DNA of 64,000 nt from Capsaspora owczarzaki ATCC 30864. Taxonomy: Eukaryota; Opisthokonta; Filasterea. The notes under the pieces were generated by a model. The model saw only the letters and a list, made by a program, of their open reading frames with translations. It had not been told where the DNA came from and did no database searches. This document shows, piece after piece, positions 1 to 64,000 of the stretch. A program made the translations under genes and the position numbers. The stretch's first letter is position 1; each line of letters starts with the position of its first letter. The stretch lies in assembly GCF_000151315.2 (NCBI RefSeq), contig NW_011887295.1, positions 1,237,205 through 1,301,204 on the forward strand. The letters are read 5' to 3'.

Positions 1-3000
1 CACTGTCGTCATTGACACGCGATCTGCCGCCGAAAAGCAGCAGGCCGACGAGGAAGGCTACGAGACGCCCAACGTCATTTACATGCCGCCCCTCCATACC
101 CTTTCCATCGACTCCATCCGCGCCAAGACGATTGTTCCGGTGCCTGAGGCGCACTGGCTTGCCCTCACGATGCGCCATCTCGATTGCTTCCACCAGCATC
201 CCGACCCCGGCTCGGCCATCCGCGCGCACTGCTTTTCCAACTTGTACGAGCTCGTGCAAACCCTGTCCGACGACAACATGACCCTGGTGGCGACCGAGGT
301 CTTTGACGTTGTGAACGATGCAGTGCACCGCATGACGTTTATCGAAACGCTCGGCGCTGTCGGCACGCCTCGCGCCCAGCTCTTGCTGCTGCAAAAGGTG
401 CTGCTCGCTGACGATGCCGACATTGAAGAGGTGCACAAGACCATCATGACGCTGCACGACGTCAAGCGGCCGACGGATGAAACCATCCGTGTGCTCGAGG
501 CCATGTGTTTCCATGCCGGCACGGAGGCGTTTGCCTTTGACCTCAACTACTATTCGACCACGCGCAAGATGGCCCTGCTGGCCCTCGGCTCTGTCATCAA
601 AAACGTGCATGCCTACAACCCCCAGCACGCCGAAGAGCTGCTCGCGCTTCTCCACGACGAGCTTGACACGCACGAGGGAGAAATGGCACGGCGCGGCGTC
701 GGCACGCACGACGACGACGGCGCCATCTCGATGCAGACGCAGCACAAGAGCACTGTTGTGAACGCCCTCGGCAACGCTGGCCACAGCTTCTCTGCAGACA
801 CGCTTGTCGCTTACGCCACGTCCGAGGACGAAGCAGAGCACGTTCGCTCGGCTGCCCTGCAGTCGCTGCGTCACTTGCAGAGCCCGGAGATTGACGCAGT
901 GCTGCTGCACGCCCTCAACGACTCTGGCACTGTCGTGCGATCTGCTGCTCATCACGCCTTCACCAGCATGCGCCGCTCGGTCACGCTTCCTGCAGAGACT
1001 GCGTCCGGCGAGGCCGTGCACACTGGCCCGCACCGCGAGCGTCGCCTGTCCCTCAAGCAGATTCTCGACTGGAGCTGGCGGTTTGAGCTGCGCGCTCCCG
1101 GCTTCCTCTACAAGATTGGCTTCGGCTCGGACAAGATGGGCGCGTTCGTCAAGGCCGAGTCGCGCAACAACATTCTCATCCACTTGAGCATCCTCAAGAG
1201 TTACCTGAGCTTTGACGTGTACAACGAGGGCGCTGCGTATGTGGCGGCCTTTGGCAAGACCATCTACATTTTCCGCCTGCTTCTCGCATACATTGCGTGG
1301 TGGGGCTACGACTTTGAGATGATTCGCAAGTTTGGCCTCGAGGACATTTTCAACATCAAGGCCCTCTTTGACAAGATTGTCAACTGGGTCAAGGACAAGA
1401 TTGAGATGGTCAAGAATTTTGTGAGTACGGCGATCGACCGCTTCAAGTCCATTGCCCAGTCGGTGGTCAACGCCGTCATCAACATTCCCAACGCCTTCAT
1501 GAGCATGTTTGAAAAGATTGGCGCCATGCTCACAGGCCAGACCGCGGAAGTGAGCAAGACCACCAATGCCACTCGGAAGGACGAGGCCTACCTCATTCAA
1601 ATCATGATCGACTTGACGTTCGAGTTTGTGTCGGATGTGATTGGCATGAATCTGACGTTTGTCATCCAATCGGTCAAGACTGACTTGAAGCTGCTGGGTG
1701 TCGACTCCAACCGCGGTGTTGTCATGATTATCGACGCCGTCCGACTCTTCTTTGAGTGCCCGATCGGCGCCATTATCGGTGTCATTCAGGGCGCGAACGA
1801 CATTCGTCTTGCGCTGTTCTCGACCAACACGACTGCAGGCTGGGGTCTCGTGCCGGTTGCGGCCAAAATCATTGACGAGACGGGCATTTTATCGGGCAGT
1901 ATACCGCCCTGGCTGACAACCATACCCGACCAGGCCTACGTCTTGCTCGACGAAGTGACCAACTACATTGAGGTGTGCGTCAACATGATTCTCAATCCCC
2001 TCACCATTGCCACGTCGCCCTACACGTGCTTCTTTAAAGACTCGGCCAACGAGATTGTCGCCATCATGAACAAGATTGAGTACAACAAGCAGTGGCTTCT
2101 CAACATTACGGCCTACTACATGCAAGTCTACGAGAATGTGACCAACACCTTCCGCACCATCAAGTCGTACATTCTCAAGGTCAAGTCGATTATCGAGGGT
2201 TTCTTCGGGCCCAAGTTTTCCAAGGCCTTCCCGTTCGACCCGTGGCAAGACACAGACGCTCCGTCCTGCGCAGACGGTATCTTCACCGAGGACAAAAACC
2301 TCAACGGAACGACCACCAAGCCCGCTGGAAGCTCTCCGCCAGACAACGACCCGAACGTGGGCGGAGGCTACGCCACCGAAGGCAAGAACACGTACACGGA
2401 TGCCGAGGATCCCGGCATTGACATTGCGCTCGCGGGCGTCATTGACATTGTTGCTCCCTGGCAAGGCACGGTGAAGGCCACCGGCTTCAACTGGATTGTC
2501 ATTGCTGCGGACAGCTCGCTCAACCAGTACGACATTAAGGTGCAGCACTTTTCTCCCAAGAGCGGCCTCAAGTCGACCTACGTCAAGTCTGGCGACATTA
2601 TCGGCAAGTCTTCTGGCAAGTCTTGCGCAAACAACCACGTCGATCCTGTGGTGCGTGTTTCCATGAAGCGCAAGGTGCCCTCCCCCTTGGCTCCGACCTT
2701 TGTCGATCCCACCAAGTACCTCAAGCGCCGCATCGATATCGGTCTCATGATGAAGGAAACGCTCAACCAGTTCCTCTATGTGCAGCTCACCAAGACCATG
2801 GTCGACCTGTACATTCTTCCCACCAAGGGCTCGTTCAGCAAGAAGAACACGACCACGACGGGCGGCGGCACCACCACCAAACGTCGCAGCGCCTTCACCA
2901 TCCGCACCGATCCTGGCGCCGACGACATCGCTCCCTACGGCAGCGGGATTGCTCGTCGCGGTGACAACACTTGCGCCGACTTCCAGGGCACATCGGACGT

Positions 3001-6000
3001 CTGCCTCAAGTTTGAAAAGAAAAACATTGTGACGTACTCTATTCCGCTCTACGCCTATGCGTTCAATCAGGTGTTTGGTCCTGTGACTGTGATTGCCGAG
3101 TTTGGCGCCTTCCTGGAGCTGGGCATTGACGTTTGGATACAGCTGTGTCTCATGAACAAGACGTGTCACGCCATTCTCACGCCCCACGCCGGTGTCGCCA
3201 TCAAGGCCAAGGTCGTCTTGGACATTGGCATTGCCATTGCTGGTTTGGAGGTGAAGGGCACCATCCTTGATATTGGCCTGCCCATCCACGGCATTGTCAA
3301 GTTTGCCAAGATGCCGCTGGACATTTGCGTGCAGCTCGACATGTACATTATTCCGATCGCCTTCTACTTTTCGGCCTTCTTGCGCATCAACCTCTTTGGT
3401 GCGCGAGTCACTGTCTTTGATTCCGTCGTCTTCCAGTGGGCCTCCAAGCCCATTCGGTTTGACGCCTTCCTGTCCAACTGCCAGCCCAAGCCGGACACGT
3501 CTCCGCCTCAGTTCACCAAGCCGCTGCAATGCAAGCAACTGCCCGACTTGGCGCCCGACTCGCCCCAAGTGTTTTGCGAATGGGCAACGGAAGACCCGGA
3601 CACTGGTGTCGCCTCCCAGCAATGGTGCGGTGGCAGCTCGCCTGGTGCCTGCGACCTGTGGGCCTACGAAGACGTGTCTGGCGACAACTACGTCGCCCAG
3701 CGAACGCACGACGAGTCGTTGCTCTACGTCACGTTGCGCGCAGCCAACAAGAATGGCGTTGCAGGCACCCAAACGTCCGCCGTCATTCCGTTCGACAAGT
3801 CTGTGCCGATGATTCGCGTGTTTGATGGCAACGCCACCAGCGCCTACCTCACCACCCTCTACACGGCCAGAGCGATGCAGCGCTTCCAAGACCAGGCCAC
3901 GGCCCAGTACGACGTTTTGGATTACATGCGCCCGCTCGTGGAGGTGCAATGGGCCGTGGGCACCTCGCCTGTGGCAAAGGTGCCAGCCATTCCGTTGATG
4001 TCGGACGTCATCCCTTGGACCAACGTGACGTGGACACCCGTGCTCACGGGCTCAAAGTCTGTCGGAGAGCTGTACGCGCCGCCCGAGCGCTTCTTGTTCC
4101 TCATGCAGCACAACACAAAGTACTATTTCCACGTCCGCGCTCGCAACGAACTCAACTACGAAGAGGCCGTGGCGTCGAATGGATTTTTGGTGGATTTGAC
4201 GCCCCCCGACGTGGGCGTCGTCAACAACGGCGGCCAACTGGGCTTCCACCTGTTTGCCACACAGCTCAACTCTGTCGTGTCGGTCAACTGGGCAGGTTTT
4301 ATCGACAACGAGTCTGGCCTGCATGCGGCGGAATTCCAACTGTCGTCAAAGTGCGATTGCTCAGTGTTTGAAAATGCCACCTGCGAGTTTGGCGATATCG
4401 TTCCGCTCTCCTTCTCCGAGTCGTACGAGGTCTCCAAGTTCCGAATGATGAACCCTCCGCTTCCCGATGGCTTTTACTACTGGCGCGTTCGCTATGAGAA
4501 CTGGGTCGGTCTGTGGTCCCCCTTTGCGTGCCGCCCATTCGTCATTGACACGACACCTCCGCTTTGGCGCGGCCCGTGCGTGTCCAACGAGCAGTGCATG
4601 GTGATGACGTACGACGTCGAGACCAACTCAATCACTGCTCGCTGGCAGGCGTACGACCCAGAGTCGGACATTAAGCTCTACCAATTTGCTCTCGGTCTTG
4701 ATGAGACAGACACGTCCCTCATGCCGTGGACGGAGGTCTACCTCAACACGTCATGGGTCATTCCGAACCCGCCCTCTGGCGTCAAGCTGGTCGGCAAGGC
4801 TCGCGCGTACAACTGGGTCGATCTCCCCGCCAGGACCTTCTCCAACACGCTGCTGATTGACTCGACCCCGCCAATCCCGGGTAACGTGAACGACGGTGGC
4901 ACGCTCTTTGTTGACGTTGCCTACCAAAAGTCCACCACGGAGATTACCTTCAACTGGGACTCGTTCACCGACCCAGAGTCTGGCATTTCTGGCTACTACC
5001 TTGTGCTCGGCTCGGCGCCTGGCCGGGAAGACATCAAGTCCTTGGATGATTTGTATCCCGACACCTTCCTCAGTACCCGCACGGCCTTCCTTGAGGCGAA
5101 TCAGACCTACTATGTCACCGTCATTGCCAAGCACAATGGCGCTCTCGGTCTGACCGCCAATGCAAGCGCCAACGGCGTTTTGGTGGACATGTCCAAGCCT
5201 GGCGAAGAGCAAGAGCTGTACTTTAACACTCCCATCAACGTGTTGGACGGGTCTGTCACGGACGGCAATCTCGACCGCGAGTACCAAGCCGCGGCCTCTG
5301 CATTGTCGGCGCGTTGGCCGACCATTCTGGATCCGCAGTCTCAAATCTACACGATTGAGGTGGCCTATGTGGCCGAAGGTGATCCCAGCGAGCCCGAAAA
5401 CTTGCTCTGGCTGAGTGTCGATAATGCCACGTCGAGCTCGGCGCTCAACCACCTCGCCCTGCAGCATGGCGCCAAGTACTTTTTCTTTATTCGCGTGACG
5501 AACGGCGCTCTCTGGACAATCACCCGCATGTCGAATGGCGTAGTCGTGGACTTGACCATGCCTCTGCTGCACTACCTGAACGACGCGTCGGACGTGCTGG
5601 ATCTGGACTACCAGAGCGGCACCGATTCGCTGTCGGCATACTGGCTGTGCGAGGATCCCGAATCGGACATTCTCAACCAGTTCTACTCTGTCTGGATGGG
5701 TCTGCCTTCTGTCCAGATGATTGGTACGGTTGGCGAACTCAACGAGAATCGCGGCTGGGCCTGGACAACCAGTGATACGCTGGTCGGCATTGCGCACAAG
5801 GCGAGAGTTGTCGTCGACGCTGTGCCTCTAACGGGCCTCACGGTTACTCCTGGAAATGCCTACTTTTTCCAAGTCACCATTGAAAACCGCGCCAATCTCC
5901 AGACCATTCTGGCTACGGACGGTGTCAAGATTGACACCACGCCGCCAGTGATGAACTATGTCTTTGACGGTCTCGAAAAGCCCGACACAATGCTCCAGTA

Positions 6001-9000
6001 CACAAACAACACCATGTTTGGCCACTGGTCTGCGATCGATCCCGAGTCGGGCATCCTGTTCTACCATGTTGCCATTGTCGATCTTGGCATCACTGTGGAT
6101 GACAACTACAACCCGCTCCCGGGCAAATCCCCGCTGGTCGTGACGGATTGGTCGGACTTGTGCAATTCGGGAAGCTCTGCGGCCTCCAAAACGGCGACAT
6201 TGGCTTGGACCGAAGGCAGCTCGTGCACCAACCGAAACGGCGTCTCGATGAAGCTGCACCGTGCGTTTGAGCAAACGGCCGAGTCGTACGGCATTTTCAA
6301 GCTCGACGTCGCCCACCAGCTGGAGCAAAAGCACTCGTACTACTTCCTCATCTATGCAGCGAACGGCGCGTTGACAGAGTCCCTTCCGATGGTGTCGGAC
6401 GGTGGTGTGCTCATTGTTCAGGCTCCCTCTCCAGGCACCATCTACGACGGCCCCGTCGGTGGCGAGCTGCAGTTCCAGCGCCACGACTCTGTCATGACGG
6501 CATGGTTTGAGGGCTTTGCCTCGCCTGCCTATGGCTTTACCGCCTTCGAGGTTGCCATCGGCACGTCCACGAACGCTTCGTACGAGTTTGACGTTCTCGA
6601 GTTTAACGACGATCCCATTCTCATCACCTCGAAGAGCGACGTCAACGGCGCCGGCATGCTGACCATCCCCATTCCGATGCAGCAAGGCGTCAAGTACTTT
6701 GTGACCATCAAGGGCATCACTCAAGAGCGACTGCCCGACGGCACTTGGCTGTCAGTCATGGCCATCTCGAACGGCATTGCCGCCGACTCGCTCTCGCCAG
6801 TGTTTGCCGACCTCGACGAAGGCAACCACATTGCGCCGGTGGACTACTACCAGATTGGCAACGACACCTTGCTGACCTCGTTCACCGTGTATGACGGGCA
6901 TTCGTGTGTGGGCTACAATGGCACGTCGAAGACGTGTGCCTACTCTGACTTGCGCCCGCTCGAGTACTCTGTCGGTACGGCCCCCGGCTTTGGAGATATC
7001 GTGGCTCGCCGTCCCACTCCCGCCGAGGGTTCGGCGACCAAGCTGGTCCTGCGACCGGGTGCCGAGTTTGTGGATGACGCTGCTGCCAACAATGCTTCGC
7101 TCAACTCGATCGCTGTGCCCGAGCATGGTGCTCCATTCATCTTCAACGTCTTTGCCGTGGACAATCTTGGCCAAGCTTCCGCATTGTCGTCCCACGGCTT
7201 GACGGTGGACAAGACCGAGCCGACCCTTGGTACGGTTTCGTGCGGCCCGAGCATCCAGGCCGACACGACGCGGTTTGCCTGCTCGTGGGTCGACTTCCTC
7301 GATCCCGAGTCTGGCATCATGTACTTTAACTTTTCGATGGGTGTCAGCCCCGGCGACACGAGCATTGTCGACGGTGTGCTGACGTCCGACTCGACGTACC
7401 TCGCCCTCAACCTGAATCTGACTCAGGGCTCGACGTACTATGGCACTGTCCGCGCCGTCAACTCTGTCGGCTTGTCGTCGTCGTCCTCCGCGCCCGGAGT
7501 GTTTATCGACGTCACTCCGCCAGTGGCTGGCCGCATTATTGAGATTGGCGACCTGCGAAACATCCAGCGCTTCCGCGACACGATGGACCTGTCCAACCTC
7601 GACTCGTTCGACGACGGCTGCCAGATTGTCAACGATCGCATCACGATTCGCTTTGCTGGCTTCTTTGACCCCGACGGCACGCCGATCGTGCAATATACGG
7701 CTGCCGTCGGCACGACTCGAGGTGGCGTGCAGACCAAGTCCTTCACCGTCCTGAACGTTGTCCAGTTTGGAAATGTGAGCGAAGCTGTCATCGACGGCAT
7801 GGTCTTGTCTCCGCAGACAACGTACTATGTCACCCTCCGCGCATTCAACTATGTCGGCAACTTTGCGACTGCCATGTCCAACGGTATTCGTGTCTCGTTC
7901 TACCCGCCGCAGCCCCAGTTTGCTGTTCTTCAAGACTACGAGCCTGGCTACAATGACGAGTTTGGCCAGCCGATTGACAAGGAGTTTACGTCGTCGCTCG
8001 ATACGCTGGGTGTTCGCTTTGTCATGAACGAAGGCTGCGACCCGTCGTATCTGACCTACTCGATTCGCATTGTGACATACAACGAAGACCGCGTCGTCAT
8101 GCCCTGGAAGGACATTATCAGCCGCCCTGGAGCAGTCTTTGGTGTCCAGTTCGAGGCGCTCAACCTCACCAACACGTACAAGTACAAGTTCCAAGTCATT
8201 GCCACCAACCAGCTCGGTTTCCAGGCATACGGCGAGACCGACGGTATCCAGGTCATTAACGGCGGTCCGCCCACGCCGGGTGTGGTCATGGACGGTAGCA
8301 CTGGCATTGACGTCGATTTCCAGGCGTCGCTCACCACCATCAACGCGTGCTGGAAGGACTTTATCGACTTTGATGGCTCCAACATTACCCAGTACTCTGT
8401 TGCTGTGGGCACAGATCCGCGATTTGATGCCACGATCGAGAACGTCATGTCGTGGCGAGCTGTCGGCCCCGTGCACTGCTTCAAGTCGCCGTCGCTCACC
8501 CTGACGCCGCTGACCCAGACCTACTACTTTAGCGTTCGGGCACAAGGCAAGTTCTCGCTCTACTCGACCGCGTCGTCGAACGGTGTCAAGGCTGGCTTTG
8601 GCCAGGCTCAGCTTCAGCTTGAAATTACCGGCACGCCCGAGGAGTTTGACAGCTACCAGTTTGCGCTGCGCCAGAAGGTGGCCGACGATGTCCGGGCGCG
8701 CTTCCCTGCGTTGACCAATTTCGATGCCAACAACGTCATCATCATCAACGTGCACGCCAAGAAGCTGTTTGACTTGTCGCACGCTTCCCTCTTGACTGCA
8801 GGTCAGGACGTGGCAAACCTGAACGGCACTGCTTCGGGCAACGCAACCGACGCGTCCTCGGCTAGCCGACGCCATGTCGGAGCACCCGATCCCGTCGTTC
8901 CACTGCACGAGCTGACTCGCCGCGACGAGGACTTTGTCGAAGACACGGATCCCATCACGGAGCTGGCCACCAATTCGACCATCATTTTGATTGTGTTTGA

Positions 9001-12000
9001 CTATCCGTCGACCGAGGAGCGTCTCGGTATCACTGACGCCGAGTTTACCGACTCGATGGTGCAAGAGTTTGACGACTTGGCGCACCAAGAGTGCGTTGGG
9101 CCTTCGGGACCTGTGGACTGTCTCTCCAACACGCTTGGCTTGACTGTGTCCCAAGTCGCTCTCGATCTGAACGCGCCCACCGTCGGCAACGTGTACGATG
9201 GCCGCACGCTTTTCGTCGATGTGGACTTCCAGTCGGACAACTCGACCATTTCCGTGTCGTGGCAAAACTTCCACCACGACGAAGGTGTCATTCGGTACGA
9301 CGTGGCCATTGGCTTTGATCCGATGCCCGTTTACCAGCCAGTCAACAGCTCTCGTTGGCTGCTCAAGAACAATGGCACGGACTTTGAGGTTTTGAACATG
9401 ACGACTGTCACCGAGTGCCCAAAGACGGTGACCGTGGACCGTATTTGCCTCCCCCTCAACCACGTCACGCTCCGCAACCTGACGCTGTATAGCAACACGA
9501 CTTACTACGTGTCTGTGCGAGCAGTCTCGCGCATTGACACCGAGTCGATTGCCACCTCGGACGGCATCCAGATCGACATGACGCCTCCCAGCGCAGGCTC
9601 TCAGCGGTTTATGACGGGCTCGCCCCCGCTTCTGCCCCCGACCTTGTCGGACACCATCATTGAGACGCCAATCATTTCCGACAAGGTGCGCTTCCAGGCC
9701 GACCCGACGCAGATTGTCTTGGATGTGAGCAACTTCACCGACGCCGAGTCTGGCATGGCGGCGTACTACTACTCGATTGTCAAGTATCCTCGTCAGCAGT
9801 GTCTCGTCTACCCGATGGCTGCCGACAGTCAGGCTGTGGCGTTGACGCTGCCGTTCGACTCTGTTGCCGCAGTGTCGACCTACACTTGGCCCTTGTACCT
9901 GCCGAGCGACAACTCTGCGAGCGGCGCCATTCCGCGCGTGTACTTCCCTGTCTTGTCCAACGATACTGCCGATGTTTTGCTGAACAACATTATGAGCGTG
10001 AACGGCACGACGTTCGATGGTCTGTTCAACCGTACGACGTGGGATACTCAGCTGGCAATGACTGGCCTGTCCATGCAGCCCGAGTATGTTTACTATGTCT
10101 CCTTGTTTGGTGTCAACGGTGCCGGCCTGCCGACATACACGCATTCCCGGGCCTTGGTCGCCGACGCCACTCGCCCCGTGGCTGGTGCCATTTTCGACGG
10201 CGCGTCTGCGCTGAGCGACATCCAGTACGGCTCGGACAAGACCAAGCTTGTGCTGACCTTTGCTGAAGCCCCCACCGTTGCCACGTTGGCCTGCCCCGCG
10301 TTGAGCTACCCGCTCGACGGCCCTCATGCAGACTTTACCTTGACCGACCGTTTCTGGTACGATGTGATCCAGACAGACACTGGCACGCTGAGCGACATTG
10401 TCCTCCCTTCGTACGAGGACGCCGTCTATCAGGAGCTCAATGTCGTGGCGACCGAAGTTCGCCCGACTGCAGCCGTGTTCACCAGCGGCGAGCTCTACCT
10501 CTCCTTGCGCAACGTCAACAATGTGACCCACCCGCGGTGGGTTGGCGCCCAGTACTACAAGCAGGATCACCTCACCAGCAATGGTGTGTACAAGGTGCGA
10601 ATGGCTGGTGCTGTCGGCCAGGGCGTGGTCACGCGCATCTCGCTGGTCAATGGCGATCCGCTGTCCTTGCCCTTCCACACGAACGAGCGCTGCGCTTCCA
10701 ACTGCTTTGCCTCTCCGTACGTTCAGGGCTTTGGCCTGATCATTTTCGGCGCGCCGACCGACGTCGTCAATGACAAGGGTGTGCAGAGCGTTGTTTCGGG
10801 CACCATTTGGGCGACTGCTCTGAACGGCATGCTGACCTTCCAAGAGTTTGACTTTTCGTTTGTCAACAACACGGTGAACACGGCCGACCCGGCCACGGCA
10901 GCCTCCACCGTCTACAGTCCGTACGACATGCACGAGTGGCAGTTTGTCTTCCGCGAGCTGCAAGTCTCCATGTACGTTGACGGCGAGTACGTCAAGCAGT
11001 TCACCCTGCCGTTCAAGCTCTCCAACGCATCGTTGGTCGTCGACGTGTTTGGCCAACCCACAGACACGCTGCAAGTGGCCCGCGCCGTCTTGACCGACAT
11101 TGAAACGCCGACGCCCGAGATTGACGTGTGCGATGGCATGGATTCCTTCCGCGATTTCGAGTCGCCGATTCTGTACTATGAGTGGTCTGCAGGCACTTCC
11201 CTGGGCGACGTGGACGTGTTTGACTTTACGCGCATCGCTCACGACAACATTTGTCTGTCGTGCCGCAACGGCCCTTGCGACGCAGAGTTTTGCAACAGCA
11301 CGTGCGACGCCGACAACGTTCGCGTCATTTCCGCCACTGCCACAGGCTTGTTGCTGGCAGAGTACCGTCGCTACTGCAACATTGCCAACGGCGGTTGCGA
11401 TGTCGCGGCGATCTGCACGGCCAGCAACAACTCGGAAACGTACTTTGTCAACTGCACGTGCCCGGTCGGCTACACTGGCAACGGAACGTACTGCAATCCC
11501 GAGATCCAGTGCGAGCCGGGTGTGCCGTACGCCACTCATGTGACGTGCTCGCACGACGCGTTCTGCACCAACCTGGTCGGCTCCTTCACGTGCACATGCA
11601 AGCCAGGCTTCTATGGCAACGGCACGCACTGCGAGGACATGGACGAATGCTCTGCTGTTTACCAACAGTACGACAAGTACAAGTGTCATCCAGCTGCCGT
11701 TTGCACGAACGGTCCAGGAAACTTCTCTTGCGCCTGCCGCACTGGATACACTGGCGACGGACGCTTTGAGTGCATCAACGTTGACGAGTGTCTCTTGCAT
11801 CTGGACTCTTGCAGCGGAAACGCGTCGTGCGTTGATACCATTGGCAGCTACGAGTGCTTGTGCGATGACAACTACTTTGGTGACGGCTTTACCTGCACGC
11901 CCGCTGGTGATTTCTGCAGCAACCCGCTGTGGCTCGCCACGCCCGAGCGCGGCAGCCACATTCGTCAGCGTGGCAATGCTGCCGCCTACACCCCGTACGA

Positions 12001-14622
12001 TCTGACTCAGATGACGCACTGCGGCCCCGGTCTGACCGGCTCTCGTGTGTGTGGCACGCGTTCAACGGCACCGGCTACCCCATGCAGCTCACAACCTGCG
12101 TTGTGGNNNNNNNNNNNNNNNNNNNNNNNNNNNNNNNNNNNNNNNNNNNNNNNNNNNNNNNNNNNNNNNNNNNNNNNNNNNNNNNNNNNNNNNNNNNNNN
12201 NNNNNNNNNNNNNNNNNNNNNNNNNNNNNNNNNNNNNNNNNNNNNNNNNNNNNNNNNNNNNNNNNNNNNNNNNNNNNNNNNNNNNNNNNNNNNNNNNNNN
12301 NNNNNNNNNNNNNNNNNNNNNNNNNNNNNNNNNNNNNNNNNNNNNNNNNNNNNNNTCAAGGACCAGCAATACTTGCCGCTTGTTCGTGGCTTCCGCAGCG
12401 TGCTCGGCCGCTACACTCTTGAACTCCGCAATCTCGGCGCCTTTGTCGACGACTGTGCCTGCGAGAACAATGGCACATGCGACTCGCTCACCGGCCACTG
12501 CTCGTGCACAATCAACTACACTGGCGTTCGCTGCGCAAGTGTCGCTGTTCGCTCGTGGTGCGATGAGGGCGGTGCTGATCTCTGCTCCGAGTACGCCTCT
12601 TGCGTCGACGGCAACACGGATGGCACGGCTGGTCCTGTGACTGGCTCGTGCGTGTGCAACGTTGGTTTCGAAGGCGACGGTGTCTTTTGCTCGAATGAGA
12701 ACGAGTGCGTCACGCGCAACTTCCCGCCGGATCTCGAGTGCGACGCGATTGCTCGATGCGAAGACACGTTCGGCAGCTACAAGTGCTCTTGCCCCGGTGG
12801 CTACATGGGCTCGGGTCGTGGCACTGGCACATGCGTGATTGATCCCGACGCGGTTGAACCCTACCCCGTGGACGACTTGGACAAGATCTTCCCAATCACG
12901 TACTACATTGCCCTGCGCGCGGTGAACGCCGCTGGTCTGTCCACTACCGTGTACAGCAACGGCATCACCATCGACACGACTCCTGCCACCTTCCAGTACA
13001 TTGACATGGTCTCGCCCTTCCCGTCGCCTGGCTACGAGCTCGCCCCGATCCATGCTCAGCGGTACACGGAGGACATGTCCTTCCGCTGGCTGTTCAAGGA
13101 CGCGCAGTCTGCTGTTGTCATGTACCGCATGAAGGCCGGCACGGCCACCAGCGACACTGAATTGACCGATTGGGTCGACTTCCCCGCCGCCATCACGAGC
13201 CATCGTTTGACTGGCCTGTCCCTCGTGACAAACACAATGTACTTTATTTCGATTGAGGCGACGAACGGCGCTGGCTTGCGCATTACCTACCCCTCGAACG
13301 GTCTGCTTGTCGATAATTCGGGCCCGGACAGTGCTGCTGGCTGGGTGATTGACACGTACGGCGCGGCCATTGCCTGCGAGCTCAACGGCGGTGCCTCGCT
13401 AACCTCCACCGATGACCGCACCTGGTCTACCGATCGCTTCAACATGGCCATCGCTTTTGGCGATTTCGTTGACAACGAGTCTGGCATCAAGTCGTACGAC
13501 TGGGCCATTGGTGTGACACCCGGCGGCGAGGAAATTATGCCCTTCACTGAAGCTGGCGCCTCGGCATCGCCAACTGGCTCCATGTTTGCGCTTGTGACGC
13601 GCAGCTTGCCTCAAATTGAAACTGGCTGCGGCGTGCCTGGCCCGGACGGCCTCGTCAACGCCATCTGCCTCAACGACCGCTCGACGTACTGGGTGATTGG
13701 TCATTCGATCTACTTCCGCAACTTCCAGCTGGCGACGCCGCGCACCTACTACAACACTCTTCGTGTCTGGAACAACGTTGGCATGTCGATTGTTCGCTCC
13801 ACCAACGGCATCAACGTCGTGGACTCGTCGTCGTGCCTTACGCTGGGATGCCAGGACGAGAGCACTGTTACCTGTGGCGCCGCTTCCGTCACACCGACAC
13901 CCAGCAGCGCCACGCCAGGCCCGGCCGCCACCACCACAGCGGCGGCGGCTCCGTCTGCGTCGGCCACTCCTGTCGCTCCAGTTTCCCACTGGGCTAAGGT
14001 GAACATGACGGTGGACGGCTCGCCTTTCTCGGGCGACTACGTGCTTGTGACGGCCCAGTTGACTGACCTGGACATTAACGCCTTCTCGTCGAGCTCGGCG
14101 ACCAGCTCGTCCAACTCGACGACCGTGGATTTCCGTCGCGTGATTGATCCCGCCACCATCCCGCCCTTCCAGACCTACCTTGAATTCACGGCGATGGCGC
14201 GTGCGTTTAGCACGTCCACCAACGTTGACGTGGATGTTCAGCCGACCAACCATTACCGCGTGCTCCTCCAGTGGGATGCAGACTACTTTAACATTACCGC
14301 GAGCGTGGAGCAACCCGACGTGGTCGTGTACGATCGTGTCAAGTCGCGTTGGATTGAAGCGTCGTCGACTTGCGCCTCGCCCCACCGCATTGTCACGGCT
14401 AACACGATCGAGGTCCACGTCTGCGTCACCTCGCAGCTCGCCTTTGTCAAGACAGCGCTGGCCGCCAACACACCCGCCATGTCCTGCCAGCGATCCGGCT
14501 GCAGCGGCGTCGTGTATGTGGAAGCGGCTGGCGCCCCGCCAGTGTACTGCAACTGCGACAGCTCTTGCCGCACCTTTGGTGACTGCTGTCTCGATCACTA
14601 TGATTCGTGTCCCCAAGCTTAA
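1..14622 (+). CDS. Giant secreted multidomain extracellular protein (5' partial)
   Basis: The frame is open from base 2, so the start lies upstream. No intron is visible. Order of parts by nucleotide: helical region 2-1000 resembling vitellogenin/large lipid transfer proteins (TLGAVGTPRAQ, NALGNAGHSFS); hydrophobic/amphipathic region 1030-2250; M23/LECT2-like domain about 2370-2740 lacking catalytic histidines; beta-rich region 3000-3480; about 15 repeats of a DTTPP...PESGI...Y beta-sandwich type 3500-10200; a GH16/LamG-like jelly roll about 10480-11090; EGF modules 11371-11898 (two with the DxDEC calcium-binding start); N gap; three more EGF modules 12448-12834; two more DTTPP-type repeats; Ser/Thr/Pro linker near 13870-13980; C-terminal somatomedin B domain (CNCDSSC, FGDCCLDHYDSC). 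No transmembrane segment follows, so I infer secretion into a matrix or coat. The frame shifts by two bases just before the gap, at a GT run (12045-12053). The lipoprotein-like assignment is inference; EGF and SMB calls are strong. Confidence 0.85.
12107..12355. other. Assembly gap (249 N)
   Basis: A run of 249 N interrupts the giant extracellular gene between its fourth and fifth EGF modules. 249 is a multiple of three and the reading frame just left of the gap (from about 12053) continues in the same frame to the right, so the gap size may be close to real. The missing part belongs to a domain beginning about 11905 that reads towards a 'VWHAFNGTG' type motif. Confidence 0.98.
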
Positions 14623-15184
14623 GCTCAGCGGCTGGAGGGCACTGGTTGCATTTTTCTTGTTTAGTTTTGTTGTGGTTTTTTGTCTTTTGTTTTTGTTTGC
14701 CCCTTTTGTCTTGCTTTTTTTGTTTTCTGCTCTTGTGATTTTTTTTTTTTTAGTGTCTGCCTGTATGATTTTTTCTCTTCTTTGTTTGTGAGTGTCCTTG
14801 ATTTTGCTTGTTATTTCTGCTATCGCTGTTGTTATGACCCCCCTACGATTTTCGCCTCTTCTGGCGTTACCCCTTCTGCTCCTTTTGTAAAGGATTTTAT
14901 ACTTTTTCCTTTTCCCCCCTTCTTGTGATTGTTTTTTCCCCCTTCGATGCGCTTTTTGTACTCTGTTCTGCATTGTCACAATACAAAGTGATACTATTCA
15001 CCCTCCCTTGTTGAAATTGAAGTCGATTTGCAAAAATTCGAGCTGTTGAGATTGACAGAGTCTCCACAGATCTTCCGCGATCGGACGATTTCTAGCACTA
15101 CGATCTCGACTCGATGATTTGTGATCTATGACTTCTCATCTCTTGTTCGAGTCAGTCACTTTTTTCCCTATAGATTCTTCCAAT
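14623..15184. other. Intergenic, T-rich
   Basis: Lies between the giant gene's stop and the Rpn2 start. It is dominated by T-rich sequence with no GC-rich coding stretch. It should hold the 3' UTR of the upstream gene and the promoter of Rpn2. I see no RNA gene in it. Confidence 0.7.
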
Positions 15185-15866
15185 ATGCCTGCCAGCGTTC
15201 TCACTTCAGCAGGTTTGGTTTTTTTTTTTTTTCATCATTTTGTTCGCATTTTGACATTGCTCGCTTCCTTTCGACTTGATGCGAGCCTGTCGATCCGTTC
15301 CGCTCCTGCAGCACCCATGGCATCATCGAACGCCAGCAATCTTACACATAGGGAGAGACTCGAGGTCCAGCCCTCCCACACTCGCTGTTGGAGCGTCGTC
15401 GACTGAAGTTGGGGAATCTCGAAACTTTACGCTCGGGTTTCAGTTGAAGCTGCTGCCAAATCGCACGTTGGAAGCTCGCTCGTGCAATCAACGATCAAAC
15501 GCAGTATGAGATTGAGTCTCGCCAGAGACAGACAAGGAGACCAGAGCGAGAGCAGAGCACAATGGAAGCGGGTCGTTGGTCGCTCCAATGCATCCTCAGT
15601 CAAAATTGGCGTTTCGCGATCTTGGCTTTTTTTTTTTTTATCATTCGTCGTCCTTCCGCTAGCTGTCCCCTTCTCGTCCATCCCCACGGTTTCTTTGCTG
15701 CGTTCTCGTTGCGTTGCGTTGCGTTCCTGGATGTCTCGCTCGCAGTCATCACTTTCGTCTTTGAGCTCTCCCCCTCGCGCGGCGATCATCAATGATGTCT
15801 TGCTCGTTTGGTCATCTTTTTTTTTTTTTTCTCTCTTGTGTGTTTGACTTTGTCATTGTTCCTCAC

Positions 15867-15910
<44 letters not shown>

Positions 15911-18900
15911 CACTACAGCGGGCGTCATTGCGCTCTTGGACGAGACCCAGCCGCAGCTGCAGGCATTCGCGCTTGGCAAGCTCAACGGCTTGGTGGACAC
16001 GTTCTGGGCTGAAATTTCAGAGTCGGTCCGCCGCATCGAGGAGCTGTACGAGGACGAGGCGTTCCACAACCGCCAGCTGGCCGCGCTGGTCGCCTCGAAG
16101 GTCTACTACCACCTCGGATCGTTTGGCGACGCACTCGAGTTTGCACTGGGCGCCGGCGAGCTCTTCAACGTGAATGAAAACTCAGAGTTTGTTCACACGA
16201 TTGTGTCCAAGTGCATCGACCGCTACATTGCCCTGCGCAACCCCGATGCTGCGCAAGACGTGCTTACCAGCGCGGGCGTGGAGCAAGCGGCTGCCGCGGG
16301 CGGCGACATTGACGCGCGTCTGGTCGCCCTGGTCGATCGCATGTTTGAGCGCTGCCTGACCCACGGCTCTTACCGCCAGGCCATCGGCATTGCCCTCGAG
16401 TCGCGACGCATTGACATTTTCCAGCGCGCCATTGCCGAGGCCTCAGACACCTCGGCCGTGCTTGGATACTGCATGAACATTAGCAACACGCTCATCACCT
16501 CGCGCGCCTTCCGCGACTCTGTGCTCGCAGTGCTCGTCGACCAGTACATGTGCCTGCCGGAGCCCGATCTCATCAACGTGTGCCAGTGCCTCATCTTCCT
16601 CAACAACCCCGAGCGTGTCGCCCAAACGCTGCGCGATCTGCTCGAGGGCCGTCTCTGCGGCGCTGCCGGTGCCGAGCGCGGCGTTCTGGTTGCTTACCAG
16701 ATTGCGTTCGATGTCTTTGAGAGCGCCACGCAACAGTTTGTGCATCGCGTCGTCGCACACTTGCTCCAGCTCTCGGGCGTGGCCATTCCAGAGCCCACCG
16801 CCGCTGACGCCGCTCCCGAGCCCACTCTCGAAAAGGACTCTCCCATCGCGCGTCTCTACGCTATTCTGACTGGCGAAGTCTCCCTCGGCCTCGAGCTGGA
16901 ATTCTTGCTTCGCAACAACCATTCCGACCTGTTGATTTTGAAAAACACAAAGGCAAGTGCCGAGACCAAAGTTGGTTTCTCTGCGTGTGGGGTTTTTTGT
17001 GTTAAACTTTGTTGAATCTAACCATGTGCATACTTTCCCTTCTTTTTTTTTTTCTTCTTTTTTTTCTCGACCACAGCTGGCCACTCAACGCAACTCTATT
17101 TGCCACGGCGGCACGGTGATTGCAAACGCTCTCATGCATGCTGGCACGGGCATTGACACGTTCTTGCGGCAGGATCTCGCATGGGTTCGTCGCGCTGCTC
17201 ACTGGGCCAAGTTCAACGTGACGGCCAGCCTCGGTGTTGTTCACAAGGTAATAGCCGCCGATTTTGCATAGTACATTGTTGTGTACCCTTCTTTTGTTTT
17301 ATTTTTCCCAGTCGACACGTTCGCTCACATTCGCTTTTTTTTTATGTCTCGGACAGGGTCACATCAAGGAGAGCTTCAACATCCTCTCGCCATACTTGCC
17401 AAAAGGAGGCAGCGAGTCTGGCGCGGGCCCGTTCGCAGAGGGCGGCGGTCTGTTTGCGCTCGGCCTGATTCACGCCAACCACGGCAAAAAGGCCATTCCG
17501 TTCTTGGTGGAGCAGCTCAAGAACGCCACCCACTCGCGAACAGACGAAGGCTACTGCGAGGGCGACATTGTGCGCCACGGCGGCAGCCTCGGTCTGGGCT
17601 TGGCGGCGATGGGCACTGCTACGCCCGAGCTGTTTGGTGAACTGCGTGCCGTGCTCAACACGGACTCTGCGGTAGCTGGCGAGGCTGCCGGTATTGGCAT
17701 GGGTCTTATTATGCTCGGTACTGGCCACTCGGAGTGCCTGGACGAGATGCTGCGCTACGCCCACGACACGGCCCACGAAAAGATCATCCGCGGTCTTGCC
17801 ATCGGCATGGCGCTCATGCTGTACGAGCGCGAGGAGCTCGCCGATGCGCACATCGAGCTGATGGCTGCAGACAAGGATCCCGTCCTGCGCTACGGCGCCA
17901 TGTTGGCCGTCTCCCTCGCCTACGCCGGCACTGGCAACAACAAGGCCATCAACCGCCTGCTGCATGTTGCCGTCAGCGACGTTTCGGACGATGTGCGCCG
18001 CGCTGCCGTCATCGGCCTGGGCTTTGTGCTCTTCCGCGACTCCAAGCAAGTCCCCGGCGTTGTGTCGCTGCTGTCCGAGTCGTACAACCCCCACGTTCGG
18101 TACGGTGCTGCGCTTGCTCTCGGCGTTTCGTGTGCCGCCACTGGCTCTGCCGATGCCATCGAGCTGCTCGAGCCGCTGTCGAACGATCCCGTCGACTTTG
18201 TGCGACAGGGTGCCATGATTGCTCTCGCCATGGTCTTGATCCAGCAGAGCGATGCGCAGACGCCCAAGGCAGCCAGCACCCGCAAGCTGTTTGAGAAGGT
18301 GATTGGCGAGCGTCACGAAGACGTCATGGCCAAGTTTGGCGCCGTGCTTGCCCAAGGTCTGATTGAGGCTGGTGGCCGCAATGTGACCATCTCGCTCCAG
18401 TCGCGCATCGGACACACTCGCACCTCATCGGTGGTCGGTCTCCTTCTCTTCACCCAGCATTGGTTCTGGCACTCCATGACACACTTTATCAGCCTCGCCT
18501 TCACCCCGACAACGCTGATTGCCCTCAACAAGAACCTCAAGATGCCGCAAGTCAAGTTCCACAGCGCTGCCAAGCCCTCGCAGTTCGCCTATCCTCCCGC
18601 CCTCGTGCCACCAAAGGTCGAGACGAAGGAGAAGGTGACCACGGCCGTCCTTTCCTACACCAAGGCCAAGAGCACCAAGCGCAAGGCCGACAAGGCCGCT
18701 GCCATTGCCCGAGGCGAGGCCGTGTCCATGGACACGAGCGTACCCGGCTCTCCCTTGCAATCGGCGCCATCTTCTCCTGGTGCTGAAGAGAAGAGTGTAA
18801 GCGGGGGGTTTGTTTTTTGTGTTGGGGTTTTCTTTGCGAAGATGGAGTTGTGGTGCAATTATTCACTTGTTGAATGTTTGTGGGTGGTTTTTTTTTTATC

Positions 18901-19466
18901 TTTCTTTCCTGTTGCAGTTGGAGTCCGCCCTGGCCGAGAAAGCTGCAGAAAAGAAGGAGGATGTCAAGGAGGTCGAGCCTGACTTTGAGCTCCTCACCAA
19001 TCCTGCGCGCATTGTTCCCGACCAAGTCCATGTCACCTCTTTGCGAGACGAGCGATATCGCACTGTCCTGAAGGTAACTTTTTTGGGCTTTGTTTGTTGC
19101 AGTGGTGAATGGCTTGCTGACTGTTGTTTTGCAACCCTTTTCTCCCCTTTTTTTTTTTTCAGTCGGCTTTGGTCGGCGGCATCGTCATTGTCGAGGATAA
19201 CACGCCCGAGTTGCCAGAAGAGTTGATTGAGATTGCCATTCCCACACCAAGTAAGAAAATGTTGCGTTTTGTTTTGCTTTTTTTTTTGTTTGGTTTTTTC
19301 CTGTTTCGTCCAGTTGATCGATGCGCTGCTGATGGATCTTGCTCGTGAATGCTCACTGGTGCTTTTGTTTATTTTCGACGCTGTTGCAGAGGTGTCTGCT
19401 GCAAACACAGTTGGTGACGAGGCGGATGAGCCAGAGCCCCCGCAACCGTTCGAGTACACCCTGTAA
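15185..19466 (+). CDS. RPN2: 26S proteasome regulatory subunit Rpn2 (PSMD1)
   Basis: Largest scaffold subunit of the proteasome base, where it helps position Rpn10/Rpn13 and the ATPase ring. Seven exons: 15185-15212, 15919-16952, 17077-17247, 17357-18796, 18918-19073, 19163-19250, 19390-19466, giving 997 aa (human about 953). The splice joining exon 1 to exon 2 restores [11 protein letters not shown], matching the human start SAAGIISLLDE. Family-diagnostic stretches include [21 protein letters not shown]-like [10 protein letters not shown], the PC repeats ([43 protein letters not shown]) and the C-terminus [11 protein letters not shown]. Intron 2 (16953-17076) has a GC donor (AAG|GCAAGT); the only nearby GT would break the frame. 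Intron 1 is 706 bases and ends in a long TC repeat. Confidence 0.97.
15871..15907 (+). repeat. (TC)18 microsatellite in Rpn2 intron 1
   Basis: A pure TC dinucleotide tract ends 11 bases before the AG acceptor of intron 1 (15918). It therefore serves as the polypyrimidine tract of that intron, and length changes there could affect splicing. Confidence 0.9.
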
Positions 19467-19767
19467 AGCGAGAGGGTGTTTGACCATTTCGTTCGCGCGT
19501 TAGACCAAGGCTCTTGTTTCGCACGCTGTTCACTGTGAATTTGTATACGTTGTGTGCAATGTTATTTTGTGCAGTACAATGCGTTTTTGTTGTTTTTGAT
19601 CTTCGTTCTCGTTGTTCCCCCTTCACTCTCCACCGCGTTCTGCAATTTGCTTTGGAGTCCTCAACTTGAATACGCTTGTTTCAAAGTGCTGGAGGTTAGA
19701 GTAAGTATGCGTCGTCGTTGGCGTCGGTGCAGTCTTTAATTCGTAAACTTTTCAATCGACAATCAAA
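19467..19767. other. Intergenic between Rpn2 and RPB5
   Basis: About 300 bases holding the Rpn2 3' end and the RPB5 promoter. No coding or RNA signal seen. Confidence 0.7.
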
Positions 19768-20355
19768 ATGGATTCGGCCGAGCAGCAACATCTCCAGCGC
19801 ATGTACCGCATTTACCAGACCGTGATGCAGGTGAGCACTCCGATCATCGTATCACGACTTGAGCTTGTTGAGCTGTGGCTTGATGCGAGAGAGAGAGAGC
19901 GAGACGCAGTGGAAAACGTCGCTCTATCGATCGCCACTCCTGCCCTGTCGAATGGCTCTTGGCTTCCATTCCATCGTCGCCAATGTTCAAAGTGCGGAAT
20001 CTTCTGTCAACCTTGTCACCGACCAATGGAAGACCGAGAGGTGCATTGTCTTTTGCGCGTTGGCTTGGCGGTCGATTCCACTCCCACATGGTCCTCAGAG
20101 TCCGCCTGCCAACGCCAATGCCCAATGGCGACCTCCGCACTTGACTCGCTCTCTGCGTCTCTGCACCGGGAGTGAAGAGCCTTGACCGATGTGCGGACGC
20201 TGCCGTCGCTCGCTCGCTCGTCGCTGGGCTTTTTGAGCTGCGACAAGTCGACGAGATCTCAATTCTCGCTCCATACAAACTTGCCATCGCTGCATCCCTC
20301 ACACCCCTCGCTCTCGGACGGACTGCGATATCTGACTCGCGTTTCCTCTGTTGGG

Positions 20356-20386
<31 letters not shown>

Positions 20387-21306
20387 TGTTGGTGTCAGAT
20401 GTGCCACGATCGCCATTACATTGTGACTGCAGACGAGCTCGAGCAAAACCTCGAGACGTTCCGCGCCAAGGTCTGCACGGGCAACGACCTGACCCCAGTG
20501 TAAGCGGCTGTGTTTTTTTTTTGGGGGGGGGGCGCAGGTGGTTGTGCATGTCTTGTAGTTGGAGACTTGGGTCTGGCTTGGATGGACTTTTTGGCCAAAA
20601 CTCTCACTTTGACTTTACTTTGGTTCATTCACTTCATGTTTTGCTTCGTCCTGCAGGCGAGAGCGCATGTTGTGCAACTTTGCATACAAGGACGACCCCA
20701 CCAAGTCCATTCTTGTCATGTTTGCCACCGAAGTCAAGGTCGGCGTGGCACCCATCCGCCAGATGATTGAGCAGATGAGCACGCAGTCCATCCAACGCGG
20801 CATTATCGTCGTCCAGGACTGTCTAACCTCGTTTGCCCGCAGCACCCTGGCCGAGGCCATGCCGCAGTTCATCATTGAGGAGTTTAAGGAGGCAGAGCTG
20901 CTCGTGAACATTACCCGTCACACTGTAGGGTGTTGAAAGGTTTTTTTGGAGCGAATTTCCATCAATGCAACTAATATGCGTTATTGTTTGCTCTTGCGAT
21001 ACTCTAGTTGGTGCCCAAGCATGAGGTGCTGTCAGACGACGATAAGATTGCACTGCTCAAGCAGTACAAGCTCAAGGAGGCGCAGTTGCCTCGTATTCAC
21101 TCAACAGACCCTGTTGCTCGCTATCTTGGTTTGCGAAGGGGCCAGGTATGTTCTATTCGAATGCGACGGTGCACATGTCCATTCGTGGCATTTGTGATTT
21201 TTAGCTGGGCTGTTGACTGACTCTATTCCCTTCTTGTCAGGTTGTCCGTATCACACGTCAAAGCGAGACCGCAGGTCGTTATATCACCTATCGACTTGTC
21301 TTGTAG
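19768..21306 (+). CDS. RPB5: RNA polymerase I/II/III shared subunit RPB5 (RPABC1)
   Basis: Shared jaw subunit of the three nuclear RNA polymerases. Five exons: 19768-19830, 20399-20499, 20657-20924, 21008-21145, 21241-21306, giving 211 aa (human 210). Key matches are [14 protein letters not shown] in the N-terminal jaw domain, IIVVQDCLT, and the very conserved C-terminal assembly domain: [49 protein letters not shown]. The last exon ends YRLVL, one residue off the usual YRLVQ. Intron 1 (568 bases) carries no recognisable gene. All introns are GT-AG with T-rich acceptors. Confidence 0.97.
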
Positions 21307-21458
21307 TGCAACACGCAGAAAAAAAGTCTGTGTGACGTCGTAGTTTGTTGTTGTTGGAGCGTGTTTTCGTTGTCAGTGCGACTTTATAAAAATGTAATCC
21401 AATTTCTTTGTTTTTTTTTTTTTTTCTTTGCTTCCTCTCCTTGCCAACCCCCCCCCCC

Positions 21459-21494
<36 letters not shown>

Positions 21495-21609
21495 GAATCG
21501 TGTAAACGCAAGTCAACAGCACGATTTTGATATTGGGACGACAATCCCTGACATCGAAACAATGCACAAACAACAAAAAACACAGAATTGACACAGTGGG
21601 ATTTTTTTT
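21307..21609. other. Convergent 3' region between RPB5 and NDUFB8
   Basis: 303 bases between two facing stop codons. Contains a long T tract (about 21412-21425), a C run and a long A tract (about 21459-21487). The T and A tracts are complementary and could fold back in transcripts from either strand. No gene seen. Confidence 0.75.
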
Positions 21610-22319
21610 CTACTGCTGCTTTGCAAAGCCGTTGGGCTCGTGGAAGGGGAGTTCCCGTTGTGTCTGTTGTGCGTGCATGGGTGAGTAAGTGAGATAGGTC
21701 GAGGTTGATCTCAAGTTCACCAACAAAACAAAACGCAACAAATTTTTGGACATACCGTTGGCTTTCGCGAAGGCGCGTCGTAGAGCTTTGCAAGCCCATA
21801 CAAACCGGTCAGCAACCCAGCCATGATCAAAAGGTGCTTCAGCGCAGTGGAGCGGCTAACAGGCGACTTTTCGTCGACAACCCATACAGTGTAGAGCTCG
21901 TCGTTCTCGTGCAGCTGCAAAGATTTTGGGGTTGGATGAGTTGAAGCCCACTAAAAATGATGGCATAGGTGCACCATCATCGTCATCATCATCATCAGGA
22001 CTGTACAGTATCCTTCAGGTTGCGGCGCTCCTGGGCATCCTCGTAGAGCGAGGGATCCTTGAGCTGGGCGCTGGATGGGGCAAAGTCAGGGTAGTCGCCG
22101 ATCTGTCGCTCTGGGTTTGGCGCGTACGCTGCGTGCGTGGCAGCTACACCAAGGCAGAGTAGACAAGAGTGAGTTTGAGTGGTCGTCTGATCCGTGTGCA
22201 GTGTGACGATGCAGGAAGAGGGGAGGATTTTTCGTACCAAAGCGACGGAGCGCGGTCTGGGTGCCTGCGATGGCTGCCCGGCTGCCGAGGGTGCTCGAGA
22301 ATCGTGTTAGGACGGACAT
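21610..22319 (-). CDS. NDUFB8: Mitochondrial complex I subunit NDUFB8 (ASHI)
   Basis: Accessory membrane-arm subunit of NADH:ubiquinone oxidoreductase. Four exons on the minus strand: 22319-22238, 22143-22007, 21914-21756, 21663-21610, giving 143 aa (human 186 before processing). An Arg/Ser-rich N-terminus (MSVLTRFSSTLGSR) fits a mitochondrial presequence. The family hallmark GDYPDFAP aligns with human GDYPKLPD, followed by LKDPSLYEDAQERRN, similar to the fungal proteins. One membrane helix follows (LLIMAGLLTGLYGLAKLY). The last exon is short and ends EPNGFAKQQ. Assignment rests on motif order, because overall similarity in this family is low. Confidence 0.85.
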
Positions 22320-22843
22320 GGTGCCCTACATGACGAAAGGAAGGGTCAGCAGCAGCAGCAGAGATGAGCCACAAAGCCAAAAGCGAGAGATCTGCTCAAA
22401 GCGCCATGTTGCTGCTTTGATCTCCCACCACACTCGTCCCCGCAACACTCCACTCTCGGATGCACATTCGCAACCACCGCTGCTTGACGATGAGGCAGCG
22501 CGGGAATGGCCGAGCGACGCCGCAAAACAACAAGTCAAAAGTCACAATGGAGCTCCATTCATTTTGGCTTTTTTTTTTTTTTTTTTTTTTTTTTTGGCTG
22601 ATCAAATTATTCGTACACTGATTTTACTTTTCTAGAGAATGACTGCGTCGGCTGAGATGAGATGAGATGAGATGAGACGAGGACATGACGCAAGATCGAT
22701 GGGATCGAAAATGAAAACAGTCAGACACACATCAAAACTCATGCCTGTTGCTTCAGAAAGATCACTGTTGAAGGTTTTGAATAGCGCGCATCCATCCATC
22801 GATGAGCGTGAAGGGTGCCTGATTTCGAATGGTAGTCTCAAGT

Positions 22844-22856
22844 CACACACACACAG

Positions 22857-22883
<27 letters not shown>
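22844..22883. repeat. (CA)n microsatellite
   Basis: About 40 bases of CA dinucleotide with one interruption (CAGACAC). Confidence 0.9.
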
Positions 22884-22887
<4 letters not shown>

Positions 22888-22965
22888 TTCGTGAGCTTTT
22901 GACAGAGCTGTTTTGTGAAAACGGTGATTGATTAAACAAATGCCACACTTTGGGAGACTCGCTCT

Positions 22966-23231
22966 TTCAGAATGGCAAAGGCTGCATAACCTTGAAAGGA
23001 TGTGGTGGGTAGGGCTGCGTACAACAAAGGCCCGAGGCGCCAAAACCGATCGTTCGCCGCCGCCGCGCGACAGTCGAGGTTTGGCTGTATGCGGGGGTTT
23101 TTTTTTTCGATTTTGGAACTTTGCTGGAGTTCAGCGCTGCATCTTCTAGAATTGCAGACGTTGCATAAGCTTGAAGGGATGTGTTGGGTAGGGCTGCGCG
23201 CAGCAACGACCTGAAGTGCAAACCCGACAAT
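22966..23231 (+). repeat. Direct repeat: two diverged 88-base copies
   Basis: Copy 1 is about 22966-23053 and copy 2 about 23144-23231. Both share the core GGGTAGGGCTGCG with GCATAA and TTGAA upstream at the same spacing. By eye they are about three-quarters identical. Copy 2 ends about 100 bases before the ATG of the ubiquitin-like ORF. There is no coding signal, and no tRNA-type A or B box that I can see. They may be duplicated promoter modules or an old short repeat. Confidence 0.7.
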
Positions 23232-23328
23232 CACTGTTTGGCCGTTTGGCTGTCTTTGTGTTTGACGCGCTGAACTTTCACGGTTGGCTGTCCACTCCCC
23301 ATTTTTGTCGCCCTGAATATACACTACA

Positions 23329-23601
23329 ATGTACATTTTCGTCAAGACCCTGACTGGCAAAACGATTTCGCTGGACGTCGAGCCGACCGCTACGATTGAT
23401 GCCGTCAAGGCTCAGGTTGCGGAACGGGAGGGCATCGAAGCAGAGGCCCAGTTGCTCATTTTCGGAGGCAAGCCGCTCACCAACGGCAACCTGATGGACT
23501 ATAACATTCATAAAGAGTGCACCCTCCACCTCGTCGTCCGCCTGAAGGGTGGCGCTGGCAAAACCCACTCGTCCGAGACTCGTTGCCGACGCTCAGAATA
23601 A
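23329..23601 (+). CDS. Divergent single ubiquitin-like protein with C-terminal extension
   Basis: Intronless, 90 aa, starting [12 protein letters not shown]. It aligns along all of ubiquitin with a one-residue deletion near position 55. It keeps L8, I44 and V70 (hydrophobic patch), K6, K11, K27, K48, K63, R72 and the diglycine. It changes R42 to L, K29 to Q, K33 to R and R74 to K. After the diglycine come 15 residues ending RCRRSE, so it would need processing before conjugation. Ordinary ubiquitin is almost invariant, so this is either a specialised modifier or a decaying copy. The open frame and GC-rich codons favour a real gene. It is not NEDD8, which has Ala at position 72. Confidence 0.8.
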
Positions 23602-24091
23602 GGCAGACCTTGATTCTGTTCACTGATTTCTCGCTAGCGACCAGTTTTGTTGATACTACAATTTTCTTGCTTTAGATGCCTTCCCTACAGCTTACAAGAC
23701 TACAGCTTACAAGAGCTCTGCTTGACCACCGATTTGTTGAATACAGCAACCTTTCGTTCGAAACAGCGTCCTTCTTCAGGTTCCCTCCAATTGTTCGCTG
23801 TGTGGTTTGGAGCGTTTTTGCTGTCGGAGACAGAGGAAGGGGAGGCGGCGGGAGAGAAGCCGCGGAGGAGGTGCAATCCCGTTTTGTTTTGAAATCTGCG
23901 CCTTTCTAAGGTTGCGCTCTCGGTAGCATTTCTTTTCAAGTCATTTTTTATTTTCAAACCACAGGATGCAATTTCAAAAAGAGGGGTTGCTCCAAACATC
24001 GTAAACATCTTGAGCAAACCCCATGCACGATCAAGACAGACAAGACAGACCGACAGTCGGACAGGCTCATAGAGACAGTAGTTTTGCGATT
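23602..24091. other. Intergenic
   Basis: 490 bases between the ubiquitin-like stop and the facing stop of LRR receptor A. No coding, RNA or clear repeat signal seen. Confidence 0.65.
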
Positions 24092-27000
24092 TTACGCGAG
24101 GTCGGCATTCCCCTTTCGCGTCTCATAGGTTGGATTTGCAACGTTTGATTCGCGCGATTTAGCGACCGAGCTGGTGGACGCCGCCTTTGAGGAACGGCGA
24201 CGTCGAAGGACCACAATCAACGCAACCAGCAAGACGAGAGCGAGCACGCCGCCAATCACTCCGCCAATAATAGCTCCGGAGGATGTATCACTTGACCCTT
24301 GGGGCACATTTGTCGCAGCAGCAGATGCAGCACTGGCAGCCGATGCACCACTGGCAGCCGATGCAGCACTGGCAGCCAATGCAGCACTGGCAGATGATGC
24401 AGACGCCTGTGAGGCGATTGACGCTGAAGACGCAACTGCAGCAATGGACGCGTTGGTCGCAGCCGATGCGAGGCAGAAGCCGCTCATCATCTCATAACCT
24501 TCATAGCATTGAGTGCAGGGATCAGATGAAGTGCAGGTCAGGCAGTTGACCCCGCAGCACGCACTGGAGCCAGCGTCATAGCAGGTGGCACAAACTGTAT
24601 CGCACGCTGCGATGCACAAAAGAAAGAAAGAAAAAAGTCAGAGAAACGATTACATGGCGGATTGCAACCGCGTGAAGCTGTCAAACGTACGGAACGGTTC
24701 GTCAACACTGCCGTATGTGCTGGGCGGAGCAACAGTGTTTCCACCAACGGCAAAGTTGTTGGGTTTCAAGGATTGGTCTCCAGAGTCTGACATATACAAG
24801 CCGTTGGGCAAGCCCTGAAACAGGCCAGGCGGCAGAGTGGTGAAGGGGTTGTCATTCAAATACCTAAGAGCAACTTGAAGTGAGAGGCGACTCGAACACA
24901 TTCAACTCAGAGCAATTGCTTACAAGTCACTCAGCGCAGTCAAGCGTGTGAATGCAGAGGCCTCAATGCTAGTGATCTGGTTGGCGGACAAATCTCTACA
25001 AGTTGTAGATACAGTCGCAAACGAGTGAGCAGGTTGTTGTGGGATTCTTCACGTCGTTACTTGCGTACAGGTAATTCAGCGCAGTCAGGCTTGCGAATAC
25101 GTTTGCAGAGATTGTGGTGATCTGGTTGAGACTCAAATAGCTACAGATAGAGTCGTCACGAATGAGCCGTTTGTCAGAGATTTTTCAGGTCCTTGGTTTG
25201 TACTTACAGGCTAGTCAGTGCAGTCAGGGCCGTGAATGCATTCACAGGCATGACGGTGATCGAGGCTTCTCTTAGATCCCTGCAGATAGCGTCACAAACG
25301 AGTGAGCAGTTTGTTCGTGATTCTTCCTGGCCTCTCTTGCTTACAAGTCGATCAGCGCAGTAAGGCCTGCGAATGCATTCGCATCAATGCTGGCGAGCTG
25401 GTTTTGCTGCAAAAACCTAAGCAGAGTCACAAACGAGTGAGTCGCTTGTGCTGAATTCATCCTGGCCTCGCTTGCTTACAATCCGGTCAGCGCAGTAAGG
25501 CTTGCAAAAGCATTGGCAGGAATGTTGGTGATCTGGTTTTCGTTCAGATATCTACAGATAGAGTCGCGAACAAGTGAGCAGTTCGTGTGCGATTCTTCAT
25601 GCCTTTGATTGCTCACAGAAAATTCAGCGCAGTCAGGCTTGCAATTGCATTGGCAGGAATGACGGTGATCAGGTTACCGGATAAATCTCTGCCAAAAATA
25701 GAGTCGCCAACAACAACAAGTCAGCCGTTGGTGTGTGCGTCCTCATGTCTGTACTTCCTCATGTCTTTGCTGGCTTACAAGGAATCCAGAACAGACAGGC
25801 CTGAGAAAGCGTTTGCAAATATGGTGGTGATCTTGTTGGCGTAGAGCTTCCTACATGTCGTCACACAGAAAAACAAAAGTGAGCTCTTTCGCATGTGGTT
25901 CTTCATGACTTTGGCTTGCTTACAGGTCAGTCAGCCCGGGCAGGTTTGTGAACGCATTGACCGGAATGACGGTGATCTCGTTGTCGGATAAGTCTCTGCA
26001 AATAGAGTCGCCAACAAGTCAGCCATTTTATGTTTGAGTCTTCCTGTCGTTGCCTGCTTACAAGGCGCTCAGCGCAGGTAGATTTGTGAATGCGTTTGAA
26101 GAAATGCTCGTGATCGAGTTGGATTTGAGTCTCCTGCAGGTAGAGTCGCCAGCAAGTCAGCCATTTGTGTGCCGGTGCATTCTGTCATTGCTTGCTTACA
26201 GGGAGGACAGCGCAGGCAGATTTGTGAATGCGTTTGAAGAAATGCTCGTGATCGAGTTGGATTGGAGTCTCCTGCAGGTAGAGTCGCCAGCAAGTCAGCC
26301 ATTTGTGTGGGGGTGCATTCTGTCATTGCTTGCTTACAGGGAGGACAGCGCAGGCAGATTTGTAAATACGTTTGCCGAAATGCTAGTGATTTGGTTGGAC
26401 GGCAGATACCTACAGATAGGAATCACGAACGTGAGTGAGCCGTTTCCGTGGTTCTACATGAATTGGCTTGCTTACAGGGAGGACAGCGCAGTCAGGCCAT
26501 TGAATGCGTTTGAGGAAATGACGGTGATCGAGTTTTGGGACAGATATCTACAGGTGGAATCGTGAATGAGTAAACTTTTGGTTGTGATTCGGCACGTCCT
26601 TTCTTCTTACAATTCGTTCAGCGCACTCAGGCCTGTAAATGAATTTGCAGAAATGCCGGTGATGTGATTCTGTACCATATTTCTGCAGATCGCAGATGCC
26701 AAAAACAGAAGAAAAAAAAGTGAGCCATTTATCTGTGATTCATCCTCTCTTTTTGTTTTGGCATTGCTTACAAGTAAGTCAGTGCGGTCAGGCCTGCGAA
26801 TGCAGAGGGGGAAATGCTGGTGATCGCGTTGTTCTGCAGCTCCCTACAGATAGGAATCGCGAACGTGAGTGAGCCGTTTTCCGTGATTCTACATGAATTG
26901 GCTTGCTTACAAGTCTGTCAGCGCAGGCATGCCTGCGAATGCGTTTGCCACAATGCTGGTGAGCTGATTGCGGTCCAGTTGCCTACAGATAGACTCACAG

Positions 27001-27983
27001 TCGAGTGAGTCATTGGTGCGTGATTCTTTAACTCTTTTCTCTCTTACATTGAGTTCAGCGCAGTCAGGCCTGCGAATGCGTTTGCCGTAATGTTGGGGAG
27101 CGGGTTGCTGTACATCCATCTACAGATAGATGTCCGCACACACGAGTAAGTCTTGCGCAAGCGGTGATTCGCATGCCATTGCTTGCTTACAACTGTGTCA
27201 GCGCGCTCAGGCCTGCGAATGCGTTTGCGGAAATGGAGGTGATCTGGTTGGTGTACAGCCATCTACAGTACGGATCGAGTCGCATTCGAGTGAGCCATTT
27301 GTCTGTGATTCGCCACGTCTTTGCTTTTGCTTACAATTGCTGCAGACTTGCAAGGCCTGTGAATGCGTTCTCGGGAATGGTGGTGATCTGGTTGCCTTTC
27401 AAATCCCTACAAGATGCAGCCGCCATAAAACGAGTCAGCCGTTGGTGCGAGGAGAGGGGGGGGGGGCGCGATTCGCGTGTCATTTGCTGGCTTACAAAAG
27501 AGTAAGCGCACTCAGACCTGCGAAAGCGTTTGCAGATAGTCCGGTGATCTGGTTGTTGTACAGACGCCTGCATGCAGACAATGTCGAAAAATCAAATAAG
27601 CCATTGTTTTGCTCAAGTGTGATTCTTTCTGTGTTTGCTTGCTCACAAGGACTCTAGCGCAGTCAGGGTTGCGAATGCGTTTGCGGGAATGCTGGTGATC
27701 GGGTTGCTGCTCAGAAACCTATCGACCACATCATCTGAGTGAGGAGAGCAATTCATTTCAATTCCAGCCATTCAGAGCAAATTTCGAGCAATATGGCGTA
27801 CAATGTCACTGTGGTGGCGGGAATTCCGCTTGGAACGGCTGAGAGACCTTTGGCATTGCAATCGACATCCGTTCCCGAGCAAGTGCACACGGTGCAAGCA
27901 TCGACCGCTTGTGCCAATTGGACGTGATAACTCACGCAGAGCGCAAGCAAAAGGAGACCAAAGGCAAACCCTTTTGGTGTCAT
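24092..27983 (-). CDS. LRR receptor A: type I membrane protein, short NPxY tail
   Basis: Minus strand, 23 exons, 769 aa. Exon 1 (27983-27802) encodes a signal peptide (MTPKGFAFGLLLLALCV) and an LRR N-cap (ACTVCTCSGTDVDC). Twenty exons of exactly 72 bases between 27718 and 24924 each encode one 24-residue leucine-rich repeat, all split in phase 2. Exon 24863-24691 gives the last repeat and a cap. The last exon (24606-24092) encodes a Cys-rich module (CATCYDAG, CLTCTSSDPCTQC), an Ala/Ser stalk, a membrane helix about 709-732, an RRRR stop-transfer and a 37-residue tail with NPTY (756-759). NPxY is a known PTB/clathrin-adaptor signal. No kinase or other enzyme domain is present. Paralogue of the neighbouring receptor B; gene symbol unknown. 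Likely a plasma-membrane adhesion or recognition receptor (inference). Confidence 0.9.
24924..27718 (-). repeat. LRR exon array A (20 x 72-base exons)
   Basis: Twenty 72-base exons with plus-strand left ends at 24924, 25069, 25208, 25345, 25480, 25617, 25779, 25924, 26062, 26200, 26338, 26476, 26611, 26772, 26911, 27048, 27191, 27335, 27496 and 27647. Introns are about 63-90 bases, mostly with donor GTAAGC and acceptors such as CTGTAG. Every intron is phase 2, so any exon-intron unit can be gained or lost without breaking the frame. Confidence 0.93.
26062..26409 (-). repeat. 138-base near-identical exon+intron tandem units
   Basis: Units starting at 26062 and 26200 are almost identical through both exon and intron, and the unit at 26338 starts the same way before diverging. 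The spacing is 138 bases each time, and the exon at 26476 keeps it. Intron identity as well as exon identity points to recent unequal exchange. Confidence 0.88.
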
Positions 27984-29902
27984 CTGAGAGGCATTTCCAG
28001 TTCAGAGTGAGCTCGCAGCAGTTTTAACAACAGTCGCCCGCAACGTCACAGTGCTACAAGCCGTGTTGTGTATGCGCCTTCCAGTATGTTTCCAATCTTC
28101 AGAGAGGGGGGGGTAGAGAGAAAGAGAGAGAGTGTGTGTGTGTCTTGTCAGCCGAGTGTTCAAGGGGGGTTTGTGTAAAATTCACAAGTTTTTGCAGTGA
28201 AATGTGTGGTTGCATGTTTTCTCGCCCCTTTATCGACTCCCCCAACACCCCCGCGCGCGCCTTTCATGGTCACTTCCACTGCTTTGTGCATTTCTACAGA
28301 ATCTGCTCATCAAGCAGGAAAGAGGCGACACACCAGCTCGATCACGCAAGCTTCTATTCCTTTTTTTGGTGGTTTTCTGTTTGTTCGATTTTCACGGAAC
28401 AGTCCCACGCCTGTTCATTCCGCTTCGTCACTCTTTCTGCTTGAGTTTGCTATCTTGCAGCAGCAGAGCTTATCCACGGATCAGATGAGAAAGAGCGAGA
28501 GAGAGAGAAAAAAAAAGAATCGAAAGAATGCAAGACAGCGGAAGAATGCAATCCTCGCAGACTCAGCCAACAACCCCCGCTTATTGCGCATTGTTCGCCA
28601 TGCGGAAGGCAAAAGCAAGATGGGGATTGTTCCGGTGGGGGGGGGTTTGGAAGGTGCGCGTTTGCTTACTTTGGAGAGAAGAAAAGCAAGAAAAGGAAAA
28701 GCAAGAGAAAATGAGAAACAAGAAAAAAAAAAAAAAAAAGGAGTGTGGTCACTCACGCTCTCTGCAATCATTCAATCATTCAAACATTCAATAAAAGGCA
28801 AAATGTGTGTTTTGGTGGTGTTTTGTGTTAATTTTGAACAAAAAGGAACCGTTTCGGGAACCTGAGAAGAAGAAAGTGCAAACCGCAGGAATGAAATTGA
28901 AAAATACAAAAAAAAAAAAAAGTGTGGATTGGCCACCAACTCCGATCGCGTGGCAATGGAGTTTGCGATTTGGTCATCCTTTGTTGGCCTGCTTGAGACT
29001 CTGCACGCGTGCACCATCCAGTTGACACGATGTGCAACTGCGCACCGCATCTCATTCCCGTTAATATTCGACAAGTCAAACACACAAGAGCAAAAGGCAA
29101 AAAAAAAAAAAAAAAAAAACCTAAACCCCCGCATTTTGATGACAACTCCAGGCACATCGACAGCCACTTGCGAATGGACAGCATTGATTGCTTCACCGGT
29201 ATCGTGCAGTGCCATTTGAGACGAGTGAAGCACAAGTACAGCTGGGGCGTTGGGACAGGGAAAACGGAGAGAAAAAAAAAAGAAACATTAAAAAAAAAAT
29301 AAAAAACGAGGAAAAAGGCGCGCCTGACCGCGATAGTTGCGTTGCTCATTTGTCAATGCCCACGAGCGGCAATTATGCACTTCAACGATAGCCGATCGAT
29401 TCACAAGCCCTCGACTTCAACGCATGCACAGGAAGAGCCATATCCCAAGAGGAGAGAAACAACCGAGGCAAGCCACAAAAACAAACAAAACAACAATCCG
29501 ATCCAATCTCAAGAGTATGTCACGCCCCAACACCTTAACACCTTGCTCTTTGTGCTGACTTTGTATCGACCTTGATTCGTCGACTTCGAACGGATCTGGC
29601 AGCCCCAATCGGAGACGAGTCAACTACAAGTACAGCTGAGATGCTCTGGGATGGCATGATCTTCCTTTTATCGAGATTGCTCACACAAACGATCTCTCCC
29701 AGTTTCATGGCTTTGCTTCAAAACAAAAAGTCTCGTCGAATAGAACATCAGACCAAGCATACATCAAAGTGAAACGCCCGGAACCAAAAAAAAAACACAA
29801 ACAAACAAGCAAACATAAAAGCAAACAGGAAATCACAAAACGACGAGGGGGAAAATCACGAACGAGAAAATCGAGCAAACTTTCGACGCTCAAATCGGCG
29901 AT
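27984..29902. other. Intergenic between the two LRR receptor genes
   Basis: About 1.9 kb containing receptor A's promoter and receptor B's 3' flank. Includes GA-rich and poly-A stretches. A motif of the form GAGACGAGT...ACAAGTACAGCTG appears twice (about 29218-29247 and 29613-29642). Open frames of up to about 220 codons here have low-complexity Lys/Glu or Phe content and AT-rich codons, so I do not call them genes. Confidence 0.65.
28003..28055 (-). promoter_or_regulatory. Promoter block shared with receptor B (copy A)
   Basis: Twenty bases upstream of receptor A's start. Contains CAGAGTGAGCTCGCA and, 16 bases further on, TCGCCCGCAACGTCACAG followed by TGCT (plus-strand reading). The same two pieces lie upstream of receptor B without the spacer. 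CGTCA is a CRE-like half-site, but factor identity is unknown. Confidence 0.6.
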
Positions 29903-32900
29903 TTACGCGTAATCGACCTGCCCAGATTGCGTGGAAGGTGCAGCATCGATCGTCGCGTAAGTAGTCGGCGAAGACTCGGAAGGCACGCGAACAGACGAGG
30001 GATTGGGCAGCGAAGGGTCGGCGTACTCGACACCGCTGCCTGACGCGTGCGTTGCACTGGAGGTATCCACGGTTGTATTGGCATACACAAGTTCCGAAGA
30101 ACCCATTGGAGCCTGGGGCGTTGAGCTAACATCTTCGTACAGGGCATGGTTTGCAGACAAGGATTCGTAGGCGGGATTCGCAATGTTTGACACCATGTCG
30201 CTGTGATCGGCAGTCTGGTAAGTCGGTTCGGAGCGGGATGCTGATTCGCGAAGTTTGCTGGCCACATTGGTGGTTGCCAATGCTTTTGACGAGCGACGAC
30301 GCCGAAGGGCCACAAACAGCGCAACCAGCATGAGGAGGGCAAACACGCCACCAATCACTCCGCCAATAATAGGTCCAGAAGATGCACCACTTGACTCGCT
30401 TGCAGCATTGGACGCAGCAGATGCGGCAGATGCAGCTGCGGCAGATGCAGCGGATGCAGCAGATGTCTGCCACACGGTCGAAGCAGAGGCAGCCGATGCG
30501 GATGCTTGTGAGGCGACTGAGACTGAGGACGCAGAAGCAAGGGAAGCAAACGATGCCGAGAGTGCCGAGGTCGCGGAAACATCCGAGGCGACAGATGCAG
30601 TCGAGGCAGAAGCGAGGGAAGCGAGCGAAATGCATGCTCCACTCATCATCACAAAGCCTTCATAGCACTGAGTGCAGGGATCAGATGAAGTGCAGGTCAG
30701 GCAGTTCGCTGCGCAGCACGCACCGGACCCAGCGTCATAGCAGGTGGCGCAAGCTGTATCACACTCTGCCGTACAAAATGTCAGTGAAATGCTCGAACGG
30801 GGATGGCAGTCATATTCGGAACTTACGGTATGGCGTGTCTGCAGTGCCGTATGTGCTGGGCGGAGCGACAGTGTTGTCACCAAATGTAAAGTTGTTGGGC
30901 TGCAGCGCTAGGGACCATGAGGATGAATGAAACGACAAACGCAAGCCATTTGGCAAGCCTTGAAACAGACCGGGCGGCAAAGTGGTGAAAAGATTGCCAT
31001 TCAAGGTCCTACAAGATCAACTTAGGTGAATCAAACACGTGTATGAGAGGTGAATCAAACACGTGCAATGAAAGCCGTTTCTTACAGGCCAACCAGTGCA
31101 GTCAGGTCTGCGAATGCAGTGGCGGGAACACTGGTGATTTGGTTGCCATCGAGCCGCCTACAAACCAAGTTGCAACGAGTGAGCCATAGGTGGGCGACTC
31201 TTTCATGCTGTTTGCTTGCTTACAAGTACTGCAACGCAGTCAAGCTTGTGAATGCGTCTACTGGAATGCTAGTGATCTGGTTGAGACCGAGATACCTAGA
31301 GATAGCATCGCCAAAGAGTGAACCACCATTTGTTGCTTTGTGTGCAATTCTTCAAGCTTTTGGCTTGCTTACAAGTACTGCAACGCAGTCAGGCCTGTAA
31401 ACGCGTTCGCGGAAATGCTAGTGATCGTGTTGTTGTCCAGCGCCCTATGGAGTCGTAAACAAGTGAGGCATTTACATGTGATGATTCCGGTCTTGGTTCG
31501 CTTACAAGAGAATCAGCGCATTCATGCTTGCAAAGGCGCCCGCGGGAATGGTGGTGATCAAGTTGCTGGATAGAACCCTACAAGGAGTCCCCAAACGACT
31601 GAGCCATCGGTGTGATGCTTCATGTCTTTGCTTGCTTACAAGCCTCCCAGCGCAGTCAGGCCTGCGAATTCGTCTGCGGAAACGCTGCTGATCAGGTTTT
31701 TGGATAGATCTCTACAGGTATAGGCGCGCAAACGAATGAGTCGTATGTGCGAAATTCTTCGGTGCCTTTTGCTGCTGCTTACACTCCTGCCCCCGCAGGA
31801 AGCCTTGCGAGTGCGTCTGCGGGAATGCTGGTCAGCCTGTTGGCGCCCAGGTGGCTGTAGAGAAAGTCGCAAACGAGTCAGCCGTTTGTGTGATTGTCGT
31901 GACTATGCCTTGCTTACACGTAAAGCAACGCAGTCAAGCCTGAGAATGTGTTTGCAGAGAGGCTGTTGATCTGGTTGACGGACAGATCCCTACATGCAAT
32001 CGTAAAATGAGGCAGCCGTTTGTGTATGATTCTTTTTTGTCTTTTTTGCTTTCTTACAGCGCAGTCAGCGCAGTTAGGCCTGTGAACGCGGTTGCGGAAA
32101 TGCTCGTGATCAGGTTGTTCTGCAAATATCTTTAGATAGAGTGGCAACCAAGTGAGCCTTTTTGTGTGATTTTTCATGTCTTTGCATGCTTACATCATTT
32201 TCAGTGCCGACAGGCCAGTGAATGCATTGGCGGCAATGGTAGTGATCGGGTTGTCCCTCAAATTGCTACAGAAAAAGAGTCGCAAACGAGTGAGCCAGTT
32301 GTAGGTGACTTCCAGTCTTCGCTTTCTTACATTGAAGTCAGCGCAGTCAGGTCTGGAAATGTGTCGGCCGAAATGCTGGCGATCTGGCCTGCTTCCATCT
32401 GCCTACAGGTAGAATCGCAAGAGAGAACGAGTGAGCTGTTTACGTGTGGAGCTCTGTATCTCGTCTTTCTTACAAGCTCTCCAGGGCAGTCAGGCTGGCA
32501 AATGCCGCTGAAGGGAACACGGTCATCGGGTTGAGACCCAGCATCCTACAAACAGAGTGCACCAACGAGTTCAGCAGGTTGTTTTTGATTATTCTTGTCT
32601 TTGCTTGCTTACAGGGAGGTCAGCGCAGTCAGGCCATTGAATGCGTTTGCAGAAATGACAGTGAGCTGGTTGGAGGACAGACCTCTGCCGATAGAGTCGC
32701 AAACGAATGAGCCATTCGAGGGTGATTCTGCGCGTCGATGCTTGCTTACAACCCGTTCAGCGAGGTCAGGTCTGCAAACACGTTGTCGGGAATGCTAGTG
32801 ATCTGGTTGGTATTCAGTCTTCTACAGATCGAGTCGCGAAACACGCGTCAGCTGTTGATATTTGATGCAGCATGTTTGGTTGTTTTTTGCCTTTGCTTAC

Positions 32901-33645
32901 AATTGAGTCAGTGCACTCAGCCCTGTGAATGCGTTGGCGGGAATGCTGCTGATCTGGTTGACGAACAGGTCTCTACAGATCGAGTTGCAAAAACGAGTGA
33001 GAGCCGCTTGTGCGTGATGATTCATGTCTGTTGTTTTGCTTGCTTACAAGCTAGTCAGCGCAGCCAGGTCTGCGAATGCGTTGGCGGGAATGCTCGTGAT
33101 CTGGTTGGAAAAGAGTTGCCTACAGAGTATGTCGCAAACGAGTGAGATGGGGTTTGTGTGTTGAATTTTCTTGGCCCTTGCTTGCTTACAAGGTATTCAG
33201 CGCGGTCAACCCTGAGAATGCGTTGGCGGGAATGCTCGTGATTTGGTTGCCGTGCAGCATCCTTCAATATAGAGTCGCAACCAAGTGAGCAATTTGTGTG
33301 ATGCTTGCTGCCGTTGTTTGCTTACAAGGTTGCCAGCGCGGTCAAACCTGAGAATGCGTTGGCGGGAATGCTCGTGATTTGGTTGCTGTACAGACTCCTA
33401 TCGATCGAATGCCAATCAGCATGGGCAATGCTTCAATTCAAGTTTTGTTCAAACGGCAATACGTACAGGGTTGTGGTTTCGACCGGGATTCCGCTTGGAA
33501 TGGTCGTGAGCCCCCGTCCCTCGCATTGGACAGTAGTTCCCGAGCAAGTGCACACGGTGCAAGCATCGTCTGCTTGTGTCGGTTGGACGTGATAAATCAC
33601 GCAGAGCAGCAGGAAGAGACCAAAGGCAAAACCCTTCGGCGTCAT
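29903..33645 (-). CDS. LRR receptor B: type I membrane protein with tyrosine-motif tail
   Basis: Minus strand, 20 exons, 815 aa. Exon 1 (33645-33467) encodes a signal peptide and LRR N-cap (ACTVCTCSGTTVQC). Seventeen 72-base exons between 33397 and 31086 encode one leucine-rich repeat each. Exon 31008-30827 gives the cap. The last exon (30765-29903) carries the Cys-rich module, an Ala/Ser stalk, a helix about 660-682, RRRR and a 133-residue tail. Tail tyrosines: 711 (EPTYQTA), 728 (NPAYESL), 738 (ALYEDV), 756 (VYANTT), 776 (EYADPS), 798 (TTYATI), 814 (VDYA). By family rules NPxY suits PTB domains, YxN suits Grb2-type SH2, and TxYxxI matches the immunoreceptor switch motif. I chose this start by alignment with receptor A; an upstream in-frame ATG at 33708 would add 21 residues and bury the signal peptide. 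Probably signals by recruiting a separate tyrosine kinase (inference). Confidence 0.9.
31086..33397 (-). repeat. LRR exon array B (17 x 72-base exons)
   Basis: Seventeen 72-base exons with left ends at 31086, 31224, 31373, 31506, 31640, 31783, 31918, 32058, 32194, 32331, 32474, 32613, 32750, 32901, 33048, 33190 and 33326. All introns are phase 2. The exon at 31783 encodes a degenerate repeat ending PAGAG, where the others have leucine/alanine spacing. Confidence 0.92.
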
Positions 33646-33692
33646 CTGTAGGGGGGGGGAGAATGCGACATCGAATAGAACAAAGACATGAA

Positions 33693-33730
33693 CAGAGTGA
33701 GCTCGCACTCGCCCACAGCGTCACAGTGCT
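33693..33730 (-). promoter_or_regulatory. Promoter block shared with receptor A (copy B)
   Basis: Begins 47 bases upstream of receptor B's start. CAGAGTGAGCTCGCA runs directly into CTCGCCCACAGCGTCACAG and TGCT, matching the block upstream of receptor A apart from its spacer and two substitutions. A GTTGTGT stretch follows in both. Confidence 0.6.
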
Positions 33731-34768
33731 GAAAGTCAGTTGTGTGTGGATGGTTTTTGCTTCACGAAAGGCCAAGCGCAAGCGGTTCGTTTGGTTGTTC
33801 GATTGTTGTTTGATTTGACCGCGTTGTCTCGCTTTCTGCATCTTGGGTTGTTTTGGATGTCGATCAATCCCCCTATTCAAAAGTAGCAAAGCAACAAAGC
33901 AAGGCTGACTTCGAGTGTTCTTCCAAGCAGCGACGGATTTGCTCGACTGTTGTTTTGTTTGGTCGGTTGATTTTGATGATTTTTTTTTGTTTTGTTTTTT
34001 TTGTTTTTTTTTTTGTTTTTTTTTTGTTTGTTTTTTATTTTTATTTATTTTTATTTTTTTGTTTTTTGTTTTTTGGTTTGTTGTTTTTGCGCTTCCACGT
34101 TGTTGCCGTTTTTGTTGTTGTTCGAAGGCAGTCGTAGGGCTCCGCTGCTCCATTCAACCCACAACTGCTCCATTCAACCCACAACTTCTTCTACTTGACT
34201 CGCTTTGCAGCAATAGAACGCATCCAAGGATCAGAGCGGCGGTGCGGGGGAGGGAGGAAGCAGATAGAGATCACGAGTGCGAGATCGAGGCCAAAGTTTT
34301 TTTTGTTTTTTTTTTTTTTTGGTTTTGTCTTTGTTTTTGTTTTTTCTTGCTCTTTGCGTCTGTAGTTTCGGTGCTTTCCTCTCCCCGTGTGCTCTTCTGT
34401 GCTGCAGCTCCATCCGTCAGCGATGGCACTCGTGTATTGGTGTGATTGGTGATTTCGAAGGGCCTCATTGCATCGCCGTCGCAACGGAGGAGGAGGAGGA
34501 GGAGGAGGAGGAGGTGTTGTTTTTGTGTTTTTGATGGCCGCGTGGTAAACTGCCGAGTTCGCCATCCGGCAGCGAGCACCTCAAGGGAATCGAGACAACT
34601 GAGAGAGACAGGAGATTGCTGCTTGTTGCGTTTGATGGTGCGTGTTGGCTTACCTTGGGAGGGAGGGGAAGGGAAAGGGACAGAAACAACCCCAAAAAAA
34701 CAAAAAAAAACAAAAAACAAAGAAACCAAAAAAAAAAAAAAACGAAAAAAGAATGATCGGCCACGACT

Positions 34769-34802
34769 TCAAAGATGATGCTATTGACAGCATCATCTTT
34801 GA
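34769..34802. repeat. Perfect hairpin: 14-bp stem, 6-base loop
   Basis: The arm TCAAAGATGATGCT is followed by the loop ATTGAC and then the exact reverse complement AGCATCATCTTTGA. It lies in intergenic DNA about 700 bases upstream of the ankyrin gene start. Role unknown. Confidence 0.85.
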
Positions 34803-35498
34803 TGATGAAGCAAGCATAACAATCACAAATCCGTTATTGGACTGGCACTGGCATCACAGGTTGACCTCGTGTGAAACTGAGCATCCCAATTCATCGCTCC
34901 CGACGGCACGCCACGCCCAACACGGAATCACCCAGAAACAAACAAACCAATAAACCCCGAGGTTTTTTTTTTATCATCCCACTCGTGCGACAGATGCCAG
35001 GGATTGTTTCGCCTGGATCTTGCAGTGCAACAATAGACAAGTCAAACACAAGTCGACCGGTGACAAACTGATTGGCCTTCGAGGCGGTCGACCTAGATAG
35101 ATGTGGGACCACCGGAGTCGGTCTGGTGCGTGGACCCCACGACTGCGACGTTGCAACTTTCTGTGCGGGCAAAACTGCCTTGCCAGATGAGACCACGGAG
35201 GGGGGAAGCGTGTGTCGTGAGAGACGTAGCTGATCTCGACAAGCGCCGTGCCGTTCAGAATCGAGCAGCGACGCGCCAGTTGCTCCATAAAGTCAGCATA
35301 TGCCGCCCCGTCGTTGGAAATCCCTCAGACACTGAAGCTTGTCTCGATGCCGCTCATCCATGACAGGTATGCTTGGCGAATGTGACCGCAGCTCAGCCAC
35401 TGACAAATTTGGTGGTGCGCATCACAGTCCACAAAACCCGCAAGATTGCTCTGCCTCCTCCTCCTCCTGTCATTCCTCCTCCAACGCAATCCAACTCG

Positions 35499-36971
35499 AT
35501 GACGGAAGTGTTTAAAGCATTGCGAGATGGCAAAGAAGCCGACGCGCTCAAGCTCATCACAAAACTGGCGTCCAAGAAGAAGACGCTGACTTTTGCTGAC
35601 GACCACGGCTGGACGGTAACGCTCTTCACTCCCCTCCCCTCCTCCTCCTCCTCCTCCTCCTCGACATCATCATCATCATCATTGCGCTCTGCATCTGCAG
35701 TTCGGTTGTAGCGCCAAGAACCGTTGTCTGAGAGTTCCAGCGCGACTGAGTGTGTGTCAGGTCGACCAGATTGTGTGTGCCGTTGAGGGCTTGCTCTGCC
35801 GCTGCTCACCGCAAATGCCTCCTCACCCCCCCCCCAATCTTCCCCCAACCTCCCGTCGTTGTTCGTCCATGTGCCAGACCTGAAGTCACATGGCTGGCAT
35901 GGGACCTTTGCAATGGCAACAAGCGCCGAACTTGTTTATCTTTTTTTTTTTTTTTTTTTTTTGCTGACGTGAGAGCAGCGCCGAATGCTGTCGCTATGGT
36001 CGAGCTCTGCACTGCCATCTTCGTAGCGTGTGTTGTATTTGTTTCATCAAGTACGCAGCGTTGGAAGGAGCTATCTCGGTTTGTCTGTGTCTGGCTGTGT
36101 GGAACGAAGCGCCTTCTTGCTTCTTGTGTCGAATGCGCAGAACGCAACCAGCTGCTTTGGCGAGTCGCTCTCTCCGCCTTCGACATCAACAAGACAGAGG
36201 GCAAGGGAACGACAGTGAGACAAGTGGCTGGGTGCTGGATCGAACTCGAGACAATCTGAACACAAATCAGGCCAAAAAAAAAACAAACAAAAGGGTCGCG
36301 TCAATGCAAAACCCATACAAAAAGCCCAAACTTGTACACAAAGCAGGTGCGCTGTTCCGAGTGCACTTTCATTGCAGCCATCGTCAAAAGGTGCACATCA
36401 TTGATTGACAATGTCGAGGAATCTGTTATGATCAGAGATCCTTCCACGAAGATACGAGTAATGGGTTGATGATGAGAGTGATGATAGGGAAACAAGAGAC
36501 TTCACTTATACAAAGCGACGAGTGAACACACTCCAAATACAGATACACATCAATCCATAACAGAATCCCACACATACACACACATTCAATTACACACCTC
36601 CTTGGGCCCCCAAACCTCGCCACTCCGTCTGTGTGTGTGTTGCCGATCTCCTTCGTTGCTCACCTGAATCATCCCTGCATTCAATATCACAGCCATTGCA
36701 CTTTGCAGCAAACTCGGGCTTTGGCGAGATTGTCACTTTGCTATCGAAAAACGGCGCGTCGGTTCAGGCCAAAAACAACCAAGGGCAAACGCCCCTCATG
36801 CTGGCCGCGGCCAAGGGCCACATCGATGTTTGCAGAAAGCTCGTTGAGGCTGGCAGCGAGCTGCTCGTCACAGACAACAACGGCTGGTCTCCGAAAGTCA
36901 CCGCTTCCAAATTTGACCACAAGGCAATCGTGACCTTCCTCGAAGGCGAGGAACGATTCGCAGAGCGCTAA
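35499..36971 (+). CDS. Small ankyrin-repeat protein
   Basis: Two exons, 35499-35615 and 36693-36971, giving 131 aa. The intron is 1077 bases. Splicing joins DDHGWT to PLHFAANSG, which recreates the canonical ankyrin GWTPLHFAA. A second full repeat follows (NNQGQTPLMLAAAKGH, CRKLVEAGSEL), then a third partial one (DNNGWSPKVTASKF), and the protein ends EERFAER. There is no other domain or targeting signal, so it is probably a cytosolic interaction adaptor. An in-frame ATG-less extension upstream is Pro-rich and likely 5' UTR. The exact function cannot be read from the sequence. Confidence 0.85.
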
Positions 36972-37169
36972 TGCTCGAGCAGTGTGTAGTGTCCGTTTGG
37001 TGAAGCGTCATGCCTGTTTGGCTGATGCTTGAGCACACAGGACGATGAATGACCAGAGTTTCGGCTCTAGTTTGTGCGGTTTGGTTTTTGTTTTTCTCTG
37101 TTCTCGTTCTTTGATTGTACCTGTATCTATAGATGTGTGTGACTGGCTTCCTCATCGATTATGCTCGAG

Positions 37170-37207
<38 letters not shown>

Positions 37208-37719
37208 GTCTTGCGCTTCGATTTCGCTTTCTCACTTCAACTGTGAAATGCATCATGTTTTGTCTTGATCATTCCGTCATTAATTTTCACACACACACAC
37301 ACACACACACACACCTTCGCGCCTCCTCCCTGCCAACACTATCAAATGGCTCTTTGTTTCACTCATCAGTGGCATTCGCCCGCTTGGCTTATCGCTTACC
37401 AATCCGTTGGAACAGCAGCTGTTACGAACTGACCTGAAATTCAACATGCAGCCGTACTTGTCCAGCTCTTCCCTTGATCCTAGCAATACAGTATCTGCCA
37501 GATTGTACAGGTACTCGTATTGTTGGAGAAGGGGGGGGGGCTCCTCGTGTGGCTGGCTGCACTTTTCGAGCCTTTCCGAATTTGACATTATTGTTTGGGT
37601 TTTGAAACACGACAATCACTTGCATTGGATCGTTTTCATACATGCATGCTCTCCACCCTTTTGCTTGACATACGCCGCAACCTCACTCGTATAATTATTC
37701 TTTCTTGCTTTTTTGAACA
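36972..37719. other. Intergenic between ankyrin gene and RanGAP
   Basis: About 750 bases with the ankyrin 3' end, a TG tract and a complementary CA tract, and the RanGAP promoter. No coding or RNA gene recognised. Confidence 0.65.
37173..37314. repeat. Facing (TG)n and (CA)n tracts
   Basis: A TG tract at about 37173-37203 and a CA tract at about 37289-37314 are mutually complementary. An RNA or single strand could form a stem of about 26 bp with a loop of about 85 bases. Confidence 0.85.
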
Positions 37720-39970
37720 ATGACCCAGACTGGACTTGTGACACTGAGCTTTGAGGGCCAGCAACGCAAGCTGACCACCGCCGCGGACGCCGAGGTCGTT
37801 GTGAGCCAGCTCAACGCGACGCCCGGCCTCCAGCACCTGACGCTCAGCGGCAACACGTTCGGCGTCGAGGCCTGCGTTGCCATCTGCAGTGCCCTTGCCC
37901 CGCACGCTGCGACGCTCGAAGTGGTCAACTTTAGCGACATTTTCACGTCGCGGCTCCACTCTGAAATCCGCGACGCCGTTGTAAGGAGGTTGCTCCTGTT
38001 CCTCCTTCTTGTCTCGCTCGTTGGTGCTTGCTTGGTCGTTTTGGGTGTGGGTGTATGTGTGTGTGGTGGTGCTCGCTCGCGAGTGGTGGCGTCTCCTTCG
38101 AAAGCAAAAGGGCGCCATGAGGTTCCATTCAGTTCCATCGGCTCACTTGCAGGAGGACCGAGTCAGTGGCGCTCCGCCAAAGCGTGCGAGGGAGTGCCAG
38201 CGACGCCTTGCATCTTGTTGAAGCGCCGCGTCGTGGCGAAGGCGCAACGCAAGGACGAAAGCGGAGGAGCGGATAACGGAACCAAACGGTTTTTTCTTTC
38301 TTTTTTTTCTTTTCTTTTTTTATTCTTTCAAGCATGGTACCCCGCTCACAGTCAGTGTGTCGACAGGGAGGCAAGTGCTCATGCAATGGAGGGGGGGAGT
38401 GATGAAATGCAAGGCGATGCAGCTGAAAGCGAGCAAAAGCGTCGCCAACGCAAACGATGAAATCAACAAACCAAAAACCAAAAAAAAAAAAAAAAAAAAA
38501 AAAAAAAACGAAACCGTTTCAAAATCCTTTTTTTTTTTTTTTTTTTCAGTCTGTTTTGTATTTTACGATTTTCAGTGCTTTTGACTCTTGTTTTATTGTC
38601 GACCGCTCACAAACACCAAAAAAACTCTTTGTTCATTTCAATGCCGTGACAAAAACAACCTGACAGACCGCGTTCAGTGCAGCGCTCGTCAACATGCCCA
38701 AGCTGCGTGAAATCAACTTTTCGGACAACGCTTTTGGTCCCATTGGAGCAGAGCGCCTTTCGCCGCTCATTGCTGGCAACCGCAACCTCGAGGTCATTCG
38801 TGTCAACAACAATGGCCTCGGTAGCATTGGCGGCACCATTGTTGCGAAGGCTCTCTGCGAGCTTGCCAACAGCGACCAACCCGTCCGGTAACGCATGCAG
38901 ACACTTTTGCTGTGCACATTTTGCTCCGAGCTCAGCTCACGTATCGTATCTCTTTTGTCTAATACGCCGTTGCTTTCTGTAGCCTGCACACGTTCGTCGC
39001 CGGTCGCAACCGCCTCGAGAACAAGGGCGCGACCGCGCTCGCCCACGCCTTCACCCAGCTGAAGACGCTGCGCTTGATTGCCATGCCCCAGAACGGCATC
39101 CACTACATTGGTATTGGCAAGCTGGCCGAGGCGTTCGTGTCAAACCCTGGTCTCCAGGTGATTGACTTGAACGACAACACCTTCACCTCGAAGGGCGGCA
39201 AGAACATGGCCAAGGCCATTGCCTCGCTCAAGACGCTCAAGCGCATCAACTTTGGCGACTGTCTCGCCCGCAAGGCCGGTGGCAAGGCTCTTATTGAGGC
39301 TCTGACCGGTGGCCACGAGTTGCTCGAGGTGCGTGATTCAATGTTTTGATTTTGGATTTTCGTGTTTGGACTGCCAACTCACTAGGTTTGCTTGTCGTAT
39401 TTGTCGTATTGGTGTTTCCCCCCCCCCCTCCTCACTTGACAGGACTTGGATTTGTCGTACAACGAACTCAAGCCTGCCAACGCCGAGCAGCTGATTGAGG
39501 CGCTCAAGACTTTGACTGGTCTGAAGCAAATCAACGTGCTCGGAAACGAGATGAGCAATAAGGGGTATGTGATCATGCCCAGTGCAAACGCCAATTGTTG
39601 AATGGTCATGATGGGACACATGTGTTGACCTGGTTTTATTGTTGTATTCTTTTTTTTTTTTTTTTTCGTTGTTGTTGTTGTTGTTTCTTCTTGCGTCCCC
39701 CAAAACAGAGTTAAGAAGATTAAGGCCGCCCTCGCCTCGGGAGTGCAGTATACCGCACCGGACGAAGATGATGAGGACGATCAATCGTGCGACGACGACG
39801 ATGACGACGAAGAGGAGGAGGAATCCGAAGCTGAGCCCGAAGAAGAAGAGCAGGAGGAGGAAGAGGCCGCCGAAGAATCTGTCCCCGCATCGGCAGTCAA
39901 GCCATCAGCAACTGCAGAGGTCGAAGTGCTCACCGGCCAAGTTGCTGCCCTGAACGTCTCTGCGCCATGA
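37720..39970 (+). CDS. RANGAP1: Ran GTPase-activating protein (RanGAP/Rna1)
   Basis: Stimulates GTP hydrolysis on Ran in the cytosol, driving nuclear transport directionality. Five exons: 37720-37980, 38667-38887, 38983-39328, 39443-39564, 39709-39970, giving 403 aa. It contains ribonuclease-inhibitor-type LRRs with family signatures [23 protein letters not shown] and [11 protein letters not shown]. The catalytic arginine is predicted to be R78 in DIFTSRL (aligned with Rna1 R74 in a TGR context). A very acidic tail (about 325-375, Asp/Glu runs) ends the protein. There is no SUMO-acceptor C-terminal domain like that of vertebrate RanGAP1, so it resembles fungal Rna1 in layout. The 3' exon begins by completing the split glycine codon before VKKIKAAL. 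Confidence 0.95.
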
Positions 39971-40327
39971 TTGCTCGTCTGGCCTTGTTTTGCCTTTTTG
40001 TCGCTTTTGGGAGTTGTGGAACCGGTTGAATTTGGTGTTATTGTTGCATGTTTGCACTGTGGTTGATGAAACAAATGAGAGAAAACCCTTTGATACTTTG
40101 TTCTGTGCTCTTCTCTTCGTTTTGTACTGTAGGGGTTGATTTGGGTGGAAAGCGAGAGGTGATTCGGATGTACTGTACTTGAATCCACCGCTTCACGACA
40201 CTCCAAACTCTGTCAGTTTTTTTTTATCCAAGCAACTTAGTCTTTTGTCGTGTGTTTTTGTGTGATTTCGTGTCGGCTCAGACGCGCTCAGCATTTCTTC
40301 CAAACCGCGCACAGACTGAAACGAGTG
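39971..40327. other. Intergenic between RanGAP and TBC gene
   Basis: 357 bases, AT-rich. No gene or repeat recognised. Confidence 0.6.
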
Positions 40328-42109
40328 ATGAGCAGTTCCAGTCCGCGGCCGCCGCCACCGTCCAACGGCCTGTCGTCCTCCGGCAGTACGAGCAGCACGA
40401 GTAGCACCGCCAGCAACAGCACCACCACCACCACCACCACCAGCAGCAGCAGCACGCAGGCAGGAGGGCGACCCGTCTCGCTCACGACGCTGCTCGGCTT
40501 GTTCACCCACAACAACAACGCGTCGAACAGCTCGTCCGCCCAGCCGCAGCCAACACCGCCGCACCAGCACGAGCACAGCACGAGCAGCGCCAACAGCGTC
40601 AGCAGCGGCAGCAGCGACTCGGCATCGAACGGCGCAGCAGCAGCAACGGGACACGGCGACGACAACTCGGCACAAGGACGTAGCTCCGGCAACGCCATCC
40701 TCAGCCCTGCCAGCGTCCAGGCCAAGCTCGGCAAAGTCAAGCGCGCATTCAGGTAGTCCGATCTCGCTGGGGCGGTTGGGTCGGCGTGGGTGGGTCGGAA
40801 GGGGGGAGGAGGGGTTGCTGGTCAGCGTCCTCACTGCGACTCGAGACCGTCGAGTACCATTCGCTAGATTCGATCATGAGTTCCATCCTAGCAGTTCTCT
40901 CGGTTTTAACGGTTTATTTTTTATTGGTTTTTTTTTTTTTTGTTTTTGCCCCTCTTTTGTCTCGTTTTGATACCATACCCCCCCCCCCCACTTCGACCAG
41001 CCTTTCCCTTGTCCATTCCTATTCAGACAGTCACACACTCGCTCTTGTTCATCATTTGTAAAGCCGTCTTCTGGTCACTAACCTCAACGACAAACCCTGT
41101 TTGCTGTACATTTTGCACAGCACCCTCGTCAAACGAACCGACTCACCATCCACAAGCCCAACAGGCGCTGCTGCTGCGGCAGGAGACACTCACACGACTG
41201 GGAACAGTCATTCGCCAGTCACGATTCTGCCGAACGGAACGCAAATCACACTCGCGCCGCGACCAGGCAATCTGCCCGTCAAGGACAAGGCTGAGGAAGA
41301 CCGGCAGCGACGCCAGTTTGAGGTCATTCTCGACAACGTCAAGCGGAAAGAAGACCAGGAGAACCGCAGGAATGAAAAGAAGGACAAGCAGGTGGGCGAT
41401 CTCATCACGCGGTGGACGACCGAAGTGCTGCCAAATTGGAAGCACCAGATGCGCACGTCGCGCAAGGCCGTGGAGGAACTCGTCTGGCACGGCATCCCAC
41501 CAAACGTTCGTGGAAAGGTGTGGCTGCTGGCCGCAGGGAACGATCTGCATATTACCCCGGATCTCTACCACATCTTCCTCACCCACGCCAGAAACAAGCT
41601 GCGCGCAACCAACGACGAAGAGGGCGGCTGGGAGGTGAACGAAGATGCCACTGCCGCCGCTGCTGCAGCCACCGCCAACGGCTCGGGCAGCGCCATCTTG
41701 CACAACAGTCTCAGCCGCGAACAGAGCGTGCACCTGATCTCGCTCGACGTCTCGCGCACCTTTCCACATCTCTGCATTTTTCAAAAAGGTGGTCCATACT
41801 ATGACTCGCTCCGGAGCGTGTTGGAAGCCTACGTGTGCTATCGCCCCGACGTTGGCTACGTTCAGGGCATGTCCTTCCTCGCGTCCATGCTCCTGCTGAA
41901 CGTTGACGTGGTGGATGCTTTCATCTGTCTCGCCAATCTTCTCAACCGCCCGGTTCATCTTGGGTTTTACCGCATGGACACGAATGTGGTGAGTGTGTTT
42001 GTTTAGTTGTGTGAGTGTGTGTCGGTGGAGAAGGGGTGGCGAAAGGTGCATGTCGCAGGTTGCGAATCAGACACTGGAGTGTTTTTTCTGTTCTTGTCTT
42101 TTTTTTTTT

Positions 42110-42178
<69 letters not shown>

Positions 42179-42877
42179 TGGTTCTTCCCTGCTCTTCCAA
42201 CATTCACTCATCAATGACACTTTCCGCGACCAACAGATTTATCAATATCTTAATGTTTACCGAGTATTGCTGGAAGAGCATCTTCCGCAGCTTGCTGCCC
42301 ATTTGAATCAACTCGGCCTCAATCCGGACATGTATTTAATTGATTGGTAAGGGTGGGTGCATTTGTTTGGTGGCAGGAGGACGACCACTTGTGACTGCAA
42401 TTGGCTGACTTCAAACTCTTCCACTTGCGTCAGGATTCTGACGATTTATAGCAAGGCTCTTCCTTTAGACCTCGCCTCGCGCGTTTGGGATGTGTATATG
42501 ATGCATGGCGACCACTTTTTATTCCGCTGTGCTTTAGGTGAGGCGTTGAGCGTTGGATTTTTTTGTGGTGCTTGTTGCGTTAGCATCTTTGCTTACCGGC
42601 TCTTCTTCTTCTTCTCCCACCAGGCATTTTGAAATTCCTCTCAGATCAGCTTTTGAAGATGCAATTTGGCGACGTGGCCGACTTGCTCATCCATCTTCCT
42701 CAGGACATGGACGTCGATTTATTATTCCGCGACATCATGTCGATTCCGCTCACCAAATCGCGGTTTGACGACTTGCTTTCGAACGACTCGCTCCATGAAG
42801 TATTCAGCGCCCCTGGTGCTCTCTCTACCCCGAATTCTTTCATGGCTCGGTCCGCGAGCGCTCTTGGAACCGGGTAG
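40328..42877 (+). CDS. TBC-domain Rab GTPase-activating protein, TBC1D12/14 type
   Basis: Accelerates GTP hydrolysis by a Rab GTPase; the human relatives TBC1D12/14 act on recycling endosomes and autophagy. Five exons: 40328-40752, 41121-41988, 42237-42346, 42434-42537, 42624-42877, giving 586 aa. The first exon is a Ser/Thr/Asn-rich disordered region. The TBC domain runs from about residue 265 ([16 protein letters not shown]) and has both catalytic fingers: [10 protein letters not shown] (IxxDxxR) and YVQGMSF (YxQ). The order and wording [42 protein letters not shown] and RVWDVYM match TBC1D14 best. Intron 3 contains a long TTG repeat. The start ATG is the one before the Ser run; an upstream in-frame ATG (40250) would add 26 residues. 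Confidence 0.93.
42111..42177 (+). repeat. (TTG)22 in TBC gene intron
   Basis: A nearly pure TTG triplet tract lies between exons 2 and 3 of the TBC gene, just after a T run. Likely length-polymorphic. Confidence 0.9.
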
Positions 42878-43260
42878 TTTTCTTCTTTTTCTTTTTTTTT
42901 TCTTTTCAGCTTTTTTCTATGCGACTGCGACCGCTGCTGCTCAAGCCGTCTCTGTCATTTCGAGACCCGGCTATCTCATACTTTGTCCTCTTGATTTTCT
43001 TTATCTTCCTAGTCTCACGCTGGTGGCTCCTTTCTCGCATACATTCCACAATACATTGCTTGATTTTTCCCTCTCTCTGTTTTTGATCATTGTCTGATCA
43101 GATCCTCCAACAGCTCGCTCTCTTTTTGCGATTTGTCATGATCGTGATTTGAAGCTCACGTTTCATGTCCATTGGCGCTCTGATGCATGCCAACTCGAAC
43201 AATAACGCGAACAGCAATGTTGAATGCGTTTCTTATGTGAGAGCAGTCGTTTTTTTCCAA

Positions 43261-43307
<47 letters not shown>

Positions 43308-43378
43308 CCGTTTTTCAACGACAGCGAAAACAAGGTCGAATCTCAAAAATCCCCATCCTAACCGAAGCTGTCCATACA
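42878..43378. other. Intergenic/5' region of RGS gene with 44-T tract
   Basis: About 500 bases. A run of 44 consecutive T (43264-43307) lies 71 bases before the RGS start codon. It is either a nucleosome-excluding promoter tract or part of an unrecognised 5' intron, since an AG follows at 43321-43324. No other gene seen. Confidence 0.65.
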
Positions 43379-46044
43379 ATGACTCGCGACAGTGTTGCAG
43401 CGTCCGCAGAGTTGGACGTGGGCAGCAACACTGGCAGTGGCGGCGGCAGTGGCAGCGGCGGCGGGAGTCTGCTTGACGACCCCGACCTGCAGTTCCTGGT
43501 TCGCAGCATTAGCAGTGGAGTGGATTCGCCGCGAGTCTCGCTGTCAGCTGTCGCTCCTGCACCAGCAACAGCAGCAACAACAACAGCAACATTGTCAGCA
43601 GCATCAACAAGCACGAGCACTACAGAGCAGGCATTCGGACCAACGACAGCGCCGACGCCCGACCATCGCAATTCACACCAGCAGCAGCAGCAGCGGAATG
43701 ACCTGCATTCATCCAACACCGACACGACTGCAACTGCGAGTACTACTACGACTACTACTGCGACTACCACTACTGATATTGCGACTGGTGGCAGCACGAA
43801 TCCAGCTGCTGCCGCAGACCCAGCGAGCGCGACTGGAGTTGTAGGAATCGATTCAAACCGCAAGCCGCTGCTACTCGGCCGGCCAGCTGCTGCCGCGGGC
43901 TTCACGACGTCGTCTCTGCCAGTGTCTGCGACCACAGCGGGCGCACAGGGCCACCAGGCGGCTGGCGAGGGGTTGGTGTTTGGCCCAGCCGTGACGCGCA
44001 CTGTGCCAGGCCTCCAACATTCTACCAGCTCGCCTTCCAATGCCAATAGCACTGCGAACGCTGCCAATGCTGGCTTGAGTGCATTGCAGCTCGGTCCGCA
44101 GCAGCAGCAGCAGCTGTTGTTGCGCGCAAGCACCAATCCAAACAGCGAGACGGGCAGCGTGGCGAGCAGCGCGAACAGCAGCACGCTGGACTTGCTCCTC
44201 AAGACCACACCGAGCCAGTGGAGCACGAACAATCTGCTCATCGTTGCAGACGGCAGCAGCGCAGGATCAAGCACGAGCAACCTTCACAGCGTTGTTGTCG
44301 AGCCACCTGTTGCAAGCAATGGAGCGTTGGCAGGCACCAGTCGCACCCAAGTGAACGAGATTGCTTCTTCCAGCTCACCGCTGGCAACAGCATCCAAATC
44401 CGACATGTCCCTGACCGTTGCTGCCGCGGTGGCAGCTGCGATTGCTGAAGCGGACGACATCACGTCGGACGATGCCGACCACACCACGCCGTGGCTTGGA
44501 CCTGGATCCGTGGCCACCATTCCTTCGGCGCCGTCTTCGTCTGGATCCGGGGCGCAAAACACGAGCACCGCGTCGCTCGACTCGCCGCGTAGTCGCACAT
44601 CCTCGCTCTCGCCGTCCGCGCAACGTGCGAGCCTGTTTGGCCTTCGCCCATCGTCGCCCGGAGCGGGCCCGGAAAAGCGCTCGACCAAATGGGCAGAGTC
44701 GTTCGACGGACTGCTCACGGATCCCATCGGCCTACAAGAGCTCGTCTTCTTCCTCCAGGGCGAGTACAGCGATGAGAACATTCTCTTCTGGTCCAAGGTT
44801 CAAACATACAAGCTGCTCGAGGGAGCCGAAGTTGCGGAACGGCGAATGGAGCTCGGTCGTCAGATTTACACCGAGTTTGTCTCGCTCAAGTCCGCCCACG
44901 TTATCAATATCGCCAGTGCCGTGCGGGCTGGCATCGAAGCGGCGCTTGATGATGCACCAGAGTCGCTTTTCGAGGCTGCCGAGCGCTCCGTGTACTCGCT
45001 CATGAAGCACGATTCCTACACGCGGTTTTTAAAGTCAGAGCATTTCGCTGCCTACTGCCGTCGCGAAGAAGCACTCGTCCAGCGCCTGACGTCCAAGTCG
45101 GGGTCGAGACGCAGCAGCGATGACAGCAACCGCTCGTCGCGAAAGGGAAGCTCCAAGACCAGCTCAATGGTCGGGCTGGACCCAATTCCGTCCGGCGTGG
45201 CCGTCCACCAACGGTTTAGCATGGATGTCGAGGGTATGCGACGCAACAACAGCCTGCCGACCAAGCTGCGGCACAGCGTTATTCAAGTGCACCCCGAGGA
45301 GGACTTGTCAGGGGAGACCGATTCTGCTGGCGTTGCAGCGCCGTTGGCAGAGTCATCCTCGCGCTCTCGTTTCTTGAATGCATTCCGGCGTCTTAAAAGT
45401 GGACAGGACAAGGCGGGACTTGCCATGTCTGCTCCAGTGTCTTCCTCGCCGTTGCCCGAAGTGGTGCCAGAAAATGGTCTGGCGAGCGTGAGCGCAAGTG
45501 CGAATCCAGCCACCTCGAGTCGATCCCAGCCGCCTTCTGTCACAGCCACAGCCACAGGTCACAAACCACTCGGTGCAACAAAGAGCGCCTCCGCACTCCC
45601 CTCTCGAGACCATCGCAAACTGGCCAAGACGCAGAGTGCTGTTTTGGCCTCTCATCTGCCGCCTGCCGCCCCGGTCCCTGGCCCAGCCCCTGCCCTTGCC
45701 CCTGCCCATGCTCCAGCTTCGCACACATTTTCGCGGCTTCGACGCTTGATCAGCCGCTCTGCCATAGGAAGCCAATCCTCGCTACAGCACAGCGAGCTTC
45801 CCAAGGCGGTGGAAGAATCGACGTTGGACACCGACGCGGCCGGCTTGGCCAATCGGTTGGCCACGGGATCATCGCCTGACTCGCAGCAACCTTCACCAGT
45901 GCCTGCACGACGAAGTGCGTCGGCCCATAGCGTCAGCGCCGCAACGCCGGGCGGAGACGAGGCGGTTCGCAGCCGAAGTGGCAGTCGCGGGAGCACTGCT
46001 AGCACGCAGCACCCACGCGAGCATGCCGAATTGACCACGCCAGC

Positions 46045-46078
<34 letters not shown>

Positions 46079-46921
46079 GCTGACGGTGCTCTCGGTATTC
46101 CTGGTGCTGAGAAACATTCCCTCGGTCACAAAATTGCGCGCAAACTTTCTTGGCGAAAACATCACGATACGAAATCCCAAGACAGCAGCGGAGAGGTTGG
46201 TGCAGAACGCGGTAGCTTTTCCGGCACGACGACACCGGCGCTTGCAAAAGCAAACGAGTCGATGGTGCACTCCCGCTCTGCAAGGTCGCTCGATCAGTTG
46301 TCGTCGCTCTCGGGCTCGCGCTCGTCGCTGTCGTCCGAATCCAAACCTTCGTTTGTTGGCCAGACGCTTGCAGCTGTCGGCCATGCTCTCCGCAAGCCCC
46401 TGCATTCTCGCAAAGAGCACGGCGGCGGGAGCAAATCCACGCCCGAGTTTAAATCCGACGGTGCACCGGTGCCCAGCGCTGGCCCTGCAGAGATGCCAGA
46501 TTTCAGCGAGCTGACGGCTGCTTTGATGACGGGTGCCAAGAACAACTCCTCTTCAACTGTAGCGGCTGAAGCCAAACCAGTCGAGTTCCGTGCGTCCATC
46601 TCTGGCACGGGTGTCGGCTCCCGTCCTCGTGAGTTGGAAGCCAGCTCTAACTCTCACGCTAGCAAGGGCTCTGGCGCTGGCCCGAGCGCAAGCAGTCCAG
46701 GACTGTCCGAATCGGCCTCAAGTCCGGCCACCGATTCTGCCGACACTGATTCCTCGTCTGTGCGGCATTCCACAACCTCCATTCTCCCTCGTACGCCCGA
46801 AACCACCACGTCGACCGAGGCGGAAGTGTTTGTCACGGCGGCTCCACAGCCAGAGTCGACTCTGGCCGTGCCGGCTCCGTCAAAACCCCTTCGCGTGACC
46901 CTGAAGCAATCGGAATTGTAG
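43379..46921 (+). CDS. Large RGS-domain protein
   Basis: A single 1180-residue open frame without introns. One RGS domain at about 436-565: TKWAESFDGLLTDPIGLQ, LVFFLQGEYSDENILFW, MKHDSYTRFLKSEHF. These match the RGS helical bundle that speeds GTP hydrolysis by G-protein alpha subunits. The flanking 430 N-terminal and about 600 C-terminal residues are Ser/Ala/Thr-rich, coded by repeated AGC/CAG/GCT triplets, and look disordered. No DEP, GGL, PDZ or kinase domain is visible, so this is not one of the standard multidomain RGS classes. Runs of Ser with basic residues (near 575-600 and 970-1010) could be phosphorylation-rich. Likely cytosolic or membrane-associated; partner G protein unknown. Confidence 0.9.
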
Positions 46922-47309
46922 CTGCGCCATTGTGTCTGTGTGTCGGACAGTAGCTTTGCAGGTGTGGAACTCGAGGTTTGTTTGTTCTAGCTGCTTTCTG
47001 CACCCTTTCTGCGATTGCTCCCCCAAAGTTTTTGTTTGTATTTGTGTTTGTATTTCGCTGTGGTGATTTTTGGTTTGAATTTTTGTTACTCTCTCAGGTT
47101 TTTAACCCTCTACGCTTATATAAAGCTTTTCATCAGTTTGCACGATCCTATGCTTACACGTGGATGAAGAAGGCTTGAAAAAAAATCGGTGAAGCTATAT
47201 CACATCTAAACATTGAATCATAACAACGTGAACTCAAAATACAACCTGAAATCGGGGGGAAAGCAACAAAAAGGATTAACAGAAGAAAAATTTGGAAAGG
47301 CGCAGCTCT
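46922..47309. other. Convergent 3' region
   Basis: 388 bases between facing stop codons of the RGS gene and the minus-strand Ser/Ala-rich gene. AT-rich, no gene seen. Confidence 0.65.
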
Positions 47310-50171
47310 CTACGCGTCGTCCTCATCATCATCAACAATAACACCATCGCCGTAAGAATCATCGTCTGACTCGTCGTCGATTTGAATGCCATCATCGTCA
47401 TCGCTGTCATCATTGGCGGCGTCGAACGACGGTGTTGCGGGTTTTGCAATAACGTCGGGCTCTGACACGGAACTTTGGGGCGGAGGCAAGAGTGGGTTTG
47501 GCCCAAAGGCCTGGTCTGCGGAGAGCCGCGGTGATCGCAACGCACCGCCCGTAGAGTCCACAGCGGTCGTGATGCCGCTTTGATTCTCCAGCGACGCAAT
47601 GCTACCGCCGAGCGAGTTCATGCTCAACCGCTTGGCGCGTTGTGCCTGTTGGTCGCAAATAACAGTTGAAATACCATCGAGCGTTGCAGCATCAACGAGC
47701 GAGTTTGGCGCGAGGCGAACAAGCAGCGACGATGCAATCAAGTTGGCAAGACGAACGGCGAGCACCGTGGTGTTGTCAGGAGAGAGCCCTGAAAAGATGT
47801 TGTACCTCAGGCAGACGGCGGACGGATGGGAGTTGGTCGGATTCTGGACTGGGTCGCACACAGCGCACAACTCGAACGAGGACGGACGCTCGGCGCTCCT
47901 GGCTCCATCTGCAACATTGGTTGGTGTTGCTGCAAAAAATGACGCAGCCGAGGTCGGGTCGCAGTTTGGGGACGCACCATTTCCGACAGACACGTCCAAG
48001 GACGATGGTGACGGAAGCGTCGAGTTTGGAGTGATGGGTGCGCTGCCCTTGTTCATCCACGCAGCGCGCGTGGCGTTTGGAAGCGCCAGAAGTGACGTAG
48101 TGCTGGCGGGTGTTGTTGCTGCGGTGGCGAGTAAAGCAGCACACACGGGCGCCGGGCGTTGCATTGCGCGGTCATCGACGAGCTGTGCACACATGGTGAA
48201 CAAGCGCCCGAGAACGCGCACCAACGACGATGCCGATGAGTTGTTGTCCAGCGAGGACATGGACGAGAGCGATCCAGTGGATCCCGTCGAGTTTGTCGGG
48301 CAGAGGCTGAGGTGCGACGTGATGGAGGCGCGCGGGGAGCGCATCATGGGAGACGACGATCCACTGTTGCTGCCGCTCCCTCCGCCATTGCCACCACCGG
48401 CACCGGGCAAGCCAGAGCCGTGCGTGGGGGGTGAGATCAAGCTCGACGTGGACGACAACGAGGACGAGCTCGAGTTTGGCGGGGTTAGCGGTGACGACGC
48501 ATTCGGGCCACAGTCCGACATGACGCCTTCAAAGGGCATCTCGCCGCCACCACCAACGAAGGGGCTCGGCTGGCGCTCTGTGGAAACGGCCACAGTCACA
48601 TCCGAGACGGTGCGGCCGATCGGCGGCCCAACACCGACGCCATACAATGGCCAGTTCGTGTTGGAGCTTGTGGCGCGGTTGCGATGGTGGAGCTCGCTCG
48701 AGCTAGGGCTGGTCGACGGCGACGGGCCCATGGCACCCCAGTAGAGCGGCATGGCCGGCACCTGCGGCTGCGTGGCCGGCGAGAGCAGACTGTTGCCACT
48801 AGTGCTGCGGATTGGCCTTGTGACGTGTCCGCTCCCAGGTGCGTAGCTTGGTACGGAGGCCGTGTGTGACGGAGGCTGTCGAGCATGGCCCCGTCTTGCA
48901 TTATTGTTGGTATTGTTGGTAGTGGTGGAGCTCGGAAGCGGCGGCGGGGATCGCGAAGGCCGAGTGGTTGCAATAGCAGTCGATAATGCCGTCAACATTG
49001 CTGCCGATGAAGCCGCAGATGGCGGTGAAGAGTTTGCTGTTGTTGTTGTTGGTGTTGTTGTTGACAGTGATGAAGTTGATGCTCCGGGATTAGCTGCTTC
49101 CAAGTTTGGCGATTTGCTCGCTGAGCCCGACACAGCAGCATTGGGAGCAGCAGCAACAGCAACAGCAGCAGTACGCAAGGCTGATGATGATGATGATAAC
49201 GAAGAGGACGACAAAGGAGCGGTTGGGCCTTGCTTTGGTAGAGCGGCCTGTGCTTGTCCCTGACCAACGACCTCTGGGAGCTGGCTGTCATGAACAGCGT
49301 CTGAATGAACAAGCAGCAGTGCTGCGTCATTGAGCGCAGTTGCTGAAGTGCTTGTCGCCGTCTGCGAGCCCTGCGCCCGCTCGTGCGTCCCCGCCACCGC
49401 CGCTGGATGCGTGTGCTCGGTGAGTGCACTGCTGGGACGCCCTGTGCCAGCCACTCGGCCGCGCTCGGCGTGCTCGCTGCTCGTCCCGATTAACAGGGTG
49501 TCCCCCACCATATTTGGTGCGCCGGCCTGGGCCTGGAATGGCGACCGCGCAGCCGCAGCGGACGACTCTGCCACGGCGCCCGCAGTCACAGGCAAGTCCA
49601 CTGGCACCGACGACAGGCCGGCGCGGGCGGCGGCGGGCTCGGTCGACGCGGTGGCCGAGGGGTGAGCCGCGGGTGATTGGCAGACGAATGCCGCGTCGTC
49701 TGCCACAGCCACTGCTGCTGCTGCTGCTGCTGCTGCGACGGGTGCTCCTGGTGTGCTGGTTGCTGCTGCGTGGAGCGCATTGTTGTTGGAGCGCCGTCGG
49801 GTGAGGACGGCCGACTGCTGCATCTGCAGTGGCTTGGCTGACGCGGTGGCTGCTGCTGCTGGCGGGAAGCCGCCGAGATCATTCTGCTCTGATTGGTGAT
49901 CTACGTCCAGCACCTCGCTCCCACTGTGCATCCCAGCACCAGCACCACCAGCACCACCAGCACCGCCACCCAGCGCATACGACGCATGCTCGGGCGCAGC
50001 TGCCTCGTCGCTGGCGTGCTGCTTCTGCTTGTGCAGCCGTCGCTGGGACGATCGTCGACCAAGTCCCGCCGCTGGCTGCTGCAGAGTGCCACCCCCGCTG
50101 GTGCTTCCCTCATGGATGCAGCCATCAATGCTTGCAGCATGTTGCTGCTGCTGGTCGTGGACGTGCGACAT
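47310..50171 (-). CDS. Unrecognised Ser/Ala-rich protein with acidic tail
   Basis: Single 953-residue frame on the minus strand with GC-rich codon use. I do not recognise it. The N-terminal 600 residues are low complexity (Gln/His near the start, long Ala, Ser, Thr and Asn runs). A less repetitive part at about 655-860 contains Cys/Leu-rich stretches (LVRVLGRLFTMCAQL, FELCAVCDPVQN, TTVLAVRLANLIASSLLVRL) and may be a folded domain. The last 45 residues are strongly acidic (DDSDDDDGIQIDDESDDD). There is no signal peptide or membrane helix. The opposite strand also has a long open frame (47599-48744), but its composition fits an antisense shadow. Confidence 0.7.
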   Translation of the reverse strand: MSHVHDQQQQHAASIDGCIHEGSTSGGGTLQQPAAGLGRRSSQRRLHKQKQHASDEAAAPEHASYALGGGAGGAGGAGAGMHSGSEVLDVDHQSEQNDLGGFPPAAAATASAKPLQMQQSAVLTRRRSNNNALHAAATSTPGAPVAAAAAAAAVAVADDAAFVCQSPAAHPSATASTEPAAARAGLSSVPVDLPVTAGAVAESSAAAARSPFQAQAGAPNMVGDTLLIGTSSEHAERGRVAGTGRPSSALTEHTHPAAVAGTHERAQGSQTATSTSATALNDAALLLVHSDAVHDSQLPEVVGQGQAQAALPKQGPTAPLSSSSLSSSSSALRTAAVAVAAAPNAAVSGSASKSPNLEAANPGASTSSLSTTTPTTTTANSSPPSAASSAAMLTALSTAIATTRPSRSPPPLPSSTTTNNTNNNARRGHARQPPSHTASVPSYAPGSGHVTRPIRSTSGNSLLSPATQPQVPAMPLYWGAMGPSPSTSPSSSELHHRNRATSSNTNWPLYGVGVGPPIGRTVSDVTVAVSTERQPSPFVGGGGEMPFEGVMSDCGPNASSPLTPPNSSSSSLSSTSSLISPPTHGSGLPGAGGGNGGGSGSNSGSSSPMMRSPRASITSHLSLCPTNSTGSTGSLSSMSSLDNNSSASSLVRVLGRLFTMCAQLVDDRAMQRPAPVCAALLATAATTPASTTSLLALPNATRAAWMNKGSAPITPNSTLPSPSSLDVSVGNGASPNCDPTSAASFFAATPTNVADGARSAERPSSFELCAVCDPVQNPTNSHPSAVCLRYNIFSGLSPDNTTVLAVRLANLIASSLLVRLAPNSLVDAATLDGISTVICDQQAQRAKRLSMNSLGGSIASLENQSGITTAVDSTGGALRSPRLSADQAFGPNPLLPPPQSSVSEPDVIAKPATPSFDAANDDSDDDDGIQIDDESDDDSYGDGVIVDDDEDDA

Positions 50172-50875
50172 GCTTGATAGTCAGGAGAGAGCCAAAACCA
50201 GAGCGCGCCTTCTCTTTCTCAGAAAATCTCTCTCGCTCTGACTCGCTTGTGAGGGGCTGCCCTGTTGTGTGTCTGCTTCAGTCGTCGGTTTTTGGCTTCA
50301 GTTGGATGCAATGAGCACTTTGCTGCAAAATAAAACACAATGATGGTCTCGAAAAAAAAAAAAAAAAAAAAAAAAACAGAGGAAAGCTCGTCAACAGAAA
50401 CTGAGACTGGTTGAAAATGTCAAGGAAATATTGAAAAATGATCTACCAGCCCCAAAAAAAAAAAAAAAAAAAAAAAAAAAACAATGATACAGTAATGAAA
50501 GACAAGGCGCATCAAAAAAGGAGAAAAATCAAATGCCGCGAACGTGCCTTTTGTTTGCTTGCTTTTGTTTCAAACCAGAAACGGGAAGAAGGGTTTGCAG
50601 GGCGAGGCACAACAAGAAACGGAAAAAAAGGGCGAAAATGGGTATTGATCCCAAAACCAAATCACCAAGGATACAGCAACCTCCAAGGGGTGGTAGAAGA
50701 CAAAGTCATAAAACATGTAATCCAAAATGGAGGATCAGAACAAAGTACAAAGAAATCAACAACAAAGCAAAAGAAGAAGAAAAAAATCCACAAACAACCA
50801 TTCAACCTACGCTTCAAAGTCACAGGGACAAGAACCAAAAAAAAAAAAAACACTGTTTCACTATTGTTGGCTGTT
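50172..50875. other. Intergenic with poly-A tracts
   Basis: About 700 bases between MIC60's stop and the next minus-strand gene's start. A tracts near 50352-50376 and 50454-50481. Lys-rich open frames on the plus strand here derive from A-rich DNA and are not called. Confidence 0.65.
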
Positions 50876-53006
50876 TTACGCAAGCCCTTGAGCAGCAAGG
50901 CTGGCAAAGGAAGTCAAAAGCGCGGCTGCTTGCTCGGCTTCAAGAGTAGCGCGCGCTTCCTTGAGCCAGTCGTTGGCCAGACGGCGCGGCCAGCCTTTGA
51001 GCTGATTCAAGTGCCGTGCGGCGCTGTCGAGATCGCCGTGGCGGATGTAGTACTCGGCGCGGGCAACGATCGAGTCGGGATCATCGCCGGCGACAAGTCC
51101 TTTACGCTCCAGCATAAAGACGCTAAAGAACGAGGACAGGGCATGCGCAATCACGCCATCCTCGGCTTCTGGCACGAGGGCAACACGTCGCACAGCGCGC
51201 TTGACATTCTCGAGTCGGAGAGTGAGGAAGGAGAGCGTGCGCGGACCGTGGTCCAAAACGGCCTCAGGAATGCTGTCGAGGGCAGTCTGTACCATCGCAC
51301 TGCCAGCACCCGCAATGCGCAGCGCCTCCACCTCGGTGCGGACGGGCAGTCCCGCCTTCAACTTGCTCGCCAGGGCCGTCGTCGTGAGGAAGAACTTTTG
51401 GGTTTCCTGGCTCTGGTAATGGGCATGCGCTTGGGTGTCGAGCACAGACTCGAGAGCTTTCGTTCGGACAAGCAACGATTGCAGCACAGCCAGTCGTTGG
51501 GCTCGCTCTCGGCCCAGAGCGAGGGCGGAATGCAACTCCCACTCCTCGGAAATGTCCTTCTCGCGAGCCTTCAGCTCGGCAGCAAAATTGGCAGTCAACG
51601 CATCCTTCTGGGTCGCAAGTCGATGCTGCAAGTCATGTGCGAAGGTAGCCAGCAACTGCTCGCGTTCGTGTTTGCGCGTTTCCTGGTGATCCCGGACTGC
51701 AGCGGCGAGCTCTGTGGCGGCACGTTGTCGGATGTGTGCTAGTTGTCGAGCCATCGCTTCGTTAGACACTGTGCCATCGATAGAGGCCACGTCGAGGTCG
51801 GTCACAGACGAAGAAGAAGAAGAAGAAGAAGACGAAGAAGAAGCCGTGTTGTCGGCAGACGCCCGAATGACGCGCTCGAGCTGCTCGACACGGTGAAGCA
51901 TCTCGGTCAAGTCAGTTGGCTGCGCAGCAGCGCTCTCGTGGCCGACGGGGTGGGACGAGGTGTCTGTTGGCGTGTGCAGGGACGCTTCTGCTGCGGCGGA
52001 GCCAGGGGCGACAACATCTGCCGGCAAGTCGGTTGCGGGAATGGCGGCCAAAGCAGCAGCTACGACGGGTGCTGCTTCGCCTGCAGGTGCAGTGGTGTCT
52101 GGAGTGGCGGCGTCCGCTGTGGCAGGCGCTGGTGCAGCATCCACTGCTGGAGTAGCAGGGGCAGCTGGGTTGGTCTCTGCAACCACAGACTCTGCGGCAG
52201 TCGTGGCAGGGCTCACAGCAGCGGCGGCGGCAGCAGCGGTCGCCTCTGACTTTTCAGCTGCGGGCTTTTTGGTTGACTTGCTGCTGGCTTTGACAGGCGG
52301 TTTGCTCTGTGACAGCAAAAGCGGAAAAGGACAAAAAAAAAGCATCAAAGTGACTAGAGTGAGTGATCCAGGGATTTTTTTTCGACTGGGCTGCTTCTCT
52401 TCTTTTGGAGAATGACCGGGTTTGACGGTTCAGAGGATATGCTGTCTGCACGGAAAATCGAAAACCACCTACCTCCTCAGGCTTGTCTGCCTGCTCTGGC
52501 TTGGCCTTTTCCGCCTTGACGCTGTCTGCCTTTTCAACCTTGTCCACCTTCTCCGTCTTTCGAATCTCGGGCATCTTGTAGCCTTGGATGGGCTTGGGTG
52601 GGGCGACAGGAGCTGGAGCGAGCTTGACGGGAGCGGGTCCGACAATTTGCTCGCCGTACGGGACGTGTTTGCGCACGGCATCGCGGGCGTCTTCGCTAAC
52701 GCTGGTCAGAGCCAGGCCTGCGGCAGCAGCTGTGACGAGCACGCCGGTGGCAATGAGGATGGCAGATCTGCCCGCGCCACTGCTGCCGCTGCCCGACGAG
52801 GACGAAGAATTGTCTCCGGCTGTGAATGAGCGAGCGCCACCCGCCGCTGCCGACGATGACGGTGGCTTGTTGGATGCACCCGTTGTCGGCGCAGACGCGA
52901 GTGCGGCAGTCCGTGTCGCGAACGCGCGCACCGTCGTGTTCGGGGTTGCAGCCGCGGCGACGAGTGATCGCCGTGACGCCGGCCTCAGCGCAAGAGCAGC
53001 AAGCAT
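50876..53006 (-). CDS. MIC60: MICOS subunit MIC60 / mitofilin
   Basis: Inner-membrane protein that builds crista junctions. Two exons on the minus strand, 53006-52473 and 52306-50876, giving 654 aa. It has an Arg/Ala-rich mitochondrial presequence (MLAALALRPASRRSL), one membrane helix about 81-100 (ILIATGVLVTAAAAGLAL), a long Ala/Pro/Lys-rich disordered part, a 12-Ser run, a coiled-coil region about 385-480 and the conserved C-terminal mitofilin domain (KSRV-type LTLRLENVKRAVRRVALVP; DLDSAARHLNQLKGWPRRLA; DWLKEARATLEAEQA). I chose the ATG at 53006 because it begins a typical presequence; an in-frame ATG at 53036 would add ten residues. The intron is 166 bases. Confidence 0.93.
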
Positions 53007-53321
53007 GTTGGGGTTTGTTTCGGATTGCCTCAACAAGCGGAATGAAAGTTTTTTGGGGGGTTGTTTGTTTTGCTTGGAGGGTGGTCCTTTTGGCTATGAA
53101 GGGGGGGGGATAGCAAGACGAAGAACGAGAACGAGAGCCTGTTGACAGAGTCAAGAACAATGGTGAGCGAAACGAGGATCAAGTTCAAGAAAGGGGGAGC
53201 ATTGTTGACGTTGTTGTTGTTGTTCTGAGTGAACAGAGTCGGAAGAAGGGGAGAGTGGACGAGTGACAGCGAGAGAGAGAGAGGGCATTGAGAGATCGCT
53301 GAATCCAATGCAACGCCAGCC

Positions 53322-53352
<31 letters not shown>

Positions 53353-53778
53353 GCATTGTTGTTTCAAAGCCAATGGTGCATGAAAGGCGGGTGGGAAGGG
53401 GGATCAGCGAGAGAGAGAGAGAAGGAGGGGTGAGTACGATGGAGAAGATACTCGGAGATAGAGAGTGAAAGAGAGAGTGTGTGTGAGAGAGAACGATTTA
53501 CAGGCCGAAGACAAAGAAAGACTGGATTTGCTCGTCTCAGAAGCTGAGATGTGAGAGTAAAACGCGAAAGAGCGAAAACAAGCACTGCAAGTAAATTAAC
53601 AGTAGCAAAAGAGACGTTGAATGCAAAAAAGTGCATTGGCTGATTGTCAGTGAAAAGCTCAACTCAAAGCTCAATGCTTTCTGGCTTTTGAGCCTTCCGA
53701 TCGTTGTTCATTCGGTGTTAGTATCATTGTTCTAATAATTATTACTATTATTCACTCATTCTTCATTTTGTTATCTGG
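53007..53778. promoter_or_regulatory. Shared divergent promoter region MIC60 / KANSL2
   Basis: 772 bases between two start codons facing away from each other. Contains GA-rich runs and an A tract (about 53321-53348). Inferred to hold both promoters; no specific factor site can be supported. Confidence 0.5.
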
Positions 53779-56078
53779 ATGGACGACGCTGTTGCTCAAC
53801 CGCCGCTGGACGAGCACGCAGCCGCCGTCAATAATGCAGCAGATAGCACGACAGACAGCACGGACAGCGCTCTCGCCGCAGTCATTGCCGAGTCGGCCAA
53901 CACGCCGTCCGTGCCAGTGCCAGGCCCAGTGCTGCTGCACGCGCCCGCTGGCCTGACGATTGAGGCGATCGACGGGCTGCTCTTTGAAGTGGAAGCAACG
54001 ACAGGCTCCACTTCCGCTGTTGCTACTGCTGCTGCTGATGTTGCTGCTGCTGCTGCTGCTGCTGCTCCAGAACCAACAGTCACACGCAAGCGCGTTGGGA
54101 CGAACGTGCGCTACCTGCAGCAGCCTCAGAGCGGGGCAGCTGCTCAGGCCTCCGCCTCTGCCACGGCGAGCCTCATGCCGTGCACCTTCTCGGGACGCAT
54201 CTGCGTGGCAGATCGGATTCCTGGGTATGGATTCTGCGCTCGTCACATTCTGGAGGACACCACTGCGCCGTGGCGACAGTGCCAGTTTGTCTCGAGCGTC
54301 ACTGGAAAGCGCTGCCCAACGCCAGTCTCCACCTCGGCCGAGGTGATGTGCTGCGATGTTCACGTGCAGATCATGAACATGTCGCACGGTGGTGGTGCTG
54401 TTCGTCAGCCAAACCCCTCCTCTTCCTCCTCCTCCTCCTCCTCGGCGGCGGCCGAGTCCGTCGCGGCGGCCTCTTCGGCTGCTGTTGCTGCTGCTGCGGT
54501 TGCTGCTTCTGCTGCGGCTGCTGCTCTGGTTGCTGCCCAGCGGAAAAAGCGACCAGTCGAAGAGCTGTCTGCGGACGAGCTGACCAAGGTCAATGCAGCA
54601 AACAGCCAGTTGGCAGCAGTCCAGCAGCAGCAGCGAAAGCGAGTCCGGTTTTTGCAGACGCTGTCCGCACTGGGTGTTTCTGAAGAGAGCACAAAGATGC
54701 TGCAGGTGAAGCATCTTACGCAGACTACCAACAAACGCATGGGTGCCTCCCACGAGGCAATGCAGCTCGCAGCATCATCACTCAACGCCGGTCGCGATGG
54801 TACGTACCTGCTTTTTCGGCCTGCTCCTGTGTCTCATTCCTCTTGCATGCTAACGTTGCCGTGAAAATCCGTGTGTGTTGCGATTCCGAATCAGAAGACT
54901 CGAGCGACGAAGACATGGTCGAACCAGACGAAGAGTGGTTTTGCTCGAACGAGGAGGCTACTGTTCCAGGCCCTGACTCGTCCCTGGAACCGTTGGTCTT
55001 GCAAGATGATTTCCTACGTATTGATCCTCTCCGGTACGAACTTTTTTGTTCAAGTCCTTTTTCCAGAGTTGTGTTTTTGTCTTTGAAAATGCTAAAGGCG
55101 CTCAACCTCTCGTTGTGGTTGTGGAACAGAAATGCTGAAATCCTCTCTGAAAAGGAACTGTATGAATACCGAATCTCGTGCATGGAACGAATGCGCGAGC
55201 TCTACACGCAACAATTTCAGCGGTTGACGGACGTGCTGGAGCGCAAGTGTCGCTCGCTTGCCCGTACGGCTGAAGAAATTGCAGGAACGCAACTTGCGCA
55301 GCTCCCGCCCAATGCGTCAAAGTACATGACCGACAGCCTATTGGAATCCGTCGTTTCGTCGCTCTCCGATCGAGAGGGCACAATGCCGTTGCTGACTGTC
55401 TCAACCCATCAGCTCAATATTAAACGCCACCGTCGGGCAGTGGATGTGCACAACGCTCTCGCTGCCATCAGCAAGCGCGCCATCAGCGAGCAATTTGACG
55501 CGAGCGCGAAAGATCAGCCAATGGCCGTTGTCTGCGCTTTCGACAACCCGCTTGGTCGAGGCTGTCTGAACTCACCTTTGCCGCTTTCAAAGTACTGCAG
55601 TTCACGTAAGTTTTTACACGTTGCTCTTATTTGATGCGATAGGTGTGAAAAGCGTTTCACTTCTTGGCAACTGACGCATGTTGTTTTTTTCCATTTCTTC
55701 CTTGCAGATATTCTCAAGGATCCGTTGCAAGTCTTGTTTCGCCAATGCCAGTTTACCGATTCTCGCTCGGCACAAGAGACCGGGCAGCCATTGGCCTGCA
55801 CCACGCCGGTGCTGGTCTCCCAACATCCCCCGCTGTGTGCAAGCCACCTTCACCTTCATGCCTTCCCACAGCTGGATGCACGACGCGACGAAGCCAATTC
55901 GGCTGTGGCCGCGCAGGTTGCCGCCACAGCTCGTGTCACCGCGCCACTCAAACGGTCCAGCCGAGACTCGATCAGCTCCAGCAGCTCGACATCCAAACTG
56001 CGACGACCCGTTCCAGATCCTCGGCCACCCTCTGCTCCCTCCCCCATGTCAGATGTCACAATGATGTCTACCAATTAA
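53779..56078 (+). CDS. KANSL2: KANSL2-like subunit of the NSL histone acetyltransferase complex
   Basis: Four exons: 53779-54799, 54895-55033, 55130-55605, 55708-56078, giving 668 aa. Two copies of the Cys/His zinc-binding module of this family are present: first about 134-200 (CTFSGRICVADRIPGYGFC, RHILEDTTAPWRQC, CCDVHVQ) and second about 519-600 (CAFDNPLGRGC, SKYCSSHILKDPL, FRQCQF). The splice into the last exon restores SSHILKDPL, which mirrors RHILEDT in module one. KANSL2 is a scaffold of the MOF/KAT8-containing NSL complex that acetylates histone H4 at promoters. Poly-Ala and poly-Ser runs lie between the modules. An acidic stretch (EDSSDEDMVEPDEEW) follows. Nuclear location is inferred from the family. 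Confidence 0.88.
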
Positions 56079-56312
56079 GTTAACCTTGCTGTTCCCATCT
56101 CTCCTTTTTGATATTTCGTGTGGTGCAACGTTGTTGTTGTTGTTGTTGTTGTTCGATCAACACTTGAGTTTTTTTTGTTTTGTTTTTCTCTGTTTGTATT
56201 TCTTCAAGACGTTCTGTGCGTGCGAATTGATCGAGTCAAAAACGAACACAATGAGAAACCAGGAATGCTGTTTTCCCTTGCTTCCATCCCAGCTCACACC
56301 TCACACTCAGCT

Positions 56313-58049
56313 TCAAGTGCGCGCAACGTGCTTGGAAATACGTTGAACAAACACGTCGGGAGTAACAACGTCGACGCCGGCCTGGAGCAACGAAGCGCAC
56401 GTGGCAACATCCTGCACCGAATTGGTCCAGACGTGCACTGGAATGAGCGTGTACGAGTCGGCGGACTGAATGTTGCGCGGCAAGGCGTTGATCTTGGCTG
56501 CGAGCGTCTGCGGCGTTTCAAAGGTGCCGCTCCACAGGTTGTAGCGTCCGCCAATCACAGGCTTGCCGTTCATCCAGGTCAGTGAGCCGTTGAGCAGGGC
56601 ATAGTTGTCGTAAGGGTAGAGGAAGACCGCGTCGACGTTGGGCTCGGCGATCAGACTGTCGAGGTTGTTGGTCGGGTTGTCGTTGTCGGTGGTGATGACA
56701 TTGACAATCCGCAGATCGGTCGCCGCCATAAAGTCGGACGTCAGCGTCGAGAACTCGGCCATGTTGGGCAGGCTGTTGGGATAGCCATAGCCGAGGCCCG
56801 AGGGCGCGGCGACGAAAAAGTCGCGGCCGGGCATGCCAGCCGTGGTGCCGTTCGAGGCCGTGTCGTACAGGTACTGCATGACGGCAGGAGCGAGCTCGAA
56901 GAGCGCTGGAGAAATCGTCCATCCAAGGTTGGTCTTGCCCTTGGCGGTGGTATTGTACCAGGCCATAAAGCTGGTGAGCAGCCACTGAATGTTGTCGCCG
57001 TCCGTCATCAAGAAGCAGACAGTGTGGACGGCCGGCGGCGGCGACGGCACGTCATTCGCATGCGTCTTTTGGGTGAGCGCAAACGTGCTGGACACATTCA
57101 GGTTGGCCAGGACGGACAGGTTGATGGCCCAGTCCGCAGCATGCACGACGGCGTGGTGCTCCGAGGCAAACCCGACCAATCCGTTTTCGCTGACACCCCA
57201 GCCAAACAGCGCGGCAAGCGGCGACTGGTCGAGCCGAGAGAAGGCGCGTTTCGCGGTGGCAGACGCGTTCAGATCGCTCGTAATGAAATAGCTGAACGAC
57301 TGAGAAAACACAGTCCAATCGCTGAGCTGGTCTGGCATGGCGGTGGTCTGGAAGGTAATGGTCGTGTTGCTGAAGGCGGATCCGAATGTGTCGAGGGCCC
57401 AATCAAAGCTGCGACCGGTCGAAGCGCGGACGTCGTAGAGCTGGACAAGGCCGAGCGATTGCAGGAGCGGCACGTTGGTGGGATCGGTCGCAATGGCGCC
57501 TGGCACGGCGGCGCACACGGACAGCGCGACGTTGACCGAGTCGCCGAACGACGGGTTGGCGCCATCGTACAGGACAAACCCGGCAATGGACGAGCGGAAG
57601 CGGGTGAGCACGGCGGTGAGGTTGCGCTCGATCGAGTGGTCGGGCGTAACGCCGAACGAGAGCGCGGCCTGCTCCAGCCACAGCACAAAGTCCTGCGAGG
57701 TCCCCGCGAGCGTGCTGTTCGACGAGAAGCGGTAGAGCGCAGGTCGGCCGTTGCGTGCAAGCTGGCCCTGCAGCGTGTTGACAAGCACGCGCTGGGCGAC
57801 GGACAGGTACGCGTCGTCAATCGTCACGACGACCGCGGCGGGAAGCGGCGAGCTCGGGTACGGGCTGCCGGCAATCCGCTTGGCATGAGCGGGTTGGCCG
57901 CCCACGCCTGCGAGCACCACGAGCACCGCCACCAGCATCATCATCATCATGTGCATCATCATCATCTTTGTCATCGTTGGCGTTGTCATCGTCAGCTTGG
58001 GGCTGGCACGCACGGCGGCGACGCGTGCTGGGATTGAGCCGCGGCGCAT
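56313..58049 (-). CDS. Secreted GxGYxYP-family protein (putative glycoside hydrolase)
   Basis: Single minus-strand exon, 578 aa from the first ATG. Contains GLGYGYPNSLP, the motif that names the GxGYxYP family of putative carbohydrate-active enzymes, plus VCFLMTDGDNIQW and PVIGGRYNLW; function in the family is not firmly established. Many NxS/T sites fit secretion. The signal peptide is odd: the hydrophobic core LVAVLVVLAGVGG is preceded by a methionine run written by ATG repeats (57935-57972 region). Several in-frame ATGs mean the true start could be 58049, 57989 or one in the Met run; a start at 57989 or later gives a more typical signal peptide. Confidence 0.85.
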   Translation of the reverse strand: MRRGSIPARVAAVRASPKLTMTTPTMTKMMMMHMMMMMLVAVLVVLAGVGGQPAHAKRIAGSPYPSSPLPAAVVVTIDDAYLSVAQRVLVNTLQGQLARNGRPALYRFSSNSTLAGTSQDFVLWLEQAALSFGVTPDHSIERNLTAVLTRFRSSIAGFVLYDGANPSFGDSVNVALSVCAAVPGAIATDPTNVPLLQSLGLVQLYDVRASTGRSFDWALDTFGSAFSNTTITFQTTAMPDQLSDWTVFSQSFSYFITSDLNASATAKRAFSRLDQSPLAALFGWGVSENGLVGFASEHHAVVHAADWAINLSVLANLNVSSTFALTQKTHANDVPSPPPAVHTVCFLMTDGDNIQWLLTSFMAWYNTTAKGKTNLGWTISPALFELAPAVMQYLYDTASNGTTAGMPGRDFFVAAPSGLGYGYPNSLPNMAEFSTLTSDFMAATDLRIVNVITTDNDNPTNNLDSLIAEPNVDAVFLYPYDNYALLNGSLTWMNGKPVIGGRYNLWSGTFETPQTLAAKINALPRNIQSADSYTLIPVHVWTNSVQDVATCASLLQAGVDVVTPDVFVQRISKHVART

Positions 58050-58625
58050 TGTTAATAAATTGCCGTTAAATGATGGCTGGAGCGGGTTAAAAAAAAAACA
58101 ATCAAACGTTAAAGATCAAAACAAACAAACGCAACGCAACGAATTCGATCAATAAAGTTGGTTACAGCACAAACCAGAAGGGAATAAAAAAAAAAGTGGA
58201 ATGAAGAACGACCGAGTTTACATTGAGACCGAAAAACGCCTCTCGGAAATCGACATCTGCCGCGATTTCGGCGACTCTATTCGAACGCCCTCCCTCCCCC
58301 CCAAACAACAGCAAAGTCATCGCAATGCATAGTGTGTGTCAAGTCGGGGCAGCGGTTGAGAGAGTACAGTCCAACAAGCTTGGCCCTTCGGTTTTTTTTT
58401 TTTTTTCGTTTTTCTGGTCCTGCCTTTTCCTGCGAACATGCAATTCCACAATTCTGCAAATTTGTTTGGTTTTTTTTTCTCTGTCATCCAATAAAGATCG
58501 CTCCGAAAAAAAGCGAATAATTGAGAGAAGATCAACATTCTGCTTTTGGATGCGATTTCATTCCATCTTTTTTTTTTTTTTTCTTCTTCTTCTTCTTCTT
58601 TTTCGTTCTTCTTTGTCTTTTCATC
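58050..58625. promoter_or_regulatory. Shared divergent promoter region
   Basis: 576 bases between the starts of the GxGYxYP gene (minus) and the RING gene (plus). T-rich with a TTC run next to the RING start. Both promoters are inferred to lie here; no specific site is identified. Confidence 0.45.
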
Positions 58626-60446
58626 ATGGTCAAAGCACAACCCGTCGTGGCTGCGAAGGGCATTCGCGTGCTGCTCTCCCGCATTGGAGGTGAGTCGTTT
58701 CCTCGGAAATCCGCCCGTCTGCAACGGAGGATGTCATCATGCAATGTAACGAGAAGCCGGAAGCCGGAAGACAGAGGAGCGAAGGAGGGCAACAGCGTTT
58801 GTTTGGATGTTCGCCAAGACATTTGTTGCCGTCTCGCTTTTTTCGCTTTTTTGCTGTGTTGCTCTTGTTCTGCGCGTCCCAACGAACGGAACACGCCGCA
58901 AAAACGACGACGATTTCCTGACAAGCAGACAAAGCATGAAAATGATCAAAGCGAAACAGAACAAGAATGAGCCTCAAAAGAAAAAGAACAAAAGAAAAAG
59001 AAAGAAAAAAATCCGAAATAAATCAAAGTTTCGATGACGCGAGCGTTTTGAGCGTTGTTCTATGACGTGAAAGATGGCTTCACCACACATGCTCTGACCT
59101 TTTGACCTTTGACAATTAAAATTGTTTATGTGTTTTTTGTGCAGCGCTCGCGGGCCCTGGCGCCAAGACGGCGTCGCAGTCGACGACCACGCGAACCTAC
59201 GCGACAACAACGACAACCACCAGGGCCGCCCTGCAAATCCCGCCGACCTTCGACGCGACGACCAAGACCACGGGCGCGGGTGCTGCTGTGCTGCCGTACG
59301 CCAACATCCCCGTGTCGCCGGCGTACGCAGCGACGCGCTCGGGCAACAACAGCGTCTCCATCCAGGCGGCGCACGGCCCGTCCCCGCTCGTCCACCCCGC
59401 CGTGATTGAGCTCGGCAGCCATCACCATGCGCGGCTCTTCCACTCGTCTGCGTCCCAGGCATCCCGCTCAGCGGCCTACCGACGCCTCCACGGCGAGCAC
59501 TCTGAGCCGGTCGCCGTCGCCATGCCCATCAATGGCGCGTTCCAGTTTGGCGAGATGGTCCGCCGCGCGTTCGGCAACTCCGCCGGCTCGCTGGCAGCCA
59601 CCCTCGGCGCTGTCGGCCTTGCTGTTTGTCTAGGTATGGGTGGTATTCTTTTGGTTGTTGGGGGAAGTTGGCTTGGGAGTTGGATCCGGTTCAATCCAAA
59701 AATGGACGGTTGGCGTTCAAGTTCCTCGTCCCTCACCACCAGACCTTTTGCTTTTGTTGCTGGCTTGACATTTCTGTGCCAACTCGTCGTAGCGTTCAAG
59801 GACGTGTTTGCGCACGATCGCGAATCGGCGGACACCGCCGACGCTCCTGCTCCCTCTCCCCACGTTGTCAACAAGCCCCTGGACCCCGCCGCTAACGTGC
59901 GCTTCCTGGAGGCCCACAACGACGCCCTTGTCGACCACAACGTCAAGCTCATGAGCACCCAGGCCGACATGGCTGCCAAGCTTGAGTCATCTGAGTCTGC
60001 CATCGCTCGTCTTCACGAAGAGGTGCGTTTGTTGCTGTTTTCTTCTTGACTTGCGGATGTCTTTCATTGCCTTTTCTCACCTCTCGTTTCTTCATTCATG
60101 CGTTTTCTTTTTTTGTTTCTGCTTTCTGTAGATGGAGGCAGTTCGAAACCAGCTCGCTTTAGAGCAACAGCGCTTTGCGCTTGAGACGCAACGACAACAA
60201 CACGAGTTTGAAGTGGCGATGCAACAACATCAACACCAAGTCAGGCGTTTAGAAGACCAGCAAGTCATGCTGGAAGGTGAAATCATGTGTATCGCGTGCA
60301 ACGATCAGCCAAGGAACGTCACCTACGGCTCGTGTCGGCATCATGTGGTTTGCACCGACTGTGACACTAAAATTCTGCGAAACGGCAATGCGTGCCCGGT
60401 ATGCCGCGCCGCGATCACTCAGCGTGTTCAGCATTTTGTTACGTGA
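58626..60446 (+). CDS. Membrane RING-finger protein, probably a mitochondrial E3 ubiquitin ligase
   Basis: Four exons: 58626-58689, 59145-59633, 59793-60022, 60132-60446, giving 365 aa. N-terminus is basic and Thr/Ala-rich with RTYA, which fits a mitochondrial targeting sequence (inference). A hydrophobic stretch about 168-185 (SLAATLGAVGLAVCL) is followed by a coiled coil (Glu/Gln-rich, 240-310) and a C-terminal RING: CIAC, CRHHVVCTDC, CPVC at about 315-351, of the C3HC4 type seen in MUL1 and IAP ligases. RING ligases bring E2-ubiquitin to substrates. Intron 2 (59634-59792) is 159 bases, a multiple of three, and has no stop in frame; if retained it would add 53 residues including more hydrophobic sequence. 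Its T-rich, non-GC3 codon use argues that it is an intron. Poly(A) signal 38 bases after the stop. Confidence 0.87.
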
Positions 60447-60483
60447 TTGCACTCTCACGCAAAGAGGCGCTTTGGCATTGTCG

Positions 60484-60489
60484 AATAAA
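60484..60489 (+). terminator. Poly(A) signal AATAAA of the RING gene
   Basis: Canonical hexamer 38 bases after the RING stop codon, followed by T/G-rich DNA. Confidence 0.7.
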
Positions 60490-60532
60490 ACCATTTCCCA
60501 AAGCGAATCGGTCTCACCACTGTCATCCTTTG

Positions 60533-60538
60533 TTTATT
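60533..60538 (-). terminator. Poly(A) signal AATAAA of the sorting nexin, overlapping its stop
   Basis: The minus strand reads TAAATAAA: the last A of the stop codon is the first A of the AATAAA hexamer. The 3' UTR would therefore be only about 20-30 bases. It faces the RING gene's signal 43 bases away. Confidence 0.7.
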
Positions 60539-63500
60539 TATGAATCAAGAAGACCGTCAGCGATTGTGCGAATGGTGGTCCAAGACGCGCTCAGCTGAAA
60601 CGACAAAACCAACGGCAAGCATGTGAGTCAGCGACTTTGCCGAATTTTCTACAAAAAACGAAAAAAAAAACCAAAAAAACGCAAACAAATTCACAGCGCA
60701 CTGTACCTCTTGATTTCCAACCACCTGGGACGATGCTAGTAACTGAATTGCTTGAGGCACATGTGCGAGATAGATATGCAATAGCCGTGCCTCCAGCGCG
60801 ACACACTGCCGCGCAAACACTGATCGAGGGTCTTTTCCGAAAATGCTAACTCCGGCATCAATGTCACCACTTGCGGCCAAGGACGTGTGTGGATTCGAAG
60901 CAGTGGGAGCGAGAGTCTGTGAGGCAGGGCAAGTGTACGGTCAGTAACGAAGGAATGAAGCATTCTACAAACAAGCAAACAAACAAACAAACGAAAAAAA
61001 AAAACATCGCGGCCAAACCTCCAGCCCATCGTCCTTCTTGGAGACGGCACCCTTGAGCGTGCGCATACTGTTCTTCAAAAAGGAAGACGCGCGCACAAGA
61101 TGTTGATCTTGACTGCCTTTCCCGGCCCTGTCTGTAACTCGATGATACAGATCCTGTTCGATTTGCTCGTTCAGTGAGTTGTTGGTCGATTTCACGAGAT
61201 GAAAGATTGGATGGACACAAAAAAACGATATACTCCAAACCTTAAAGCTGGAAATGACGTCGAGCATGTAGTTCAGGTGATCAGACACGGATTCCTCTTC
61301 GATGTCGGCCTGCAGTGGCGCAAGGGGAGAAGTCAATGAAACGTCACGAACGACCATGTGCCCAAAAGCAAAGGACGTACTTTAGAAGCAGCTGTTTGGG
61401 CGACGCGTCCGAAGGATTGGCCAAGCTGCACGAATGATTTCGCAAGCAGCTCGCAATGCGCACATGCAGGATCCCAAGTATGGGTGAGAGGTGATTCACT
61501 GTTGTTGTTGTGCAAACACCAAAAGGCCGCATGCATATCCGGCATTGAGTCAAATGAAACGCATTTGAGTGAGAAGAAGCAAGGCGCGAAAATACGTACC
61601 CGAACTCGGCTGCAAGTCGGTGCATATCTGCCTCCAATTCTACAAGAAGGAGTTCCAGCGCATAAAGCAGCAAGTCAGTTAAGCGGCATGACATAAATGG
61701 TGCCAAAACCAATCAATGGAACGAGTCGCATACCTCGCGACCGCAAAATCATTCTGTCGCAGACTTGCACAAGCAACTCAAACCCATCATACAGTCTTCG
61801 TGTCTACATGAGCAAAGGAGAGTTTGATCCAAGAATTGGTGGTGAGATCACTCGGTGGTGCTGTTGATTGGGGGGGGGAAGGGACACGATGCAAGATTGA
61901 AGAAACACAAACCTTCTCTCCAAGATCAACAATCTGCTCGGGCGTCAGACTGGGTCCCTCTGGAAGAATAATTGCCGGTTCTTCTTTGACATCCTTGAAA
62001 AAGAGCTTGAACTTTGCCAAAAAATCCTGCACAGCACGAAAGTTAGCAGCAACAAAAACAAAACGTCGCAATCTCGTGCATCTCAATCACTGCAGTTACA
62101 GGAGAGGTGTCGGAAAGGAAAAACTGCAAAGCATCGTCATCTTTTAGCACGGGATGCCGGCCCACAAAGTTCAGCAGCCGTCTGAGGGAAATTTGACGGG
62201 ATTCCAAAAATCGATCGTCGTGCTCTGCATGACCAGAAAAACAAATGAGTTGTTGTTGTTGTTGTTGTTGCTCCACCAAACAAGGACACAAACAAAAAAA
62301 AGTAAGAGGAGTCTCTCACCTCCTATCTTGCCCTTCTTCGGGAGCTGCGGCAGTATGCGGAAAGGATACCTCCGAACCAAGTAATCGTCGAGAGCCTCGA
62401 AATCAGTGTATCGCCGAATGACTTTCAGGCCACGGGACTTGGAAATGACCGTGTACGTGTTATGTTTGAAGATCAGACCGGATTTCTCGCGAACTAATGC
62501 GAGCTCGATCGATTCCCACTGCAGAATGTGGCTAAAGCTGCTGTTGTATCGACGGGCCACCTCGCGCGCCCGATGAATGCGCTGCGTTTGATCTCCGGGC
62601 GTCGTCGATATGCTTGTTGTAGGAGATGGAATGGAGGTTGCTGCCGCGGAGGGAAGCGATTCTTTCGAGGCAGTCGGTGAAGATGAAGCCGCCATTCCGC
62701 CGCTCGTCGACTTGCTGCGTGGAGGGCGTTTTGGAGTGCTGCCCCCTTGACCGGCATCCGAAACGGCGTCGCTGGGGTTGGACCCAGCCGCACCCGGCCC
62801 GCTTGCAGACGGCGAAGAATCGAATGGAAACACTTCGTCAAGAGCAGTCTCGGCAATCCATTCTGGCAAGATGGAAAAGCTCGTGATGCCGCTGGTGTTC
62901 CATTCTGCCTGGCGTCGCAGAGACTGCAACTCGAGGAACAAGTCGTTGACATCTCGGAGCTGCGGAATCGGGAGCTCTGGCAAAAATCAAAGTCAATGTT
63001 CCCAAAAAAAAAAAAATCCAAGTCACTCCAGCGATCAGTCCAAAGCATTCAGTCCAAACCCCTACCTCTTAGTTTGGCGAGCTCTGCTTCGCTAACAGGA
63101 TAGCCTCGCTGGACCAATGCAACGAGAGCGAGTGCTGCGAACAATCCATCGCGTGCCAGGCATCCATTTTGGGCTTCGTCCACGACGTTCCAGACCTGCG
63201 AAACCAGCAACAGTCGTCCCGAATGGGAGACGAGCAAGTTGAGTTGAAACCACAATACAAGCCAATCCAATGCATGGATGTTTTGAATTGGGTCGGGACA
63301 ATGGAGCCAAGTGGCTTTGGGTGCTGCGAGATTGAATGCTGAGCAACAATTCGACCTCAAACGACCACACTCACATCGGCGAGCACAGTCCGCGGCAGTC
63401 CTGAGCGTGACAAGATGCAGTGAACAGCATCGCTTGAGACGAGAGCGCTCGACGTGGCGACGCGGCTGGACGGTGCCGATGCATGATAGGATTCTGGTGA

Positions 63501-63753
63501 CCCGGCCACCGCAGCCTGGTACAGCTGGATGTACAGCGGCGGCTGCTGTTGCACTTTGAGATTTACAGAATCAAGACATCAGGGGGGCAATACAAGTAGG
63601 AAATCGGGTTTGCAAAGTGAGCGCGGCGAGGGCAAAAACAAGTGCTGCGAGATTGAAATTGCGGATCAAAGTTACAGGTTAACGCGAGCGACAAGAGCGG
63701 CATTGAATAAAGAGGAATGACTGACAATACTTCGACTGGTATGGATGATCCAT
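60538..63753 (-). CDS. SNX8: Sorting nexin SNX8/Mvp1 type (EH-like, PX, BAR)
   Basis: Endosomal PI3P-binding, membrane-shaping protein. Thirteen exons on the minus strand: 63753-63726, 63553-63375, 63195-63066, 62976-62320, 62224-62100, 62026-61913, 61803-61734, 61639-61600, 61498-61381, 61309-61241, 61153-61019, 60916-60707, 60594-60538; 643 aa, all in frame. An EH-like helical domain about 40-105 (ILSRSGLPRTVLADVWNVVD) is followed by a Ser/Pro linker, a PX domain about 265-375 with the PI3P-site RRYTDF (about 300) and the Mvp1/SNX8 lead-in IELALVREKSGLIFKH, then a BAR-type helical C-terminus (LDVISSFKDLYHR, LEARLLHIYLAHVPQAIQ). The 28-base first exon is the least certain part: its donor is GTCAGT, though it gives the right phase. 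Confidence 0.9.
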
Positions 63754-63903
63754 GAGAATGTAGTTTGTTAGTGGTTTTACTGTTGATACAATGATTTTGG
63801 TACAACAAAAAATAAAGCGCTGCTTGCTTTTTCGGCTTCACCAAAACGAGAAACGAGACGGTTCTGCTTGGTGCCTAGAAAAGGGGCTGTGCTCAATAAA
63901 TAC

Positions 63904-64000
63904 ATGCATCAGGCTACCGACCAGCGACAGCCGATTGCCATCGTGAACGGCCGGCTTGTTCTGCTAGAGTCGCTTGCCATGCCGTGTCTCGGACCAGTCA
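63904..64000 (+). CDS. Possible N-terminal fragment of a plus-strand gene (3' partial)
   Basis: From ATG 63904 the frame stays open to the window edge with GC-rich codons like genuine exons here (DQRQPIAIVNGRLVLLESL). I do not recognise it from 32 residues. The antisense frame (ATG at 63980, then GTAGCC) is a weaker alternative because of rarer codons. Confidence 0.35.
   Translation, partial: MHQATDQRQPIAIVNGRLVLLESLAMPCLGPV

Follow-up and report, generated by a model that had tools for sequence, protein, structure and literature searches.

Receptors that carry docking tyrosines and no kinase of their own are known in animals, where ErbB3 and the cytokine receptors signal via docking tyrosines that are phosphorylated by a partner kinase. 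Two of the immunoreceptor motifs have simple consensus forms: the ITAM consists of two YxxL/I elements separated by 6-8 residues, and the kinase that reads ITAM receptors (Syk/ZAP-70) has tandem SH2 domains, while the ITSM consensus is TxYxx[VI]. In plants, the LRR receptor-like proteins (RLPs) are kinase-less sisters of LRR receptor kinases and have the same ectodomain type; we know of no docking tyrosine cassettes in their short tails.

Outside animals and plants, membrane proteins with YxxP motifs were proposed as SH2 substrates in choanoflagellates (Salpingoeca PTSG_05573 and others) (PMC5043372). A first HMM described there retrieved Capsaspora proteins without YxxP, and a second retrieved Capsaspora membrane proteins too, some of them with YxxP repeats (PMC5043372). 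The same study records a CRK orthologue in Capsaspora and the binding of pYxxP peptides by the Crk SH2 domain of Monosiga, and describes the substrates that FAK, Src and Abl had in premetazoans as still unknown in 2016 (PMC5043372). The receptor described below, receptor B of Capsaspora owczarzaki, was presented in the initial annotation as the best candidate for an undescribed system. Because YxxP membrane proteins had already been proposed as SH2 substrates, with some Capsaspora hits among them (PMC5043372), that wording is too strong. What is new, as far as the literature listings show, is a mixed and ordered tyrosine cassette, the strong constraint on it, and the existence of parallel kinase-bearing and kinase-less families with one ectodomain module. 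Titles and opening lines of abstracts contained nothing on kinase-less LRR receptors of Capsaspora, a weak negative result, key papers lying outside that scope.

Receptor B is encoded in the window, the 64,000-nucleotide stretch of DNA that was analysed (Table 1). The rebuilt 20-exon model has GT..AG at every intron and a single open frame without internal stop, and Pfam assigns its product to LRR_8 (1.2e-123) and LRRNT (1.5e-8); the signal peptide was called by eye. The 182-nt exon encodes the last LRR and the C-cap, and the 17 other LRR exons are each exactly 72 nt long. The final exon encodes, in order, a Cys-rich domain, an Ala/Ser-rich stalk, a transmembrane segment (TM), RRRR and the tail, and positions 29903-30400 are the 3' end of this minus-strand gene, which takes in the last part of the stalk and, after it, TM, RRRR and the whole tail down to VDYA and the stop codon. 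In line with the initial annotation, which had described a tail of 133 residues with seven tyrosines and the motifs NPAY, YAN, YADP, ALYEDV and TTYATI, the gene model gives 132-133 residues (132 counted from the second Arg) and seven tyrosines, in EPTYQT, NPAYES, ALYEDV, LVYANT, VEYADP, TTYATI and VDYA. The reported absence of a catalytic domain was likewise borne out: Pfam detected neither kinase nor pseudokinase in the full 20-exon model, and receptor B is accordingly not a receptor tyrosine kinase (RTK), which has its kinase in the same chain. PF07714 has 176 matches in the genome, and among the matches listed none lies inside the window. The last exon alone gave Pfam matches below the cutoff only, including a similarity of the TM to TM_ErbB1 (E 7e-4), and a PDB sequence search with this exon gave no relevant match (best E 0.051).

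Table 1. Features of receptor B, with the last exon of its neighbour receptor A (positions within the window)
Feature	Position	Strand	Remarks
Receptor B gene	33645-29903	minus	20 exons, 815 aa, LRR receptor
Exon 1, signal peptide and LRR N-cap	33467..33645	minus	MTPKGFAFGLFLLLCVIYHVQPTQADDACTVCTC...; LRRNT 31-54
18 LRR units	30827..33397	minus	17 exons of 72 nt and one 182-nt exon
Cys-rich juxtamembrane domain	30629..30765	minus	common to kinase-bearing receptors
Transmembrane segment GPIIGGVIGGVFALLMLVALFVAL, then RRRR	30305..30376	minus	read from sequence
Kinase-less tail with seven Tyr motifs	29906..30301	minus	predicted cytoplasmic
Y1 codon, EPTYQT	30218..30220	minus	Tyr in 22/29 tails having the column
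Y2 codon, NPAYESL (NPxYxxPhi)	30167..30169	minus	Tyr in 30/31 tails, Phe in one
Y3 codon, ALYEDV (YEx[VI])	30137..30139	minus	Tyr in 31/31 tails
Y4 codon, LVYANT	30083..30085	minus	Tyr in 30/30 tails, column gapped in one tail
Y5 codon, VEYADPSLP (YAxP)	30023..30025	minus	Tyr in 31/31 tails, +3 Pro in 28/31
Y6 codon, TTYATI (TxYxx[IV])	29957..29959	minus	Tyr in 30/30 tails, column gapped in one tail
Y7 codon, VDYA at C-terminus	29909..29911	minus	24/31 tails with comparable Tyr in last ten residues
Receptor A last exon	24092..24619	minus	tandem paralogue, tail keeps NPTYET alone

The Cys-rich domain of receptor B links it to a family of kinases. Its 125 matches in the genome (matches, not genes) are followed by a kinase in 40 cases (a kinase match no more than 3.5 kb downstream; for five of these the distance exceeds 2 kb, and the kinase may be that of a neighbour), by a receptor-B-type tail in 33, by a weak tail hit in 17 and by neither in 35. 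By a hand count from the distances, two matches share the same kinase in four instances and the same tail in one, which brings the totals to 36 kinases and 32 tails, and receptor B is one of more than 30 paralogues that exist beside about 36 kinases with the same Cys-rich domain. The best 20 non-self matches of this domain comprise nine with a kinase, seven with a tail, three with a weak tail and one with neither; because the classes are mixed in this way, the domain has no power to separate kinase-bearing from kinase-less receptors. The 35 matches with neither a nearby kinase nor a recognised tail may hide other tail types, and two loci of the weak-tail class (L079, L080) have further tyrosine-bearing tails.

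At six of the 20 kinase loci that were read (L064, L066, L067, L072, L075, L076), Cys-rich domain, stalk, TM, Arg cluster and a tyrosine kinase with HRD[LI]AARN follow one another, in this order, within a single ORF; L064, L073 and L076 show sequence of an LRR-type C-cap. Because these six sister loci place a kinase where receptor B has its tail, and in one ORF, the tail is cytoplasmic as judged from its position. An extracellular tail, which the initial annotation had named as an outcome fatal to its reading, is ruled out by the same six ORFs.

With the receptor B tail as query, 98 matching pieces were found in the searched genome (27.46 Mb, 29 contigs). Loci L001-L008, as repeats of later loci, were left out of the ORF scan, which gave 44 hits; 13 were dropped, and 31 distinct tails were aligned. 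Among those dropped were L009 (same as the window), L037 (same as L020), L031 (no in-frame TM) and L035 (two ORFs in different frames), in all of which the tyrosine motifs are nevertheless present; L042, L044 and receptor A, with tails of 19, 30 and 36 residues and one tyrosine each, which have lost nearly all tail motifs; L048, L050, L051 and L055, too divergent to align; and L057, with an SH3 domain in place of the tyrosine tail. Conservation was thus measured among paralogues within one genome, with LRRs checked in receptors A and B of the window and presumed in most paralogues, which were read near the tail. The aligned core tails have 4-13 tyrosines each, and in nine of the 31 the Y3-Y6 part recurs, partly duplicated, as a second copy.

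Several of the dropped loci are of interest in their own right. Receptor A has the same architecture as receptor B, LRR exons included, and with a single NPTYET in its 36-residue tail it has the appearance of a sister whose tail was deleted, perhaps a decoy; L042 and L044 are similarly shortened receptors. At L035 (C3:943032-946340), the TM part and the tyrosine tail lie in two reading frames, as would be expected of a pseudogene, of an intervening intron or of a mistake in the assembly. The product of L057:2-2284 (+) (C2:1964100-1968100) combines an M60/enhancin-like peptidase ectodomain (PF13402 6.6e-10, PF18642 6.2e-12) and a TM resembling that of these receptors with a cytoplasmic SH3 domain (PF14604 2.4e-14). 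L055:1205-2827 (+) (C5:1382500-1386700) encodes a kinase-less membrane protein that gave no match in a Pfam search and has 16 tail tyrosines, with several motifs of YxxP and DYEELP type; it may belong to the Capsaspora YxxP proteins to which PMC5043372 alludes.

Conservation of the seven tyrosines among paralogues, a check proposed in the initial annotation, was found for five of them (Y2-Y6), which are kept in 30/31, 31/31, 30/30, 31/31 and 30/30 tails. Mean column identity in the 31 tails is 0.92 for the six tyrosine columns versus 0.54 for the other columns, a level matched by one of 200,000 random column draws. Codon counts for Y2-Y6 give pS 0.76 and pN 0.005, and hence a pN/pS of 0.007, compared with 0.44 for the flanks and 0.66 for the linkers of the same tails; silent sites do vary, the third base being different in 661 of the 2466 Tyr-Tyr pairs. 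Site rates on a tree are lower at Y3-Y6 than in about 95% of the 110 other columns, and at Y2 lower than in 87% of them; all six tyrosine columns together give p 0.004. Y1 is faster than most, 73% of the 110 columns being as slow or slower, and is no more conserved than the average column. At Y7, many paralogues end in DYASIAN. Because tyrosines outside the modules are sporadic (1-3 of the 31 tails per column; one minority column, 8/25, is within the duplicated part), tyrosine is not retained everywhere in these tails. Chance tyrosine content is ruled out by the column identity and the tyrosine pN/pS of 0.007, and a neutral relic by the contrast of that value with the linkers; the same figures dispose of the objection, anticipated in the initial annotation, that the tyrosines might be unconserved in paralogues.

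This constraint also bears on the proposal that the tails are decoys or belong to decaying RTKs that lost their kinase, the similarity of their tyrosines reflecting recent ancestry or gene conversion. Several paralogues do lie in clusters with high similarity, and split or shortened members occur (L035, L042, L044, receptor A). However, ancestry or conversion alone is insufficient because tyrosines and linkers are under such different constraint (pN/pS 0.007 versus 0.66) within the same sequences, and Pfam finds no kinase in receptor B; we regard this proposal as very improbable.

The residues and distances around the tyrosines are constrained as well. At Y3 (LYEx[VI]), +1 Glu and +3 Val/Ile are each fixed in 30/31 tails and +2 is free; at Y6 (TxYxx[IV]), -2 Thr (30/30) and +3 Ile/Val (29/30) are fixed and -1 is free; the flanks of Y5 read VxYAxP, with +3 Pro in 28/31 tails, and those of Y2 NPxYxx[LVI]. 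The distance from Y5 to Y6 is 22 in 29/30 tails, and the gap between Y2 and Y3 is 8 in 22/31. Such alternation of fixed and free positions around each tyrosine looks like ligand selection.

Tyrosine contexts were further compared with shuffled sequences, a fit requiring E/D/A at +1 and L/I/V/M/F/P at +3. In eight divergent, unaligned tails (L046, L048-L051, L053-L055), 46 of 66 tyrosines fitted at both positions versus 3.8 expected, a result only partly independent in that these tails had been found via their similarity to that of receptor B. Juxtamembrane segments of the RTKs, usable at 14 of the 20 loci, had 25 of 103 tyrosines fitting at both positions (6.0 expected). The six loci without such a segment were L063 (HRDLKSPN) and L069 (no TM detected in the kinase ORF), which are unlike this receptor type, and L061, L062, L073 and L078, at which the pattern was missed or TM and kinase are in different frames. 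As a control, the Cys-rich domain and stalk from the same ORFs (27 sequences) showed fits at +3 in 30/85 tyrosines (13.0 expected) and at +1 in 52/85 (27.8 expected), each exceeding all 1000 shuffles, and a weak excess at both positions together (9/85, 4.4 expected, reached in 32/1000 shuffles); this excess is probably due to a single conserved Cys-rich domain that recurs in each of the 27 sequences. Because the ectodomain control is unclean and the test on divergent tails partly dependent, the main argument is the constraint on codons and columns rather than the shuffle test.

Compared with described motif classes, the tails are a mixture. The ITSM pattern TxYxx[VI] is present at Y6 in 29/30 tails, one or two copies of V.YA.P are found in 27/31 tails (none in four; L055 has more YxxP), and NPxYxxPhi, as in PTB ligands, in 26/31, although the PTB reading of NPxY is unproven. 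A strict ITAM at Y2-Y3 is rare (1/31 tails) because the second half ends in Val, and a strict ITAM reading is ruled out, while the looser pattern Yxx[LIV]-x6-12-Yxx[LIV] occurs there in 26/31. The Y4 motif is mostly VYAEA in the family versus LVYANT in receptor B itself; its +2 residue is Glu in 23 and Asn in five of 30 tails, which rules out the Grb2-type YxN as a family-wide feature. Thus, of the consensus types listed in the initial annotation, YxxP, TxYxx[IV] and NPxY extend to the whole family, and the Grb2 motif does not.

NPxY and the YxxPhi motifs at Y2, Y3 and Y6 also fit endocytic signals, a possibility absent from the initial annotation. The tail could be mainly a trafficking signal, with unphosphorylated NPxY and YxxPhi bound by AP-2 or PTB/FERM proteins for clathrin-mediated uptake of particles or lipids. 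YxxPhi fits Y1 in 15/29 tails, Y2 in 30/31, Y3 in 30/31 and Y6 in 29/30; PF02174 (IRS/PTB fold) has three matches in the genome, one of them in a 3220-codon frame that we would guess to be talin-like; and, in PMC13171883, Capsaspora membrane proteins with cytosolic NPXY are reported and the aggregation response appears dependent on clathrin-mediated lipid uptake. Endocytosis nevertheless fails to explain Y4 and Y5, because YxxPhi is found in 0/61 cases at these two positions although both are invariant as tyrosine, and a pure AP-2 signal is thereby ruled out. AP-2 binding, moreover, requires no +1 Glu, -2 Thr or +3 Pro, so the fixed residues at Y3, Y6 and Y5 would be superfluous, and 4-13 tyrosines per core tail seem beyond the needs of sorting. 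A mainly trafficking role is therefore unlikely.

The genome offers candidate readers and kinases for phosphorylated tails. It has 34 SH2 match pieces, 16 PTP match pieces and PF07714 kinases, Tyr as well as Ser/Thr types among them; for a canonical PTB reader, profile searches with PF00640 and PF08416 gave nothing, and came up empty in control genomes as well, so that this is not proof of absence. A peptide of 25 residues, the CoSrc2 N-terminus published in PMC6001378 preceded by an added Met, matches a 543-codon frame at 100%; an SH2 match 0.5 kb downstream lies in a frame of equal length, and kinase pieces come after it. This match and the general content of the genome make Capsaspora its very probable source, although a 90-nt homology arm of the Capsaspora coYki gene printed in PMC9170242 had no match, a result that weighs against the assignment and may stem from the masking of repeats. 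A candidate tandem-SH2 gene is placed at C2:2311766. Neighbouring SH2 pairs on C2, C9 and C13 have, by eye and among the matches listed, no adjoining kinase (introns could hide others), and a pair at C4:1846316 that does adjoin one is a single SH2 domain split over two pieces. At C13:292722-294496, a single strand carries SH2, SH2 and PTP pieces in succession over a span of less than 1.8 kb, a putative gene that would be SHP-like by layout.

This last gene raises the possibility that the tails recruit an SH2-SH2-phosphatase and damp the RTKs around them, in the manner of ITIM/ITSM receptors. TxYxx[IV] ranks with the most tightly constrained modules, and phospho-ITIM/ITSM of PD1 is bound by the SH2 domains of SHP2 (PMC10272835). 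YAxP and the ITAM-spaced pair, however, suggest further readers, and the sign of the output is unreadable from sequence. Inhibition concerns that sign; it is a variant within the explanation that we prefer, with which its odds overlap, and is by itself rather doubtful.

The sequences establish how the receptor B gene is built, that a family of similar tails exists, that the tyrosines and selected residues beside them are invariant, and that the Cys-rich/stalk/TM layout is common to these receptors and RTKs. On the explanation that we prefer, Capsaspora has a large family of co-receptors without a kinase, whose tails are probably their signalling ends and would be phosphorylated in trans and then bound by SH2 proteins. 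The co-receptor would be clustered with a sister RTK through the same or a related ligand, and either this RTK or a cytoplasmic kinase, for example CoSrc2, would phosphorylate the tail in trans. SH2 proteins would then dock on the predicted phosphotyrosines: a likely partner of pYAxP is a Crk-type adaptor, and a likely partner of the ITAM-spaced Y2-Y3 and/or TxYxx[IV] is a protein with two SH2 domains, either the SH2-SH2-phosphatase or a different tandem-SH2 protein. The doubling of the cassette in nine of 31 tails would raise valency, and the NPxY module may additionally drive uptake. If co-receptors do assemble with RTKs, as we infer, a tentative extension is that the approximately 36 RTKs and more than 30 kinase-less co-receptors, sharing an ectodomain module, pair combinatorially, and that the ordered ITAM-like, YxxP and ITSM-like modules encode the output. 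If this proved true, a logic of the immunoreceptor type would be older than the immune receptors of animals or would have arisen separately from them.

The origin of animal signalling includes the question of how docking receptors without a kinase came to cooperate with receptor kinases, and the tail family provides dozens of concrete candidate substrates for premetazoan tyrosine kinases. More than 30 paralogues retain the tyrosine modules as their linkers drift, a natural experiment in motif grammar through which SH2 specificity before animals becomes directly testable; Capsaspora can be transfected and edited (PMC6001378, PMC9170242).

Among described systems, the premetazoan YxxP proteins resemble this family in being membrane proteins of unicellular holozoans with cytosolic tyrosine motifs and proposed SH2 docking (PMC5043372). 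They have YxxP repeats, and three have SH2-like domains (PMC5043372), whereas the Capsaspora tails have a mixed, ordered cassette of NPxY, YEx[VI], YxE, YAxP and TxYxx[IV], and the receptors that carry this cassette form a family parallel to the RTKs. The RM2 repeats of Monosiga RTKB2 are likewise tyrosine docking modules that recur in the tail of a receptor from a unicellular organism; these repeats, however, are in cis with a kinase (PMC3584944), and the Capsaspora family is kinase-less. Vertebrate ITAM/ITIM/ITSM immunoreceptors share with it the lack of a kinase, ITAM-like spacing and TxYxx[IV], and phosphorylation by a separate kinase would be a further likeness, but the ectodomain in Capsaspora is LRR rather than Ig, the second ITAM half ends in Val, no Syk-type tandem-SH2 kinase is found among the SH2/PF07714 matches listed, and there is no sign of homology. 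The proposed use of docking tyrosines with a partner kinase recalls ErbB3 and the cytokine receptors, from which receptor B differs in having no pseudokinase and another type of ectodomain. Finally, as in plant RLPs, the kinase-less sisters in Capsaspora share their ectodomain type with a kinase family; unlike the short tails of RLPs, theirs bear a docking-type tyrosine cassette.
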